DNA of 64,000 bases, taken from Pseudomonadota bacterium (GTDB taxonomy: Bacteria > Pseudomonadota > Gammaproteobacteria > Steroidobacterales > Steroidobacteraceae). Position 1 is the first letter of the stretch; every line of letters starts with the position of its first letter. Shown here piece by piece: positions 1-64,000 of this stretch. The notes below the pieces were generated by a model. That model had not been told where the DNA came from. It searched no databases and saw only the letters and a program-made list of their open reading frames with translations. The DNA is taken from NCBI GenBank assembly GCA_021847105.1, contig JAJZUT010000006.1, forward strand, positions 1 to 64,000. The letters are read 5' to 3'. The position numbers and the translations under genes were made by a program.

Positions 1-46
1 GTCGTCGGCGTCGCTCCAGCTCCTTGCGTTTCTCTGAGTGCTTCAT
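1..46 (-). CDS. N-terminus of an unidentified gene, cut by the left window edge
   Basis: Fifteen codons are visible, starting with ATG and reading MKHSEKRKELERRRR, a very basic and charged N-terminus. A GGGG stretch lies 5 to 8 bases upstream and could be a ribosome binding site. The start sits directly beside a strong inverted repeat, as expected for a self-regulated small gene. No family can be assigned from 15 residues; the call rests only on start, binding site and context. Confidence 0.3.
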   Translation of the reverse strand, partial: MKHSEKRKELERRRR

Positions 47-47
47 C

Positions 48-77
48 AGTACCCCGAATGTAACCATTCCGGGTACT
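48..77. promoter_or_regulatory. 13-bp inverted repeat, possible operator
   Basis: The arms AGTACCCCGAATG (48-60) and CATTCCGGGTACT (65-77) match at 12 of 13 positions around a 4-base spacer. The element abuts the ATG at 46 of the minus-strand gene and overlaps its presumed ribosome binding site, and it lies 22 bases before the plus-strand helicase fragment. There is no T-run, so a repressor site is more likely than a terminator. This is inference from symmetry and position only. Confidence 0.4.
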
Positions 78-99
78 TGGACCGCAAGAAGCGCAAAAA

Positions 100-750
100 G
101 TGTCACTCACTTACGCATTTCTCAATAGCGAGCGGGAGCGGTATCTGAATGCGCTCGAGAGCGTGCAGCCCGGATTTCGAGGTGAGCGTGCCCCGGATGC
201 CGACGAGGAATCGGGTGGGCTACTTCTGCCCAATGTACGTCTTGCGAACGGCGCGACCCGCCAGGATCTACGCCAGCGACTCATGCTGAGCTTTAACACT
301 CCCTTCTATCCCGACATCCTAGTCGCATCGAGCGTCCTGGCTGAAGGCGTCGACTTGCACCTGAATTGCCGGTTCGTACTCCACCACGACTTGAGCTGGA
401 ATCCGAGCGACATTGAACAGCGAACGGGACGCGTTGACCGCATCGAATGCAAGGCCGAGAAGGTGATCAAGCCTGTGGAGGTGTACATGCCCTTCGTGGC
501 CGAAACGCAGGATGAGAAGCAGTTCCGCGTGGTGATGGATCGCGAAAGATGGTTTCAAGTTCTCATGGGTGAGGACTATCGCCTGGACGAGACAACAATC
601 GATGCGATGGCCCAGCGCATTCCGTTGCCGCGCGCTGCTGCGCAAGCGCTGTCATTCGCGCTGGAGGTTGTGGCGGAAGATCCATCAGGCCCTGGGGAAG
701 TCAATATACAGAGTCCGAGTGGCCATCCGCTCAAGGAAGCCGCAGCTTGA
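100..750 (+). pseudogene. C-terminal fragment of an SNF2-like helicase
   Basis: Only the end of a superfamily-2 helicase is present. Residues about 75-87 (VASSVLAEGVDLH) match motif V and residues about 107-115 (QRTGRVDRI) carry the arginine-finger motif VI. The following segment (QDEKQFRVVMDRERWFQVLMGED) belongs to the C-terminal tail of large helicases found in defence islands. Walker A, the DEAD/DEAH box and the rest of the motor are missing, and an in-frame stop occurs at 61-63, so the frame does not continue upstream. The nominal start is GTG at 100. Full-length relatives are around 1,000 residues; this 216-residue remnant should not be an active motor. It converges on the AddA-like gene. 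Confidence 0.75.
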
Positions 751-791
751 TGCTTCAATCTGGAGCAACACGACCGGCACAGCACCCACGT

Positions 792-811
792 GGTCGGCGG
801 CTTCGCCGACC
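792..811. other. 8-bp hairpin between two converging genes
   Basis: GGTCGGCG and CGCCGACC form a perfect 8-bp stem around a GCTT loop, midway between the stop of the helicase fragment (750) and the stop of the minus-strand nuclease gene (918). No T-run follows directly on either strand; a T6 run lies about 25 bases further at 837-842. It could act as a bidirectional terminator, but that is not established. Confidence 0.3.
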
Positions 812-917
812 TTCGAGTCCCCAGCAGTCAAGTCGCTTTTTTAGACCAACCAGGGCTCGGTCTTGCCGCGCCCGCCAAACGAGACCAAGCTCGTGCAATT
901 CGAGTCGGCTCTGCAGC

Positions 918-3900
918 TCACGGCACGCCTGCCGCTATCCGAATCGCTCCCGCCGCAACCGGCAGAACGATCCAAGCTTCTGCGACCGGACGGTCCGTCG
1001 CGCGAGCCAGCGCGTCCGCATAGACGGACAACTGCCCGCCGTGCTCGCCGGCAATTTGATCCCACCGGTCCCTCGGCGCGGGATTCGCCTTGTGGTCGAG
1101 AAGCACCCAGCCGCCCTTCGTCTCCAGGAGCAAGTCGATGCGCCCGTGCATGACCTGCCCGTTGGGCAGAATCGACTCGATGGGGATCTCCGCGTGGCGC
1201 CGGCAATCCGGCCAGCGGGAGGAAATCCATCTGTCGAGCGCGCCGATCTGCCGCACCAGACCGGAAGGTTCGATCGCCCCCTTCAACCCGAAGCCATCCA
1301 GGATCCGCGCGGCGCGCGTTTCATCCAGGGGCACGTCCGGGTCGGTGAACGCCGTCGCGATACATGCGTGAATGGCGTTGCCGAGTGCCGTCATGTCGGT
1401 TCCCGCCTCCAGCGCGATCCTCTCCCCTACCGACACGGCATCCACGACTTTGCCTGACCCGGTGGCGACGGCGGAAGGGACAAGAGTTGCCGGCAGGCGG
1501 TCCGTGCGCGAGGCGGGAGCGGGGAACCACCGAAGGCCTGAATCCGGCTCGGGCGTCACGGGCATGGCATCGGGTGCGTCGAGCGTCCGGAAGTCGCACG
1601 GAACAGTCGATCCATCCGTCAGGATTATGGATTCACCCGCAACGTCCGGCGCGAGCCAGGGAGCATTCAGGGAAGCGAGCCATTCGCACGCGCCCTTCTT
1701 CGCGGGAAAGGCGAGCACCAGAAAGTCGCGCGCGCGGGTCATGCTCACGTACAAGAGACGCTTGGCCTCGTCGATCGCCTCAGTACGCAGACGAACGCCT
1801 GCTGGCGCCTTCGCGATCGTGTCGGCGATGTCGACCTTCTTCTGGGCACCGAAGGGCCACGGCCAATAGCGGATCCAGCGATCCTTGAGTGGCGCCGAGA
1901 CGTCGAAACCCGCGTCGGATCGCGCGCCCACCGACCAGAGTCGGTCCTGAATTTCCTTCTCCAGATCGAGAAGAACGACGATGGGCCACTCCAGCCCCTT
2001 GGCCGCGTGATGCGTCATGACCTTGACTGCATCCACCGGTGGCTCGGCGAGCATGTCGAGTCCCGCTTCCGCCTGCTCACCAAGCCACAGGATCAGCCCC
2101 GACACCGTCGCAGGCTCGCGCCGCGCGAGACATGCTTCCTCGTAGGTGCGCGCGAGTCCGAGCACGGCCTGCAGGTTAGCAAGCCGGACGCGCGCGACGA
2201 GTTCATTGCGCCGCCAACGGAGCACCCGTCCCGCCAAGTCACATTGCGCGACCACGAGTTCCAATGCCGCGTACGGCGAAAGCAGCGGCGCCTGCTCGCG
2301 CAGCTTCGCGATCCGTGCAAGCACGGGGTGACCTGCCTGCCCGCCGTCACGCCACAGGGCGCCGTCGCCACCGCCTTCGAGATGGCGAAGGCGATCTGCC
2401 AGCCACGACTCCGGCTCCTCGCAGTCGGCGAGTGCAGCGATCTCCGCGCTCGCCAACGTGTCCCGGGGATCGTTGAACCGCCGCAGGCACGCAAGGGCCA
2501 ATACGGCTTCCGGGGTAGAAAGCAGCCCCGCCTGCTGCGTTGCCCACGGAACGGATGCGGACCGCAAGGCAGCGGCCACCGTCTGGACGCCGACGTTGGT
2601 CTTGGAGAGCACTGCGATGTCGCCGTAATGCGCAGCGCGAGGATTGCCGGCTGCCGGGTCGACAACCTGGTACCCGGAAGCGACAAGGGCCTTGATGCCT
2701 GCGGCGAGCGCCGCGGCTCGCTCCTGGGCGTTCCTGCCGTTCAGCACCCAATTGCCGAACCCAGGATCGGCCACCAGTTCCTGGCGAACGGGTGCGAGCT
2801 CGACCTCCGCGCGCGACAGCCCGGGAGCGAACGCATCGCCGAATACGCCGTTGACCACGCGAACCAGCTTCGGTCGCGAACGCCGTGATTGCCCAAGGAC
2901 CTCCTTGGAGCCGCCGAGGTTCGGCAGGTTGCCAAGGACGGCTTTCATCAGTTCCGCGTCGCTGCCTCGAAAGCCGTAGATGGCTTGCTTGATGTCGCCG
3001 ACCCACACCGTTTCGCGGGCGATGCGGGCAAGGCGCAGGAAGAGCTCCAGTTGGATGGGGCTGGTGTCCTGAAATTCGTCCACGAGAAGCAAATCGAGTT
3101 CCTCGGACAATGCGTTCACGACTTCGCGCTTCTCGAGCAACCCGAGGAACAGGTGCTCCTGGTCCACGAAATCGATCACGCCCAACTCGCGCTTGCGCTG
3201 GGCGTAGGCGGCGAGCGCCCTCGAAGCGAGCGCAAAAATTGCCGTCAAGTAGCGCTCGATGTCCTGCCGCAGCTGCGGATGCGCCGGAAAGCGGCTCGCA
3301 ATGTCGGCAATCTGCTGCGCGATCGTCTTGAGGCCGGCTTCGGGTGCGGCCTTGGATAGCCTCACCCAGTCGGCCCACGCCGCGGTCCCGCTGCGGACCA
3401 GCCGCAACGTCTCTCGGGCCAGCGCAATGTAGTCGGCTGTGTTCTTCTTGCCCGTCGCCCGCTTTTCGATCTCCGTGACCACCGTCTCGATCGCCACCGA
3501 GAGCAATGCGTCGAGATTGTCCGCGGTCGCAGCGGGGAAGTGCGCAAGCAGCTCATTCGCATTGCGGGCGCCCAACGCGACGAGCCGGGACGGCGCGACA
3601 TCGTTTGCGCGCGCCTGGTCGATGATGGCCTTCAGCGCGTCTTGCCAACTTTCGATACCCAGCCTTCGGGCAAGCTCGACGATATCCTGCACGGTTGCTA
3701 GGTCGGAGACCGAGTCGATCGCCTCTCGCACGAGCGCGCCCGCCTGCTCTTCCTCCAGCACGCGCTGCTCCGGAGCGAGCCCCGCCTCGAATGCGAAGCG
3801 TTCGAGGAAGCCCCCGCACACGCTGTTCACCGTGCCGATTCGCGCCTGTCCTATTGAATTGGCGAGCGCGAATTCGCCTTTTTCGAGAAGGGCTGTCCGG

Positions 3901-4064
3901 ACCCGTTCGCGAAGCTCCGTGGCCGCTTTGCGGGTGAAGGTCGTCGCGATCACCCCGCCGGGTGCCGCCTGCCCCGAGCTGAGTTTCTCGTGGAGGATTT
4001 GCGTGAGACGGTAGGTCTTGCCGCTGCCTGCCCCTGCGCTAACGAACCTGAGTGTGCCGGCCAT
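918..4064 (-). CDS. AddA/RecB-like UvrD-family helicase with C-terminal PD-(D/E)XK nuclease
   Basis: A 1,048-residue superfamily-1A helicase-nuclease. Walker A is SAGAGSGKT at residues 9-17, motif Ia TTFTRKAATELRERV near 41-55, motif II VDEFQD near 327, motif III GDIKQAIYGFRG, motif V VMTHHAAKGLEWP and motif VI RLLYVSMTRARD. The last 150 residues hold a RecB-type nuclease: GRIDLLLET, then the catalytic pair in LLDHKAN, then QLSVYAD. Both active sites look intact, so an ATP-driven 3'-5' translocase that also cuts DNA is expected. ATG at 4064 lies 3 bases after the stop of the AddB-like gene, so the two form one operon and probably one complex. It resembles AddA of AddAB, but the island setting with SNF2-like and HNH relics suggests an accessory or defence variant rather than housekeeping recombination. 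Confidence 0.85.
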   Translation of the reverse strand: MAGTLRFVSAGAGSGKTYRLTQILHEKLSSGQAAPGGVIATTFTRKAATELRERVRTALLEKGEFALANSIGQARIGTVNSVCGGFLERFAFEAGLAPEQRVLEEEQAGALVREAIDSVSDLATVQDIVELARRLGIESWQDALKAIIDQARANDVAPSRLVALGARNANELLAHFPAATADNLDALLSVAIETVVTEIEKRATGKKNTADYIALARETLRLVRSGTAAWADWVRLSKAAPEAGLKTIAQQIADIASRFPAHPQLRQDIERYLTAIFALASRALAAYAQRKRELGVIDFVDQEHLFLGLLEKREVVNALSEELDLLLVDEFQDTSPIQLELFLRLARIARETVWVGDIKQAIYGFRGSDAELMKAVLGNLPNLGGSKEVLGQSRRSRPKLVRVVNGVFGDAFAPGLSRAEVELAPVRQELVADPGFGNWVLNGRNAQERAAALAAGIKALVASGYQVVDPAAGNPRAAHYGDIAVLSKTNVGVQTVAAALRSASVPWATQQAGLLSTPEAVLALACLRRFNDPRDTLASAEIAALADCEEPESWLADRLRHLEGGGDGALWRDGGQAGHPVLARIAKLREQAPLLSPYAALELVVAQCDLAGRVLRWRRNELVARVRLANLQAVLGLARTYEEACLARREPATVSGLILWLGEQAEAGLDMLAEPPVDAVKVMTHHAAKGLEWPIVVLLDLEKEIQDRLWSVGARSDAGFDVSAPLKDRWIRYWPWPFGAQKKVDIADTIAKAPAGVRLRTEAIDEAKRLLYVSMTRARDFLVLAFPAKKGACEWLASLNAPWLAPDVAGESIILTDGSTVPCDFRTLDAPDAMPVTPEPDSGLRWFPAPASRTDRLPATLVPSAVATGSGKVVDAVSVGERIALEAGTDMTALGNAIHACIATAFTDPDVPLDETRAARILDGFGLKGAIEPSGLVRQIGALDRWISSRWPDCRRHAEIPIESILPNGQVMHGRIDLLLETKGGWVLLDHKANPAPRDRWDQIAGEHGGQLSVYADALARATDRPVAEAWIVLPVAAGAIRIAAGVP

Positions 4065-4067
4065 CGA

Positions 4068-6698
4068 TCAGTCCTCCCACCCGGCAAGCCAGCGGTAATC
4101 GTTGTACGCCTCCGGTAACTGCTCCGGCTCGAGCGCATCGGGCGGAGCCACCGACTCGCCGGAGGGCTCAATGTCTTCGGCGGCAACCTCGATCATTCCC
4201 GCATCGATCTGAGACCGGCGCCATTTCCAAGCGGCGACGAACCGCTCCCAAAGCAGCGGGGTGGATCCCGCGCCGCCAGATTGAACGGGGCGTGCCTGCG
4301 GAAAAAATGCCGTGTCCGGCGCGAGCAGACGAGAGGCCTCGAGGATGAAGTAGGAAACGTGCGGCCACGCGCCGGTTTCCTGACGCAGCATCTCGGCATA
4401 GATAGCGAGTTGCAGGTGTCGATTCTTCGCGAGCCGTTCCTGATAGTAAGTGGCGCCGGCCCACTTCATGTCGACGATGGCCCGCTGGCCGGATTTGTTG
4501 CCAACGACAAGATCCGCAGTCCCGTCGAGAACGCCGCCGGGGAACTTTCCGGCAAGGTCACGCTCAGGCTCAACCGCATCAACCTTCGCCGCCCCGAACT
4601 GCCGCTGGATTTCCATGATTGCACGCTCCAGTGAGGAGCGCAGCCGTTCGCAGTCCGCGCGCCGCCCCGGCATCAGCAAAACCGCACCCTCCTCCGCCAC
4701 GACAATCGCGAACTCCCGCGAAAGCCAGGCTCTGAATGCGTCGCCACGAAGGGCTGGCGCGCCGGCGGCGCGAAAGAACCGATCGATCAGCCGATGGGCG
4801 AGATTGCCGTAGAGCCGGTTTCCGTCGGCTACCGCCAGAAGGTTGGACGGGTTGAGCCGGGCCGCGTACCTGAGGACCCACTGATAGGGAGCATTCAGGA
4901 ATACGTCGACGCTGGAATAGGATTCGTTGGCGCGAAGCGGAATCTTCGCTTCGGGCGGTAACCTCCACCACCGCCTGCGTCTGGGCAGAGGCGCGTGGGC
5001 AATGGCCGGGAGGCTATTTCCCGCCCGACCTGTCACAAGATCCTCCAGAGGCCCCGGCCGGACGCCTTCGAGAAGCCACTGGATTTCCTGCCACAGGGGG
5101 TGCATCTCCTCGGCCGGAGGGGGAAGGACGAGCACGAGGGACTTGCGCGCGTTCAGGATCGGCCTTAGCCAATTCTCCCCTCGCCGCGCCAGCACCACGC
5201 TGAGGGGCGGCAGCTCCGCCCCGGCCCTTTCGAGCGACGCCATCTCGCTCCTGCTCCACGGATAGTGATCCGGCAGCGATGGCGCTCCCATCTGCCACCA
5301 GATCACCCGATCGAAGGGTTCGACCAGTGCGGCAGGGTCGGACGCCGAAGGTACGCATCCGACCTGGGCGTGCATCGCAAAGTTGGGCGCACCTTGCGCC
5401 GTGCACTGGGAAACCAGCGCCTCGAGTTCCGTCGGAGTGAGTGCGGATTCCCCTTGCGCAGCCAATGCTTCCAGGACTGTCGTCACTGCGCTGGCCTGTG
5501 CCAAACCCGTGGCGGCGGCGGCGCTGCGAAAGGTGTTCTGGTCTGAAAGTCTGGCGCCAAAGTAGTCTCGAACCCCGCGGGCTACTTCGAGCAGCGCCGC
5601 GACCGGTGCCCCCCGCGCCGGGCTGTACCGCGGATGCTCGACCCAGAACGCCAGAGCTCGGCGAAGATCGGTGGCCCGTTCGGGGTAGCGAACCACGATT
5701 TCCTCGATCGCTTCGCACCAGCGCGGGCCACCGACACCGGGATGCTGCGAGATCACCTCGGCCAGCCGCCAGCGGGCGTAGCCGGGCACCGGCCCGATAG
5801 GGTGGGAGAGAAACTGGAGCAGCGCATAGACATCGAGCGGCTCCCAGACCGTGGCAAGCGCGAGCGGCAGGACCTGAAGCGCAGGCGCCAACGGACTCGA
5901 ATCCTGGAATCCCTGCCGAGCGACATCGACGGCATCGAGAGTCGCATCGAGCAGCGACCGGCTCTGCTCGGCGACGATCGCAACCCCTTCCTGCGGCGAT
6001 GTGAGACCGTGTCCGACCCAGCGCGCGGCGACCAGACCCGTCTCCGCGCGCACGACGCACAGGCTGCCGTCGTCTGACCAGGCAATCTTCCCGTCGGGCT
6101 TCTTGCCCTCACGCGCGGCCTTGAGTGCGGCCTGGAGCTTCCCAAGCACCGTATTCGGGGCTGCCGATGGACCGTACGCCCTGATCGCCCGCACCGGCAG
6201 CTTCGCGAGCACTTCCCGCCAACGCTTTGGAAATGACTCCATCGGGTCGACCAGCTCAATGCTATTGATCTTCGATTGCTGTCGAGAGAGCAACTCGGCT
6301 ACTCGAACCAGTCGCTCGCCGATTGACGGAAACACAAGATTGCGTGCAGCGGTCTCGACGGTGGCCATTTCGGCGATGCGGACGCCTGCATCGGGCGGTG
6401 ACTCACCGGTCCAGCCGTGCAGATACCAAGCGTCGCGCCAAGACAGGAGCGACGCTGATGTTCCGATCGGGTCGACGCCGAACGAGGCGTGGTAGAAGCA
6501 ATCCGGCGTGTCGTACCGCTTGAGACATTCGCGGTACTGTGTTACTCGCTGTGCAGGCGCGCAGTCAGCACGCAGCAAGCCGAGGCGCGTCTCAAGCAGG
6601 TTCAGCATTCCCAGTGGGCCAAACACCGGCTTTCCCAGTCGATTTGCCGGACGCCAGCCATGGTCTCCGTCCAATACCAATCCAAGAGTGATCTCCAT
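4068..6698 (-). CDS. AddB-like PD-(D/E)XK nuclease, partner of the AddA-like protein
   Basis: An 876-residue protein whose C-terminal third is a PD-(D/E)XK nuclease: GTADLVVGN, then AIVDMKWAG with the D-x-K pair, then LQLAIYAEML as the Q-x3-Y motif. The first 650 residues look like an inactivated helicase scaffold and have no Walker A, as in AddB. Genuine AddB usually carries a four-cysteine iron-sulphur cluster around its nuclease; here the position before the nuclease reads YQWVLRY instead of a CPF-type motif and no C-terminal Cys cluster is seen. Start ATG at 6698. It is the first gene of the pair with the AddA-like protein. Family placement is confident; the biological role, DNA-end processing or phage defence, is inferred. 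Confidence 0.75.
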   Translation of the reverse strand: MEITLGLVLDGDHGWRPANRLGKPVFGPLGMLNLLETRLGLLRADCAPAQRVTQYRECLKRYDTPDCFYHASFGVDPIGTSASLLSWRDAWYLHGWTGESPPDAGVRIAEMATVETAARNLVFPSIGERLVRVAELLSRQQSKINSIELVDPMESFPKRWREVLAKLPVRAIRAYGPSAAPNTVLGKLQAALKAAREGKKPDGKIAWSDDGSLCVVRAETGLVAARWVGHGLTSPQEGVAIVAEQSRSLLDATLDAVDVARQGFQDSSPLAPALQVLPLALATVWEPLDVYALLQFLSHPIGPVPGYARWRLAEVISQHPGVGGPRWCEAIEEIVVRYPERATDLRRALAFWVEHPRYSPARGAPVAALLEVARGVRDYFGARLSDQNTFRSAAAATGLAQASAVTTVLEALAAQGESALTPTELEALVSQCTAQGAPNFAMHAQVGCVPSASDPAALVEPFDRVIWWQMGAPSLPDHYPWSRSEMASLERAGAELPPLSVVLARRGENWLRPILNARKSLVLVLPPPAEEMHPLWQEIQWLLEGVRPGPLEDLVTGRAGNSLPAIAHAPLPRRRRWWRLPPEAKIPLRANESYSSVDVFLNAPYQWVLRYAARLNPSNLLAVADGNRLYGNLAHRLIDRFFRAAGAPALRGDAFRAWLSREFAIVVAEEGAVLLMPGRRADCERLRSSLERAIMEIQRQFGAAKVDAVEPERDLAGKFPGGVLDGTADLVVGNKSGQRAIVDMKWAGATYYQERLAKNRHLQLAIYAEMLRQETGAWPHVSYFILEASRLLAPDTAFFPQARPVQSGGAGSTPLLWERFVAAWKWRRSQIDAGMIEVAAEDIEPSGESVAPPDALEPEQLPEAYNDYRWLAGWED

Positions 6699-7003
6699 CG
6701 AATCGCCTCAGCCGCTACCCAACGCCCGCAGCCATCTGTGATCAAGCCGCTTGGAGTTACCCCAATTCCTTCCCCCGAAAACGACGCGCCAAAGTGCGCC
6801 GCGGTACCCCCGCCCGAGATAGCAGACAGACTCATCCGCAAGACCGGGACACGATTGCCGCAGATTCATCGAGGGACCCATTCCTGGCACGAATGTCCCG
6901 CCACACCCAGCATGTCGCTCTCGTCCGCGCAAATACCGCCGCGACCTTCTCGGTCTAATAAGCCGGAAACACCATCCGCGCCAATCCAAGCCACGAGCCG
7001 AAT
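6699..7003. other. Spacer without a supportable gene
   Basis: About 300 bases between the AddB-like start and the HNH-type fragment. Short frames exist on both strands but show no recognisable family and no convincing ribosome binding site. It should contain the promoter of the AddB/AddA-like operon, although no clear -35/-10 pair stands out. Confidence 0.4.
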
Positions 7004-7450
7004 TCATGGACGTCCGTTCACCGCGTCCGCGAGAGTGCTGTCCTCCGCCACATCGGAAGATGACTCAACCAGAAGGCGGTCTTCCGCTTCCAGAACGGCT
7101 TTCAGGTCAATGATGTGGAGCTTGTTGAAGAAGACGGTCAGCTCCCTGTCAGCAAGAACTACGGTCAGCTCATTCCCTTGTAGCGCTTGAAACGCATGCC
7201 GCAATGTATCTCTGGAGCCGTTCACGAGCTGGAACATAGCCGAATGGTTCGGGCAAAGAGCGAGATAGTTCTGCAGATGATACTTCCTCAGGTCCGGGAA
7301 GAGAGGAACGACCTCGAAGTATTCCTGTCCAATGTCGAGTTTGAAGGGCAGAGGCCCCTTGCAAATCTGGCAAGTCATCTCCCCTTCTCTGTTCCTGTAA
7401 CGCTCCCGCAAGTAGGCTTCGGCTTGCGCCTTGACATCGCCCACCGCCAT
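7004..7450 (-). pseudogene. HNH-like zinc-cluster domain, probably the C-terminal remnant of a larger defence-island protein
   Basis: The core is TCQICKGPLPFK, then NYLALCPNHSAMFQ: paired Cys-x2-Cys and Cys-x2-His positions typical of HNH-like treble-clef domains. From general knowledge, very similar segments form the extreme C-terminus of proteins of more than 1,000 residues in helicase/nuclease defence islands, so this 148-residue frame is probably a truncated leftover. ATG at 7450 is the last start before the homologous part. A TTG at 7543 overlaps the upstream gene's stop by 4 bases and would allow coupled translation, but the 31 extra residues look non-homologous. Base composition here is lower in GC than in most of the window, consistent with transfer. 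Confidence 0.55.
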
Positions 7451-7539
7451 CACGGCGGCGACGTAGCATGGGGGGCGCTCACAAGGAAGTCCATGTTGCC
7501 CTATAATCCGCGCGAATCCATCTGGTGTGGCTTTGGATT

Positions 7540-7917
7540 TCAATTCAGGGCCACCAGCGCGACGATCGCGAACAAGACCACGAGCATCACGGCTCCTTGG
7601 AGTTGGGGGCTCTCTTCTTTCTCACCAGTCACACGATTTGCGAATATCTCGCAATTGTTGGTCACAAGGTGATAGGCCTTCGGGGCGCACAATGCCGAGA
7701 GCACGTGCTGGAGTGTCGGCCAATATTTCTCTGCCGGGACGGATCGCTCGATCTTGACATCTTGACCGTTCGCAAACTCTTCCACGGTAGAGATGTGCTC
7801 GCCGCGCTGCGGCGTGCAGTGCGCGACTTGACCGTCGGGCAACAGCACACCGAGGTGGCGCAGATTGGCAGTCGCTTGGCGGGATATCACCGAGATTGAG
7901 CGTCCTGGGTCGATCAT
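7540..7917 (-). CDS. LRAT-like papain-fold protein with C-terminal membrane anchor
   Basis: A 125-residue protein. RHLGVLLPDGQVAH supplies His21 and His33, and VTNNCEIFANRV supplies Cys89. This His...His...NCE pattern is that of the LRAT/NlpC-P60 papain-like superfamily, whose members are thiol acyltransferases or hydrolases. Residues about 108-124 form one hydrophobic helix that ends the protein, so the catalytic part should face the cytoplasm or periplasm from a membrane tail. ATG at 7917 is preferred because AGGTGG lies 7 bases upstream; an in-frame ATG at 7956 would overlap the preceding gene. It directly follows a membrane-anchored XRE regulator, suggesting one functional pair. Substrate and role are unknown. 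Confidence 0.65.
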   Translation of the reverse strand: MIDPGRSISVISRQATANLRHLGVLLPDGQVAHCTPQRGEHISTVEEFANGQDVKIERSVPAEKYWPTLQHVLSALCAPKAYHLVTNNCEIFANRVTGEKEESPQLQGAVMLVVLFAIVALVALN

Positions 7918-7928
7918 TCCGGCACCAC

Positions 7929-8198
7929 CTACGACTTCGATGCAGTAAGAAGCCATACAAGTGCCGCAATGACGCCGGCGGTGAAGAGCAGGTTTTTCAC
8001 CTCACTCTTGGCCTGTTCCCGCTTGGCCGCCACGGTCGCTGCAAACTGCTGCATCAGGGCGGCTTGATAGGCGGACGGGAAGGCAGACTCGTTCTCCCAT
8101 TTGCTCACGGTCATGAAATGCACCCCGAACAGCTGCGCAAACTGTACTTGTGACAGTCCCATGGCGCTTCGCAGTTCGAGGATTTGTTCGCCCGTCAT
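7929..8198 (-). CDS. XRE-family DNA-binding protein with C-terminal transmembrane helix
   Basis: An 89-residue protein. Residues 6-52 (LRSAMGLSQVQFAQLFGV, then TVSKWENE) are a Cro/CI helix-turn-helix, a basic Lys/Glu-rich linker follows, and residues about 70-86 are a single hydrophobic helix. A membrane-tethered XRE regulator is unusual and implies that DNA binding or release is coupled to an event at the membrane. It is the first gene of a two-gene unit with the LRAT-like protein 11 bases downstream. The 60 bases upstream are AT-rich, with TATTAT on the minus strand (8215-8210) as a possible -10 and a loose TAAGC/GCTTA dyad. Confidence 0.75.
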   Translation of the reverse strand: MTGEQILELRSAMGLSQVQFAQLFGVHFMTVSKWENESAFPSAYQAALMQQFAATVAAKREQAKSEVKNLLFTAGVIAALVWLLTASKS

Positions 8199-8537
8199 GC
8201 CTAATCCGAATAATAAGCCTTGCCGCTATGTTATCGCTTACTTTATGGCGTGGTCAAGAAGCCAAACCTGGCGGCAATAGTGCTGGGCGGGTAGCCGTGC
8301 TCAGATGGACCGTGGCAGTGAGCGGTCTGTGCGGGGGCACGCTCCCCTTCCAGTGGGCGGCGCTCCTGCGCCAATAGGAGGCCTTCCACGGCATCCTGAA
8401 CCGGTTACGCTCCCGCAGCGCCGGAACCTTCGGAGGATGGTCGGGAATGGCTACGGAGCGGACCCGATGGGATCAGGTGAAATGGCGAGGACCACGATCT
8501 CCCGTCCTGAAGGCGCAGCGTGCTAAAGGGTCAGGGT

Positions 8538-8556
8538 CGTGACAAATCCGTGACAA
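8538..8556. repeat. Two direct CGTGACAA repeats, 11-base period
   Basis: CGTGACAA occurs at 8538-8545 and again at 8549-8556, about 105 bases before the tRNA-derived attachment scar, within 8199-8661 where no gene is supportable. Short direct repeats next to an attachment site can be arm-type integrase or excisionase sites; that reading is speculative. Confidence 0.25.
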
Positions 8557-8661
8557 CGGAGGCACCTCGCGGGTGATTTTGGCAGGGTTCACCCGGGGCC
8601 AGGCACGTGCTAAGCTATTGATGTTTTTAGACTTTCAGTCGCGTGAGGGTGGGCTCAAAGG

Positions 8662-8710
<49 letters not shown>

Positions 8711-8721
8711 TCCAGGGAAGG

Positions 8722-8868
8722 CTATAGACTTCCACCGCGTTCTGGTCCCGCCGCCTCCTCCTCGGCCACCAACGCCTCGAGGTAACGTCGGTAGACGTAC
8801 ACCCGATCTCGAGCGCGTCCCGTGGACTCCTTGATGATCCCGCGCGACTCCAGCTCGCGCAGCAATGA
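8722..8868 (-). pseudogene. C-terminal winged-helix remnant of a Fic-family protein
   Basis: The frame reads LLRELESRGIIKESTGRARD and then RVYVYRRYLEAL, the hallmark of the C-terminal winged helix of Fic/DOC proteins (leu-rich helix, then TGR-x-R-x-RVYVY). Upstream at about 8868 the homology stops where an IS630 transposase fragment begins on the opposite strand. Only about 48 codons remain, without the catalytic HPFxxGNGR motif, so it is non-functional. Confidence 0.6.
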
Positions 8869-9142
8869 GCTGTATCTTATTGTGGATGGCCACCCGGCGC
8901 ATCGCTCGGTCAGCGCCAACACAGGACGCCTGCGCCTGATCCGCCTTCCGGGGTACTACCCGGAACTCAACCCCGAGGAACTGCTGACCCAGGACGTCAA
9001 CACGAACGGTCTTGGGAAAAGCCATCCCAGCACCCGTACCGAGTTGCTGACAGGTGTTCGTGGTCACCTGCGCCGCCGACAGAGGCAGCCTCAGGTCATA
9101 TGGAACCTCATCCAAGAGAAGCAGGTTCGCTATGCCGCCTAA
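8867..9142 (+). mobile_element. IS630-family transposase, C-terminal remnant
   Basis: LYLIVDGHPAHRS is the second-Asp region of the IS630 DDE domain, LPGYYPELNPEELLTQD is the third catalytic region with Glu, and the tail ends RRRQRQPQVIWNLIQEKQVRYAA-like, typical for this family. The N-terminal two-thirds and the first Asp are missing, and no terminal inverted repeats were recognised. This is a dead fragment that abuts the Fic remnant. Confidence 0.75.
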
Positions 9143-9704
9143 CGCGCCACGCGCGATTTACCGGCCTGCTCAGCAACTGCCCGCAAATCGCCCCGCGGTC
9201 CCGGGCTGAGATTACCCTCTGCCTCCACGCGGAGGCGATGTCGGGTCGATCGGCGCAGCAACAGCTTTTGGCTCATCGAGAGCGCGCTCCGGAGGCATTC
9301 GCGCAACTATCGCCCCCAGAGGAGTATCTCGCGATCATGTCCCGGGTCGATCATGGGTCGGGTTGCGCGTGCTAGTAGCACCTGCGGTAGACGCCATCGC
9401 GCACCGGTGGCGCTCTAGCTCTGCAAATCGAGCCCGACGTGGTGACGACCCGCTAACCCGGGGCAACCAACGGCGTCTCTTCTGGAGAATGCGAGTTCTC
9501 CCGCAGCGACTCGGCGCGCAGGCCGACCGACGGCGCCCGGGATCACGGGGCGAAAATTATCCGCGCCACCCTGTAACGTTTCGAGGCCCGGCGCCGGATA
9601 TAGCCAGCGTGAGGACACTGCACGGGTGTGATGCGCCGCCGAACCTGGCGTAGCCCGCTCCGCACGCAGCAGCCCTTACGCCCCCTTTCAGAACGGAGAT
9701 GATC
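9143..9704. other. Gene-free stretch
   Basis: Roughly 560 bases after the transposase remnant with only short unconvincing frames. The last 15 bases contain the ribosome binding site of the next gene (GGAG at 9695-9698). No RNA gene, inverted repeat or further relic was recognised. Confidence 0.4.
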
Positions 9705-10787
9705 ATGGCGCTGCGCACTTCCCGCCGTCCGCTTCTCGGATGCACCTTAGGCCTGCTCGCCTGCTCGATGCTCACCGCCACAGTGGCGGTGGCTCACGAT
9801 TCGGGCGACGACCATCGGGCCCCGCTTGTGCTCACGAGCACCAACAATCCCGCTGGCAACCAGGTGCTGGTATTCCGCCTCTCGCCCCGCGACCAGACGC
9901 TGCCGCTCACCGAGACACTGCCGAGCGGCGGTAAGGGCGGTGCCGCGGGCAACGCGGGGATTCTGCAGTTCCGGCGAGACTTCGGAGCGGTAGCTAACTA
10001 CGGCTCCAACACGGTGACGGAGCTCGTCCGGGAAGGCGATTTCATCGCCGTCCAGGGGAACATCGCGCTTGCGCCGGGGTGTCGGGCGCCGGACTCGGTC
10101 GCGCTCACCCAGCGGGAGCTGTTCGTGGCGGGCGCGAATTGTCTCGAAAGTCACGCGTGGCCCTCGGGCCGACTCGATGGCACCGTCGTGCCGCTCGATG
10201 ATCCGTCCGCCGGGCAGGTCGCCGTCGGCAAGACCTGGGGAGCACTCACCCTAAAGTCAGGTTCCGTGCTTGCGGTCGGTCTGACGGATGACGGGGCGCT
10301 CACGGGCTCCGCAACCCCCATCACGCTCCCGAGCTCGGCCGATAACGTCCCGCTCGGAGCTGCCTTCTGGGGCAACGTGCTCGGATTCACAGCCGCGCAC
10401 AGCCCCGACAGCTTCGCGGTCATCGACGCCGCAGGGCACGTCTACCCGGTCGCGGGCCCGACGCCGTCCTTTCCGTCGAATGCGCCCTGCTGGATTGCCA
10501 AGGGTCCGGGCAACGTCTGGTATACCGGCAACACTCCCGATCATTCCATCTCAATCTTCTTCAGCGACGGGCAGGGAGGCGCCTTTTACAAGTCGGTGCC
10601 GCTGCCTGGCGCGCCGACCGATCTTACCGTCTCCCCGGATGGCAAGTGGCTCGCGGTGATCTATGCGGCGAGCAGCGGTGCCTACGTGTCGGTGTTCGCG
10701 ATCGATTCCTACGGGGGACTTACGCTACGGGCGACGTCCGAGCAGCTCGGCATCAATTCGTTCAACGGGGTAGCGATCAGCGAATAG
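9705..10787 (+). CDS. Secreted beta-propeller-like protein of unknown function
   Basis: A 360-residue protein with an N-terminal signal peptide (arginine-rich start, hydrophobic core LLGCTLGLLACSMLTATVAVA, cleavage near AHD). The mature part has repeated strand patterns and a segment PTDLTVSPDGKWLAVIYA like YVTN/lactonase-type propeller blades. It may be a periplasmic propeller, but no catalytic residues can be named. ATG at 9705 is chosen over ATG 9699 because GGAG ends 6 bases before it. It stands alone between scarred regions. Confidence 0.7.
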   Translation: MALRTSRRPLLGCTLGLLACSMLTATVAVAHDSGDDHRAPLVLTSTNNPAGNQVLVFRLSPRDQTLPLTETLPSGGKGGAAGNAGILQFRRDFGAVANYGSNTVTELVREGDFIAVQGNIALAPGCRAPDSVALTQRELFVAGANCLESHAWPSGRLDGTVVPLDDPSAGQVAVGKTWGALTLKSGSVLAVGLTDDGALTGSATPITLPSSADNVPLGAAFWGNVLGFTAAHSPDSFAVIDAAGHVYPVAGPTPSFPSNAPCWIAKGPGNVWYTGNTPDHSISIFFSDGQGGAFYKSVPLPGAPTDLTVSPDGKWLAVIYAASSGAYVSVFAIDSYGGLTLRATSEQLGINSFNGVAISE

Positions 10788-10929
10788 CCTGCCGAACCGG
10801 TGGCGCCGGGCGGCCCTGACCGTCCCGGCGCCACCGTCGACTCCGGTCCCTTGCAGGAGGTGCCTCGACCGTGAAGGCGAGCGTGCCGATGTTCCTCGTG
10901 GCCACCCGGGCGGTCGCGGGTTCGCTGAT

Positions 10930-11245
10930 TCTCGGGGGTGAGCCGGCAGACGGAGAGACCGGCGATCCAATCCAGCCGCCCGCCGATGGCTGCGCCACTT
11001 ACGTCGAGCTCTTCGGTGAATTGGCGGTAGGGCAGGATGTTGTCTTCCAAATAGCTCGGCAGTGGAGTCTTCGAGTCGGCATTTACGAACTCGGCGCGGT
11101 ACTTCTGGAAGGCCACGATCTTCTTCAGGTGGAAGTCCCAGGGCGTATCCCATTGCGTGGTGTCAGCCAGGCTCCAGAATGTCTCGTGATCGATGGGCCG
11201 CGCAGAGTAGCCGGTGGTCGGGCCCGTGTACGTCGCATACGTCGT
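10930..11245 (-). pseudogene. Internal fragment of a TonB-dependent receptor
   Basis: On the minus strand this stretch encodes ETFWSLADTTQWDTPWDFHL, then PYRQFTEELDVSG and GRLDWIAGL. These are characteristic barrel-strand phrases of TonB-dependent outer-membrane receptors (QFTEELRLSG... RLDWTAGLFY). Signal peptide, plug and C-terminal strand are missing, and the frame runs at both ends into unrelated sequence. It abuts a phosphofructokinase fragment on the opposite strand, so the locus is a fusion of two deletion remnants. Confidence 0.6.
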
Positions 11246-11578
11246 GAACGGGCCATCGTGGTCGTCGCCGAAGGCGCGAAACACAACGCGGACGCACTGG
11301 CGAAGCATTTCACTGAGCATGCCGAGCGGCTGAACTTCGAACTGCGGGTCACCAAGCTCGGTCACGTGCAGCGCGGCGGCGCCCCCGGCGCATTCGACCG
11401 GCTGGGCGCCACGCTGCTTGGCGCCGAGGCCATCGAGCGCTGGTGCGCCGGCGAGCATGGCATTCTGCTCGGACTCTCCGGCGATCGCCTCACGGTGAGC
11501 CTGCTGCGCGAGGCGGTGGCGCGCCCGAAGCCACTGCAGCCGCAATGGCTGCACCTGGCGCATGTCCTGTCGCGCTGA
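11246..11578 (+). pseudogene. C-terminal remnant of 6-phosphofructokinase
   Basis: About 110 residues match the C-terminal part of ATP-dependent phosphofructokinase: RERAIVVVAEGAKHN, then TKLGHVQRGGAPGAFDRLGA with the GHxQRGGxPxxxDR sugar-phosphate motif, then LGAEAIERW. The N-terminal two-thirds with the ATP site and catalytic Asp are absent. An open frame continues upstream to 10871 but it is antisense to the TonB-receptor fragment and is not phosphofructokinase. The gene is dead. Confidence 0.75.
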
Positions 11579-11642
11579 GCGGGCACCGCGGCAGTCGTTT
11601 CACCATCGAGGTCGGTTGGAACCGTAGCGAGGAAAGCGCATC

Positions 11643-12092
11643 ATGAAGCTCAAAGAGCTCTGCACACCCGATGTCGTGTACTGCACGGCACGAATCAGTG
11701 CGCTGCACGCAGCACACCTGATGCGCGAGCGGCACGTAGGCGACCTGGTCGTGATTGATGACAGCGAAGAGGCGCACGCGCCGATCGGCATCGTCACGGA
11801 CCGCGATATCGTTGTCGAGGTTCTCGCCAAGGATCTCGATCCTGCCAAAACCAGCGTGCGCGAAATCATGCGAGTGCCCCTGGTGATCGCCCGCACCTCC
11901 GAAGAGGCGGAAAATGCGCTCGAGCGCATGCGCGCACACAGCGTGCGCCGCGTTCCAGTGCTCGACGATAGTGAACAGCTCGCCGGCATTCTCTCCCTCG
12001 ATGATCTGCTGAAGCGGCTGGCCGCCGATGCCTCGGTGCTCGCGGACATCGTTGCGCGTGAACAGGATCGGGAACATCGTCTGCGCCGCTGA
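11643..12092 (+). CDS. Tandem CBS-domain protein
   Basis: A 149-residue protein made of two CBS motifs: residues about 8-62 (TARISALHAAHLMRERHVGD, then GIVTDRDIV) and about 72-130 (VREIMRVPLV, then VRRVPVLDDSEQLAGILSLD). Such stand-alone pairs usually bind adenine nucleotides and act as small sensors. No enzyme domain is attached and no obvious partner lies in the operon; the next gene is a decayed oxidoreductase. ATG at 11643 follows GAGGAAAG closely, a good ribosome binding site. Confidence 0.85.
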   Translation: MKLKELCTPDVVYCTARISALHAAHLMRERHVGDLVVIDDSEEAHAPIGIVTDRDIVVEVLAKDLDPAKTSVREIMRVPLVIARTSEEAENALERMRAHSVRRVPVLDDSEQLAGILSLDDLLKRLAADASVLADIVAREQDREHRLRR

Positions 12093-12210
12093 GGCTCGCC
12101 CTCGGCGTCTGGCGCCGCCGATGGCGAGCGTCGTCGCGCGGCGTGAGGGCTGGTGAAATCCGTCCCGCCCGCGCATCTGGGCACACCCTGCAGCGATTCC
12201 CAGGACCGCG

Positions 12211-13318
12211 ATGAACACGCCTGCTCTCTTCACGCCCTTGCGCGTACGCAACCTCGAACTCGCCAACCGTATCGTGATTGCTCCGATGTGCCAGTACTCG
12301 GCGGACCACGGTCGCATGACGGACTGGCACCTGATTCACCTCGGCCAGCTCGCCTTGAGCGGTGCGGCTCTGCTCACGATCGAAGCCACGGCAGTCCTGC
12401 CAGAAGGGCGTATCACCTATGCCGACGTCGGTCTGTGGAACGAGGAGAAGCAGGCGGCCATGGCCGACACCGTCGAGCGCATCCGGCGCTATGCATCGAT
12501 TCCGATTGCAGTGCAGCTGGCACATGCCGGACGCAAGGCTTCGACCGAAGTGCCGTGGAAGGGGGGGCCAGCAGCTGCCGCCGGGCGATGCACACGGCTG
12601 GCAGACGCTCGCCCCGTCCGCCCTGCCCTTCGCGCCGGGCTAGCTGCCCCCTGCAGCGCTCGATCGTGACGGTCTGCGCGCCGTGCGCGAGGCGTTTGCA
12701 GCCGCTGCAGCCCGCGTCGGGCGGATCGGTATCGATGCGGTCCAGATCCACGCCGCGCACGGGTATCTGCTGCACCAGTTCCTCTCGCCGCTCAGCGATC
12801 AGCGCGAGGACGAATACGGCGGATCGCTGCAGAACCGGATGCGTTTTGCGCTCGAAGTGTTCGATGCGGTCCGCGCCGCGTTCCCGGCCGACCGCCCCGT
12901 ATCGGTGCGGGTTTCCGGAACCGATTGGGTTGACGTCGGCTGGGACTGCGAGCAGACCGTCGCATTCGCCGAGGAGCTGCAGGCGCACGGCTGCGATGCG
13001 ATCAACGTCTCGAGCGGCGGTCTGCACGCCGCGCAGCCCATCCCGGTAGGACCTGGCTACCAGGTGCCGCTCGCCCGTGCCGTCAAGGCGGCGGTGCGGA
13101 TACCGGTCGTCGCCGTCGGGCTGATGACCGGATTCGAGCAGGCCGAGGCCATCGTCGCGACCGGGGATGCCGACCTCGTGGCTCTGGCACGCACGGCGCT
13201 CTACGAGCCGCGCTGGCCCTGGCACGCGGCCGCCACGCTCGGCGCTCAGGTACGCGTCGCTCCTCAGTATCTGCGCTGCGAACCGCAGCGGCTGCGGGGC
13301 CTGTTCGCCATCGACTGA
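12211..13318 (+). pseudogene. Old Yellow Enzyme (NADH:flavin oxidoreductase, YqjM type), frameshifted
   Basis: The first part (12211 to about 12560) reads FTPLRVRNLELANRIVIAPM, then CQYSADHGRMTDWHL and LAHAGRKAS, the N-terminus of YqjM-type ene-reductases. In the run of seven G at 12561-12567 homology shifts to the +1 frame (GQQLPPGDAHGWQTLAPSA) and meets an in-frame TAG at 12641-12643 before continuing in that frame to 13318 with IHAAHGYLLHQFLSP, YGGSLQNR and VVAVGLMTG. Six G would restore the frame; the TAG is a separate lesion. Two independent hits argue for a true pseudogene, not just a sequencing slip. The FMN and substrate His motifs are otherwise preserved, so decay is recent. Confidence 0.85.
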
Positions 13319-13327
13319 CCGGACGGG

Positions 13328-14836
13328 CTAGCGCCCCAGCGTCCAGAGCACGACTGCGTCGAACAGCGCCTTGCCCTGCGCAGTCATCTGGTCGTAGGAA
13401 GGATTGTCGAGCGGCAGCAGCGCTCGGCGGGCCGGGGCAATAAATCCCCCCGCCATTCGCGCCCCCTTGGGGTAGCCGAAGATCGCGTCCTCGCGCGGTT
13501 CGTTCGGAAGCGTGGCGATCACGATCGCATCCGGCAGCGGCCAGGCCCACTTCAGCACGCCCGGATGTTCAGTGAACTTCACCAAACCCGGCTTCAACCC
13601 GGCCGCCATCGGACTCCACGCCCCGACGATGTCGAGATAGTTCTCCGGCGGATCGACGCTCTCAAGCAGCTCGCCATGCTCGCCGTAATCGACATAACGG
13701 TCGCGGCCGCTGAAGTGCAGCGCATCGGACAGCAGTCCCTCGAGGGAAATCAGCGGAACCGGCACGTCGACGTACTTATTGGCCAGCTTCCATTTCGAGC
13801 ACGTGCCGGAGATGATGATGAGATCCATCCCGCGCGCGATACTCTGCGGTGCCGTCTGATCCGCGACGGTGACCTTAAAGCCGAGCCGACGCAGATGCGC
13901 GACGATGTGCGCATCGGAATGGCGACCCTCGCCGCCGTTGACCCGTTCGACGTACAGCAGTTTCTTGCCCCGGGCCGCCTGGCGCAGCGTCGCATCGAGC
14001 GCGCCGGGGTCGTACTTCGACTCAGGCGGCGGCGGCGAGGCCGCCCAGCGCAATGCGGCATCGAACAGCTTCAGCCCGATCGCCCAGTGGCGCAGGTTCG
14101 GGTCCTCGGCCGCCGGTCCGTACACCGCGGTCAGCAGGTGAAAATTATCGCTGCCGAGATAAAAGCCCACCCGGCGCGCCGGCGCGGTGCGCCCGTCGGC
14201 GAGCGTCGCCTCCCGCTCGTACGTGAACACCCCGGCGTAATGTCGTGAACCGAAGAAGTCCGTGACCACGGTGCCGCCCGGCCCCGGATCTCCCCAGCCG
14301 GCAGTCTCGGGCTCCAGGTACAGCGTCCCGAACAGCTGTGGCCGCAACCCGACGGCCCGACTGATCTCGGAGGTGATGTTGGCTCCGAACCCATAGAGCA
14401 CCGAGAAGCTGTCCGCATAGTGCTGCACCGGATCGATGACGTCGAAATCCCGATGCAACACCGGGCCGGTCATGCCGAGATTCGGGTAGTCGAACGTGTT
14501 CCAGGTAAAGATCGGCAGGCGCGAGTCGGCAAACTTGTTCCCGAGCACACGCGCGTCGGCGGTCGAGGAAATCACGATCAGGGCTGCTCCGCGGGTCGCC
14601 GATGGACTCACCCGTGCGTCGACCGTGTGGACCTGAAATCCAAGTTCGCGCAGGTGACGCGCCACGAGTGCATCGTCATTGGGCTGCGGCGCACTTGTTC
14701 CGCCGGTCACGAACAACACCGTCTTGCCAGCAAGTGCCGGCCACGGCGCGAGCCGAGCCCTGGCCTGCGACAGAGCGGCCACTGCCAGAAGCGCGCACCA
14801 CGCCAGGTGACGCCAGACGGTGACACAACGGCTCAT
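13328..14836 (-). CDS. Secreted protein with two tandem ThuA/Rossmann-like domains
   Basis: A 502-residue protein with a signal peptide (WRHLAWCALLAVAALSQARA). It contains two related copies: residues about 35-125 (KTVLFVTGGTSAP, then HLRELGFQVHTVD, LIVISST, LPIFTWNTFDYPNLGMTG) and about 295-385 (KKLLYVERVNGGEG, then HLRRLGFKVTVAD, LIIISGT, VPLISLEGLLSD). The repeat resembles a ThuA-like flavodoxin fold seen in many secreted bacterial proteins; its function is not known. ATG at 14836 overlaps the stop of the propeller gene by 4 bases, so it is the last gene of the FecIR/TonB operon. Frames upstream of 14836 belong to the neighbour's shadow. Confidence 0.7.
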   Translation of the reverse strand: MSRCVTVWRHLAWCALLAVAALSQARARLAPWPALAGKTVLFVTGGTSAPQPNDDALVARHLRELGFQVHTVDARVSPSATRGAALIVISSTADARVLGNKFADSRLPIFTWNTFDYPNLGMTGPVLHRDFDVIDPVQHYADSFSVLYGFGANITSEISRAVGLRPQLFGTLYLEPETAGWGDPGPGGTVVTDFFGSRHYAGVFTYEREATLADGRTAPARRVGFYLGSDNFHLLTAVYGPAAEDPNLRHWAIGLKLFDAALRWAASPPPPESKYDPGALDATLRQAARGKKLLYVERVNGGEGRHSDAHIVAHLRRLGFKVTVADQTAPQSIARGMDLIIISGTCSKWKLANKYVDVPVPLISLEGLLSDALHFSGRDRYVDYGEHGELLESVDPPENYLDIVGAWSPMAAGLKPGLVKFTEHPGVLKWAWPLPDAIVIATLPNEPREDAIFGYPKGARMAGGFIAPARRALLPLDNPSYDQMTAQGKALFDAVVLWTLGR

Positions 14837-15855
14837 TTGACCTCCGATCGGTCTACGCCGAGTACCCAGAGCACCGCCCGCCCACCCGACGGCGGTGCGA
14901 GGGCGAGCCACAGTTCCCCGACCGGCGCCGCCAGTGCCAAGGCCGTGCACGGTGTCGGCAGTAGCAGTTGCCCATGGTCGCGATAACGCACGAAGGCCTG
15001 CATCTGGATTGCCGAGACGGCCGTGGAGCCGGCAAAGAACGCGCCCCCCTTCCAGCCATGCGCACCCCAGGGATGAAAGGCGAATGCTGCCTGCAGCTTC
15101 GAACCGCCCGCGATGGGCAAACGCACGAATGTGAACCCCAGGTCCGCATCGACAATGAGTGCCCGACCGCTGGCGCACCCGACGAACAGTCGCCGCCCGA
15201 TCGTGTCCATCGCCAAGGCGCCCGGGCCCGGGCAGCGATGCAGCGCAATCGAACCGGCATCACGCATCGCTCCGGCGTCGATGACTTCAAGCGCATCGCG
15301 TGCCGCATTCGCGACATACAGCGTACCGCGGCCATTGCCGGCCATCTGCCCGAGCGCACTGTCCAGCCGCACGCGGCCCAGCAACTGACCCGAGCGCGGA
15401 TCGACTCGCTCGATGCTCCCGCTCGAGCGACTCTCGACGAAGAGCATGTTTGCGCTGCGGTCATAGAGCAATGCCGCAGGTGGCCCCGCGCGGAGTGCTC
15501 GGCGATGTTCAACCGTGAGCGTGCGGGCCGATAGAAACACGAGCTGCGCCGGCGAACGCACAGCCGCGATGATCTCTCCGGCACCATTGCGTGCCAGAGC
15601 ACTCACCGTCCCGGCAAGTGGCCGCCGCACCGCAAGCGGCGCCCCTGCCAGCGAAAAGACCGCGATCCGCCGCCCCTGGGCCGCATAGATCTCCCGGGTG
15701 CGCGGATCGAACAGCAGTGCATGCACGGGTCCAGTCCCCGGCAACGCGATGCGGCGCACCAGATGGTACGGAAATGCGCTTCCCGCCACGGCCGGCAACT
15801 GCGCGCTCAGCAGCAGCCCCACTGCCAGCGTCGCGAGGAGCCCCCTCGTGTACAT
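14833..15855 (-). CDS. Secreted YVTN-type beta-propeller protein
   Basis: A 340-residue protein with a signal peptide (RGLLATLAVGLLLSAQLPAVAG). Repeating blade-like segments such as VHALLFDPRTREIYAAQG, LLYDRSANMLFVESRSSGS and ALAMDTIGRRLFVGCASGR mark a YVTN/SMP-30-like propeller. No catalytic residues are evident; a ligand-binding or scaffolding role is likely. ATG at 15855 has GAGGGCG upstream and lies 10 bases after the PstS-like gene; the ATG at 16011 of the longer frame is inside that gene. It sits in the FecI-FecR-receptor operon and probably shares its substrate. Confidence 0.75.
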   Translation of the reverse strand: MYTRGLLATLAVGLLLSAQLPAVAGSAFPYHLVRRIALPGTGPVHALLFDPRTREIYAAQGRRIAVFSLAGAPLAVRRPLAGTVSALARNGAGEIIAAVRSPAQLVFLSARTLTVEHRRALRAGPPAALLYDRSANMLFVESRSSGSIERVDPRSGQLLGRVRLDSALGQMAGNGRGTLYVANAARDALEVIDAGAMRDAGSIALHRCPGPGALAMDTIGRRLFVGCASGRALIVDADLGFTFVRLPIAGGSKLQAAFAFHPWGAHGWKGGAFFAGSTAVSAIQMQAFVRYRDHGQLLLPTPCTALALAAPVGELWLALAPPSGGRAVLWVLGVDRSEVK

Positions 15856-15865
15856 GCGCACGCCC

Positions 15866-17026
15866 TCAGTCCCGACCCGTGACGTGCGCCCGCCGTAACG
15901 CAGCCTTGACCTGGAAATCCCGCAGCGGCACGAAAACACCCTCCCGGCGCACGTCCTGCTGCCCAGGGCGGCTGAGAATGAGCCGCAGGAATTCCTGCAC
16001 GACCGGCGCAAGCTCGGCGCCGGGACGCAAATTGACGTTCGCGTAGATCACACGGCTGAGCGGATAACGGGCGAGTGCAACATTCGTATAGGTCGGCGAC
16101 ACCGCGTCAGCCCCGTGACCGAGCGCGAGAATCTTCACCCCCGCATCCACGAACGCAAGTCCCGTGTAGCCGATTCCGTCCGGGTCCGCAGCGACACGAC
16201 GCGCCACCGGGAATACGGTGCCGCTGAATTGCATGGTGCGGCGCCAGTGACCGCGAATCGAGCCGCGATTGAGCACGCGCTCACGCACGAACTCCTCGAA
16301 GCCATTCCACGGCTTGATACCATAGACATGAATCGGCCGCTTCGCCCAAGGACCGCGTGCACCCACCGCGCCCCAGGTCACCGCCGCATGATCTGAACGC
16401 AGATGCGAACGGGAGAAGATCGCATCCAGCTGCTTGAGCGTCAGCTGCTTCACCGGGTTGTGCGGATTGACGATCACCGCGACGGCATCCAGGTAGCCGA
16501 ATTGCCGCCACGACCCGCCCGACACGGGGATGCTGGTCGGTCCATAGCCGTACTTTGCTTGGAACGACGTGACGTCCGTCGGCTTCAGTTCGCGCGAGAC
16601 GAAGGCGACATCGATGTGCCCCTTGCGCAGTGCCGCTGCCGCCTCGCCACCCTCGAACGGCGGACCAAAGACGATATGGACTTCGGGATAGTAGTGCGTG
16701 AATGAGCGAATCCACGCACGCACGAGCGCGGGCATCGTATCCGAGCACATCAGTCGCAAGGTTCCGCTGAGCGTCCGGGCGTATCGAGGCGCAAAGCGCT
16801 CCAGTCGCGGATCGAGTGTCGGTTGAAGCACCTCCGGCTGCGGCAGCGTCCGGCCTTCACGCATGCCGGCCAGATCCTGGGCGTGCGTCTGCACCGCATG
16901 CGCAGGCGCCGGAGGCAATTGCCATTCCACTGTGGGAACACCCGCCGAAGCGTACCCGGACGCCGCAAGCATCAGCACGGCGACGGCCTGCGCCAGGCGG
17001 ACCGCACTCCTGAGCGACCGGCTCAT
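15866..17026 (-). CDS. PstS-like periplasmic phosphate-binding-type protein
   Basis: A 386-residue protein with a signal peptide (LAQAVAVLMLAASGYASAG). From residue about 85 it follows the PstS-like type-2 binding fold: SGTLRLMCSDTMPALVRAWI, then ALRKGHIDVAFVSRELKP, LDAVAVIVNPHNPVKQLTL, LDAIFS, and late DPDGIGYTGLAFV. The first motif has CSDTM where PstS has a GSTT-like phosphate loop, so ligand preference may differ. No PstCAB transporter is nearby. Instead the start overlaps the stop of a TonB receptor by 4 bases, implying that the protein works with the receptor's cargo in the periplasm. Confidence 0.75.
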   Translation of the reverse strand: MSRSLRSAVRLAQAVAVLMLAASGYASAGVPTVEWQLPPAPAHAVQTHAQDLAGMREGRTLPQPEVLQPTLDPRLERFAPRYARTLSGTLRLMCSDTMPALVRAWIRSFTHYYPEVHIVFGPPFEGGEAAAALRKGHIDVAFVSRELKPTDVTSFQAKYGYGPTSIPVSGGSWRQFGYLDAVAVIVNPHNPVKQLTLKQLDAIFSRSHLRSDHAAVTWGAVGARGPWAKRPIHVYGIKPWNGFEEFVRERVLNRGSIRGHWRRTMQFSGTVFPVARRVAADPDGIGYTGLAFVDAGVKILALGHGADAVSPTYTNVALARYPLSRVIYANVNLRPGAELAPVVQEFLRLILSRPGQQDVRREGVFVPLRDFQVKAALRRAHVTGRD

Positions 17027-19566
17027 TGCAGGTACACCCGGGCCGAGAGCGTGAACATGCGCGGCGCGCCGGGCAGCACGCTCAGATTGTTCGTGAAGCC
17101 GGAGCTCTGGTAATAGGTCGCATCGAGCAAATTCGTCACCTTGAAGGTCAGGGTGTACCGGGAGCGCACGTAATACAGTGCAGTATCGACGCGCGTATAG
17201 GACGGCAGAATCAGCATCGGCTCGGCCTTAGTCGGACTGATTCCGTTGCGCTGCCCGTCGTGGATGATGCCCAGCCCGATACCGAACCCGCGCAACGCGG
17301 GGGTCGAAAACTGGTATCGGCTCCAGAGGTGCTCTGCCATCCGCGGCACGTTCGGCAACTGCAAACCGACCTCGTACGCGTCCGTCGACTGGGTGATCTG
17401 CGCACGGGTATAGGCTGCACCGGCGGTAATCTGCCAGTTCGGCAGCGGCCTTGTGTTGACCTCGAATTCCACACCCTTGGACTGCGCCTTGCCGACCTGC
17501 TCATAGCAGCTGCCGTAATTGGCGCACGCGAAATGACTGAACGTATTCCTTTCATCGATCCGGAAAAACGCCAGTGTCGAGCTCAGGCGCCCGTGCAGAA
17601 AGCCGTCCTTCTCCCCCACCTCGTATTGGGTCGCCGACGTCGGTACGAAATTGCTCGTCCCGTCGATGCTGATGGCATTTGACGGCGGCGGTTCGAACGA
17701 AGTGCTGTAACTGGCGTACAGGCTCCAGTGCTTGTCCGGCTGATAGACGATGCCGCCCATGGGCAGCACATCGTGTGCCGTCGAAACCGTTTCGGCCGAA
17801 TACTTTCCCGTGATCGGGTAGAAGGTACTCAGCCACTGCTTGTCGTAGGCGTAGCGTAGACCGACAGATCCCTTCCAGTGTTTCGAAAAGGACAGTTCAT
17901 CGGCCATGTATGCACCGAAGTTCTCAATTACCTCGCTGCGGTCATCGAGCAGCGTATCGTGTCCCGGAGCCACCAACGGCAGATCGCCGAGTGCGGGCAC
18001 GTTCGCGTAACTCGGGTTGTAGATGCTGATATTGAGCGAGTCCGGTCCCGTGGCCGGCGCATTGAAGAACTGCTTGCGGTCCTCGTAGGCCGAGTCGCGC
18101 CCGCCGGTCGCCCCGACCACCATCTGGTGGGTGACGCCGAAGGTATCGAATTTCATCTGCAGATGGGTATCGACGTAATGATACCCGCGTTGATTGATCT
18201 GGCCGCGGGCACGCCGCTGGATGAACTGAAGGTTCGGGCTGATCGCATACATGTCGAAGCCGCGCGCCTCGTCGGTATGCCACACATCGCGCGTCTCCAG
18301 GTGCCACGTCCATCCATTTTCAAAGCGATGCACGAAGAACGTAGACAGGACGCTGCCGTGCTCCTTGCCGTAGTCGTTTGGCTGCTGATAGCGCGTCGTG
18401 ATTGGAGCGACGAGATTGATGTCGTTGTTCGGTGCCACCAGGTAGCTGTCGTAACTGTAGCGAAGCGCCTGGTAGACGTACTGCAGCGTCAGCTTCGTAG
18501 CATTCGAAATGCGCCAGGTGAAGCTCGGCGCGAGGTAGATGTTGCGGTTGTAAGCATAGGTGCGGTAAGAGTCGGCATTCTGGTCGGACACAATGAACCG
18601 GTAGAGAAAGTGGCGATTGCCGGCAATCGGACCGGTGGCGTCCATCCCTGCCGTGAAACCCGGCCGCTCGGCAATCCCGACCCCGTGCCCATCGTAAGTC
18701 GTGCCGATCGCGGACAGCTCGACCGAACTGCGCGCCTGGGGCTTCTTTGTCACCAGGTTGATAAACCCTCCGGGCTGCTCCTCGCCGTTCAACACCGAAG
18801 CTGGACCCCGGACGACGTCAATACGCTGGATGCCAATGGTCACGGGCGAACCGAAGCGTGTTTCGAGCCCTGGCAGTCCATCGACTAGGATGGAATTCTG
18901 ATCATTCGCACCGCTCTCGAAACCACGGAAGACGATATCGTAGCCGGTGGATCCGGCGCTCTGAATGCCGGTCATGTAGGAATAGAGTGACGAAACGTGC
19001 TGAGCCTCAATGGCATGCATGAAGCTCTGTGTATATGTCGAGATCGAGAACGGGGTGTCCTTGGCTGGGAGATTCATCTTCATGGCGCTGAAGCCGGCAT
19101 TGGAGATGAATCGTGCCTCGACCAGCACCGCCTGCAGCGACGGCGGGCGTTTGCCGGTTCGCCGTGGACTGATCGTGTGCGCCGGCGGCTGGGACACCGG
19201 TGCGTCCGTCGTTTGTGCCGAGGCCGCTTTGGCATCGGTGGTGCTGGTACGACGGATCGCAATGGTGTGGGCATTGACGCGGGCAAAGGTGAAACCGGAC
19301 CCGGACAGCAGCTGCCGCAAGGCGGCATGGACACCCATGTCTCCGGCGAGCCGTCGGGCCTTGAGGTGCTCGAGCGCCCGGTAATCGAACAGCAGCTGCA
19401 CGTGCGCCTGATGCGCGAACTGGCGCAGGGCCGCCGGCATCGGCTGCGCGGGAATGTTGAAAGCGATCGGCTGGTCTGCGGCCGCCGCGATCGGCGCGAC
19501 GGCCATCGAAGCACAAACCAGCAAAGCCGCCCCGAAGATCATCCGCCATCGTGCGATGCGTAGCAT
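17023..19566 (-). CDS. TonB-dependent siderophore-type receptor with N-terminal STN signalling domain
   Basis: An 847-residue outer-membrane receptor. A signal peptide is followed by an STN domain at about 30-105 (IAFNIPAQPMPAALRQFAHQ, then LLSGSGFTFARVNAHTI), a linker, a plug (FSISTYTQSFMHAIEAQHV, VFRGFE, DGLPGLE, IDVVRGPASVLNGEEQPGG, NLVTKKPQ) and a 22-strand barrel ending in an aromatic strand (MFTLSARVYLQ). The STN domain relays ligand occupancy to a FecR anti-sigma protein, and FecR and FecI genes lie directly upstream. The plug belongs to the FhuA/FpvA/FecA class, but coupling to a PstS-like protein makes a ferric siderophore only one option for the ligand. Confidence 0.9.
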   Translation of the reverse strand: MLRIARWRMIFGAALLVCASMAVAPIAAAADQPIAFNIPAQPMPAALRQFAHQAHVQLLFDYRALEHLKARRLAGDMGVHAALRQLLSGSGFTFARVNAHTIAIRRTSTTDAKAASAQTTDAPVSQPPAHTISPRRTGKRPPSLQAVLVEARFISNAGFSAMKMNLPAKDTPFSISTYTQSFMHAIEAQHVSSLYSYMTGIQSAGSTGYDIVFRGFESGANDQNSILVDGLPGLETRFGSPVTIGIQRIDVVRGPASVLNGEEQPGGFINLVTKKPQARSSVELSAIGTTYDGHGVGIAERPGFTAGMDATGPIAGNRHFLYRFIVSDQNADSYRTYAYNRNIYLAPSFTWRISNATKLTLQYVYQALRYSYDSYLVAPNNDINLVAPITTRYQQPNDYGKEHGSVLSTFFVHRFENGWTWHLETRDVWHTDEARGFDMYAISPNLQFIQRRARGQINQRGYHYVDTHLQMKFDTFGVTHQMVVGATGGRDSAYEDRKQFFNAPATGPDSLNISIYNPSYANVPALGDLPLVAPGHDTLLDDRSEVIENFGAYMADELSFSKHWKGSVGLRYAYDKQWLSTFYPITGKYSAETVSTAHDVLPMGGIVYQPDKHWSLYASYSTSFEPPPSNAISIDGTSNFVPTSATQYEVGEKDGFLHGRLSSTLAFFRIDERNTFSHFACANYGSCYEQVGKAQSKGVEFEVNTRPLPNWQITAGAAYTRAQITQSTDAYEVGLQLPNVPRMAEHLWSRYQFSTPALRGFGIGLGIIHDGQRNGISPTKAEPMLILPSYTRVDTALYYVRSRYTLTFKVTNLLDATYYQSSGFTNNLSVLPGAPRMFTLSARVYLQ

Positions 19567-19643
19567 GCGACCCCCTCAGTCGTTTTTATCGTGCGCCTGA
19601 GTGTGGACGGACGGCGCTTGAATTTCCTATACCGCCATCGTCG

Positions 19644-20663
19644 TCACTTCGCAGCGGCGCGGTACAACAGGATGGAATGATGGGGGCCTGGCAGCGACTG
19701 GATGTTGAACGAATGGCCCAGGGCCGCAACGAAGCTGTTCACGGCCAGGACGCGGAATGTGCCGCCGACGCGCAGTCGCAGGAGATCCGGATCGGTGACG
19801 ACGATCTTGCGATAATTCGATCGGTTGAATTCGGCGACGGCGCGAGCGAGCGTCTCGCCGCGGAAATTCAGCTTGCGCCGCAGCCAATGCAGCTGCCGCG
19901 CGATGTCCCGCGCAGAACCATGGCGCACCACGACGCGATGGGCCGTGACCACGGCCTCATCGTCGGCCCATAGCACGGGCACGGTACTGCCTGTGGTCGA
20001 CGAGGTGCCAGTCGCCGGCAGCACGGCGACCCGGCCCCTGCGAACGAATACCTGCACGGTGCGAGCATCCTCGCGGCGCACGTCGAATACCGTGCCGACA
20101 TCGCGCACGGAACGTCCATCAGCGCTGACCTGGAAGGGCCAGCGGTCATGGTGGTCGACCCTGAATTGCGCCTCGCCGCGTACCAGCACGACCGACCGGA
20201 TTGCTCGATTGAACCGGACCCGCAACTCGGTGTTGGCATTGAGCGTCGCGACGGTGCCGTCCGCGAGGACGATTCGGGACAGCGTCTGCGGCCCGGTGCG
20301 AAGCACTTCAGCGACACCTCGAACGGAGAAGTGCCACCCGATCAGCAGCCCCGCCGCGGCGGCTGCGAGCGCGAGCCCTGCGATCGCACGGCGGCGCAGG
20401 CGAGACATGACCGAAGCGCGCCGACGGCGCGCTCGTGCGGGCCCCGGTGCCAGCAGATCCGGATCGATTTGCGCACTCCGCGGACGCAGCCGCGAGAGGC
20501 GCTCGGTTCGCGCCCATGCTTCTGCGAGCCGCAGATATGCGGCTCGATGGCGAGGATCTGCGAGCAGCCAGGCAGCAAGATCCGCATCTGCAGCCGCCCC
20601 GCGTGCGTCGCTGCGTGCGATCCACGCCGCTGCACGTTCCTCGATGTCCGTCGCTTCACTCAT
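19644..20663 (-). CDS. FecR-family anti-sigma/transmembrane signal protein
   Basis: A 339-residue protein. Residues about 8-55 are a DUF4880-type cytoplasmic domain (AAAWIARSDARG, then WLLADPRHRAAYLRLAEAW), about 88-107 a transmembrane helix (RRRAIAGLALAAAAAGLLIGW), about 120-215 the periplasmic FecR domain (LADGTVATLNANTELRVRF, then GEAQFRVDHHDRWPF and VRDVGTVFDVRRE), and the end is an STN-like segment. It should hold the FecI-type sigma factor until the receptor's STN domain signals. Start overlaps the sigma gene's end by 8 bases and the receptor gene follows after 80 bases. Confidence 0.9.
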   Translation of the reverse strand: MSEATDIEERAAAWIARSDARGAAADADLAAWLLADPRHRAAYLRLAEAWARTERLSRLRPRSAQIDPDLLAPGPARARRRRASVMSRLRRRAIAGLALAAAAAGLLIGWHFSVRGVAEVLRTGPQTLSRIVLADGTVATLNANTELRVRFNRAIRSVVLVRGEAQFRVDHHDRWPFQVSADGRSVRDVGTVFDVRREDARTVQVFVRRGRVAVLPATGTSSTTGSTVPVLWADDEAVVTAHRVVVRHGSARDIARQLHWLRRKLNFRGETLARAVAEFNRSNYRKIVVTDPDLLRLRVGGTFRVLAVNSFVAALGHSFNIQSLPGPHHSILLYRAAAK

Positions 20664-21297
20664 GGCGCTTCAGGCGGCGTGCCAGGCGGCCCGCCAGGGA
20701 GTAAGGGTGATCCGACCCCACCTCGCGAGCGAACAGCGCCTCGGCGCAGCGGCGAACCGCGCGTGCGAGCAACTGCTCGACGGTGCTCTCCTTGATGCGC
20801 AGTCGTTCGGCGATTTCACGCTGGGACATTCCATAGACACGCCGCAGTGTCAGGGCCTGTCGGCAGCGTTCGGGAAGCTCGGCGACACATTCGGCAAGCA
20901 GCGCAAGTTCCTGGTGGGCATTGACGATTTCCTCTACCTGAGCCGATTCGTCGAGCACGTCGAGCGCAGCGATGTCGGCGACCAGGTTGATCGGCACGAC
21001 ATCCCGATGCCGCAGCCAGTCGAGCGCGACGTTGCGCGCCACCGTCAGCGCAAACGCGCGGACGGAGCGGATCTCGGCGCTGGATTCGCGCTGCGCGCTC
21101 AACAGGCGCGCGTAGGTTTCCTGCAGAAGCTCATCCACGTCCGCCGCGTTGTGCGCATAGCGGAACAGGAAGGCGCGCAGAAGCCCTTCGCATTCCAGGG
21201 CCTCAAGAAGATACCGACTGCCGGCTTCGGCCACTCGCATGCCCCCCTGACCGAGAATGCGCCGGAGGTTTCGGGCGCGCAAGGGCATCGCGGTCAT
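20656..21297 (-). CDS. ECF sigma factor, FecI type
   Basis: A 213-residue sigma factor. Region 2 is seen in FLFRYAHNAADVDELLQETYAR followed by AFALTVARNVALDWLR, and region 4 in LPERCRQALTLRRVYGMS then QREIAERLRIKESTVEQLLA. It should direct RNA polymerase to the promoter of the downstream receptor operon under FecR control. The nominal ATG is 21297; a second Met at 21240 would remove 19 residues before region 2 and is equally plausible. It is separated from the zwf stop by about 80 bases, where its own promoter may lie. Confidence 0.9.
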   Translation of the reverse strand: MTAMPLRARNLRRILGQGGMRVAEAGSRYLLEALECEGLLRAFLFRYAHNAADVDELLQETYARLLSAQRESSAEIRSVRAFALTVARNVALDWLRHRDVVPINLVADIAALDVLDESAQVEEIVNAHQELALLAECVAELPERCRQALTLRRVYGMSQREIAERLRIKESTVEQLLARAVRRCAEALFAREVGSDHPYSLAGRLARRLKRHE

Positions 21298-21376
21298 TTC
21301 GACCGAATGGGCGTCTCGTGATGCTCGAGGGTGTAGGAAGTGCGCGCCTCGACCGTCTTATGCGCGCCGCTCGGGC

Positions 21377-22756
21377 CTACTCGGACAGATCCGGGTCGTA
21401 CCATCCTTCTGGCGGAGCGACTCGATCCGCCTCCGGCGGGCCCCACGTACCGGGATCGTACCCATAGACCGGCGTGTCGGCCTTCAGCACCGGATCGACG
21501 ATGCGCCAGGCCTCTTCGACGTAATCCTCGCGAGCAAACAGCGTCCGGTCGCCCGCCATGGCATCGGTGAGCACCCGTTCGTAGGCATCCATTTCGTTGG
21601 CGCCTTCGTGCCTGCTCGCGAGCAGCTCGTTGGTCTGCCCGATACCGAGCTCCGCCTCGTCCATCACATTCAGGCCGATGGCCATTTCCGTCTGCGGGCT
21701 GATGCGGAAGCGGAAATAGTCATGTTGCGGCGTGCAGCCGGGATACACCGCCGGCGGCCGGCGCAGGTGAGCCACGACTTCGATACAGGTGACCGGCAGT
21801 GATTTTCCGGCCCGGATGTAAAACGGCACACCCTGCTGGCGCCAGTTGTCAATCGCCAGACGCAGCGCCGCAAAGGTCTCGGTCTTCGATCCGGCCGCAA
21901 CGCCGGGCTCGTCCAGGTAGCCGCGGAACTGTCCGCGCACCAGGTCCGAGGTCGTCAATTCCGGAATTGCCTTGAGAACTTTCACCTTCTCATCGCGGAT
22001 CGACTCGCTGTCGGTGCGGGCCGGCGGCTCCATGGCGAGATTGGCGAGCACCTGGAACAAGTGATTCTGAACCAAGTCGCGCACCGCGCCGACCGGATCG
22101 TAGAACGCACCACGGCCCTGGATGCCGAAGTTCTCGGCCATGGTGATCTGTACGCTCTTGATGTAATCGCGGTTCCAGAACGCCTCGAGCAGCGCGTTCG
22201 TGAACCGGAAGAACACCATGTTGTGCACCGGCCGCTTGCCCAGATAATGACCAATCCGAAAGATGTGCTCCTCGTCGAACGACCCGAGCAGAATCCCGTT
22301 CAGGTCGCGGGCCGACTGCAAGTCGCGGCCGAAGGACTTCTCCACGACGACGCACGAACCGGCCTCGGTGCAGCCGGCGTGGGCGAGATGCTCGACAACC
22401 TTGCCGAACAGCGAGGGCGGTATGGCGAGGTAGTGGGCCGGCCGGTGCGCGTTGCCGAGCTGCGTGCGCAACGCGCTGAACGTCGCCGCATCCGAATAAT
22501 CCCAATCGACGTAGGACAACAGCGTGGTGAGCTTGGCGAACGCCGCCTCGTCAACCCCGCCGCCGAGCTTTTCCAGGCTGTCCCGGGCCCGGGCTCTGAG
22601 CTGCTCGATTCCCCAGCCTGCCTTGGCTACACCGATGACCGGCACGTTAAGCGTGCCGCGTTTCACCATGGCCTGCAGCGCCGGGAAGATCTTCTTGTAT
22701 GCCAGATCGCCAGTCGCCCCGAAGAACACCAGCGCGTCGCTGTGGGTGTCGCTCAT
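21377..22756 (-). CDS. zwf: Glucose-6-phosphate dehydrogenase
   Basis: A 459-residue cytosolic enzyme that oxidises glucose-6-phosphate to 6-phosphogluconolactone. [12 protein letters not shown] at residues 11-22 is the NADP dinucleotide loop, [11 protein letters not shown] a conserved substrate region, and [20 protein letters not shown] contains the catalytic His. The signature usually written RIDHYLGKE reads RIGHYLGKR here (Gly169), so the Asp that pairs with the catalytic His is missing; codon GGT instead of GAT. The rest is colinear with the short clade of this family. ATG at 22756 begins [13 protein letters not shown]; the longer frame has no homology before it. A gnd relic lies 22 bases upstream. 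Confidence 0.9.
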
Positions 22757-22778
22757 AGGAAATTCCCGCCGTCCTGAC

Positions 22779-22889
22779 TCACTTCGAGGGCTTCTCGAGG
22801 TGCCCGCCGAGCCCGTAGCGCATGGCGGAGAGCACTTTGGCCTGGGAATCCGCCTCACCCCGGGAGCTGAAGCGCTCGTACAGTGCGGT
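22779..22889 (-). pseudogene. Last 36 codons of a 6-phosphogluconate dehydrogenase gene
   Basis: Reading minus strand to the TGA at 22781-22779 gives [16 protein letters not shown], then [20 protein letters not shown]. This matches the C-terminal tail of decarboxylating 6-phosphogluconate dehydrogenase (ARFRSRQE... [13 protein letters not shown]). Homology fades above about 22890 and a stop occurs at 22941-22943, so the gene is truncated. A gnd-zwf order is common, so this is probably the leftover of an operon partner lost by deletion. Confidence 0.65.
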
Positions 22890-23322
22890 AAGTGTCCCGC
22901 GACGGCTCTCTCCGAAGACAATCGCCCGGCGACTCCGGCGTCACTCGCAGCGCCCTCTCGCCCGCCTCTCAGCCCTTGCCGAGCGCTGCGGGCGAAAGGG
23001 CCAGATGACGCCCCCGCATACCGCGTCCCAACGGGCGAGATCGGGGCGGCAACAGCTTGCGTTGCAACCGCAGAGCTCTGAGTGAAATCCCGAATACGCG
23101 TGAGCGTGCATCTGCAACCGCGGTCGCGAACGATGCAACTGCGCTCCCAATCAAGGTTCCGGTCTTCGCAGCTTAGGGTACGCTGCCGGGCTCCGAGCGC
23201 AGTCGTCCGGTCGATGACGCACAGACCGATCGCACGGGCAACTCACCGAGGTCGAGCACCTCAGGGGCGCATGACTAGACCGCTCAGTTGGATCGTCACA
23301 CCGCCCGCTGATCCGATTTGCA
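22890..23322. other. Gene-free stretch
   Basis: About 430 bases between the gnd remnant and the sterol-desaturase stop. Only short frames with biased composition occur. No RNA gene, terminator with T-run, or further gnd homology was recognised; it is probably degraded sequence left by the deletion that truncated gnd. Confidence 0.4.
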
Positions 23323-24225
23323 TTACGCGCTCGCTGCGCTCACATCGCTCAACCGCCGACGCAGATCTTCCGTCGTCTCGCCTTCGCCGTCGGGACGCCA
23401 ACCGGGCGGCGCAAACAGGAGGCCCAGGACCTCACGAAGATTTCTCGCCTGGCGAAGATCCCGCAGCAGAGAGATCCAAGGATCGAATTCCACGCGCAGG
23501 ATGTTATTCGATGTCTGCGGCTTCACCAGACCGAATCGGCAGGGCACGTCACGACGTTCGGCGACGTAGGTACCGAACAACCGATCAAAGACAATCAAGA
23601 CTCCGCCGTAGTTCGCATCGAGGTACTCGAGATTCGCCGCATGGTGCACGCGGTGGGCTGAGGGAGTGTTCAGGACATACTCCAGCCAGCCCAGGCGCGG
23701 AATCCAGGTCGTGTGCAGCCAGAACTGGTACAGCAGATTCAGCGACAACGCCAGAACCACTACGTCGGGCCGGAAGCCGACCCAGACCAGGGGCGCAAAA
23801 AATACCGTCGCTCCGGTGACGTGTTGAAGCCAGCCGATGCGATACGCGGCAGACAGCGTCAGCTCATTCGGGGAATGATGCACCGAGTGGGTCAACCAGA
23901 GCCATCGGATACGATGTGAAGCTCGGTGGTACCAGTAGTAAAGGAACTCCTGACCGACAAACAGCAGCAGGAACATCGCCGGACCGTCAATGCGTACGCT
24001 CGTCAGACGATGGGGCCAGACCGCTTCAAGGATCAGTCCTGAAGTGGAAATTCCAGTCATCAGGAGCAGGCGTCTACCCAGCAGATCTCCGACCGAGACG
24101 GCTGCTGCTCTCCAATCGAATCCGCGTTGGTGGCTGAGAACCAGTGCCTCGAGCACCGAGGCGCTCAACACGATGGCCAAGAATACGAGGAGCAACTGCT
24201 GATGGGTGTGCATGATCATAGGCAT
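23323..24225 (-). CDS. Sterol desaturase/fatty-acid hydroxylase family membrane protein
   Basis: A 300-residue integral membrane di-iron enzyme. The histidine clusters are in place: HRASH near 111, HSVHH near 121-125 and HRVHH near 200, each in the usual spacing of the fatty-acid hydroxylase superfamily. Four or more hydrophobic helices surround them. The reaction is O2-dependent hydroxylation or desaturation of a lipid or carotenoid; the substrate cannot be told. It is divergent from a TetR-family gene with 61 bases between them, so it is the probable target of that regulator. Met codons at 24225, 24219 and 24213 are all possible starts. Confidence 0.9.
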   Translation of the reverse strand: MPMIMHTHQQLLLVFLAIVLSASVLEALVLSHQRGFDWRAAAVSVGDLLGRRLLLMTGISTSGLILEAVWPHRLTSVRIDGPAMFLLLFVGQEFLYYWYHRASHRIRWLWLTHSVHHSPNELTLSAAYRIGWLQHVTGATVFFAPLVWVGFRPDVVVLALSLNLLYQFWLHTTWIPRLGWLEYVLNTPSAHRVHHAANLEYLDANYGGVLIVFDRLFGTYVAERRDVPCRFGLVKPQTSNNILRVEFDPWISLLRDLRQARNLREVLGLLFAPPGWRPDGEGETTEDLRRRLSDVSAASA

Positions 24226-24286
24226 CCGAATTCGATAGAATCATTATATGAGTGTTCCTCAGTTTTAAAGCTCGGATTCCGGAGCG
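24226..24286. promoter_or_regulatory. Divergent promoter region of the desaturase and TetR genes
   Basis: A 61-base AT-rich gap in otherwise GC-rich DNA. TATAAT is present on the minus strand (24248-24243), placing the expected transcript start about 11 bases before the desaturase ATG; a good -35 is not evident. GGAG at 24280-24283 is the ribosome binding site of the TetR gene. A TetR operator would be expected here, but no convincing palindrome is visible. Confidence 0.5.
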
Positions 24287-24943
24287 ATGAAATACGCGTT
24301 AAAAACCAAATCAAATCAATCAGTTGCGCGACGCGAGCCCACGCAAGCCCGCGCCCAACGTACCCGTCAACTCATCTTTGAGACGGCTCTGCGGATTCTG
24401 GATCAGGAGGGCGAGGCTGCCTTGACGACCAACCGCATTGCCGAGCTTTCAGGCTTCAGCATCGGCACGGTGTATCAGTACTTCGCCAGCAAGCACGAGA
24501 TCCTGGCGGACCTGATCGCCGAAGAACGTCGCTTTCGACTGGCGCGCATTGCCGCTGAATTAAAGAGTCTGCCGCAGCACGACGGGGCCACCGACCAGCT
24601 GGCGACGCGGGTTCGCGCCATTCTGCGCATCGTTCTTGATGCATTCGGCGGGCGACACAAAGCGCGACGAGCGCTACTGGAACGAGCGCTGCGAAATGCG
24701 GCCGGCCGCCTCATGAACGAGCCGGTCGCGGAAATCGCACGCATGCTGCACACCCTCCCCTATAGGGGCGAGAGTCAAACACCGCTGACGGAAGTCGAGG
24801 CGCTGATTCTGGCCGAGGCCGTCTCCGGCGCGGTACGGGCGGCGCTGCTGCGAAACCCCGGTCTGCTGAAGAGCGCGGAATTTGAGCAGGCGCTTGTCGA
24901 TCTCACCCTCGGCTTCCTGCGGCAACGCCGCACGCGGGAGTGA
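24287..24943 (+). CDS. TetR-family transcriptional regulator
   Basis: A 218-residue repressor. Residues about 26-75 form the TetR helix-turn-helix: TRQLIFETALRILDQEGEAA, then NRIAELSGFSIGTVYQYFAS. The remaining all-alpha domain binds an unknown effector. It is divergent from the sterol-desaturase gene and is expected to repress it and itself. The N-terminus is Lys/Arg-rich (MKYALKTKSNQSVARREP). No other partner is apparent downstream. Confidence 0.9.
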   Translation: MKYALKTKSNQSVARREPTQARAQRTRQLIFETALRILDQEGEAALTTNRIAELSGFSIGTVYQYFASKHEILADLIAEERRFRLARIAAELKSLPQHDGATDQLATRVRAILRIVLDAFGGRHKARRALLERALRNAAGRLMNEPVAEIARMLHTLPYRGESQTPLTEVEALILAEAVSGAVRAALLRNPGLLKSAEFEQALVDLTLGFLRQRRTRE

Positions 24944-25531
24944 CACCGCCGATGCACCGGTCCAATCGCCCCCCTTTCACCTAGTGGGGTAGCTCCGATC
25001 CGATCTGTCCGCACCGTTTCAATCGCCCCACCTGCATCGACCCATTGATTGGCATCGCAAGCGGGCGGCTTGCTGCAACCCACGCGTTTAGCCCCGCAGT
25101 GCGGATGTACGATAAACCCAGACCCCCGCACTCAATTCCGCCACCGCCGGCGAACCGCTGCGGCAGAGTCATCTCATGCCGACCACAGTGTCGAGCAGAT
25201 CCGTGTGCGTGCTGCAATCCGTACCGCGACGGACAGTGCGGCACCCCATTGCCGCAGCGGCGGCCGGTGCTGAGACGATTGGGGGCGCAGCGACGCAAGC
25301 TTGAGCGCGGGCAAGAGGTATCCAGTTCCGACCGGCGACCGATGATTCTTGCGCCCAGCGCGTGACACGGCGTTACACAGCCCCCGACAACCGGAGACGT
25401 CTGCAGTCGATAGTAAAACGCCATGTTTTCAAATGTGCTATTCTTACCAGCGGATTTAACTCCTCTACGCGCCTCTCGCGCACCCCCACCCAAACCAGCT
25501 TCGCGGGCCTACAGACCGCGCCCCGGAGACT
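24944..25531. other. Gene-free stretch upstream of the RIO kinase
   Basis: Almost 590 bases without a supportable gene on either strand. The last 150 bases become more AT-rich and must contain the promoter of the RIO kinase/helicase operon; the ribosome binding site is GGAG at 25523-25526. The long leader could hold a cold-responsive or structured 5' UTR, which is common before DeaD-type genes, but no specific fold was identified. Confidence 0.35.
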
Positions 25532-26383
25532 ATGAGAGTTCCTAAAGACTTGCAGCCATTGATCGATGACGGTGTCATCGATGAAGTCGTCCGTTCGCTG
25601 AAGAGCGGCAAGGAAGCGACCGTCTATGTCGTTCGCTGTGGGACGGAGCTTCGCTGCGCGAAGGTATACCGGGATATGTCGCAGCGGAGTTTTCAAAGAC
25701 GCGCGCAATATCAGGAGGGCCGCAAGGTTCGCGGCAGTCGGGAAATGCGTGCCATGAACCGCGGCACACGGTTTGGCCGCCGGGAACAGGAGCACGAATG
25801 GAAGAACGCTGAAGTCGACGCGCTGTATCGACTTGTGGCGGGTGGCGTGCGGGTCCCGCGTCCCTTCGGCTATTTCAACGACGTGTTGATCATGGAGCTG
25901 ATCACGGATGCATCGGGAGAGCCGGCGCCTCGACTTGGCGAAGTGGAACTCCCTTCGGATGTGGCACGGGACTACCACGCGTTTCTCATGCAGCAAATCG
26001 TGCGCATGCTGAGCTTGGGCCTCGTCCATGGCGATCTTTCAGAATTCAACATTCTGGTGACGCCCGAAGGACCGGTCATCATCGACCTGCCGCAGGTGGT
26101 CAACGCCGCGGGAAACAATGCAGCATTCGCCATGCTTGAGCGCGACGTCAACAATATCAGGTCGACCCTGGGCCGCTTCGCCCCGGAATTGCTGCAGAGC
26201 GAATTCGCACGAGAGATGTGGACGCGCTATGAAGAGGGCGAACTGCACGCCGACACCCCCCTCACGGGCACAGTGCACATTGAGGAACTTCCGCCCGACC
26301 CCGACAGCGTGATCCAGGTCATCGAAGACGCACGCGAAGAAGCGATCCGCCAGCGCATCGGCCGGGAACAACGAGTCGTATAA
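25532..26383 (+). CDS. RIO1-type serine/threonine protein kinase
   Basis: A 283-residue atypical kinase. GKEATVY at 26-32 is the nucleotide loop, the Lys in CAKVYRD (44) is the ATP-binding lysine, VHGDLSEFNILV at 165-176 is the catalytic loop with Asp168, and IIDLPQVV at 183-190 is the metal-binding DxPQ motif. The family in gammaproteobacteria is linked to stress and ribosome functions, though targets are poorly known. Start ATG 25532. The DEAD-box helicase gene starts 4 bases after its stop, so they are co-transcribed, which supports a role around RNA or ribosome assembly. Confidence 0.9.
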   Translation: MRVPKDLQPLIDDGVIDEVVRSLKSGKEATVYVVRCGTELRCAKVYRDMSQRSFQRRAQYQEGRKVRGSREMRAMNRGTRFGRREQEHEWKNAEVDALYRLVAGGVRVPRPFGYFNDVLIMELITDASGEPAPRLGEVELPSDVARDYHAFLMQQIVRMLSLGLVHGDLSEFNILVTPEGPVIIDLPQVVNAAGNNAAFAMLERDVNNIRSTLGRFAPELLQSEFAREMWTRYEEGELHADTPLTGTVHIEELPPDPDSVIQVIEDAREEAIRQRIGREQRVV

Positions 26384-26387
26384 ACCT

Positions 26388-28193
26388 ATGAGCGAAGAAC
26401 AGAAACTGCCCGGCTTTAGCGAGCTGGGATTGAGCGCCCCGATCCTCGAGGCGCTGTCGGCCGTCGGTTACGAGACGCCCTCCCCGATTCAGGCACAGAC
26501 CATTCCATTGCTGCTGTCGGGCGCAGACCTGCTCGGACAGGCACAGACCGGTACCGGCAAGACCGCTGCGTTCGCGCTGCCGATCCTCGCTCGGATCGAT
26601 CTGGCGCAGACCTCCCCGCAAGCCCTCGTTCTCGTACCGACCCGCGAGCTTGCCATTCAGGTCGCAGAAGCGTTCCAGCGCTACGCGGCACAGTTGAAGG
26701 GCTTCCATGTGTTGCCCGTCTACGGCGGCCAGAGCTATGTACCGCAGCTCAAAGGCCTCAAGCGCGGCGCGCACGTGGTCGTGGGAACGCCCGGGCGGGT
26801 CATGGACCATATTACGCAGGGTACGCTGAAGCTCGACACGGTCCGCTTCGTCGTCCTCGATGAAGGCGACGAAATGCTGCAAATGGGATTCGTCGATGCG
26901 ATTGAATGGATCCTGCAGCAAGCCCCTGCGCAGCGCCAGACTGCGCTGTTCTCGGCCACACTGCCACCGGCGATCCGCCGGATCGCGCATACGCACATGC
27001 GCGAGCCGGCACAGATCACGATCCAGAATCGCGCCAGCACCGCCCCGAAGATTCGCCAGCGCTACTGGCTGGTGAGCGGTTTGCACAAGCTCGATGCGCT
27101 CACGCGAGTCCTGGAGGCGGAGAGCTTCGAGGCGATGATCGTGTTCGTGCGCACCAAGCTCGAGACGACCGAGCTCGCGGAGCGGCTCGAGGCGCGCGGC
27201 TTCAACGTTGCCGCGCTGCACGGGGATATTCCTCAACAGCAGCGTGAGCGCACGATCGCCCGCCTGAAGGCGGGGCAGGTCGACATCGTCGTTGCGACCG
27301 ATGTCGCCGCGCGCGGACTCGATGTCGAGCGGATCTCCCACGTCGTTAACTACGACATTCCGTACGACTCGCAGACTTATATCCACCGGATCGGGCGCAC
27401 CGGCCGGGCGGGACGCAACGGCGAAGCGATCCTGTTCGTCGCCCCTCGCGAACGGAACATGTTGCGCATCATCGAGCGCGCGACCAAGCAGCCCATCGAG
27501 CGGATGCCGCTACCGACCGTTTCGGAAGTCAATGAGCGGCGCATCCTGAAATTCAAGGACACCCTCGTCAACGCGGTGCGCAGCGGCGAGGGTAAAATCT
27601 TCCAGCCGATCATCGAGCAGATCGAGCGTGAGCAGAATGTGCCTGCCGTCGAAATTGCAGCGGCATTGGCCAGTCTGCAGCAGGGCTCGACCCCGTTCCT
27701 GCTGACGTCCAAGGCTGAAGAGCCGCACCCGGCCCATTCACCGCAGTGGGCGGACGATGAGGGGCAAAGCGGCGTCAGCGCACCGAATCAGGGTTCTGCG
27801 CAGACCCGGAGCCCCCGCGCTAACAAGAAGGGCCTTCGGTTCGAGACATTCCGCATCGAAGTCGGACACGCCCATGGGGTGCAACCCGGAAACATCGTCG
27901 GTGCCATCGCAAATGAGGCGGGCCTCGATGGCCGCAACATCGGGCATATCGACATCCACGACGATTACAGCTACGTGGACCTGCCGGCCGGCATGCCCGA
28001 AGAGACGTTCAACAATCTGCAGGCCGTCAGAGTCCGCGGCGCCGAGTTGCGTATCAGCCGCGTCACCTCGAAGCCGAACCCTTCCGAACGCCGCCCGCGA
28101 CCACACAGTGCACCTCATGCCGCGAAGCGCAAAGGGACCCCGCCGCGGTCGAACCACCCGGCAAAGCGACGCGGCAAACCGCCCCGCCGATAG
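26388..28193 (+). CDS. deaD: DeaD/CsdA-type DEAD-box RNA helicase
   Basis: A 601-residue RNA helicase. Q motif GFSELGLSAPIL with TPSPIQAQTIP, Walker A AQTGTGKT (52-59), motif Ia PTRELAIQ, motif Ib GTPGRVMD, motif II DEGD at 158-161, motif III SAT, motif V ATDVAARGLDV and motif VI HRIGRTGRAG are all present. Motif II has Gly in place of the usual Ala. After about residue 470 a DbpA-type RNA-binding domain follows (FRIEVGHAHGVQPGNIVGAI, then HIDIHDDYSYVDLPAGM) and a basic Lys/Arg/Pro-rich tail. It is expected to unwind rRNA during large-subunit assembly or cold stress, co-transcribed with the RIO kinase. Confidence 0.9.
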   Translation: MSEEQKLPGFSELGLSAPILEALSAVGYETPSPIQAQTIPLLLSGADLLGQAQTGTGKTAAFALPILARIDLAQTSPQALVLVPTRELAIQVAEAFQRYAAQLKGFHVLPVYGGQSYVPQLKGLKRGAHVVVGTPGRVMDHITQGTLKLDTVRFVVLDEGDEMLQMGFVDAIEWILQQAPAQRQTALFSATLPPAIRRIAHTHMREPAQITIQNRASTAPKIRQRYWLVSGLHKLDALTRVLEAESFEAMIVFVRTKLETTELAERLEARGFNVAALHGDIPQQQRERTIARLKAGQVDIVVATDVAARGLDVERISHVVNYDIPYDSQTYIHRIGRTGRAGRNGEAILFVAPRERNMLRIIERATKQPIERMPLPTVSEVNERRILKFKDTLVNAVRSGEGKIFQPIIEQIEREQNVPAVEIAAALASLQQGSTPFLLTSKAEEPHPAHSPQWADDEGQSGVSAPNQGSAQTRSPRANKKGLRFETFRIEVGHAHGVQPGNIVGAIANEAGLDGRNIGHIDIHDDYSYVDLPAGMPEETFNNLQAVRVRGAELRISRVTSKPNPSERRPRPHSAPHAAKRKGTPPRSNHPAKRRGKPPRR

Positions 28194-29099
28194 CGGCACT
28201 CAGACCGGCCGCGACGTGCGGCACGCGCATTGCGGACTGGCTCCCTTCAGGGTATGCCGTACCAAGCGCAGCGGTATCCGGGCCAATTCTGAAGCGAGCA
28301 CTGCGCGCTCCTGAGTCGAGTGCGCCGGCCGCAGGCGCAATGCAGGAGCCCTCGGCCCGGCGCGTGGCGTCTTGCGAAGATCGGGCTCGGAAGGGGCCGC
28401 ACCGCTCGAGGCACCGCTCCCTCACGACCTGGCCGATACCCAATTCGCAGTGCCGAAGATGATGTTTCGCGGCGGCAGCACACTACGTTCGGTCAGGAGT
28501 CTCCGAATATCGAACCTTCAGGACCGCTCAAACCGCAATTCGAGTCTGCACCGATGCGCAACGCCTCTCAGCACGCGATACCCTGGTTCCTTTGGGTTTC
28601 CTCCGCCCATCTGTGGTCCGCTGCCGAGCGCTCTCCGGGGCGAACGGGCTGAACCCATCGGTTTGGCGCCACGCCCCGCAGGATGCGCCAGCCTGCGATG
28701 TCCCCGTCCAGCCTGCCAGATGAAGGACTCCGGGGCTGCCTGCAGGAGCCGGGGCGGAGGCGCACTGTCAGAGCAATGCCGCTTCCAACTGTAGCACGCC
28801 TCACATCGCACCATTGTTGCCACCGATTGTAATGTGACCCACCGCGTCGGGGTGAACGTGGACCACCTGGCCGAAATTGGCGGTTTTTGGACCGCCCCGC
28901 AGCCCGGATAGCCGAGCACCGGCACCCGCCCCGGTCTGCATTCAGACGACCCCTTACCTTTCTGAATTTTCGTTCAGCCGAACGACAGGAATCCGTCAGG
29001 TTCCCGCGCTAGTCTCTGTTCGTCATTTCAGGCCGGCTCGTGCAAGCCCGCATTTTGCGCCGGCACTGGCACGAAAACCCAATCAGAGGGCATTGACCG
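28194..29099. other. Gene-free stretch of about 900 bases
   Basis: No frame on either strand shows a family, a signal peptide or a good ribosome binding site; the longest frames are shadow-like with biased composition. The final 150 bases before 29100 are more AT-rich and probably hold the promoter of the next gene. No repeat array or tRNA was seen. Confidence 0.4.
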
Positions 29100-29990
29100 A
29101 TGAAGAAGCTTGCAGCAACGATGGCGACCGCGATCATCATATCGCTCCCGGCGGGAACTGCGCTCGCCTCCTACATGCCGTCCATCGGCACCCCCGTCAT
29201 TGGCGCGAAGAGTTACGGTCAGGACCTGATCAACCGGGTGACTGGGGAGCACCACAATATCTCCAACCTGTCGCTGTACATCACGCTACCGGGCACCACC
29301 GCACCCCGGAGCATCGCATCCACCACCGGCCAGACCGGCCTGCCGCCACCAGCGATGGCAGCACGCGCGCTCAAAAGCCGAAAGGCTCAATTCCGCTATC
29401 GAACCAGCGCGCTCGAGGCTGCTCTACCGATGCTCGACGTCTCCGGCCATACAGCAGGCGTCATGACGATCACACTGCATGGTCTCAACCGCATCAAGCT
29501 CGAGCACGAGGCCTTCGCCATCCGGGCCTATCTGAAGCGCAATACGTCCTTCGCCACCAATCTGGTGCAAAAGGCGCTGTGGGATCCGAATTTACCGCTC
29601 AACTCCTACGCACAGAAGCTCGTCGATGAGGCGCTCGCACGCCATCCGAATGTCCTGATCATGGCCATTCATGCCGCAACGCCAAAGAACGCGATTCCGG
29701 AGATTCTTGGCTCGAACATCGGGCGCATCGGAAAAAAAGATGACAGCGACGATGCCCGCGTGGTGAACCAGGGCAAGACCAACCTGGAGAACAATACCGA
29801 CCTGCAGCGCTTTGAAGTGGAATTGCCCCTGAACGATGCCGCGGGGCGGCGGATTGGTGCGCTCGGGGTCGTATTCCCGCTGACTCCGGGGGTAGACGAA
29901 CAGGCCCTGCACCAGGAGGCGATTCGCATCCGCAATGAGCTCGCGGACCAAATCCCCTCGGCCGCTGCGCTGGTCAAGACCGTTCAGTGA
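29100..29990 (+). CDS. Secreted protein with a Cache-like sensor-type domain
   Basis: A 296-residue exported protein with a signal peptide (KKLAATMATAIIISLPAGTALA). The second half (HPNVLIMAIHAATPKNAIPE, then NIGRIGKKDDSDD, FEVELPLNDAAGRRIGALGV, VFPLTPG) has the look of the single-Cache/PDC ligand-binding fold found free in the periplasm. The first half is not recognised. No enzymatic motif is seen. It is followed after 19 bases by a secreted propeller gene, so the two probably work together. ATG at 29100 follows directly on a TTGACCG stretch; its ribosome binding site is weak. Confidence 0.6.
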   Translation: MKKLAATMATAIIISLPAGTALASYMPSIGTPVIGAKSYGQDLINRVTGEHHNISNLSLYITLPGTTAPRSIASTTGQTGLPPPAMAARALKSRKAQFRYRTSALEAALPMLDVSGHTAGVMTITLHGLNRIKLEHEAFAIRAYLKRNTSFATNLVQKALWDPNLPLNSYAQKLVDEALARHPNVLIMAIHAATPKNAIPEILGSNIGRIGKKDDSDDARVVNQGKTNLENNTDLQRFEVELPLNDAAGRRIGALGVVFPLTPGVDEQALHQEAIRIRNELADQIPSAAALVKTVQ

Positions 29991-30009
29991 CCTTCAGGAG
30001 CGTCACACT

Positions 30010-31041
30010 ATGAGATTGCGAAACTGCGTGCGATGGGGTCTCCTTGCACTACTCGGGCTCGTCTCTGCCACGACGCTTGCTGCGGCAGCGCACAAGCCCC
30101 TCGTGCTCCTCGGCCGCACTGATTTCCCCGGTTACGACGGCGACGTCGATCATCTGTTCGCCGACCTGCAGGAGAACAAGCTGTTCGTTGCCGCCGAGGA
30201 TCACGGCACAGTCGAGGTATTTGATCTTCGAAGCGGTCGGTTGCTGAAGACTCTGACGACGTTCAAGACCCCACACGCGTTTTTTCTAGTTCCAGGCACG
30301 CACCGAATCATCGTTACCGACGACTCTGGGCCGCGCATCATCGACGACCGAAGCGGCAAAGTGCTTGGCTATCTGAAACTGCATCCCAGTGCGGGCGCGG
30401 ACACAGAATATTACGACCCGTCGACGCGGCACCTGTTCATCGTGTCGGGTGGTTCCGACGTGCACATGCGACACTGTTGGCTCAGTGAGATCGATCCGTG
30501 GACTGGCCGGGTGCTGCGTCAGCATGAATTTGATTCTGCGCACGTCGAAGCGCTGCGCGCCGAACAACACGGACAACGGATGTTCATCAATATTGCCGAT
30601 CGGAACGAGGTGGACGTTCTGAGCAAGAGGAGCTTGCGGGTCCTTGCGCGCTGGCCCATTAAGGGCGCCAAGACCAATCTCGCAATGTCGCTCGACGATG
30701 CGCACCACCGGCTTTTTATCGTGACGCGCAACCCGACTCGGCTCTTCGTGCTCGACACCCACAATGGCAGGACAGTTGCCACAGTCGATGTGCCGGCCGT
30801 CAATGATGGGACGGACTTCGATGTGGCACGCCAGCGCCTGTACATTCCGGGCGCCGTCGGCGAGGTCGGGGTCGTTCAGGAGATTGACCCGAATCACTAC
30901 CGTGAGATCGCGCGCGTTGCAAGTGCCCCCGGTGCCAAGTCGTCCACCTACGTGCCGCAATTGAGCGAGCTGTTCCTCGGCATCTCGCCACAGTACAGCA
31001 AGCCTGAGGTGGCCGGCGTCATGCGCTTCAGGGCGCAGTGA
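30010..31041 (+). CDS. Secreted YncE/YVTN-type beta-propeller protein
   Basis: A 343-residue exported protein with a signal peptide (RWGLLALLGLVSATTLAAAA). Regular blade repeats such as DHLFADLQENKLFVAAEDHG, TVEVFDLRSGRLLKTL and LAMSLDDAHHRLFIVTRN define a seven-bladed YVTN propeller. ATG at 30010 is preceded by AGGAG; the longer frame starts inside the previous gene. It lies 19 bases after the Cache-like gene and converges on a histidine kinase. A binding or sensing role is likely, but the ligand is unknown. Confidence 0.8.
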   Translation: MRLRNCVRWGLLALLGLVSATTLAAAAHKPLVLLGRTDFPGYDGDVDHLFADLQENKLFVAAEDHGTVEVFDLRSGRLLKTLTTFKTPHAFFLVPGTHRIIVTDDSGPRIIDDRSGKVLGYLKLHPSAGADTEYYDPSTRHLFIVSGGSDVHMRHCWLSEIDPWTGRVLRQHEFDSAHVEALRAEQHGQRMFINIADRNEVDVLSKRSLRVLARWPIKGAKTNLAMSLDDAHHRLFIVTRNPTRLFVLDTHNGRTVATVDVPAVNDGTDFDVARQRLYIPGAVGEVGVVQEIDPNHYREIARVASAPGAKSSTYVPQLSELFLGISPQYSKPEVAGVMRFRAQ

Positions 31042-31076
31042 CCCAGACGACCGGCACCGGGGCTGCCGGCACGCTC

Positions 31077-32510
31077 TTATGTGCCCACAGCCCCGGGAGT
31101 CCCGTGAGCCTCCGCCCACCCCGACGCGGACACCGGCTCGGGCATGGAAAGAGCGTCCGCCGGAATGACGAACGTCACCTTCAGGCCACCGCCCGCGCAT
31201 GCCGGCTCGCACCAGATGCGCCCGCGATGCAACTCAACGATGCTGCGGCAGATAGCGAGCCCGAGTCCACTGCCCTGCTCGTCAAGAGCCCGCTTGTCCA
31301 GCCGCACGAATCGCTCGAAGACCCGCTCCCGGTCTGCTGCGGCAATACCGGGCCCCTGATCCTCGAGGCTCACGCGCCAACAGCCATTCGATATCTCCGA
31401 ACACATTCGCACCCGCCCACCGGCTGGCGATGCGTTCAGCGCATTGACCAGCAGATTGAGCAGAACCTGGCGAATGCGTTGCGGCTCGAACAGCACGCGA
31501 CCGTCACCGACGCAATGCAGCTCGAAGCACCGCCCCCGATGTTCCGCGAGAACGCGTGCGTCCTGTGCGAATGCGCCGAGGAAGGCGCGTGGACACTCAA
31601 CGGTCAGACGCAGCGTAATCACTCTGGCCTCGGCGCGCGAGAGGAACAGCAATTCCTCGATGATCCGGCTCAGACGAGCAAGCTCCTCGAGCTGCATCTG
31701 TACTGACTCCTCGCACTCCACTGACAATTCCCCCTTCATCAGCAGCTTCTCAGCTTGCAGCCGGATCAACGACAAGGGCGTCTTCAATTCATGCGATGCC
31801 TCCGCGGTGAAGCGACGGATCGCATTGAATGAAGACTCGAGTCGATCGAACATCTGATTGAGGAGTCGGGCGAGTTCGGCGATCTCGTCCCGCACCCCTG
31901 ATACCGGGATGCGCTCCCGCAGGTTGTCCGAACCTATCCGCAGTGCCGTCTCGCGGATCAGGCGCACCGGGCGCAACGCCACGCGGCTCAGTGCGAACCC
32001 GATTAGAGTGCTGACGCCAAACATCGCGGCAAGCAGGCCGACACAGATCTCGACATAGCCGTCCAAATCTTCGTAGATCTGCTGCGAGGAGGTTCCGATC
32101 AATACGACAAATGGCGGCAGAGCGAACTCCTCGATGCGCAGTCGTCCGATGCCAGGCAGCGTGGCACTGTACCCGTGACGATCCGCCACTTCCGGCATCC
32201 ACCTGCCGTCGAGGTTCTTGGACGCGAATATCGCGTCGTCCTGGGGCGCGCGGACGTCGATGTAGAATAGTACCGAGTCATAGCCGCTCGTCGCCTGAAT
32301 CCTCTGGTTGACGTCCCGCGCAGAAAGCTGCCTGTAATGCGGCCCCAAGCGGGCGCGAACCTGGCGGAACTCTGCTGCGATGAGCTGATCGAGGCCGTGG
32401 ACCAGGTAGCTCTCGAGCAACTGGTAGCCGACGGCGAACAGCACCGCGAGGGTAATCGTTGCCGCCGAGGCGTACCAGACAGACAGCCGCAAGCTGATCG
32501 AGCGTCGCAT
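31077..32510 (-). CDS. Membrane sensor histidine kinase
   Basis: A 477-residue sensor of the EnvZ/CusS-like class. Two transmembrane helices (about 11-32 and 155-177) flank a periplasmic sensor of about 120 residues. HAMP follows, then the H-box FTAEASHELKTPLSLIR with phospho-acceptor His240, and an ATPase domain with N-box LLVNALNAS, G1 DQGPGI and G2 GSGLGL. The start overlaps the response regulator's stop by 1 base. The signal is unknown; the neighbours on either side, a secreted sensor/propeller pair and a TonB/FecIR set, are candidates for its regulon. Confidence 0.9.
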   Translation of the reverse strand: MRRSISLRLSVWYASAATITLAVLFAVGYQLLESYLVHGLDQLIAAEFRQVRARLGPHYRQLSARDVNQRIQATSGYDSVLFYIDVRAPQDDAIFASKNLDGRWMPEVADRHGYSATLPGIGRLRIEEFALPPFVVLIGTSSQQIYEDLDGYVEICVGLLAAMFGVSTLIGFALSRVALRPVRLIRETALRIGSDNLRERIPVSGVRDEIAELARLLNQMFDRLESSFNAIRRFTAEASHELKTPLSLIRLQAEKLLMKGELSVECEESVQMQLEELARLSRIIEELLFLSRAEARVITLRLTVECPRAFLGAFAQDARVLAEHRGRCFELHCVGDGRVLFEPQRIRQVLLNLLVNALNASPAGGRVRMCSEISNGCWRVSLEDQGPGIAAADRERVFERFVRLDKRALDEQGSGLGLAICRSIVELHRGRIWCEPACAGGGLKVTFVIPADALSMPEPVSASGWAEAHGTPGAVGT

Positions 32511-33175
32511 CAGAGCAGCTGATAGCCGACGCCGCGCACGGTTCTGAAGAATGTCTTGTCGTAGGTCCTCTCCAACTTGGCACGCAGCCGACTCATGTAG
32601 ACATCGAGCAGGTTGGTGTCCAAATCGTAATGGGAGGCCCAGATCTTTTCCGAGATCAGGGTTCGCGCCAAAATCCGCCCAGGGTTGTGCATGAAGATCT
32701 CAAGCAGTGCGAACTCCCGTCGTGTGAGCTCGATCGGTTGACCGTTGAGGTGTGCGCTCTGACTGAGCAGATCGAGCCGTATGCCGCGGTATTCGATGAC
32801 CGTTTGCTTCACCTCCGATCGGCGGCGCAGCTGCGAACGCACTCGAGCAAGGAGTTCCTCGAGACTGAACGGCTTGGACAGATAGTCGTCGGCGCCCAGA
32901 TCGAGCCCCCTCACCCGGTCCTGAACGGAATCGCGCGCACTCAGGATGAGCACCGGCTCAGTGAACCTGCTCCGTCGCCACTCGCTGAGCAGGTCCAGAC
33001 CGTCGCCGTCCGGCAATCCCAGGTCGAGAATGATGAGATCGTAGGAGACCTCGCACAGTGCGTCACGCGCCGCCTGGCAGCCGCCTGCACAGGTCACGGT
33101 ATACGCGTGCTCCGCGAGACCCTGTCTCAGCAGTTGCGACAGCCGCGGCTGGTCTTCCACGATCAAGATCTTCAC
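32510..33175 (-). CDS. OmpR-family response regulator
   Basis: A response regulator of about 221 residues. The receiver begins VKILIVEDQPRLSQLLRQGL with the acidic pair at 7-8, phospho-acceptor Asp51 in LIILDLGLPDGDG, the Thr/Ser switch in LILSARD and Lys in DYLSKPFSLEELLARV. The C-terminal winged helix contains LTRREFALLEIFMHNPGRI and VYMSRLRAKLE. GTG at 33175 gives the canonical receiver start; a Met codon at 33217 would add 14 unrelated residues. It precedes its kinase with a 1-base overlap. Targets are unknown. Confidence 0.9.
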   Translation of the reverse strand: MKILIVEDQPRLSQLLRQGLAEHAYTVTCAGGCQAARDALCEVSYDLIILDLGLPDGDGLDLLSEWRRSRFTEPVLILSARDSVQDRVRGLDLGADDYLSKPFSLEELLARVRSQLRRRSEVKQTVIEYRGIRLDLLSQSAHLNGQPIELTRREFALLEIFMHNPGRILARTLISEKIWASHYDLDTNLLDVYMSRLRAKLERTYDKTFFRTVRGVGYQLL

Positions 33176-33379
33176 GAAATGAGGACCTGCGTTGTCGATC
33201 TCATCGGCAACTGGCACAGGACAGCCGTCCGCCGCACATCAGTTCGTTGCCCTGCGCGGCACCTGCCATGACGGGAACTGCATGACAACAATTCGGCACT
33301 TGAAGGTCTTCCGCGCTCCAGCTACTCCGACCGCTAGAGCGCATGACTTCCAGGAAGACACCCGAGCAATCGCGATCCC

Positions 33380-34405
33380 TCATCGCGATGGAGCAAGGAC
33401 GACCACGTCGGCGGAGGGGTGGAGCGCCCGCAACCTGTATGCCCTGGCCACCGCGGCGGCAAAGCTGAGCGTGGCGCCGGCCTGCACCACGCCGCTTACT
33501 CGGATCGCCGCGGTTGCGGGATCTTTGATCAGCAGGCGTTGACGGCTGTAGCGATTGAGCTCCGCGGCCGCCTCAGCCAGGGAGGTATTGTCGAGCACCA
33601 CCTCTCCGTGCTCCCAGGCTGTCACCTGTGCAACGTGTGGCCAATCAATGCGCGCCGAGCGGGAGCCGTCGAACGTGACCCGCTCTCCCGGAGTCAAGCT
33701 GAATGCCTGCTCGGAGCCAACCGCGACCGCCTCGTTCACCGTCGTGCCATCGGGCGCGTTCGATGTGACCTTCGTCCTTTGCAGTCTGCTGGCTCCCGCG
33801 GACACAGTCACTTTGCCTTCCACCAGGGTAACTGCCAGCACGTCGCCATCGCGCCGCACATCGAATTGCGTACCGAGATCGCGAATGAGATGACCCGCCG
33901 CGCTCACCGTAAATGGCCAATCTGCCCGGTGCACCACTTGGAAGTACGCCTGACCGCTTACCAGTACCACGTGACGCGACCGTCTGCCATAGCGAACCAA
34001 CAGCCGGGTGTTCGCATCCAGTCGGATGCGTGTGCCGTCGGCGAGGGTGACGCTGCGAAACTGATCGATGCCGGTCGCCACGACATCGGTGCGCGGATGG
34101 CGAAGAACGCCGCCCGGTACGAGCGCAATCAGGAGTGTCGCAAGCGCCGCGCGTGCTAATTGCAGACGCCCCCGGGCCGGCCGGGGCGTTAGGGTCCGCG
34201 TGCGGCTGAGCCGCGCGGTCGTCTCCCAGATCTCGGTCAGCAGCTCAAAGGCGGCTGCGTGCTCAGGGTCGGCCTCCAGCCAGCGGCGCAGCCCCTCCTC
34301 CACTCCACGGGTACGACTCGGGCTGTGCAGCCGCGCAATCCACGCGGCCGCCTCGGCTCGCGCCGCCGCCGAGGTTCTGCGCTTGCCAGCTTCGCCCGCT
34401 CTCAT
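33380..34405 (-). CDS. FecR-family anti-sigma protein (second set)
   Basis: A 341-residue protein. A DUF4880-type N-domain (AAWIARLHSP, then GLRRWLEADPEHAAAFELLT) is followed by a single transmembrane helix near 83-100, the periplasmic FecR domain (FRSVTLADGTRIRLDANTRL, then VSGQAYFQVVHRADWPF and RDLGTQFDVRRD) and a C-terminal STN-like region (LAEAAAELNRYSRQRLLI). Start overlaps the sigma-factor stop by 4 bases. It should regulate that sigma factor in response to the STN-bearing receptor encoded just upstream. Confidence 0.9.
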   Translation of the reverse strand: MRAGEAGKRRTSAAARAEAAAWIARLHSPSRTRGVEEGLRRWLEADPEHAAAFELLTEIWETTARLSRTRTLTPRPARGRLQLARAALATLLIALVPGGVLRHPRTDVVATGIDQFRSVTLADGTRIRLDANTRLLVRYGRRSRHVVLVSGQAYFQVVHRADWPFTVSAAGHLIRDLGTQFDVRRDGDVLAVTLVEGKVTVSAGASRLQRTKVTSNAPDGTTVNEAVAVGSEQAFSLTPGERVTFDGSRSARIDWPHVAQVTAWEHGEVVLDNTSLAEAAAELNRYSRQRLLIKDPATAAIRVSGVVQAGATLSFAAAVARAYRLRALHPSADVVVLAPSR

Positions 34406-35007
34406 TCGCGCTCACTCAGCTCAGCCAGAATAACCAGCGCCTTCGCCACGTGCTTCTCCACTGCGCTCACGCTGATCCCCAGACGCCCCGCTATTTCCGC
34501 GTAGCTCATGCCGTCGAGCCGCTGCATGAACAGCACCTCACGGGTACGCGGGTTTGCCGCATCGAGCGCCTCTCTCATCCTCACTAGACACTGCTGGCCT
34601 GCCAGAACCTCATCGGGGGTCGGCGCGCAGTCAATCAGTTGTGTCAAATCCTCCACCGGCCCGTCGCGAAAGAGCTCCCGATGAGCATCCCGTCGCGCAT
34701 TGGCCGCGAGCCGCAGAGCGGTTCGCACCAGGAATCCTTCCGGCCGGCGCACCGCACCACCCTTCTCACAGTATTCCTGCATCCGGAGGAAGGCCTCCTG
34801 AATCAAGTCCTCAGTCTCCGCCTGCGAATTGCCTCTACGCAGCAGCACCCGACGCAGGAGGTTAAAACAGGACTTGATGCGCTCCGCGGCACCCCGCTCG
34901 CCATGGCGATCCGCCGTGGGCAAAGGCTCAAGCTCAGCCGCCTGCTGACCGTACATTGACGCACGACCAGCGGCCCGCATCGCATCGAGAAATGCCGAGC
35001 GCGTCAT
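34402..35007 (-). CDS. ECF sigma factor, FecI type (second set)
   Basis: About 201 residues. Region 2 is seen in FNLLRRVLLRRGNSQAETED, LIQEAFLRM and FLVRTALRLAANARRD, and region 4 in ANPRTREVLFMQRLDGMSYA then EIAGRLGISVSAVEKHVAKA. ATG at 35007 is chosen because codons above it look non-coding; ATG at 34956 is an alternative. Its order, after the TonB receptor and before FecR, differs from the first FecIR set, where the receptor comes last. Confidence 0.88.
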   Translation of the reverse strand: MTRSAFLDAMRAAGRASMYGQQAAELEPLPTADRHGERGAAERIKSCFNLLRRVLLRRGNSQAETEDLIQEAFLRMQEYCEKGGAVRRPEGFLVRTALRLAANARRDAHRELFRDGPVEDLTQLIDCAPTPDEVLAGQQCLVRMREALDAANPRTREVLFMQRLDGMSYAEIAGRLGISVSAVEKHVAKALVILAELSERE

Positions 35008-35027
35008 AGCACGGCGCCGTGGGCGGC

Positions 35028-35258
35028 CTACCCCTGGCGCGCGTGTGCCGGCACGGCAGGCACCTCGGGTTTGCTCGCTGCTGTGCGGCCAGTACACCGG
35101 GCACCATCCCGCCTATCGTCCGCGTCCGTTAACCCCACAGCCGCATCGGTCGAATCAAAAGACATCTTGGCACCCCCCCCAGAAGCCAACTGCGTCTTGA
35201 GAGTATCACGTCCATCGCACCGCTCCCGGACGCTGTGCACCATCGGCACCGCTTTCAT
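35028..35258 (-). CDS. Possible small protein between TonB receptor and sigma factor
   Basis: A 76-residue frame in an otherwise empty 480-base gap (35008-35486). It has a purine-rich ribosome binding site (GGGGGGAAG just upstream of ATG 35258) and its stop lies 20 bases before the sigma-factor start. The sequence is rich in Asp, Arg and Ala, has no signal peptide or membrane helix, and matches no family I know. It may be spurious; position and binding site are the only support. Confidence 0.3.
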   Translation of the reverse strand: MKAVPMVHSVRERCDGRDTLKTQLASGGGAKMSFDSTDAAVGLTDADDRRDGARCTGRTAASKPEVPAVPAHARQG

Positions 35259-35486
35259 GGCGCTTCCCCCCGGGCTGACAGCCACCGATCGCCGTCCGGG
35301 CCTCTTTCATGGTCATCGCTCGGTGAACCATTGGCTTTTCGTCTCGAATCGGGGAGGCTCGAGCCGGAGCATTGCGCACAGAGACGCAGCCAGTCCGTTG
35401 CACCGCTTCACGTGAACAAACCCGCCGCACCGAAGCGCCCCGCGATCACCTCCACCCCTGCCGCCCGCACGAGTACTCCTGAGACC

Positions 35487-38400
35487 TCAGAACGAAACCG
35501 TGAGGTCCCCGTAAACCAACCGCTCAATGGGCGAGTAAGTTCCGATATCCGTTGTCAGGAACGCATTGGAAAATGCATTGGGAAAGTATGGCGGCGTGGC
35601 GTTATTCAAGTCATCTACGCCGACCGCGAGCACCAGCTTACGCCCGCTGCGCGCAGGACCAAAGGGCCAAGTATATGCGCCACGCAGATCGAACGAGCTG
35701 TAATGCGGAACCGCGACGAAATGCGGTCCCGTTCCCCCTGGCCCTGCGTCGGTGACCGAAGAAACATAGGTGTTCGACAGACTGATGTCGAAGCGCTGAT
35801 ACCTCCAGTCGAGGGTCGTATACAGACGGTACTTGGGCAGCGTTCCGGCAAATACGCCAAGATTGCTCGCGTTACCAGCGTACTGAATGGATGGATCACC
35901 CAGACCGTCAGAGAATTTGTACGAGTCGAACACCATGCCGTTCGATGACAGCGTCCATGTTCCGTACCGGCTCCAGGGCAGGATGTAGAGTGCACCGAGA
36001 GTCCAGGAGCGCTCCCGCAGAACTGCGAGGTTGGTGAAGCGGTCCTCGACGTAGATATTTTGAATATTTGCAGGATTTGCGGCGAGGTATGACTGCAGCG
36101 CGCCCGGGGTCGAAAACGGATCGGTGCCGCCGAAGTTCACGAAATTACCTTCCCCCAGATTGCCGAAGAATGGCGATGCGGATCCCAGACGGTTCACGGA
36201 ATTGAAGATGTTGTTGAAGCCGATTCCGCCTGCAAATCCGTACAAGTTGATCGAAGAGAAATCCGCAGTCACTGACAGGCCGTTTACGTATTTCGGGCGG
36301 AATACGATTCCGATCGAGCGGGCTACCGCAACTGCCGGCTTCAAGCTTGGATTGTTGCCATCCTCGCCGTTGAAGGTGAGACTGCCGTGCTGCAGCGCAG
36401 AGATGCCGAACACGTTTCCCGGGATGACGCCCGTGACCTGTCGCGTGTCATACGGCCCGTACGCCTGAAACATCGGCGGCGCAACGAACGATTTGGTATA
36501 CGTCCCATTGATTGCGAAGTGGCTACTGAATGGTGCCCAACGAAAGCCGAACTTCGGCGTGGTCGAGCTGCCGGAGTCGCTGTAGTGTTCGAATCGGCCG
36601 GCGGCGGTGAGCTCGAGCTGATCGAGACCCGGAATGTCCATGCGACTGGAGAAGATCGGGATGCGGGTTTCGGCATACACAGCGCTGTCCGTGCGTCCGT
36701 GGCTGAACGGGTCGGTGTAAACTCCGCCGATCCAGTTCTGATCATTGCCGGTAGTCAGCCCGGTAGTCGGATCAGTATTGCGGCCGTTGGGATCGGCTTG
36801 GCCGTATATTTCCTCGCGGCGCCAGTTAACGCCAACGGCTAGGCTGAGCGGACCGGCGGGAAGCTTCAGGACGTTACCGACCGCGTGCGCATCCCAGGAA
36901 TACAGCTTGCTGTCTCCGTGCAGCACCTCGGTACCATATATTGCGGCGAGTGTTGCCGCCTGATTCCCGGTCACCGCAAACGGATTTAGTGCCGGCACCA
37001 GCGTCATTGGATTATTTTCCGAGAGTCCCCCATACACCATGCTATACGCACCGCCAGGGGTCGCCACACCGCTGGCGTTGAAGCCGCCATCAACAGCGAG
37101 CGGCAGATTCGGTTTGTATATGAGATTGGTATCCTGCTCCGTCAGCTTGCTTTCACTGTAGTCGACAGAGGTCTGCCAGGTCCACGAATGGGTGATGTGT
37201 CCCTTTAGACCCAACGAGAATTGATATCCGTCCGTTGTGTCATACACACCTTTGGGACGATTGAGGTCCGCGAAGGTCGCGCTGGTCGCGGTTGCGAGCG
37301 GATCGTAGGGCGACCCGGCCGGCACGCTCACGACCGCATTCGAGAACGGTTGACCGGCGGTCTGCCACGCAGTCGACTGAACCTTGTTCTGTGAGACGAG
37401 GATCTCGCCGAAAGCCTCCGTGCTGCCGCCAAACAGAGGCTTCGAGGTGATATCCGCGACAAAATTCCGGTGCTCCTCCTGCTGCAGAAGCATCACGTAT
37501 CGCGAGTAATCAAAGCCGCTCGAGAGTAGCGTCGGACTGGTGGCATCGTAAACGCCCGGCAGCTGCGAATAGCTGCTCGCTGTTGCCGCCGCACCGGTGG
37601 GCACGGGAGGGTAGTGCAGTCCCGGTGCGAGCACGTAGCTTCCTCCGGCCACGACGCCTGGCAGCGCGGTACCGGGCGTCACACCGTACTTCGGGCTGCT
37701 GAATGCCCGGGTGTCGGCCCAGAGCGGCGAGGTCTTCCCGTAGCTCAGCGTTGCGGTGATGTTGACGGGACCGACATCTCCACCCATGGTGATGAATGCT
37801 GAACGGTCGCGATAACCCCCGTCGGCGGCGCCATAGTGGGTACCGATCGTCACGCCATGGTAGTTGTGCTTGAGAATGAAATTCACCACCCCGCCGACGG
37901 CGTCGGAACCGTAGAGCGAGGACGCGCCATCGGTGAGCACGTCAACTCGCTCCAGCGCGGCGGCTGGAATCTGGCTGACATCGACAAAATCCTTGCTGCC
38001 GGTGAGGCCGGCGACCGCGTCGAGCGCCAGACGCTGGCCGTTCACGAGCACCAGAGTCGGGAGATTGCGCAGTTCGATCTGCGAGCCGCCGGCGGTGAAC
38101 TGATTGTGGTTCTGCGCATTGCTGGTGCCGGCGTTGCTGCGTCCGGCAAAGGCTGGCACGGTTTTCTCGAGCGTCGCGAGCATGTTACTGGACTCGCCGG
38201 TCGCGGTAAGCGCCGACGCCTCGAGTGTGGTAACCGGAACGGCCACGGCATCCGGGTCGGTCGGGATCAGCGTGCCCGTAACGAGCACCTGCTGGAGCGA
38301 CGCCTGTGCCGGGCCATGCGTCTCGGCCGTCGGCTGAGCCGCCGGCGCAGGCAGCTCGGCGGGAGCGGCCGGCGGATCCAGGTGCGTACTACCGTGCCCG

Positions 38401-38702
38401 GAGGAGACGACGATGGTGCTGTCGTTGACGAACTCGTACACGAATCCGGTGCCCGCCAGTAGCCGGGAGAGCGCCTGCGCAGTAGTCAGGTCAGCTTTGA
38501 GCGCGGGGGCTCTGCGTCCGCGCACGAGTCCGGGATTGAAGACAATATTGATCTTCGCCTGGCTGCCCACGGCACGCAGAGCGTCGCCTAAAGATTGCGC
38601 CGGGAGAGCGAAGTGAAAAGCGGCGGACGTGTCGGCGAGCGCAGCCGCACTCACGGACAAGAAGACCATCAGCATCAACAACGTGCCGGTTTTGCGGCGC
38701 AT
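35487..38702 (-). CDS. Large TonB-dependent receptor with STN domain
   Basis: A 1,071-residue outer-membrane receptor. Signal peptide (LLMLMVFLSVSAAALA), STN domain at about 28-105 (FHFALPAQSLGDALRAVGSQ, then ALSRLLAGTGFVYEFVND), a TonB-box-like LQQVLVTGTLI near 144, a plug (IELRNLPTLVLVNGQRLA, LERVDVLTDGASSLYGSDA, GGVVNFIL) and a barrel to the C-terminus. This plug style is typical of oligosaccharide/peptide-type receptors of xanthomonads and relatives rather than classical siderophore receptors. The STN domain fits the FecR/FecI genes immediately downstream. Substrate unknown. Confidence 0.9.
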   Translation of the reverse strand: MRRKTGTLLMLMVFLSVSAAALADTSAAFHFALPAQSLGDALRAVGSQAKINIVFNPGLVRGRRAPALKADLTTAQALSRLLAGTGFVYEFVNDSTIVVSSGHGSTHLDPPAAPAELPAPAAQPTAETHGPAQASLQQVLVTGTLIPTDPDAVAVPVTTLEASALTATGESSNMLATLEKTVPAFAGRSNAGTSNAQNHNQFTAGGSQIELRNLPTLVLVNGQRLALDAVAGLTGSKDFVDVSQIPAAALERVDVLTDGASSLYGSDAVGGVVNFILKHNYHGVTIGTHYGAADGGYRDRSAFITMGGDVGPVNITATLSYGKTSPLWADTRAFSSPKYGVTPGTALPGVVAGGSYVLAPGLHYPPVPTGAAATASSYSQLPGVYDATSPTLLSSGFDYSRYVMLLQQEEHRNFVADITSKPLFGGSTEAFGEILVSQNKVQSTAWQTAGQPFSNAVVSVPAGSPYDPLATATSATFADLNRPKGVYDTTDGYQFSLGLKGHITHSWTWQTSVDYSESKLTEQDTNLIYKPNLPLAVDGGFNASGVATPGGAYSMVYGGLSENNPMTLVPALNPFAVTGNQAATLAAIYGTEVLHGDSKLYSWDAHAVGNVLKLPAGPLSLAVGVNWRREEIYGQADPNGRNTDPTTGLTTGNDQNWIGGVYTDPFSHGRTDSAVYAETRIPIFSSRMDIPGLDQLELTAAGRFEHYSDSGSSTTPKFGFRWAPFSSHFAINGTYTKSFVAPPMFQAYGPYDTRQVTGVIPGNVFGISALQHGSLTFNGEDGNNPSLKPAVAVARSIGIVFRPKYVNGLSVTADFSSINLYGFAGGIGFNNIFNSVNRLGSASPFFGNLGEGNFVNFGGTDPFSTPGALQSYLAANPANIQNIYVEDRFTNLAVLRERSWTLGALYILPWSRYGTWTLSSNGMVFDSYKFSDGLGDPSIQYAGNASNLGVFAGTLPKYRLYTTLDWRYQRFDISLSNTYVSSVTDAGPGGTGPHFVAVPHYSSFDLRGAYTWPFGPARSGRKLVLAVGVDDLNNATPPYFPNAFSNAFLTTDIGTYSPIERLVYGDLTVSF

Positions 38703-39360
38703 CGTATTCCCCCCTCTTTGGGCGCTCCGTCGCGAAAGTGGCCGCGAAGAATTCCCTGGCTACGGGTATAGACACCCCAGACGGCAGAAAACCTCAGCAC
38801 GGCAACCGGGACTACCGCGCGCCGGCAGCCCTCATCGGCCGCAACGCTTGCCCGCGCGGCGTGGATGTGGCTCGAGCGGCAAAAATCGTGCCCGGTGTCC
38901 GGTGTGCTCTGCACCCGCACCGGCGGGCGTTCGCAATCGTCGCGCCGGTCACTCGGTGACCGATCGGGCCGTGTGGCCGACGAACGCCGTCCGGTGCAAC
39001 AGGGTGGCAGATGCCGTGCGCGATTTCCGAGCGCAGCCCTCCGACAAATCATTCCGCGGCGGAAAAGGCGATATTGTGTAGCACACGACGGGATTCCATA
39101 ATTCCAGCCGGCACAACGGGATCGAGGCGCCGCGGGCACGGGGTGAGGCCGGCGGTCAGCGGGGAGCATCATCATGATGATTCGCCTACCGGGACGACGA
39201 GCGATTGCCATCGACGCAATGAGGAAGGTGAGCGGCGGCGCGGCCTCGCGCCAGAATCCGAACCTGACGGATTTCACGTGACGTCGGCACCGGCCTCCAG
39301 CGCGGCGCGGCACGCGCGCCACCGTGCGGGCAGAGCTGGACAGCTGAACGTCCCGGCACC
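38703..39360. other. Divergent intergenic region with one dyad
   Basis: About 660 bases between two divergent genes. No gene is supportable. A short perfect dyad GGTCAC-TCG-GTGACC lies at 38947-38961 and might be an operator for one of the two flanking genes. Promoters for both the TonB receptor and the flavoprotein must lie here but are not obvious by eye. Confidence 0.35.
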
Positions 39361-41247
39361 ATGAGCGACAAGATCAGCCGCCGCGATCTGCTGAACGGCG
39401 TCGCGCTTCTCGTTGCCGGAGGTCTCGCGCCGCTCGGCGCCCTCTCACCCCTTGCCCAGGCGCGGGATGCGCCACCGGGCGAGTATCCACCGCTGCTCGA
39501 AGGGCTGCGCGGTGATGAACCGGGTTGCTTCGAGATCGCACATCAGGTTGCCCGTGCAGGCCGCTCGTTCGAGATCGGCGGCCTACCCATCGATGAACAC
39601 TACGATCTGGTGGTCGTCGGGGGCGGGGCGAGCGGGCTGGCAGCAGCCTGGTTCTATCGTGAGCAGCACGGCGCCTCCTCACGCATTCTGATTCTCGAGA
39701 ATCACGACGATTTTGGCGGGCACGCGAAGCGCAACGAATTTTTCGTCGATGGTCATCACCTGATCGGCTACGGCGGCAGCGAGTCTCTGCAGTCGCCGCA
39801 TCACCTGTTCAGTCCCACCGTCAAACGTCTGCTCGGCGAGCTTGGCGTGAGCCTCAGCGAGGCTCAATGGGAGCGCTACTTCGACCGCTCGCTATACGGC
39901 TCGCTGGGGCTGACCAACGCCACCTTTTTCGATCAGGAGACCTTCGGCGTTGACCGGCTGGTCGTTGGCACCCCCACGGTCACCGGCGCCGATTCCTGGG
40001 CGAGCGAGCTACGCCCGGCGCGGCCCATCGAGGCCGTCGCCGCGGAATTTCCCATGTCGGCTGCCGCGCGTGCCCGGCTCATCGCACTCTACCGCCACCC
40101 GCGCGATCACTTGGCGGGCAAATCGACGGCCGAGAAAATCGCCTACCTGCGCCGGGTGAGCTACCGCGACTATCTGATCCGCGACGCCGGCCTCGGCCGC
40201 GAAGCGGTGAAGTTCTTCGACGGCTCCACCAAGGACTTCTGGGGCATGGGGCCGGACATCGTACCGGCATATGGCGCCCTGACCAGCCAGTATCCCGGCT
40301 TCGCCGGCTTGGGTCTTGAGGAGCAGATCGACCCCGCCTACCGCGAGCCCTATATCTATCACTTCCCGGACGGCAATGCGTCCATCGTTCGGCTTCTGGT
40401 GCGCAGTCTGATCCCCTCCGTCGCCCCCGGGAACACCATGGTGGATGTCGTGCTCGCAAATTTCGACTACACGAAGCTCGACGATCCGGCGAGTGCGGTG
40501 CGGCTTCGACTGAATGCCACCGCCGTGAAGGCCGTGAACCGTGCCGATGGGGTCGACGTCGGCTACGTGCACGCCGGCCAGCTGCGACGCGTTCGCGCGC
40601 GGCATTGCGTGCTGGCCTGCTGGAACCGGATGATCCCGCACATGATGCCCGAGTTGCCCCTCGTGCAGCGCCAGGCGCTCGAGCTCTCGGTCAAACAGCC
40701 TCTGGTCTACGTCAATGTCGCACTACGCAACTGGCGCGCTTTCGCACGCCTCGGTGTCGAACGGATCAACAGTCCCTACGCCTATTTCTGCGACGTCAAG
40801 CTCGACTATCCGGTCGCGATGGGCGGCTATCGCAATCCGCGCACGCCGGCCGAGCCGATACTCATCCACATGATTCACGTGCCGCTCACGCCGAATCAGG
40901 GTCTCACCGACGTCGAACAGTACAAGGTCGGCCGCTATAAGCTGCTGAAGACGACATTCGCCGAATATGAAACCGAGATCGTCGCACAGCTCACGCGCAT
41001 GCTCGGCGCTGGCGGGTTCGACGCGACTCGCGACATCGCCGCAATCACAGTCAACCGCTGGCCCCACGGATACGCGTACACGTTCGATTCGCTGTTCGAT
41101 CGGCGGACCGATCCGATGCCTTACGTGATCGCGCGGCGACGCTTTGGCAACGTCACCATTGCGAACAGCGATGCCGGCTGGAATGCATACCTGCACGAGG
41201 CCATCGATGAAGCCTGGCGCGCCGTCAACGAGTTGCGCACGACCTGA
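39361..41247 (+). CDS. Tat-exported flavoprotein, spermidine-dehydrogenase-like
   Basis: A 628-residue FAD/NAD(P)-binding Rossmann protein. The N-terminus ISRRDLLNGVALLVAGGLA is a twin-arginine signal, so the folded flavoprotein is exported. The dinucleotide loop is VVVGGGASGLAAAW at about 84-97, followed by LILENHDDFGGHAKRNEF, where the Glu binds the FAD ribose. Late motifs NRWPHGYAYTFDSL and FGNVTIANSDAGW match the FAD-closing C-terminus of the spermidine dehydrogenase/amine oxidase group. Its paralogue is cut by the right window edge. Likely role: oxidation of an amine or polyamine in the periplasm, inferred from family and from the amine cluster it borders. It converges on qhpG. Confidence 0.75.
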   Translation: MSDKISRRDLLNGVALLVAGGLAPLGALSPLAQARDAPPGEYPPLLEGLRGDEPGCFEIAHQVARAGRSFEIGGLPIDEHYDLVVVGGGASGLAAAWFYREQHGASSRILILENHDDFGGHAKRNEFFVDGHHLIGYGGSESLQSPHHLFSPTVKRLLGELGVSLSEAQWERYFDRSLYGSLGLTNATFFDQETFGVDRLVVGTPTVTGADSWASELRPARPIEAVAAEFPMSAAARARLIALYRHPRDHLAGKSTAEKIAYLRRVSYRDYLIRDAGLGREAVKFFDGSTKDFWGMGPDIVPAYGALTSQYPGFAGLGLEEQIDPAYREPYIYHFPDGNASIVRLLVRSLIPSVAPGNTMVDVVLANFDYTKLDDPASAVRLRLNATAVKAVNRADGVDVGYVHAGQLRRVRARHCVLACWNRMIPHMMPELPLVQRQALELSVKQPLVYVNVALRNWRAFARLGVERINSPYAYFCDVKLDYPVAMGGYRNPRTPAEPILIHMIHVPLTPNQGLTDVEQYKVGRYKLLKTTFAEYETEIVAQLTRMLGAGGFDATRDIAAITVNRWPHGYAYTFDSLFDRRTDPMPYVIARRRFGNVTIANSDAGWNAYLHEAIDEAWRAVNELRTT

Positions 41248-41295
41248 CTTGACGATCGCAGGCCAAGACCGATCCGTTGCGTATCTGCGGTTTAC

Positions 41296-42639
41296 TCAGA
41301 TGGGAGCGCCGATCCCATTACCCGCCGCCGGCGGCGGCGCATCGGGTGCGACGCGCAGACCCTGCGCACGCAGCCACTGCACAGCGCGTACGACCATTTG
41401 CGGCGGTCGTGAGAGGTGCCGGGAGGCACACGCGATGTCACCGCCGGTGGTGTTCAGGAGTTCGATCAGCTCCGGTAAATCGACGTCCTCGAGTTGCCAG
41501 ACCCCACGTGGGAAGCGCGGCGTCACGAGCACGCGCCGCTGCTCGATGCACATGCCATTCAGCACTGGCCGCCACGCGAGGCTCGTCGCTTCCGAAGCGC
41601 GGGCGTGCGCCGGATCGAGCGCAGGATACTGCGCGGCCGCAACGCTCCAGAATTCGGTCGGTGTGCGCTGCGCCTGCCGCTGGTAATGCAGCGCGGCCGT
41701 GGCATTTCTGCGCTCCCACAGTTCGCTCATCCGCTCACTGAGGAACTGCCCAATCGGCTCCCACTGCCGAGTGCGTAGATATGTGTGTGCCGCCGCAGTC
41801 GCGATGTGGGCCCCCCGTAAGGCTTCATACACCCCCTGACCCGACAAGGGATCGAGCGCCGCAGCTGCGTCGCCGAGCCGCTGGGCGCCGCAACGCCGCA
41901 GCTCCGCTGACAGCGTTGCGGTCGCCGCCCGCGCCACCGGCTCCCCGAGCGGCAGCGCACCGCAGAGCAGAGCCGCCATCTGAGGCGTCTGTGCCAGGAA
42001 GGCGGCGAGATGTTGTCTCAGTCCCAGACGCAGCGATGGCGCCTTCCGTGAGGTCATCACCTGCAGCCAGCCCATGCCCCGGTGGACCGCCAACCAACAC
42101 CAACCGTGCGCGGTCGCTTCGAGTCGGGTAAACGAACAATTGGCATCCTGAAGTCGGAATCGCTGACAAATCGCGATGAGCTCAGGACCCCTGCGCACCG
42201 GTCGCTGCGCGCGCCGCCCTCGTGCATCGATCAGCGTCTGGCAATGCAGTTCCCCACTCTCGGTGCGCACGGTCCAGAGCGCTCCGCGGCTTTGGTAACC
42301 GAGAGCCCGTTCGGCGCGAATCGACACCGCAGCGCAATGGGCGTCAGTGAGCAGCGCCGCATCGAGCTCGGCGCGGTCCACGATATACTCCGCGCCACCG
42401 GCAACAGCCTCGCCCGCCCAGGTTCCGGTGCGCTCCACCGCGCCACGCACGGTGCGCGCGGCCGCCTCGAGACCGTTCTGGCGCAGCAGCGTCAGAGTCC
42501 GCTCGCTCATCCCTTCCACCGCCGCGGTGCGGCTTCTGCCGACCAGCACGACGCTGTGACCGAGTCTGCGCAGGGCGCAGGCCGCCGCTATGGCGGCCGG
42601 TCCCGCGCCCAAAATCGCGACGTCCGCAGTCGATTGCAT
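41296..42639 (-). CDS. qhpG: QhpG, FAD-dependent monooxygenase for CTQ biogenesis
   Basis: A 447-residue flavoprotein monooxygenase. AILGAGPAAIAAACALRRLG at residues 8-27 is the FAD loop, DARGRRAQR is a DG-like motif, and LGDAAAALDPLSGQGVYEAL is the GD motif of class A monooxygenases. In characterised qhp operons this enzyme hydroxylates the precursor Trp of the QHNDH gamma subunit, the step that builds the quinone. It is the last gene of the qhp operon, 136 bases after qhpE. No signal peptide is seen, in line with cytoplasmic action on the uncleaved precursor. Confidence 0.85.
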   Translation of the reverse strand: MQSTADVAILGAGPAAIAAACALRRLGHSVVLVGRSRTAAVEGMSERTLTLLRQNGLEAAARTVRGAVERTGTWAGEAVAGGAEYIVDRAELDAALLTDAHCAAVSIRAERALGYQSRGALWTVRTESGELHCQTLIDARGRRAQRPVRRGPELIAICQRFRLQDANCSFTRLEATAHGWCWLAVHRGMGWLQVMTSRKAPSLRLGLRQHLAAFLAQTPQMAALLCGALPLGEPVARAATATLSAELRRCGAQRLGDAAAALDPLSGQGVYEALRGAHIATAAAHTYLRTRQWEPIGQFLSERMSELWERRNATAALHYQRQAQRTPTEFWSVAAAQYPALDPAHARASEATSLAWRPVLNGMCIEQRRVLVTPRFPRGVWQLEDVDLPELIELLNTTGGDIACASRHLSRPPQMVVRAVQWLRAQGLRVAPDAPPPAAGNGIGAPI

Positions 42640-42775
42640 TCACATCTCCCGCAAGGGCCCCGCGGGTACATCAGTCATAGCGCACGCACGCGACTGCTGT
42701 GCACCGCCAGCCCGCCCGCCCGCGCACCGTTCCGAGGCCCTCGCGCCCCGCTTCGCTCGAGTCGCTGCCCGGCTG

Positions 42776-43468
42776 TCATGCGTGTGCCACCGGGCAATGT
42801 CGCTCAGGTCCCTGGAACACCGCGCTCTGCATCAGGTTCTGGTACACCTCCCAGGCTGACACGCCCGCTGTGACGTGCGTGAGGATGTACCGGGAAAGAT
42901 ACGCTGCCGCGATGCTCGCGCCGCGGGCGACGTTCCCCATTGAGTCTGTATGGACAGGACAGGCGCCGAAGTCTGCGCTCGCACTGTTGAGGAAGGAGAT
43001 CTGCTCGCCGCCGCAGCGAGCATCACCCGTCGCGCGGAGCACCCCCGGATAGGCTGCCGGGTAGGTCGTCAATCCACGCGCCGGCGCCGCGGCCACCACC
43101 AGCGCGCCGCTCTTGCGGCCCGCTGCGACTGCGGCGGCCAGCACGGCACGGTCATGCGGCAAACCCAGGCTCACATGGAGCAGCTCGGCACCGTGCTGCA
43201 ACGCCCAGTCGATACCCGCGGCGAGCGCGGCCGCCGTACAGCGGCCGCGCTCATTCAACACCTGGGCAATCAACAGCTCCACCGGCTTCGGTGCACTGGC
43301 GATGATGCCGGCGACGAGCGTGCCGTGACCGAGCGGATCGTCCACCGCAGCACGGCGGTGTACCTGATCGCCGTCATCCACGAGGCGTACCAACTGCTGG
43401 ACGTTCGGCATCAGAGCCGGTTCGACTCCGCTGTCGAGAACCGCGATCCGCCAGGCCCGCTCAGCCAT
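42776..43468 (-). CDS. qhpE: QhpE, subtilisin-like protease for gamma-subunit leader removal
   Basis: A 230-residue peptidase S8. The triad is visible: Asp in IAVLDSGVEP, His in GHGTLVAGI and Ser in RGASIAAAYLS, where the usual GTSM is GASI. There is no signal peptide or propeptide, so it acts in the cytoplasm. In the described system QhpE removes the leader of QhpC before export. Its start overlaps the qhpF end by 8 bases, indicating translational coupling. Shorter than secreted subtilisins, as is usual for this subgroup. Confidence 0.85.
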   Translation of the reverse strand: MAERAWRIAVLDSGVEPALMPNVQQLVRLVDDGDQVHRRAAVDDPLGHGTLVAGIIASAPKPVELLIAQVLNERGRCTAAALAAGIDWALQHGAELLHVSLGLPHDRAVLAAAVAAGRKSGALVVAAAPARGLTTYPAAYPGVLRATGDARCGGEQISFLNSASADFGACPVHTDSMGNVARGASIAAAYLSRYILTHVTAGVSAWEVYQNLMQSAVFQGPERHCPVAHA

Positions 43469-45134
43469 ACGCGCACGCCCGTGGCCGCTCGATGATTCGG
43501 CCGGCGCACAGCTCCACGACCCGGTCGGCTCGCGGCACGGCCTGCGGGGCGTGAGTGATCACGATGCGCGTCTGATGCGTGAAGATCCGGTCGATCAGCT
43601 CATGCATGCCGCGCACTGCGGCCGCATCCAGATTGCTGGTCGCCTCGTCCAGCACCAGAGCAAAGGGGGCCCCGAGCAGCGCGCGCGAGACGGCGACGCG
43701 CTGGCGCTGCCCCGTAGAAAGCCCCGCGCCACGCGCTCCGAGCACGGTGGCATAGCCATTCGGCAGCGTCGCCACGAACTGATCGACGCCGGTGAGCTTT
43801 GCGGCGGATATGACCTGCTCGCCGGGTACCTCAAAATTGCCGTATTGCAGGTTCTCCAAGACGGTGCCTCGGAAGAGCGCCGGGTCGGTCTCGAGAACCG
43901 GAATGCGGCCCCTGACCGAGTGCAGATCGTAATCCTCGAGTCCATGACCATCCAGCTCGATGCGTCCGCTCACCGGTTCGGCAAAGCCGCGCAGCAGATC
44001 GATCAAGGTCGACTTGCCCGCCCCTGATTCGCCGAACAGCACGAGCTTGGTGCCGGCGGCGATCTCGAGGTTCAGATCATCCAGCACGTTGTGCTCGCTC
44101 TCCGGGTAATGAAAGCTCAGGTGCTGCACGCAAATGACGCCAGCGTGCGCCGGCAGAACGCGCACCTCGCGTCCGCGAGTGCGCATCGGCTGGGCGGCAC
44201 GCAGCTCCTGCACCCGCTTCAGACTGACCCCGGCGCGCTGGTACGCGGTGTACAGTCCCATCAAGGAAGTCGCCGAGCCCGTACCCCGGGCGAGGTACGC
44301 CGTAAAAGCCACGAGAGTGCCGATCGTCAGCGACCCGTGAATCACCGCCCAGCCGCCCACGATGAACACCATCGCGGTCGTCATGTGCGAGAGCATGCTT
44401 GTGAATGCGCCGACCCCGTATCCGATGAGCTGTTGGCGGATCACCCGCTGCAATAGTCCCCGGTTCAGCCGACTGAGACGCTCACGCTCGAATTGCTCGG
44501 CACCCGAGCTCTGCACCGCCTTGGCCGCTCCCAGCGTCTCGACCAGAAAATCCGTGATGGCGGCCCGGGATTCGCGCACCTCGAGCGTGCTGTCGGCAAC
44601 CGGCTGGCGCGCGCGGTGCCTGACGAGCAACTGTAGTGGCAGTGTGCCGAGCGCAACGAGCGTCAACACGGGGCTCATCGCCAGCATGATCCCGGCAGAG
44701 AACACGAGCAACAGCACGCCATTGACGAGCGCCAGCACCGAATCGGTGCTGAAACGCTGGATTTCGGCCACATCGCCATCGAGCCGCGTGACCAGATCGC
44801 CGACCGGCCGCAGACGAAAGAACCGTGGCGGAAGCGTCAGGATGTGGGCGTAGACATCCTCGCGAATGGCAAACAGAACCTTTCCGGACAGGCGGACGTA
44901 CCAGAGACGGTTGAGCGCCCCGAGCGCGAAGCCGCAGGCGGCTAGCGCGACGACTGTCACGCACAGCACGATGAGAAGCTTGAAATGTCGATCGATGAGT
45001 CCGTCGTCAATGATGAGCTTGGACAGATACGGCTGTGCGGCGGCCAGTGCCGAGGTGAGCGCTGCGAGCGCCATCACTGCGAGAATGGCGCTCCATTGAC
45101 GGCGCACATACGGCCACAGCCAGCGGAAGCTCAT
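43461..45134 (-). CDS. qhpF: QhpF, ABC transporter exporting the gamma subunit
   Basis: A 557-residue half transporter: six hydrophobic helices in residues 15-290, then an ATPase with Walker A FGESGAGKST, Q-loop near IPVLETDPALF, signature LSTGQRQR (normally LSGGQ), Walker B LVLDEATSNLD and switch His in ITHAP. In known qhp operons this protein moves the processed, cross-linked QhpC subunit to the periplasm without a Sec signal. Start ATG 45134 lies 30 bases after the qhpB stop. The Gly-to-Thr change in the signature may be subgroup-specific. Confidence 0.85.
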   Translation of the reverse strand: MSFRWLWPYVRRQWSAILAVMALAALTSALAAAQPYLSKLIIDDGLIDRHFKLLIVLCVTVVALAACGFALGALNRLWYVRLSGKVLFAIREDVYAHILTLPPRFFRLRPVGDLVTRLDGDVAEIQRFSTDSVLALVNGVLLLVFSAGIMLAMSPVLTLVALGTLPLQLLVRHRARQPVADSTLEVRESRAAITDFLVETLGAAKAVQSSGAEQFERERLSRLNRGLLQRVIRQQLIGYGVGAFTSMLSHMTTAMVFIVGGWAVIHGSLTIGTLVAFTAYLARGTGSATSLMGLYTAYQRAGVSLKRVQELRAAQPMRTRGREVRVLPAHAGVICVQHLSFHYPESEHNVLDDLNLEIAAGTKLVLFGESGAGKSTLIDLLRGFAEPVSGRIELDGHGLEDYDLHSVRGRIPVLETDPALFRGTVLENLQYGNFEVPGEQVISAAKLTGVDQFVATLPNGYATVLGARGAGLSTGQRQRVAVSRALLGAPFALVLDEATSNLDAAAVRGMHELIDRIFTHQTRIVITHAPQAVPRADRVVELCAGRIIERPRACAYG

Positions 45135-45164
45135 GGATGCCGCTCCGGCAAGTCCCGCCGGTGC

Positions 45165-46262
45165 CTAGCGACGCTCGATGATGCGTGGCGTCACGAGTGC
45201 CTGATCGCCGCATCCCGGGAGTCTGATGTCGCCGCGCTGGCGCAACGAGCTCGTATCGTAGACGGCGATGTCGCACATGTTGCCGCCCAGATAGACTTCC
45301 TTGCCATTCGAGGAGATATCGACCATGTAGAAGGAGTGGGGCACCGGGACCTGCTTGACGATGCGCCAGTGCCGGGCATCGATCTTGAACAGCGCATCGA
45401 ACACGCCGAACGCCCAGCGGTGATTAGGGCTGAGTATGGTGGCGAAAATGGGTGGCGCCGTGCGTGAGATGTCGTGATAAGCGAGCTTGCCGGTGTGCAG
45501 ATTGAGGGTCATCAGGGACGTCGCGGACACTCCGCCGGTGGGCAGTCCCGACCCGGTCAGAGTCGAGTAGAGCGGCGCAACAAAGACGCCCGTCGGCTCG
45601 CTCGCCGGAGAATTGATGCTCAGATCCGCACTGGAATGGTCGGCGCGCCCCCAGTGCAGCAGGCCACGCTTGCCGAGCAGTTGACCGGTCCTGAGGTCGA
45701 ATTCGTACACATCCGGCCACAACGCATAGAAGCTCCGGCCATCCTTGCGCGCGAGGACCGCCTGAATGCGTCGTGGCGCGGGAAACGTGCGCTCCGGCAT
45801 GGCGTATGCGCCAGCGGCGGTGCTGAAGAGCGCAAATTGCGGTGTTTCGACCGTATACGAATCAATGCCCAAGTGGGTCCGGTATTCGTAAACAATCAAC
45901 GTCTTGCCATCCGGCGTGACATCGAAGGCCATGCACTGTACGCGCTCCCCGGGCGCGCTCAGATTGGCCCGGAAGACCTGCTTGCCCGTGCGCAGATTGA
46001 TTCCCGCGATACTGCGCGCTCGGTTGACGAGCACGTAGGCGATAGTGCCATCCGGTGAGGTCACGATGGTGCTGACCGAGTCATGCGCGCCGGGAATCGC
46101 GAAGTCCGAGACCACTTTCATTTTGCGCGGATCGACGACGAACAGCTGACCGGGCTTTGCGGCGGTCACAATGAAATCGTGGCCCGCTGGGTGCGTCCCG
46201 AAGGCGCTGCAGCCGGCGAGCAGGCCGGCGAATATGGCCGGCACGAGCAATTTCGCGCTCAT
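45165..46262 (-). CDS. qhpB: QhpB, beta subunit of quinohemoprotein amine dehydrogenase
   Basis: A 365-residue YVTN-type propeller (FVVDPRKMKVVSDFAIPGAH, TIVTSPDGTIAYVLVNRARS, MVDISSNGKEVYLGGN). In the enzyme this subunit covers the active site and holds the CTQ-bearing gamma subunit against the diheme subunit. The N-terminus FAGLLAGCSAF has a lipobox with Cys18, predicting a lipoprotein rather than a free periplasmic subunit. It lies between qhpC (27 bases) and qhpF (30 bases). Length agrees with characterised beta subunits. Confidence 0.88.
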   Translation of the reverse strand: MSAKLLVPAIFAGLLAGCSAFGTHPAGHDFIVTAAKPGQLFVVDPRKMKVVSDFAIPGAHDSVSTIVTSPDGTIAYVLVNRARSIAGINLRTGKQVFRANLSAPGERVQCMAFDVTPDGKTLIVYEYRTHLGIDSYTVETPQFALFSTAAGAYAMPERTFPAPRRIQAVLARKDGRSFYALWPDVYEFDLRTGQLLGKRGLLHWGRADHSSADLSINSPASEPTGVFVAPLYSTLTGSGLPTGGVSATSLMTLNLHTGKLAYHDISRTAPPIFATILSPNHRWAFGVFDALFKIDARHWRIVKQVPVPHSFYMVDISSNGKEVYLGGNMCDIAVYDTSSLRQRGDIRLPGCGDQALVTPRIIERR

Positions 46263-46289
46263 ATCAGTCCTCGGCAGCGCGCTGGCGCC

Positions 46290-46631
46290 TCATTTCTTAG
46301 GAAACACGGCATCGGTATTGGGCATGACCGGATCGAGCTCACGCCAGTCGTGCTGCGCGGAGGGTTTGCCTTCCTGCCACGAGGGATACGTGTTCATCGC
46401 ATCGGGCACCTGCGCCGGCCACCAGCACGGATCGGAGCACCCGTACAAATCCGCCTCCATGGGGTGGCAGAGCGAAGCAAGCCCCCCGAAGGGATCGACT
46501 TCCCAACCGGGGTCGAACGTGGTGGCGCACCCGGCCACCGTCTCCATGGCGGTGACCTCCTCGACGTGCCCCGCTTCGGCCGCCTCGAGCAGCAGCTCGG
46601 CCTTCTGATTCATCGATTTGAGTCCGCTCAT
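46290..46631 (-). CDS. qhpC: QhpC, CTQ-bearing gamma subunit of quinohemoprotein amine dehydrogenase
   Basis: A 113-residue precursor. Every cross-link residue of the characterised gamma subunit is found with exact spacing if a 28-residue leader is removed. Cys35-Glu44, Cys55-Asp61 and Cys69-Asp77 correspond to the thioethers 7-16, 27-33 and 41-49, and Cys65 with Trp71 corresponds to the Cys37-Trp43 CTQ cofactor. The core motif is [18 protein letters not shown]. The leader ([20 protein letters not shown]...) has no Sec character. ATG 46631 overlaps the qhpD stop by 4 bases. The subunit oxidises primary amines and passes electrons to the hemes of QhpA. Confidence 0.93.
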
Positions 46632-48052
46632 GCGGCCCTCCTCGGCTCAATGTGCGTGCTGAAAAAACTCGGATTGCGGACACTGATCTCGGCGTACACG
46701 CGAATGCCGAAATCGACCCAGCGCCGCAGCAGATTGCAGTAATGATAGGTGCGATGGTGCGGATCGCCGTAGCGCACCCAGGATTCGTGATAACACCCGC
46801 CGGCGCACAGATTACGGATGTGGCAGCTCGCGCAGTGCGTACCGCTGCGATCGGCGGCGTGCTCGAGAAACGCCCCGAGACGCTCGCTCGCGATGCCGTG
46901 CTCGACGTCCCCGAAGGTCGGCAGATCTGAGCCGGTGAAGCGGTGGCACAGATTCAACCCGCCCTGATGATCGACGGCGAGCAGACCCACCCCGGCGCCG
47001 CACGGCAGAGCTTTACGCCGGCCCTCATGCAGGTCGGTCATCAGCTGATGCATGTTGGCGAAGCCGGTGTTTCGGCCGACCAGCGCGGCGGCGAGATATT
47101 GTGCCCCGAGACGCTCAAATCCCGCATACACCTCGGCGAGCTCCGCCGCCGAGAGCGTCGGCCCGGCCAGCTCTGCGCCGGTGACCGGTGCATAACCGAC
47201 CTCGTGAAAGCCGAGCTGCCCGCGCAGATGCTCATGAATGGCCTCTACCTCGGTGGTGCCGGCGGTGAGAGTGACACGCGCACCGACGGGCTTCGAGCGG
47301 TAGCGGGCGAGCAGCATGCGCACTTTGCGCGCCACCACCTCGTAGGTACCGTGTCCACCCACCGTTCGGCGATTGCGGTCGTGCACCACCGGCGGCCCGT
47401 CCATGCTGACCGACAGCCCAAACCGGTGGGCGTCGAAGTAGCTGACGAGTTCCTCGGTGAGCAGAGTCGCATTGGTGGTGAGCGCGAAATCCACCGCCTT
47501 GCCCCGCTCCCGCGCGCGCTCCTCTGCGTAATCCACGACCTGGCGGATCAGTGGCATGTTGGTGAGCGGTTCCCCGCCAAAGAATACGACGCTCACCTTC
47601 GGTCGCTGCTCCGCCTGCTCCAGCAACAGATCGATGCTGCGCGCGGCCACTTCCATGCTCATGCGCTTGCCGGCAGCGGGAACCGCAAGATCCTCCTTGT
47701 AGCAATACCGACAGGCGAGGTTGCATCCGGTGTTGACGTTCAGGACGATGGTGCTGAGCGGATACGACTCGACGTGAATGGCCGCCGGATTGATTGGCCG
47801 GCACTCGCCGTCGGAGCGGAGGATCTGCAGCCGCAGAAGTCTCTCGACACACTCTGTGACGGCACTGGGGTCGAAACCAGTCGAGAGGCGCGCGCGGATC
47901 CCCTCGGCATCCAGGTCTGACTCCGCCTCGACCAGCCGCACCACCGCAACGCCGAGCGCGTCGAGTTCGAACAGCGCCGTGCTCGGAACGTGCAGCAGCA
48001 TCGTGCGCCCTTCGAGCGGGACAAGGTGGGCATTGGCGGAATCGAAGATCAC
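46628..48052 (-). CDS. qhpD: QhpD, radical-SAM/SPASM enzyme forming thioether cross-links
   Basis: A 474-residue radical-SAM protein. Radical SAM cluster [11 protein letters not shown] near 107-117, GGEP motif FFGGEPLTN, and a SPASM region with [14 protein letters not shown] near the end. In the known pathway QhpD makes the Cys-to-Asp/Glu thioether bonds in QhpC. The start is GTG at 48052, with GGAG 8 bases upstream, giving [15 protein letters not shown], the conserved N-terminus; codons above that are antisense to other signals and overlap qhpA. The qhpA stop lies 13 bases before. Confidence 0.92.
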
Positions 48053-48065
48053 TGTGGCGACTCCG

Positions 48066-49667
48066 TCAGTAGATCGGGGGATTGATCCAACGCTGCACGG
48101 TGACCACCAGACGCGCTTTGCCCACCACCGAACCGCGGCCGCTCTTGTGGGTCGCCACCACGAACAAATCGCCGGTGTTGTTATCGGAGAACTCGCGCCG
48201 GGGATCTGGACCGCCCCCGGATGGGACGAACAGTCCGTCCTGCCCGAGAGTGCCCGCGAAGCGGGCATCGCCACGCTGGGCGGCGGCGGCATCGAACGGC
48301 ACCACACTCCAGGTGACCGGCATCGCCCCGAGACGCACCGCCGTCGTTTTCCCGTTGGCACCGGCAACCTCGGTGTAGCCGATCGCCTGAAACTGCGCAT
48401 CCACCGCCGCGAGCGTTCCGCCGCCGAGGCGGGCAATCGCAAAGGCCGGCTGCACCTGTAGGCGATCAACATGCTGGTAAACCGCCAACAGGTCATGGGT
48501 CGACACGCCGCCGATACGCACCGTGCGATAGCCCGGCGTCGCCTGCGCTGCGACGCTCACCTTCAATATCAGGCCATAGGGCTTGTGCGCGGCCACGGTC
48601 GTTTGGGTTCCGGGACCGAGATTGACCCGTCCAACGAGCGCTCTGCCGACCACGACGACCCGCTGCGTGGTACCGGCTCTCAGGGCGCTCGGGATCACGG
48701 CCATGACCTCGGCGCGCCCCGTCGCTCGCGCCGCCGCCCAGTTCCCGCCGATCTCCGCGTGCTTGATGAGAAACCAGCGGCCGCGGATGCGCGCACCGTC
48801 TGCGGAGGCAAAATACACCTCATGCACCGATTGGCCACCGAGCGTGCCTGTCCCGCGCCACTGAAAGCCGGTGTAGACGATCGCGTCCGACGCGCCATCG
48901 AATCGAGCGCCGTCGGCGTAGCGCAATTGATAGTGCGCACCGTAGCGATCCGCAGCCGTTCGTCTGATGAGTGCCGTGCCGTAATAGGCCCCATGCCCCG
49001 GGGTCTCGCCGTGAACGATCCACTGGCCGGCAAGACTGGCGTGCGGCCGGTGCTGCCAGGCCCGCCAAGCCGCGCTGCGCAGCGGAAACAACCGACCTAG
49101 CTTGGCGGGCAGCTGTTTGCTGGCGATCCGCCACCAGGCGATATCGCGGCTGCCGTCCTGATATTCCAGATAGGGCCATTCTCCGACGTGAAAGTTGATC
49201 AGTTTCAGCCATTCGGCCGGGGTGCGCCGCTGCAGCACGATGCGCGCCACGCTGTGGCAGCGACCGCACATCACATTGAGGTTGTCCGGCAATTTCAAAT
49301 CCGGGACGTTGGGACGCCGTTCGAGCGCGTAGCGACCGGCGCGCACCTCTGCGGGCGCCAGACCCTGCACGTCGCTCAGGTACTGAATGATCGCCGCCTC
49401 GGCCTGGGGCGTCAGCTGCACGCCATGCACCTGACGCATCCGGAAGATCGTCATCGCCCAACCTTCGGGGGTCTTGCGCTCCTCGCTGATGCGGTCGAAG
49501 TGGCCCGGCGAAACCTCGCGGTGACATTCGGCGCAGTGGGTGCGAATCTCAGCCAGACCGGTCGGGACCTGAGCCGCCAGCGCCCCACGCCCGATGCCGA
49601 GCGCACCGCCGGCCAGGGCGACTACAAGCGTCCCACGCGCCATGATCGAAGAGACTTTCCGAGCCAT
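48066..49667 (-). CDS. qhpA: QhpA, diheme cytochrome alpha subunit of quinohemoprotein amine dehydrogenase
   Basis: A 533-residue periplasmic protein. A signal peptide (VVALAGGALGIGRGALAA) is followed by two c-type heme sites, CAECH at 45-49 and CGRCH at 134-138, in an N-terminal diheme domain. Three beta-rich domains follow to the C-terminus (WINPPIY). This is the alpha subunit that takes electrons from CTQ. ATG 49667 is preferred; ATG 49643 is a second option inside the signal peptide. It is the first qhp gene, 68 bases after the permease stop, so qhp genes may be read from the TonB receptor promoter. Confidence 0.92.
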   Translation of the reverse strand: MARKVSSIMARGTLVVALAGGALGIGRGALAAQVPTGLAEIRTHCAECHREVSPGHFDRISEERKTPEGWAMTIFRMRQVHGVQLTPQAEAAIIQYLSDVQGLAPAEVRAGRYALERRPNVPDLKLPDNLNVMCGRCHSVARIVLQRRTPAEWLKLINFHVGEWPYLEYQDGSRDIAWWRIASKQLPAKLGRLFPLRSAAWRAWQHRPHASLAGQWIVHGETPGHGAYYGTALIRRTAADRYGAHYQLRYADGARFDGASDAIVYTGFQWRGTGTLGGQSVHEVYFASADGARIRGRWFLIKHAEIGGNWAAARATGRAEVMAVIPSALRAGTTQRVVVVGRALVGRVNLGPGTQTTVAAHKPYGLILKVSVAAQATPGYRTVRIGGVSTHDLLAVYQHVDRLQVQPAFAIARLGGGTLAAVDAQFQAIGYTEVAGANGKTTAVRLGAMPVTWSVVPFDAAAAQRGDARFAGTLGQDGLFVPSGGGPDPRREFSDNNTGDLFVVATHKSGRGSVVGKARLVVTVQRWINPPIY

Positions 49668-49735
49668 GCGCCTGCTCCCATGACCAACCCAATCGCCGCT
49701 TCCCGCGCGTGGGCGACCCACGGGCGCGGCCGGCT

Positions 49736-51127
49736 TCACGCCTGATCCCCTGCCGAAACGTGCACCCGCGGCGCCAAACGCCGACGCAGTGCATACGCCG
49801 ACACGGCGATCACCAGCGCTGCGAGACTGGCATAGAGCTGACTCGCGAGATCCGGACTCATCGCCATTGCCACCAGCACTGCGAGCAATCCGCCGATCGT
49901 GGCATAGCTGAGCCAAGGGAACCCCCACATCCGGATCGACGGCTCCGGTTGCCGCTCGCGCCGATGCTTGAGCCGCAGGCGGATCTGCGAAGTGGCCGTC
50001 AGCAGATAAATGAACACAATGAGTGCGCCGCCAGCGTTCACCAGAAACGCGAACACGCCCGTGGGCGCCGCCGCATTGGCCACAATGCCGAGCACCCCAA
50101 CTACCGCTCCCACGGCGACCGAACGCGCTGGAACGCGCCGCGCATTGACCTTCACCAGCCACTTCGGCGCGTCCCCTTGCTCAGCCAGGACGAACAGTAC
50201 CCGCGAGCACACATAGAAAGCCGAGTTCAGACACGAGAGCACCGCCGTCAGGATGACCACGCTCATCGAGCGGGCGATCCACGGATGTCCGCTCGCCATC
50301 AGCGCCAGCGTGAACGGGGAGAACCCCGGCACCACGCGCCGCCAGGACACCACCGCGACGATGCACAGGATCGAAAGCACATAAAAGACCAGAATGCGCA
50401 GCATCACCGAGCGGGTCATCGTGGCGATCGCCCGGGCCGGCTCAGCCGACTCCGCGGCCGCCACGGTGGTGATCTCAGCGCCAGTCATCGCAAAAAATAC
50501 CGTGGCCAGTCCCGCGAGCACTGCCAACATCCCGTGCGGGGCAAAGCCACCGTGACCGCTCAGATTCGCACTCACAAGTCCCGCGGGCGCGAAGCCGAAC
50601 ACAAACCCCGCCGCCAGCGCGATGAAGACGATGATCGCGGCAACCTTGATCGAGGCGAACCAGAACTCGAATTCCCCGTACGAGCGCGCCGACATCAGGT
50701 TGACCCCGGTCATTGCTCCCATCAGGCCGAGCCCGAGCGCCCAGGTCGGCCAGCCGAGCCACGCGTGCAGCAACACCGCCCCGGCAATCGCCTCGACCGG
50801 GATCACCACCACCCAGAAGTACCAGTACAGCCAGCCGCACACGAAACCGGCGCCATGACCGAGCGCCACCCGGGTGAACTCGCTGAAGGAGCGCACGCTC
50901 GGCAGCGTCACCGCCATCTCCCCGAGCATCTGCATCAGCAGCACGATGATGACCCCGGAGCCGAGGTAGCTCAGCACTGCCGCCGGACCAGCGTCCGCAA
51001 TCGCCACGCTGCTGCCGACGAACAGCCCCGCCCCGATGATCCCGCCGATCGTGATCATCGTGACGTGGCGATGCTTCAGCGTGCGGCTCAGGGCCGCCTG
51101 CGGTGCACCATGCTCATCCGAGCTCAT
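49736..51127 (-). CDS. APC-superfamily amino acid/amine permease
   Basis: A 463-residue inner-membrane carrier with about 12 helices. ITIGGIIGAGLFVGSS near 21-36 is the TM1 signature of the amino-acid permease (AAT/GABA permease) branch, and FFAMTGAEITTVAAAESAEP is the TM6 substrate-site region. It probably imports an amine or amino acid related to the amine dehydrogenase substrate or product. ATG at 51127 starts MSSDEHGAPQAALS; the longer frame above is not homologous. It lies between the TonB receptor (47 bases) and qhpA (68 bases). Confidence 0.85.
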   Translation of the reverse strand: MSSDEHGAPQAALSRTLKHRHVTMITIGGIIGAGLFVGSSVAIADAGPAAVLSYLGSGVIIVLLMQMLGEMAVTLPSVRSFSEFTRVALGHGAGFVCGWLYWYFWVVVIPVEAIAGAVLLHAWLGWPTWALGLGLMGAMTGVNLMSARSYGEFEFWFASIKVAAIIVFIALAAGFVFGFAPAGLVSANLSGHGGFAPHGMLAVLAGLATVFFAMTGAEITTVAAAESAEPARAIATMTRSVMLRILVFYVLSILCIVAVVSWRRVVPGFSPFTLALMASGHPWIARSMSVVILTAVLSCLNSAFYVCSRVLFVLAEQGDAPKWLVKVNARRVPARSVAVGAVVGVLGIVANAAAPTGVFAFLVNAGGALIVFIYLLTATSQIRLRLKHRRERQPEPSIRMWGFPWLSYATIGGLLAVLVAMAMSPDLASQLYASLAALVIAVSAYALRRRLAPRVHVSAGDQA

Positions 51128-51174
51128 TGCGCGCTCCGGACATCCCTTGCCGCCAGTCCGTGCGCCACCATACC

Positions 51175-53697
51175 TCAGTAGCGGTAGATCGCCGTGAGAC
51201 CGAAGGTCCGTGGCCGCAGCGTCCACTGGCGCTGCAGTCGGGTGGACTGCTCGCACGCCTGGGTCGCCGTGGTGCACGCCCCGGGATCGATCGAAAAGAT
51301 GTAGCTGGTGATCGGATGCGTGTCGGTGAGGTTGTCGACGAAAGCCTCGATACGCCACTCGCCAAATCGCATGCCGCCGCGCATCTGCAGCGTATTCATC
51401 GATGGCAAGGTGTAGTTCGCGGCGTCGTACTGCAGCGTGACGGGATCCTGCTGCGGCGTCAGCCAGCTCGAGCGACCCTGATATTCGTCGTCCAATCGGA
51501 CGAACGAGGCCCGATCAAAGAGGCGAAAGTCGTATTGCAGGCCAAACGAGAACGTGACCGGAGGAGTCGGCTCTCCAGAGCCGTTGCCGCTGTCGCCCAC
51601 CGTGATGGCATCTCCATTGCCGACGATCGGGTTCACCTCCGCAGCCGAGAGTCGCGAGGCGCTCGTGAAGCGGGCATCCGTGTAGCCGAAACTGAAATTG
51701 CCCGTCAGATGATCCGTGAGCAGGAACTGCGCCTGCAGGTCCGCACCCTTGACAACCGCCTTACCGAGATTGTCGATGAAGGAGATCTGACAGACCGGCG
51801 GCACCACCAGCTGTTGAATATTGTTCCACTGAATGTAATAGACACTCGTCGCGATTCTCAGGCGTCCCGCGAATTCGTTCTTCGCACCGATTTCGTAGCT
51901 GTTGACCGAGTCCGATTTGTACGTCTGCGGCGCCCCGTTGATACCGAAGGTTTGAAAGTCGGTCGCACAGGCCGCATATGGCACTGGATTGTTGGCGCCG
52001 CCCGGCCGGAATCCCTTGGCGTAAGTGAAGTAATACAGATTGTTCGGATCGTGCTGATACGACAGGCTCACCTTGGGTGTGAAGGCATTCTGGGCTTCGG
52101 CGCCCGTCCCACTCTGTGGCGGCAGATACAGCTGCGGACCGCCGGTGAGAGTGTGGAAGCTGAAGCGCATGTGTGATTCCCGCGCCCCGACCGTCAGGCT
52201 CCATTGCCGGTTGAACGCGTATGTCGCCTGGCCGTACCAGGCGTACTGAGTGTCTTTGGCGAAGGTCTGCAGGAAATACGAATCATTCGGGAAGCGCGGG
52301 TCGTAGAGAATCGGCTGATAGGGCGTCACGCACGCGCCGGTCACCGCACTGAAGTTGCAGAACACTTGCGAGTAGGGAACGCCCAGGTACGCCTGGGTCA
52401 GCTCGTTGAGCAGCGGATCGTGGATCTGCTCCAGATAGCTCTGCCGGGCACTGCTGAAAAACAGGCCGGTGGTCCAGGACAGGGCCGACTTCGGATCATT
52501 CGATTCCAGCCGCACCTCTTCGACCAGATTCTGCTGATGGTTGTCCACCGTCGCCGGCGAGCGGTAGTTGGTCGCCCCGGCCGGAAGATGTACGCCATTT
52601 GCATCGAGCAGCAACGGCAGGCCGGAAGCGACCGACGCGAACACGGCTGATGACTGATAGAAGCCGAGGTTGTAGATCGTGCCCTCGTAGCCGCTGGTTT
52701 CCGTGCGATGGAAATACGAGCTGTCGATGATCAGTTTGACCGGACCGAGGTCCCCGCTCACGCGTAACGACGGCAGGTAGAACTTGTCGGGCACTCGCAG
52801 CTGATCGGGATTGGCGCTGACGTAGCGATCCTGACTGGGATTGGAGTAGATCGGCCAGTAGTCGTTGGTGTTGTTGGCCACACGACTCTGGTAGTAGAAG
52901 CTTGGTCGCACCCGCCAGTGGTCGTTGATCTTCCAGATCGCCGCCAGACGGAACATCTCCCAGTTGACGTAGTTGGCGTCATGCTGAACCCCGGCGAGGG
53001 TCACCGGGTTGATCAGATCGATATACCCGCCCTCGTGTCGATAGTACAAATCGGCCCGCACGCCGAACTTGCCATCGACGATCGGCGTACCGGCCGCCAC
53101 ACCTGCCTCGTAGCTTGGCGAGCCTCCCTGCGTATACGCGACTGTCTCTTTGCTATACACGCTGGTGCGGGTCAGGCTCGGCGGCGTCGTGATGTAGCGC
53201 ACGGTGCCGCCCTCGGAACCGGCGCCGAAGAGCGTTCCCTGCGGCCCGCGCAGCACTTCGATGCGCTGTAGATCGAAGGCAACCGGCAACGCCTCGTCGG
53301 CGTTGAACGCCAGTCCGCGCATCTGTATCGGGGTATCGTCAATATAGATGCCGGTCGTGCCGGCGCCGCCGCTCGATGCGATGCCGCGAATGGCGATGCT
53401 GTGCGTGCCGGACGTGTCGATATTGATGCCGGGCACGAAATGCGCCAGGTTTTCGATATCGTTGATGCCGCGCATGTCCATCTGCGACTGCGAGAGCGCC
53501 GAGATGCTCATCGGCACTTTGCTGATCTCCTCGGCCCGGCGCGTCGCGGTGACGATGATCTCCTTTAACTGCGGCATACCGCCCGCGGCGCTCGCCGCCG
53601 GCGCGGCGAGCAGCATGGCGACTGCGGCAAGGAGCACGCTGCGCCCGCAGGGTGGCGGTCGGTGCGATCTCAGGATGTCGTGTCGAAGATGGAGCAT
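51175..53697 (-). CDS. TonB-dependent receptor heading the qhp operon
   Basis: An 840-residue outer-membrane receptor without an STN domain. Signal peptide (VLLAAVAMLLAAPAASA), TonB box EIIVTATRR near 47-55, plug (ISALSQSQMDMRG, IAIRGIASSGG, IEVLRGPQGTLFGAGSEGGT) and barrel ending TFGLTAIYRY. The lack of STN and of FecI/FecR nearby implies conventional regulation, probably by the divergent IclR gene. As first gene of the permease-qhp transcript it likely takes up an amine-containing or amine-derived large compound, an inference from context only. Confidence 0.88.
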   Translation of the reverse strand: MLHLRHDILRSHRPPPCGRSVLLAAVAMLLAAPAASAAGGMPQLKEIIVTATRRAEEISKVPMSISALSQSQMDMRGINDIENLAHFVPGINIDTSGTHSIAIRGIASSGGAGTTGIYIDDTPIQMRGLAFNADEALPVAFDLQRIEVLRGPQGTLFGAGSEGGTVRYITTPPSLTRTSVYSKETVAYTQGGSPSYEAGVAAGTPIVDGKFGVRADLYYRHEGGYIDLINPVTLAGVQHDANYVNWEMFRLAAIWKINDHWRVRPSFYYQSRVANNTNDYWPIYSNPSQDRYVSANPDQLRVPDKFYLPSLRVSGDLGPVKLIIDSSYFHRTETSGYEGTIYNLGFYQSSAVFASVASGLPLLLDANGVHLPAGATNYRSPATVDNHQQNLVEEVRLESNDPKSALSWTTGLFFSSARQSYLEQIHDPLLNELTQAYLGVPYSQVFCNFSAVTGACVTPYQPILYDPRFPNDSYFLQTFAKDTQYAWYGQATYAFNRQWSLTVGARESHMRFSFHTLTGGPQLYLPPQSGTGAEAQNAFTPKVSLSYQHDPNNLYYFTYAKGFRPGGANNPVPYAACATDFQTFGINGAPQTYKSDSVNSYEIGAKNEFAGRLRIATSVYYIQWNNIQQLVVPPVCQISFIDNLGKAVVKGADLQAQFLLTDHLTGNFSFGYTDARFTSASRLSAAEVNPIVGNGDAITVGDSGNGSGEPTPPVTFSFGLQYDFRLFDRASFVRLDDEYQGRSSWLTPQQDPVTLQYDAANYTLPSMNTLQMRGGMRFGEWRIEAFVDNLTDTHPITSYIFSIDPGACTTATQACEQSTRLQRQWTLRPRTFGLTAIYRY

Positions 53698-53862
53698 GGC
53701 CCAAACCCCCTGATCTTCTGAAAACCCGTCCGCTCAAGCGCGGCGCCGTGCCCCGACCCCCGCCTGGACACGCATTGCGACGTTCGCCGAATATCGATTA
53801 ACAATACTTCTAAATCGGCTGATTCACTTTAGCGCAGCCGATGGCGAAAGGTCAAACTTGCC

Positions 53863-53877
53863 TATCGGTTACCGATA
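53863..53877. promoter_or_regulatory. Perfect palindrome between TonB receptor and IclR genes
   Basis: TATCGGT-T-ACCGATA is a perfect 7-bp dyad with a single central base, 20 bases upstream of the IclR start and about 165 bases upstream of the divergent TonB receptor. A related half-conserved sequence, TATCGATTAACAATA, occurs near 53795-53809. Palindromes of this size fit an IclR-type operator; the two copies would cover both divergent promoters. No protein-binding data are implied. Confidence 0.55.
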
Positions 53878-53897
53878 TTGAGATATACTTCGATTCG

Positions 53898-54758
53898 ATG
53901 GCCACAAAAATCAAGAATCCGCCGGCGAGAAGCTCCCGGACAGCCGCGCGTAAAGCGGCGCCCCGCGCCGCAGATGCACCCGCACACGATCCGCTGTTCA
54001 ACGACTCGGCGCAAAAGGCGCTCGCGGTGCTCGAGGCTTTCGGCCGAGGACGCAGAATTCTTAAACTCGCCGAGACTGCGGAGCTTGCCGGCATCAGCAA
54101 GGCTTCGGCACAGCGCTGCATCCACACACTGGAGGTGCTTGGCTACCTGCGACGCGACCGGCGCGGCACAGGTTGGGCGCTCACGCCGCGCGCACTCGGC
54201 ATCGCCCACGCCTATCTCTCGGGCTATCGCCTGATCGAGCAGGCGACGCGCCATCTGGTGGACCTGAATCACGCCACCGGCGAGTCCGTCAGCTTGTCCG
54301 AGCCCGATGGGACCGACATGGTGTTCGTTGCCCGCTTCCCGAGCCACAAGCGCTTTCTCATCAACATGCCGGTCGGTACCCGCCTACCGATGTATTGCAC
54401 CGCTTCTGGGCGGGCTTATCTGTCGGTGGTGCCGCAGGGCGAGGCGCGTGAGCTGTTGCGTCAATCCACGCTGCGCGCGCTCACGACGCACACGGTCACG
54501 GACTTGAACCGCATCTTTGCACTCATCGAGTCTGCCGGGCACGATGGCTTTGCCTGCTCGGACCAGGAATGTTACCGGGGCGATCTCACCGTCGCCGCGC
54601 CGGTCATCGGCGAGGGCGGACATCCGGTCGGTGCCATCAACATCTCCGCCCCCACGAGCCGGTGGACGATCGAGGAGATGCGAGCGAAACTCGCGCCGCT
54701 CGTGGTCGAGACCGCCCGCGCCGTCTCAAGTGGCGCGGTGCCACAGGCTCACGGTTAA
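53898..54758 (+). CDS. IclR-family transcriptional regulator
   Basis: A 286-residue regulator. After a Lys/Arg/Ala-rich N-terminal tail, residues about 40-90 form the winged helix (ALAVLEAFGRGRRILKLAET, AGISKASAQRCIHTLEVLGY, LRRD), and residues about 105-275 the effector domain (NHATGESVSLSEPDGTDMVF, TASGRAYLSVVPQGEARELL, AAPVIGEGGHPVGAINISAP). ATG at 53898 is chosen because the operator-like palindrome lies upstream of it; the frame from 53841 would run through that palindrome. It is divergent from the TonB receptor/permease/qhp operon and probably senses an aromatic or amine-derived acid. Confidence 0.9.
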   Translation: MATKIKNPPARSSRTAARKAAPRAADAPAHDPLFNDSAQKALAVLEAFGRGRRILKLAETAELAGISKASAQRCIHTLEVLGYLRRDRRGTGWALTPRALGIAHAYLSGYRLIEQATRHLVDLNHATGESVSLSEPDGTDMVFVARFPSHKRFLINMPVGTRLPMYCTASGRAYLSVVPQGEARELLRQSTLRALTTHTVTDLNRIFALIESAGHDGFACSDQECYRGDLTVAAPVIGEGGHPVGAINISAPTSRWTIEEMRAKLAPLVVETARAVSSGAVPQAHG

Positions 54759-54783
54759 TTTGCCTCGAATCAGGAGCACTGAC

Positions 54784-55290
54784 ATGCCGAGATGTAAAGG
54801 CGAGATTGCACGCGCACTGACCCTGGGGATGGCGCTCCTGGCCGGACTCGCCTCAGTCGGCGCCGCGCGGGCTGCAGACTCGGGCCACAGCGCCGTGTTT
54901 GATGCCAATTGTTCCATGTGCCACCAGCTACGTGCCGCCGGAGTGCCGGGACAGTTCCCGCGCCTCGCCGGGCGCGCCGGCAAGATTGCCGCCACGCAGG
55001 CAGGCCGGCGCTACCTGGAGCATGTGGTGCTGTACGGCATGATGGGTACGATTACCGTCGATGGCAACCAGATCGTGGGCGGAGTTATGCCCTCCTTCGC
55101 CTCGCTGTCTGACCAGGATCTCGCCGCCGCGCTCAATTACGTGATCAGCCTGAATGCCGCGGGCAAGCTGCACTGGAAGGGCTCCGTCATAACCCCCGCA
55201 GCGCTCGCGCATGTGCGCGCCGGCAAGCCCTGGTCCGCGATGCAGGTCCATCAGCTGCGCACCACCGTCCTCGGTAAGCCGCATCGATAG
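54784..55290 (+). CDS. Periplasmic monoheme c-type cytochrome
   Basis: A 168-residue exported cytochrome. Signal peptide (ALTLGMALLAGLASVGAARA), heme motif CSMCH in FDANCSMCHQLRAAGVPG, and a distal Met candidate in GGVMPSFASLSDQDLAAALN, the usual class I pattern. ATG 54784 is preceded by GGAG. It lies 25 bases after the IclR stop, so it is co-transcribed with the regulator. It may take electrons from the amine dehydrogenases or the PQQ enzyme encoded around it. Confidence 0.88.
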   Translation: MPRCKGEIARALTLGMALLAGLASVGAARAADSGHSAVFDANCSMCHQLRAAGVPGQFPRLAGRAGKIAATQAGRRYLEHVVLYGMMGTITVDGNQIVGGVMPSFASLSDQDLAAALNYVISLNAAGKLHWKGSVITPAALAHVRAGKPWSAMQVHQLRTTVLGKPHR

Positions 55291-55319
55291 CCGCTCTGCT
55301 CCCGTGCCGCGGCCTTGAG

Positions 55320-57368
55320 TCAGTGCGGCGGGGGAGCCGATTTCTCGCGCCGCTGAGCGCGGTAGGCCTGCCAGGACCGGTCGATCAGGTAATCGCGAAT
55401 CGCGACTGCCTCGCCGGCGGTGAGCTTCGTATCGAGGAACGGAAAGCCCGCGCCGCATCCGAAGCAGGGCATGCCGTGGCGTCTCTTTGAGCCGGCAAGC
55501 ACTATCGCAAAGAAATGCGCGCGCACGCCCGCAGGCATGTAGCGTAGGTCCGGTATGCCCCCGTGCAGCGTCCAGGCGCCATCGCCATCGGCGTCCGGAC
55601 CGTGGCAGTCCCAACAGACGAACCGACGGTACAGACGCCGCCCCGCCCGGATCTCGGCGCGGCCGAAAGACTCCGCAGGCGGGCGTGGTACCGCAGGGAT
55701 CGCGGCGTGGGCGGGTGGCAGGCGAGCCGTTCCGTCCAGGCGGAAAGCGAGCAAGCGGGCGGGCCCGCGCAGGGAGGCCGGCGTACCCATGTTGCTGCCT
55801 TTGTCGAACAGCCGCGAGGCGGACCCATAACCGACCGGCTCCAGCACGTACTGCACACCCTGTACCTCATAGGTGATGGGCACCGCGTCATTTGCCGAAC
55901 CGGTGTTGAGCGACCACAGTCTGCGGCCGGTATCGGCAGCATAGGCGTCGAACCAACCCGTACCCTGACCGGCGAAGACGAGATTTCCGGCCGTCGCCAG
56001 CACGCCACTGTTCACGGGCAGAGGCTCATCCACCGTCCACTGCGCCGCCTCGCGGACAGGGTTCCAGGCGTAGAGTTTCCCCCGCCGCGCGGTCTGTCCC
56101 TGCGCGCGATGCACGCGGGCGTCGGCAGCAGGGATGTACACCAGCCCGGTGATCGGGCTGTAACTCATCGGCCACCAGTTGTGAAACGCCGCCGGTCGCA
56201 TGCCCCCGCCCCAGGCGGCCGGTACCGGCACCATCCGCGGATCGAGCGGCGTGGCGGAGATGAGCTTGCCGGTATGGGCATCGAGAACGTAGAACGTGCC
56301 GTTCTTCGGGACAGTCATCGCAACGTAGTGCCTGCGGCCATCGATCTGCAGATGTGCCATGACGATCTGCATGTTTTCGGTATGCGGGCTCGTCTGGTAG
56401 TACCAGTTCAAACGGCCCGTGGCCGCATTGACGGCAATGACGCATCCGGAGAACAACTTCCGGCCACCGACCCTCAGGTTCATCCGATCGCCGTACAGCA
56501 TGTCCGGATCGGCTGCGGTCGTGCTGAAGATCACCTGATCCGTTGGCGCATCATAGGTGATCGCCGTCCACACGGAGGCGCCCCCGGTCGTCCACCAGCG
56601 CTTTCCGCGCCAGGTTCTTGCCGCCATGGCCAATGCCGGCTCCTTCGCATCGATGCCGCTCGGCGTATCGGGTACGGTCCAGAAGCGCCAAAGATGCCGG
56701 CCGGTGACAGCATCCACGGCAAGCAAGGAACCGCGCACCCCCGTGTCGCCGCCGTTATAGCCGATATAGACGCGCCCTCCGCCGACGCGCGGTGAGCCGG
56801 TGATACCGGTTTGATCAGGGTTGCAGACCCGTGTCTGCCACTGCTCTGCGCCCGTTGCGGCATTCAGGGCGATCAACCGGCAATCGCCGGTGCCCACGTA
56901 GACCTTGCCTTGCCATACGGCCACTCCGCGATTCGTTCGGGCGGCCCAGGAGTTGCGATAATGATCGAGCCGCACGCGGGGCTGGTAAGTCCACGCGATC
57001 TTGCCGGTCACGGCATTCACCGCATAGACGCGGTCGAATGGGGCAGAGAGGTAGATGATGCCGTCCACTTCGATGGGCTCGGCGGCCAGACCCATAACGC
57101 TCGGCACATTCAGATACCAGGCGAGTGCCAGCCGCCGCACGTTGCGGGCATTGATCTGCCGCAAGGGACTGAAGTGTTGCTCGTCATAGCGGCCATTGAC
57201 CAGCCAGTCGCGGCCACTCGAGGCCTCCGCTGCAACACGTTGATCCGAGACGTTGCCCGGCCGCTGCAGCGTGCGCGCGACCGCGCCGAGCGCCATCCCC
57301 ATCGCTGCGGCACTCAGGGCACACCCGAACAGCCCCGCCACGAGCCTGGCGGAGCGGCTGCTGTTCAT
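55320..57368 (-). CDS. PQQ-type quinohemoprotein dehydrogenase with C-terminal cytochrome c
   Basis: A 682-residue exported enzyme: signal peptide, an eight-bladed propeller with repeated W-motifs (VTGKIAWTYQ, ATGAEQWQTR, VTGRHLWRFW, ATGRLNWYYQ, DTGRRLWSLN), and a C-terminal heme domain with CWDCH. It resembles quinohemoprotein alcohol dehydrogenases, which oxidise alcohols or aldehydes. Two departures are seen: no vicinal Cys-Cys pair (VGTGDCRLIALN has one Cys) and the usual DxWDY catalytic segment reads HTENMQ. Start ATG 57368 (MNSSRSARLVAGL). It follows the Mo-enzyme gene after 240 bases. Confidence 0.8.
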   Translation of the reverse strand: MNSSRSARLVAGLFGCALSAAAMGMALGAVARTLQRPGNVSDQRVAAEASSGRDWLVNGRYDEQHFSPLRQINARNVRRLALAWYLNVPSVMGLAAEPIEVDGIIYLSAPFDRVYAVNAVTGKIAWTYQPRVRLDHYRNSWAARTNRGVAVWQGKVYVGTGDCRLIALNAATGAEQWQTRVCNPDQTGITGSPRVGGGRVYIGYNGGDTGVRGSLLAVDAVTGRHLWRFWTVPDTPSGIDAKEPALAMAARTWRGKRWWTTGGASVWTAITYDAPTDQVIFSTTAADPDMLYGDRMNLRVGGRKLFSGCVIAVNAATGRLNWYYQTSPHTENMQIVMAHLQIDGRRHYVAMTVPKNGTFYVLDAHTGKLISATPLDPRMVPVPAAWGGGMRPAAFHNWWPMSYSPITGLVYIPAADARVHRAQGQTARRGKLYAWNPVREAAQWTVDEPLPVNSGVLATAGNLVFAGQGTGWFDAYAADTGRRLWSLNTGSANDAVPITYEVQGVQYVLEPVGYGSASRLFDKGSNMGTPASLRGPARLLAFRLDGTARLPPAHAAIPAVPRPPAESFGRAEIRAGRRLYRRFVCWDCHGPDADGDGAWTLHGGIPDLRYMPAGVRAHFFAIVLAGSKRRHGMPCFGCGAGFPFLDTKLTAGEAVAIRDYLIDRSWQAYRAQRREKSAPPPH

Positions 57369-57609
57369 GAACTCTTCTCCCGGCCGAGAACCCTTCACCG
57401 CCCGTGGCCCGCGCAACGTGGTAAGCACCTGCGCATCGCTCGAGAGCGCGCTGTTCGGGCTCGCGCTCCGAGGGACGCGCACTGCCCCACGCTAAGCAGT
57501 CATCGAGCCGATCGTTCCCCTCACCGGCACACCCAGGTCGGTGCGGCGGCGAGACTCGGCACACGCTCGACGGCCGAGCATCTGCCGCCAGTGCGTCGCA
57601 TTGGAGGTG

Positions 57610-59916
57610 TCATGTCCGGGACACGCTTTCGCCCACAGGGAGATGCCGAATGCGCTGCCCCGTGGCCGCAAAGATGGCGTTGGCAAACGCCGGCGCGATC
57701 GGCGGCATGCCCGGCTCGCCGACTCCCCCGAGTGGCACCTCGAAGCCCGCTTGCTGCACGTGCACATGGATCTCCCGTGGCGCTTCGGGCAGACGCAACA
57801 GGGGATAGTCGTTGAAGTTGGATTGCTGCACCCGACCGTCCTTGAACGTGATCGCACCATGCTTGGCCACCGTGAGACCCATGATGCACGCCCCTTCCAG
57901 CTGAGCGCGTACCCGGTCCGGGTTGACCTGCGGACCACAGTCAAAGGCGATGTCCACCCGCGGAACTGCAATCCGGCCCGACCGGTCGACCTCGACCTCG
58001 ACCACCGCCGCGGCATAGCTCATGAAGCTGTAGGTGGCTGCCAAACCCAGCCCCCGTCCCTTCGGCAGCGCTCGGCCCCAACCCGCCTCGCGCGTAGCCC
58101 GCTCGATCACCGCGCGCCATCGTCCGGTATCGAGCGGATAGCGGCGCGGAGACTCGCCGTAGTTCCACTGATCCGACAGCGTACGCGGGTCGATCCGACG
58201 GTCCGGTCCCAGCAGCGACAGTTGGTACTCCCGCGGGTCACGCCCTGCCGCATGCGCCAACTCGTCGATGAAGCTCTGGATCGCGAAACCGTGCGCGATG
58301 TTGTACACGGAGCGGAACCAGCCGATGCGCGTGTAGGCGGGCACCTTCGGAATTTCCAGTCGGATATTCGGGATGCGGTACGGGATGTTGATCATTCCCA
58401 TGCCGTATTCGCTCGAATCCTCCCCCTCCGCTCCGGCCACGAAGGTCGCATCCTCGGTCGGGGAAGCGGAACGGTGCAACCATGCAAGCGGCAATCCATC
58501 GGGCCCGAGCACCGCCTCCAGCCGCTCCATCGCGACGGCCTGGTAGTAGTCGTGGCGAATATCATCCTCGCGGGTCCACATGACTTTGACAGGCGTCCCA
58601 CCCATCGCTTTGCTCAGCACAGCGGCTTCACCCGCAAAATCCCCGAGTGACTTGCGCCCGAAGGCACCGCCAAGCAAGGTCACATTCACGGTGACGTCCG
58701 ATTCCTTCATGCCGAGCAGTCCGGTGATCAGATCGCGCGTCCCTTGCGGATCTTGCACCGGCGCCCAGACTTCGCAGTGACCGGCAACGATGCGGGCGGT
58801 CGCCGCCGGCGGCTCCATCGAGGCATGGGCGAGAAACGGCAGGTAGTACTCGGCCTCGATCCGCCGGGGCGCTGCCTGCAGCGCAGACAGTGCGTCGCCG
58901 TCGTTACGCACGACCTCGGCCGGCCGACGAACCGCCTGCTCCAACTGCCCCTCGAACCGCTGCGAGTCGAAGCTCGCGTTCGCGCCATCGTGCCAGCGGA
59001 TCTTCAGCGCCTCACGGCCCTTGATGGCCGCCCAGGTATTGCGCGCCAACACCGCCACGCCCCCCAGCGGATACGCCTGGGCCGGCAGCGGATGCGCGGC
59101 GATCTCCACCACGCGCACCACTCCCGGGACCGCCAGTGCGGCACGCGCGTCGTAGTCGATGAGCCTGCCGCCGAGCACCGCAGGTCGCGCGACGACGGCA
59201 TAGAGCATCCCTTCAAGGCGCGTATCGATGCCATAGCGGGCCCGTCCGGCGACGATATCCGCGCCATCGATGGCCCGCGTGCTCAGTTTGCCGATATAAC
59301 GAAACTGCTCCGGACTTTTAAGCCGGACCCGCTGGGGGTCGGGAACGGCCTCGCGGGCTGCCGCTTGAGCGAGATCTCCGTAGGAGAGGTGCCGTCCGCT
59401 CGCGCGGTGCCAGAGTTGCTGCGCCTCGGCATGCACCTCGCTCACCGGCACGCCCCAGTGCGCGGCCGCTGCGCTTTCGAGCATCATGCGCGCCGCAGCG
59501 CCCACCCGCCGCATGGGTCCGAAAAAATGGCGCATGCTGCGCGAACCGTCGGTATCCTGGTTACCATAGCGCGCCTGATCCCCTGGCGCCTGCACCACCC
59601 TCAGCCGCGGCCACTCGGCCTCCAATTCATCGGCGACCACGAGCGCCATGCTGGTTCGAATCCCCTGACCCATCTCCGGGCGCGCCACCGTTATCGTCAC
59701 GGTGTCATCCGGATGAATCGCCACGAAGACCAGCGGATTCTCCACCGCCCCGCCCGGCTCAGCGTCCACTCCGTACTTGCGTGAGGCAGTGCCCGCCAAG
59801 GCAATCTGCCCGGACTCGTGCAGGCACAGCACGAGAGCACCGGCCACCACACCCTTCAATACCGTGCGGCGAGTTACCCCGTGCGCGCGCTCGAGCGCAT
59901 CGTGCTGTTCCGTCAT
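57610..59916 (-). CDS. Molybdopterin subunit of an isoquinoline 1-oxidoreductase/aldehyde dehydrogenase-type enzyme
   Basis: A 768-residue protein of the xanthine oxidase family, IorB branch. The N-terminus [20 protein letters not shown] is a Tat signal. [20 protein letters not shown] and [19 protein letters not shown] are Mo-cofactor-binding motifs, and [20 protein letters not shown] carries the catalytic Glu region (GxGE). With its 2Fe-2S partner and the cytochrome upstream it probably oxidises the aldehydes released by the amine dehydrogenases, by family analogy. ATG 59916 overlaps the 2Fe-2S gene stop by 4 bases. Confidence 0.9.
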
Positions 59917-60383
59917 GGCGTCTCCCTCAGCTGTTGCGCCGCCTGATGGATCGCGGCACGGATGCGTGGATAGGTGCCACAACGGCAGAGATTGCCGGCC
60001 ATGGCCGCATCGATCTGGTCATCGCTCGGTTGGGGCGTTGCGCGCAGCAGTGCCACGGCGCTCATGATTTGCCCGGCCTGACAGTACCCGCACTGTGCCA
60101 CGCCGAGCGCCAGCCATGCCGACTGCACGGCGCGTCCAATCCGCCCCTCGCCAGCCGCTTCGATGGTGGTGATCGACTTGCCCTGCACCGCCGCGAGCGG
60201 CGTGAGGCACGCTCGCACCGGCTCGCCCGCAACATGAACCGTGCAGACCCCGCACAGCCCCATCCCGCAGCCAAATTTCGCCCCGGTCAATCCCAACTCG
60301 TCCCGCAGCACCCACAACAGTGGCGTGTCCGGCGCAGCGTCCACGTCCACGGAACGTCCGTTGATGTGCAATGTGAGCGCCAT
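59913..60383 (-). CDS. 2Fe-2S subunit of the Mo-dependent aldehyde/isoquinoline oxidoreductase
   Basis: A 156-residue iron-sulphur subunit, IorA type. The plant-ferredoxin cluster is [15 protein letters not shown] plus a later Cys in RACLTPL, and the second cluster is [11 protein letters not shown] with [12 protein letters not shown]. No signal peptide is present; it would be carried through the Tat pore with the molybdopterin subunit. The gene lies 11 bases after the cytochrome c gene and overlaps the large subunit by 4 bases. Confidence 0.92.
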
Positions 60384-60394
60384 GGACTCTCCAA

Positions 60395-61039
60395 TCAGCT
60401 ATTGGGGCGGGAAGCGGATTTTACCCCCGGACCGTAACCGGCGCTGCCATAGACGCTGAGCGCTGCAGGTGCGGCGCATTGCCTCTGCAGTCGCGCCACT
60501 ACTTGATTGCGGTAGCGCGTCAGCCCCGTCTGCGTCAGCGGTTCGTGGCGCAGCCGCGTCACCTCAGCCACTGTATAAGGATGCGCGCCACGCCCGACAG
60601 ACGCCGGCGCGCCGAGATCGAACACGACCCAGTTCATGACCCGCGTCAGCATCCGGTCCGACAGGCTGCTTAAGGCCACATCGGGTAGCCGCACGAGGAA
60701 CTGCCGTCCCTGGCGCGTGCAGAGAAAACTTCCGGTCAGATGCCGCAACGTCGGCACCGAGCGCGGCGCCGAGACGCCTTCTACTCCGTGGCAGCCCCCG
60801 CAGGAAGTCAGATACGCAACCTGCACCGCCGTGAGGTGGCTGACCGCATGTCCCGCGGAAGAAGGGGCCGGCGGGCCGGCGGCATGTGCCGGCCGGGCTG
60901 TGGCTATGGCGGGGGCCGCCACCGCAGCGCTGCGCGCCGCCGCGAGGCCGATGCATCCCCCGAGGCACCAGAGCGTAACCGCGAGCGCGCGCAGCAGCCG
61001 CGGGCCACCGCTTGCCCACTGCCCAGCGCGCAGATTCAT
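60395..61039 (-). CDS. Monoheme c-type cytochrome of the TTQ dehydrogenase operon
   Basis: A 214-residue exported protein with one heme motif, CGGCH in [13 protein letters not shown] at about residues 77-89. The signal region is [23 protein letters not shown] 61039 overlaps the light-chain stop by 4 bases. It is too short and has too few hemes to be MauG, the diheme enzyme that completes TTQ. Most likely it is the electron acceptor of the amine dehydrogenase or of the Mo enzyme encoded after it. Confidence 0.82.
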
Positions 61040-61569
61040 TCCGCCAATCCCACCAACACTGCCATCGAACAGTGATACTCGAAGCTGTTGGTCCCAAAAC
61101 ACCAGATGATGTGATTGTTCGCCTGCGGCCGGTAGATCGGCATCGCATGATCGGTGTTGAGGCAACTGCATTTATTGCATTCATTGGCGCCGCAGCAATC
61201 CCGGTAGGCGATCAGGTAGGCGCGCTGATCGTCGGGATTGATGCAGCTGCCGATCCACGAAGTCGGCGAGGGCTGCGAGCCGGGCGGACAGGAATGCACG
61301 CTGCCTCCGCAGCACGAACAGAGATTGCCGTCGATGCCGCAATAGCGCCAGTAATTGCACGCTGTGTCATCGTGCGTTTGGGCCGCACGGCTGAAGTCCG
61401 TGCCCTGCGCCGGTTCCGCCGCACGCGCACGCTGCACAGGCAGTAGCGGAAACAGCGGCGCAGCGACCAGGAGTGCCCCAAATCGCGACAGCATGCTGCG
61501 CCTGGAAACCCGACCGGCCAGGCGCCGGGTCAGCCGCTCGCTCCACTTGTCCAGATCAGATCGTTGCAT
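61036..61569 (-). CDS. mauA: TTQ amine dehydrogenase light chain (MauA/AauA family)
   Basis: A 177-residue precursor with a twin-arginine motif VSRRSML in a 50-residue leader. The mature part has the Cys-rich fold of methylamine and aromatic amine dehydrogenase small subunits: NYWRYCGIDGNLCSCC, TSWIGSC, AYRDCCG, NNHIIWCFG. Trp105 and Trp156 fall at the positions of TTQ-forming Trp57 and Trp108, and Asp80 and Asp124 at those of Asp32 and Asp76, all with identical spacing. Fourteen Cys are present against the usual twelve. ATG 61569 is 1 base after the heavy-chain stop. Methylamine versus aromatic amine preference cannot be decided. Confidence 0.93.
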   Translation of the reverse strand: MQRSDLDKWSERLTRRLAGRVSRRSMLSRFGALLVAAPLFPLLPVQRARAAEPAQGTDFSRAAQTHDDTACNYWRYCGIDGNLCSCCGGSVHSCPPGSQPSPTSWIGSCINPDDQRAYLIAYRDCCGANECNKCSCLNTDHAMPIYRPQANNHIIWCFGTNSFEYHCSMAVLVGLAE

Positions 61570-61570
61570 G

Positions 61571-62773
61571 TCATTCACCTCGCACTCTGACCAGGCCCGG
61601 CGCCACAATCTGCGTAGCCCGACCCACTGCGCCCGACTCGGCATTCATCACCCACAGCCACTGGTGCGACAGCGCGAACAGCAGCGGATGCGTATCCTGC
61701 GTCACTGCGACCAGATAGGCTGACTCCGGCACCGCCCAGCGATCGAGCAGTCGATGCGTGCGCGTATCAAGCACCCAGATCTGCCGGCCGGGCTTCTCAA
61801 AGCTCCAGGCCGGCCCCTCGTGCATCAGCACGAAGAGTCGATGGCGCGACGGCTCGTAGGCAAAGGGCACCTGTCCTCCGGGACGCCAGGTGATCTGGCC
61901 GACGTGCGAAGTGGCCGGTGACATGCCCGCCGCCTCCTCGATGGACCAGGGCTTACCGAACCGGGGGTTATCGGCCAGGTGCACCGGGTGCACCCAGCCG
62001 TCATAGGTGATGAACAGCGCCCGTCCGCTGTGCTCGTCGGCAACGCTCTCGTCCATTACCGGATCGTGCATGACATCAAAAAAGCGCTTGGTGCGCCGTA
62101 CCGTGTAATGGCCCTGCGGGTCGACGTCCGCCACTGCGAGCGATCCATCGGCGCACAGAGAGGCAAAGCCGCGCTTGCCGAAGGGAAACACCAGCCCACA
62201 GCCGGGGACTTCGACCGACGTCAGCACCTTGCGGGCATGCAGGTCGATCACGCTGACGGCGGGCGCCGGTTGAAAGCTGTAGACGTATCCGTAATGCCCA
62301 TCCGGACTCAGCGCGAAGGTGTGCGTCTTTGGATCGGAGATCAACCGGCCCGGCAGCGCAATCTCGCCCTCGTTCGCAAGCGTCGGCCCCCCGTATATCG
62401 ACAGCACATCTTCGCGCTTGCCCCGATTGCCCAACGTCCAATAGGTCTCCGAGATGTACAGCGTGCGGTCATCCGGTGCCCAGGCAAAATTCGCGTATTG
62501 CGACGAGTACACGGTCGCTACATCTTGCAGCGTATCCCCATTTATGATGCGCACACCCCCGCCCTCGAGCCCGTCCATCGCGCTGTAGCTGAGGTCGTGG
62601 GCGGTGAGTCCGTTGAACGCGGTCACGCCCGCCATCTCGCTCTGCAGCACGGGCGGGGTGTGCGTCGGCGGTGTCAGCGCAGCGCCCCAGGCCGGCATGG
62701 CCAGTCCCGCGCCGACCAGCAGCACCAGCGCGGCGCCGGCTGCGATACCCGTTCGGTATGCGATTCGCTTCAT
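61571..62773 (-). CDS. mauB: TTQ amine dehydrogenase heavy chain (MauB/AauB family)
   Basis: A 400-residue exported propeller. Signal peptide (GIAAGAALVLLVGAGLAMPAWG), then seven WD-like blades: VRIINGDTLQDVATV, FAWAPDDRTLYISETYW, RGKREDVLSIYGG, PGCGLVFPFGKRGFASLCAD, QIWVLDTRTHRLLDRW. The GKR-x2-VL-xIY phrase and the VPGC...F segment are characteristic of this subunit. It supports the light chain and shapes the substrate channel. Start ATG 62773 lies 1 base after the flavoprotein stop. Length is typical. Confidence 0.92.
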   Translation of the reverse strand: MKRIAYRTGIAAGAALVLLVGAGLAMPAWGAALTPPTHTPPVLQSEMAGVTAFNGLTAHDLSYSAMDGLEGGGVRIINGDTLQDVATVYSSQYANFAWAPDDRTLYISETYWTLGNRGKREDVLSIYGGPTLANEGEIALPGRLISDPKTHTFALSPDGHYGYVYSFQPAPAVSVIDLHARKVLTSVEVPGCGLVFPFGKRGFASLCADGSLAVADVDPQGHYTVRRTKRFFDVMHDPVMDESVADEHSGRALFITYDGWVHPVHLADNPRFGKPWSIEEAAGMSPATSHVGQITWRPGGQVPFAYEPSRHRLFVLMHEGPAWSFEKPGRQIWVLDTRTHRLLDRWAVPESAYLVAVTQDTHPLLFALSHQWLWVMNAESGAVGRATQIVAPGLVRVRGE

Positions 62774-62774
62774 A

Positions 62775-64000
62775 TTACGCCCCCTGAGTATTATGGGACA
62801 CAAACGGATAGGCCAGTTTCTCCAGCGCCTGCTCGACCGCCCAGTGCGCCGTGAGGAATGCCGCATCGGTGTGCGGACTCATGGCCGCATCTGCATTGGC
62901 GACTGAAATGCGTCCGAAGGGCTGCCGGGCCGTGACGCAGGAGCGCTTGTCGGTCTCGGTGAATACCCAGTCCATCGGATCCTCCAGGCTGCTGTACGTG
63001 TACGAATAACCATGACACCAGCGATTGACCATGATGCCAAGGACGTCCTTGCGCGGATCGAAGCCACCGGATCCGAGAACGCGCACGAGCTGCTCACGGA
63101 TGTTCCGCTCGAAAGTCTCAAACGACGTGCTCATCAGCTCCGCCCGGCCCATGGTGTATTGCGCCTTGCGCGGGTGCCCTGGAAAAGTCGGATAGCGCGT
63201 CATGGAAAGCGCGATCGGATCGCGGGGATGGGCCGAGTGGCGCAACGCGCCGAGGTCCACCGGCTCTGGAAGCCAGAACCGGTCGTGATACATCGTTGGC
63301 GTGACTACGGTGCTGATACCGAGTCTCTCGAATGCCTTCCAGTTGCGCAGGAACACCGTCGTGTACACGATCGGCGCCTTGATGTTGTACGCCAAGGCTT
63401 CCTTTTGCGTCTTGGGCAGCTCTGGGACGAGATATGGAATCATCATGTTCCAGTTGGCCATGATGCAGTAGCACGCCCGAACGTCGTAGAGCTTCCCGCT
63501 TGCGCTCGCCGAGGGGCTGTACGACACGATGACCTCGCGAGCCGTGGCCGGATCCCCGTCGTGACGAACATTGAGTACCGTATGGTTGAGACGGATGCGG
63601 GTCGAGTTTCCTGGACGATCGAATAGCGAATAATCGACGCGCGCCATGCCGACGTCCTCTTGCGTCGAGCCGGGTACCGCGGCGGGAATCAGCTTGCGGA
63701 CCAGCAGCCGCACCAATGTTGCATTGCCGTCTGGGAAATGCACGTCACCGTGCCCTGGGCGCTGGCGCCCGTGCATGCCACCGGGCAGGTCCGCCAGCAG
63801 GCCGCGCGGCAGTGGATCGAGCTTCAAGCCATAGAAGCCGGGCAGGCTGCCCATGCCCCAGGCAAACAATGCCGGCAGCACGTCCGCGCCCGTGCCGAAT
63901 ACGCTGCGTCCGAGATTGCGATAAAACCAGTAGGCCTGCGGGTCGAGCTTGACCACTTTGAGCAAGTAGTCCTCGAAGCTCATGCGCGCCAGCTGCTCGA
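62775..64000 (-). CDS. Flavoprotein of the spermidine-dehydrogenase-like group, N-terminus beyond the window
   Basis: About 408 codons of the C-terminal two-thirds are visible and the frame stays open to the right edge (...EQLARMSFEDYLLK). It aligns with the flavoprotein at 39361-41247: FEDYLLKVVKLD against YRDYLIRDAGLG, VHFPDGNATLVRLLVRKLIP, VNRWCHGYSYTYSSL and FGRISVANADAAM. The ATG at 63983 is internal, not the start. The FAD loop should be off-window. It is the gene immediately before the TTQ heavy chain (1-base gap), so it belongs to the same operon. Confidence 0.8.
   Translation of the reverse strand, partial: EQLARMSFEDYLLKVVKLDPQAYWFYRNLGRSVFGTGADVLPALFAWGMGSLPGFYGLKLDPLPRGLLADLPGGMHGRQRPGHGDVHFPDGNATLVRLLVRKLIPAAVPGSTQEDVGMARVDYSLFDRPGNSTRIRLNHTVLNVRHDGDPATAREVIVSYSPSASASGKLYDVRACYCIMANWNMMIPYLVPELPKTQKEALAYNIKAPIVYTTVFLRNWKAFERLGISTVVTPTMYHDRFWLPEPVDLGALRHSAHPRDPIALSMTRYPTFPGHPRKAQYTMGRAELMSTSFETFERNIREQLVRVLGSGGFDPRKDVLGIMVNRWCHGYSYTYSSLEDPMDWVFTETDKRSCVTARQPFGRISVANADAAMSPHTDAAFLTAHWAVEQALEKLAYPFVSHNTQGA

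Follow-up and report, generated by a model that had tools for sequence, protein, structure and literature searches.

A methionine-less cytochrome c gene behind mauA as a candidate TTQ-maturation factor in amine dehydrogenase operons without linked mauG

The operon and its known relatives

The window, a stretch of 64,000 nucleotides from a genome rated 88% complete, ends within a minus-strand operon that is predicted from its sequence to encode a TTQ amine dehydrogenase belonging to the aau-like branch; it contains mauE, mauD, mauB, and mauA, with no mauG linked to them. The genes of the operon and its surroundings are given below, with the window coordinates continued for genes that lie to its right.

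54517..55290, plus strand: ordinary methionine-containing c552-like cytochrome c with CSMCH and VMPSF motifs (PF00034, 41.6 bits; the true start lies later)
57610..59982, minus strand: molybdopterin subunit of a molybdenum hydroxylase (MoCoBD_1 and MoCoBD_2)
59913..60383, minus strand: 2Fe-2S subunit of the same molybdenum hydroxylase (Fer2_2, 93.5 bits)
60395..61039, minus strand: methionine-less mono-haem cytochrome c (type A), tentatively proposed here as a MauG substitute
61036..61569, minus strand: mauA-like light chain, the TTQ precursor, with TTQ tryptophans and aspartates kept (Pfam PF02975, Me-amine-dh_L, 174.8 bits; TIGR02659, 209.3 bits, cut-off 196.85)
61571..62773, minus strand: mauB-like heavy chain of the beta-propeller type (PF06433, 125.5 bits, cut-off 21)
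62775..64000, continuing to 64802 right of the window, minus strand: SpdH-family flavoprotein with a Tat-like N-terminus (PDB 7d9i, 438-440 bits, full length)
64934..65836, right of the window, minus strand: TauE/SafE-like gene (PF01925, 52.9 bits)
65833..67158, right of the window, minus strand: DAO-family FAD oxidase/oxidoreductase (DAO, PF01266, 229.7 bits)
67366..67962, right of the window, minus strand: mauD (TIGR02661, 188.9 bits, cut-off 188.6)
67962..about 68504, right of the window, minus strand: mauE (PF07291, 84-85 bits)

The genes are closely packed, much as an initial annotation of the window had described them: mauA and mauB lie 1 base apart, the flavoprotein stop at 62775 is separated from mauB by 1 base, and the cytochrome and molybdenum hydroxylase genes follow the light chain. 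In addition, the ATG of the type A cytochrome overlaps the mauA stop (ATGA). The same annotation was headed as describing an operon without mauG, mauD, or mauE. None of the three is in the part of the operon inside the window, and mauG is missing from the operon altogether, but mauD and mauE are found on the operon strand 3.4-4.5 kb beyond the window's right end, a location where the annotation itself had said that they would speak against it. Its premise that aau operons carry mauG also failed, as none was seen in the annotated aauB/aauA locus (L166) or in the other plasmid loci fetched that share this gene order.

Alignment with methylamine dehydrogenase (MADH) confirmed that the window light chain keeps its TTQ residues. 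Both tryptophans and both aspartates are present there and in all 110 mauA genes compared by alignment, the residue roles being those of the corresponding MADH positions, and TTQ, a quinone cofactor built from two tryptophans of the protein itself, is predicted to form in the window light chain. The light chain scores above the MADH equivalog cut-off (209.3 vs 196.85 bits) and the heavy chain well below its own (130.3 vs 454.45 bits). In a mauA tree, the MauG/MauJ-linked light chains form a single separate clade (100/100). An extra cysteine pair in the light chain was considered as a marker of the branch and dropped, as it varies inside the branch.

The operon (L004) shares mauB, mauE, mauD, mauA, and both pairs of TTQ tryptophans and aspartates with the mau operon of Paracoccus denitrificans (L165), from which it differs in the low-scoring heavy chain and in having no mauF, amicyanin, mauJ, or mauG; models for these four gave no match in L004, all of their matches being in other loci. 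The aau gene cluster of Alcaligenes faecalis, which Chistoserdov is said to have described in 2001, reportedly encodes the aromatic (aralkylamine) dehydrogenase. Like L166, the annotated aau example, the window operon has a TTQ light chain, a heavy chain, mauE and mauD, no mauG, and, following the light chain, a gene for a small c-type cytochrome. Unlike the contiguous B-E-D-A order of aau, its mauE-mauD pair lies upstream, with the DAO-family oxidase, TauE-like, and SpdH genes between mauD and mauB, and molybdenum hydroxylase genes follow.

The cytochrome behind mauA

We compared 121 fetched mauA loci, which include 80 best matches to the window among 585 found, many of them close sphingomonad relatives, and 16 plasmid loci hand-picked from 31 hits, together with evenly drawn class and phylum samples that have some genomes in common (G000, G198, and others). 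In 112 of the 121, the first or second gene after mauA encodes a small mono-haem cytochrome c, and neither mauG nor mauJ was found in the fetched stretch, which for several loci stops at a contig end, so that absence there means absence from that stretch. The other nine comprise six canonical mau loci without type A, a seventh such mau locus cut off at mauA, and two extra mauA copies in one genome. Type A is absent from all six mauJ loci with visible downstream DNA; L211 (genome G361) stops at mauA, which leaves the genes downstream of it out of view, and G361 (78% complete) gave only weak matches to type A. In 101 of 109 loci, and in 11 of 11 new loci from the phylum-wide sample, the cytochrome follows mauA at a distance of no more than 2 kb. 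L177 is counted among the type A loci, its apparent absence in one count being an ORF-start artefact. In L158, a locus that has no mauB, mauE, or mauD, the cytochrome and mauA are still paired.

Searches of whole genomes gave the same pairing. Strong type A matches (at least 146 bits) were present in 10 of 369 genomes, all of them with mauA, and the next best match reached 55.6 bits. Scoring in these searches covered the first 9-10 candidates of each genome, and the counts rest on the strong matches, since at an E value of 0.001 a weak cytochrome match turned up in as many as 256 of the 369 genomes. At a cut-off of 1e-12, type A was found in 11 of 398 genomes, the same 11 that carry a full-length mauA, with 13 copies of each. 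Two exceptions were encountered: both extra mauA copies of G169 are without a cytochrome of their own, and Thermomicrobium roseum (L175, excluded from the neighbourhood counts) has several mauA-like genes with no type A-like cytochrome nearby.

The type A protein has one CXXCH and a c552 fold, and the Pfam matches of its relatives are to cytochrome c and not to PF03150, the MauG superfamily. Its haem site differs consistently from that of the methionine-containing c552-type cytochromes (type B) encoded nearby. Methionine occupies the ligand position in none of 111 type A sequences (leucine in 77, valine in 32, alanine in 2; 111 of 113, the L084 and L176 ORFs having been left out for an incomplete CXXCH) vs 21 of 24 type B sequences; the other three type B proteins show valine in that column and methionine in nearby columns, probably through an alignment shift. 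The ligand-loop stretch spans 25-26 residues in 110 of the 111 type A proteins and 43-50 residues in all 24 of type B. Against Thermus thermophilus cytochrome c552 (1c52), the type A profile skips chain residues 49-70, which include the axial Met69. Judged from these alignments, type A has lost both the haem-closing loop and the axial methionine. The distal side of its haem may be closed by some non-conserved residue; the predicted model contains no haem. A type B cytochrome is found in the fetched stretch of 42 of 101 type A loci, and where both types follow mauA it is type B that has the methionine loop of an electron carrier.

Candidates for TTQ maturation

From the gene order, the ATGA overlap, the co-occurrence with mauA, the lost methionine loop, and the genomes without PF03150, we infer that the type A cytochrome may complete TTQ in place of MauG in this aau-like operon, a proposal that we advance tentatively and hold to be slightly short of evenly balanced. 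MauD and MauE would handle the light-chain disulfides, as in mau. With no methionine closing the type A haem, O2 or H2O2 could bind to it in the periplasm, and type A would then drive the hydroxylation and cross-linking of the two light-chain tryptophans, the work of di-haem MauG in methylamine dehydrogenase. Where present, the methionine-containing c552-type cytochrome would take the turnover electrons, and the one encoded at 54517..55290 on the plus strand is a possible electron acceptor. The SpdH-like flavoprotein, the DAO-family oxidase, and the molybdenum hydroxylase would be catabolic partners, taking amines to aldehydes and on to acids, and not maturation factors. Type A resembles MauG, which also has an open haem, in being a c-type haem protein encoded with mauA; unlike MauG it has one CXXCH, is of the c552 kind, and falls outside the PF03150 superfamily. 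MauG needs two haems, and the single haem of type A speaks against its acting as a substitute. The 38 of 68 type A genomes that carry some PF03150 gene, the extra mauA copies of G169, and the T. roseum genes do so as well.

Somewhat more speculatively, most TTQ dehydrogenases may do without MauG: type A could be the dedicated TTQ synthase of the larger branch, produced along with the light chain, and MauG the special solution of one methylamine dehydrogenase clade. To our knowledge there is no account of how TTQ forms where mauG is not linked, as in aromatic amine dehydrogenase, and the part of the literature that we covered contained no work on TTQ maturation without MauG. The survey names a TTQ-maturation candidate whose strong matches occur only alongside mauA, and it predicts a testable haem property. 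If the proposal is true, a catalyst that hydroxylates and cross-links tryptophans with a single haem would offer a simpler tool than MauG does.

The company that type A keeps with mauA would be expected equally if type A were a docking subunit or the dedicated electron acceptor of the dehydrogenase, TTQ then being made otherwise or without an enzyme. The cytochrome c fold of type A and its place right after mauA, the position of amicyanin in canonical mau operons, agree with such a role, as do the 59 of 101 type A loci whose fetched stretch is free of type B cytochromes, in which the electrons might pass to type A itself. We nevertheless regard this explanation as rather unlikely, given that the loss of axial methionine and loop in all 111 type A proteins compared would be odd for a pure electron carrier and that type A is retained even where a methionine-type cytochrome is present; in the A. 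faecalis aromatic amine dehydrogenase, the acceptor is azurin. A MauG-like di-haem protein encoded elsewhere could also complete TTQ. Searching the genome for MauG, as the initial annotation had proposed, returned a single PF03150 gene, unlinked to the operon on another contig (C7), whose product groups with Paracoccus MauG (100/99) and keeps H35, W93, Q103, E113, H205, and Y294; at least 11 type A genomes, the source genome included, have a PF03150 protein with the MauG-like axial tyrosine among the part of the PF03150 matches that was aligned. Against this, Trp199 is replaced by proline in the C7 protein, one neighbour of its gene encodes a multicopper oxidase, and no PF03150 gene was found in 30 of 68 type A genomes, among them G002, G006, and G007 of the window's own clade, though these are MAGs. 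In one count, 50 of the 80 loci represented 49 genomes (L009 and L014 belong to one genome), of which 26 were without PF03150, 11 of them MAGs. Two PF03150-free type A genomes (G464 and G590) are single contigs rated 100% complete, so a MauG-superfamily protein is not needed in all cases, if their light chains carry TTQ. An unlinked MauG is rejected as a general rule by the genomes without PF03150, and for the window operon we consider it improbable. In L162, the di-haem gene adjoining mauJ is of the methionine kind and not the tyrosine kind.

That TTQ maturation here may call on a non-canonical factor was a fair reading by the initial annotation, which had nominated the flavoprotein beside mauB by analogy with QhpG. 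The two genes are tightly linked in the window, L009, L013, and, in pieces, L014, and the Tat-like leader would place the protein in the periplasm; its relative SpdH binds FAD and haem b, according to PMC12564564. The protein is, however, a full-length SpdH homologue (438-440 bits; PDB 7d9f-7d9j) that keeps both haem-b histidines, with ligand positions taken from PMC12564564, and it differs from SpdH in that its gene is set in a TTQ operon. Of 43 PDB sequences matched at E values up to 1, SpdH was the top one and none was named QhpG. At a cut-off of 1e-30, the flavoprotein is absent from six of nine genomes of the window's clade (MAGs) and from six of nine others tried, and it is hardly a maturation factor if most of its own clade does without it. 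We therefore reject this optional SpdH relative as a maturation factor, giving the idea very little chance of being right, and consider the cytochrome gene behind mauA, to which the annotation had given only brief mention, the better candidate.

The survey of flavoprotein genes that had been suggested along with that idea placed them directly before mauB only inside the window's clade; in three sphingomonad loci (L022, L062, and L064), genes of the SpdH family are found at distances of 3-9 kb from mauA. Within the window's clade, every locus whose fetched stretch extends far enough (nine loci) has the DAO-family oxidase and the TauE-like gene. Neither is beside mauA in the sphingomonad loci, of which only L027 and L070 show DAO-family pieces, in both cases at the ends, so the two are not general factors. 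DAO-family genes are also present in L158 and L245.

Gene row around mauA

The source genome (4.02 Mb in 51 contigs, 88% complete) contributes the window as positions 1-64000 of contig C38, and the names attached to its nearest protein matches suggest Steroidobacteraceae. Read from right to left, the minus-strand genes run in the order mauE, mauD, DAO oxidase, tauE-like, SpdH-like, mauB, mauA, cytochrome c and Mo-hydroxylase subunits.

Genes around mauA, in window coordinates continued past 64000
67962-about 68504, minus strand: mauE, right of the window
67366-67962, minus strand: mauD, right of the window
65833-67158, minus strand: DAO-family FAD oxidase, right of the window
64934-65836, minus strand: TauE/SafE-like gene, right of the window
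62775-64802, minus strand: SpdH-family flavoprotein, crossing the window edge at 64000
61571-62773, minus strand: mauB
61036-61569, minus strand: mauA
60395-61039, minus strand: small cytochrome c (type A)
Next after the type A gene, minus strand: molybdenum hydroxylase, two subunits
Beyond the Mo-hydroxylase subunits: PQQ-dehydrogenase gene
54517-55290, opposite (plus) strand: Met-containing cytochrome

The initial annotation held that mauG, mauD and mauE were all lacking; the absence of mauG stands, and mauD and mauE lie beyond the window edge. Right of mauE, on the opposite strand, 69192-73742 (L004:14192-18742 of the fetched locus) holds an XdhC/CoxI-family gene and a second 2Fe-2S/Mo-hydroxylase pair, resembling that behind mauA.

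Type A cytochrome and mauG across loci

Our survey covered 109 neighbourhoods with 110 mauA genes: our own, 80 best-match loci, 13 loci of a class-wide sample drawn evenly, and 15 of 16 plasmid loci fetched out of 31 plasmid matches. In 101 of the 109, a type A cytochrome, which is mono-haem and without the axial Met, is encoded on the mauA strand no more than 2 kb behind that gene. mauG occurs with mauJ in five loci, and mauJ with mauF in one more; the eight loci without type A are exactly these six and two supernumerary mauA copies in G169, a genome with three mauA genes (L155, L156, L163), one of which has type A behind it. All 11 loci added from a phylum sample have type A, and none has mauG or mauJ; the G361 locus reads mauF-B-E-D-A and ends inside mauA at the contig end. 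The 121 loci thus comprise 112 with type A, six canonical mau loci without it, one canonical mau locus whose downstream side is unseen, and two with neither. In the light-chain tree, rooted at midpoint only, a single clade (100/100) at the end of a long branch unites the six MauG/MauJ-linked rows, and all remaining rows have type A except the two G169 extras.

The same company holds across genomes. At E 0.001, 256 of 369 class-sample genomes give some cytochrome match to the type A profile; ten reach 146-162 bits, and no other exceeds 55.6. All ten carry mauA, and the sample's other three mauA genomes (G119, G361, G382) are of the mauF/mauJ kind. Type A at 1e-12 or better was found in 11 of 398 phylum-sample genomes, exactly the 11 with full-length mauA (13 copies of each gene); two more matches to the light-chain family PF02975, in G663 and G693, were short, at 22-25 bits. 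One locus, L158, has mauA and type A together, with mauB, mauE and mauD not in the locus. The first cytochrome's start codon could be placed in 96 of 101 rows, and in 80 of the 101 a possible start either overlaps the mauA stop or is at most 20 bases away from it. In the window the stop and start overlap as ATGA; because the type A gene overlaps mauA, both products are probably made together.

Judged from sequence and gene company, the type A cytochrome is proposed as the likely stand-in for MauG, the di-haem enzyme of mau operons, in TTQ formation. As in the mau system, MauD and MauE would assist folding of the cysteine-rich light chain. Oxidation of the two tryptophans to TTQ would fall to the type A haem, which would activate O2 or H2O2 for it in place of MauG, and electrons in turnover would be taken by a type B cytochrome (a neighbouring c552-type protein with Met) or another carrier. 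In the leading alternative, type A would itself be an electron acceptor, of an unusual kind. Chistoserdov in 2001 reportedly described an aau cluster that lacks mauG and has a small cytochrome gene following aauA, and in both respects the cluster resembles the window operon. A literature search of partial coverage found no proposal that the aau-type small cytochrome replaces MauG and no report that it lacks methionine.

A Thermomicrobium roseum plasmid (L175, 1977-10666) carries several mauA-like genes in a row, plus mauD and a mauE with a long N-terminal extension; type A and mauG were not found near these genes.

The flavoprotein beside mauB

The flavoprotein had been put forward as a maturation factor by analogy with QhpG, a role that now appears unlikely. 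At E 1e-30 it is missing from six of nine window-clade genomes (MAGs, our own among the nine) and from six of nine further genomes tried, and a TTQ-essential factor should not be lost so readily. Among proteins of solved structure, the flavoprotein is closest to SpdH of Pseudomonas aeruginosa, four versions of which match it at 427-440 bits over the full length. SpdH binds FAD, and haem b on His54 and His562 (PMC12564564); at both of these positions the aligned window protein also has a histidine (AAHHL, RWCHGYSY). The flavoprotein carries a Tat-like leader, SRRDFLNG (Pfam TAT match 13.9 bits, under its cut-off). QhpG, in contrast to a freely lost gene product of this kind, acts in the cytoplasm on unmodified Trp (PMC7876137).

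Gene maps place an SpdH-like gene between tauE and mauB in L004 (our own locus), L009 and L013, a broken copy in L014, and none there in L007, L008, L010, L012 or L015; L022, L062 and L064 have other SpdH-family genes at a distance of 3-9 kb from mauA. A second SpdH-family gene in the window (39361-41223, plus strand) encodes a protein that shares 43% identity with the flavoprotein next to mauB.

MauG-superfamily proteins elsewhere in the genomes

A PF03150 (MauG superfamily) protein is not a family-wide rule for type A genomes: 38 of 68 gave a match and 30 did not. Most type A genomes of the evenly drawn samples have one (8/9 in one sample, 6/9 new genomes in the other), as do all three canonical mau genomes. 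Among the 49 best-match-locus genomes searched, 26 lack it, and the record titles of 15 of these do not mark them as MAGs; Sphingobium xenophagum NBRC 107872 and Novosphingobium nitrogenifigens DSM 19370 are examples. It is also absent from G464 (6.2 Mb) and G590 (5.4 Mb), each of them one contig with a completeness rating of 100%. In an alignment of 54 rows, part of all matches, at least 11 type A genomes have a protein with the axial Tyr typical of MauG, and the other aligned proteins have Met or His at that position.

Our own genome's sole PF03150 protein (565 aa; contig C7, L006:7818-9515, minus strand) clusters with Paracoccus MauGs (100/99), retains H35, W93, Q103, E113, H205 and Y294, but has Pro at 199; it could do MauG's work in this genome. 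A multicopper oxidase gene adjoins it. In a canonical mau locus, the di-haem gene adjoining mauJ (L162:545-1588, minus strand) is of the Met-ligand kind, not MauG's Tyr kind. In the single-contig genome G198, a gene whose product shares 52% identity with Paracoccus MauG (L147:967-2100, minus strand) lies about 1 Mb from the type A-linked mauA.
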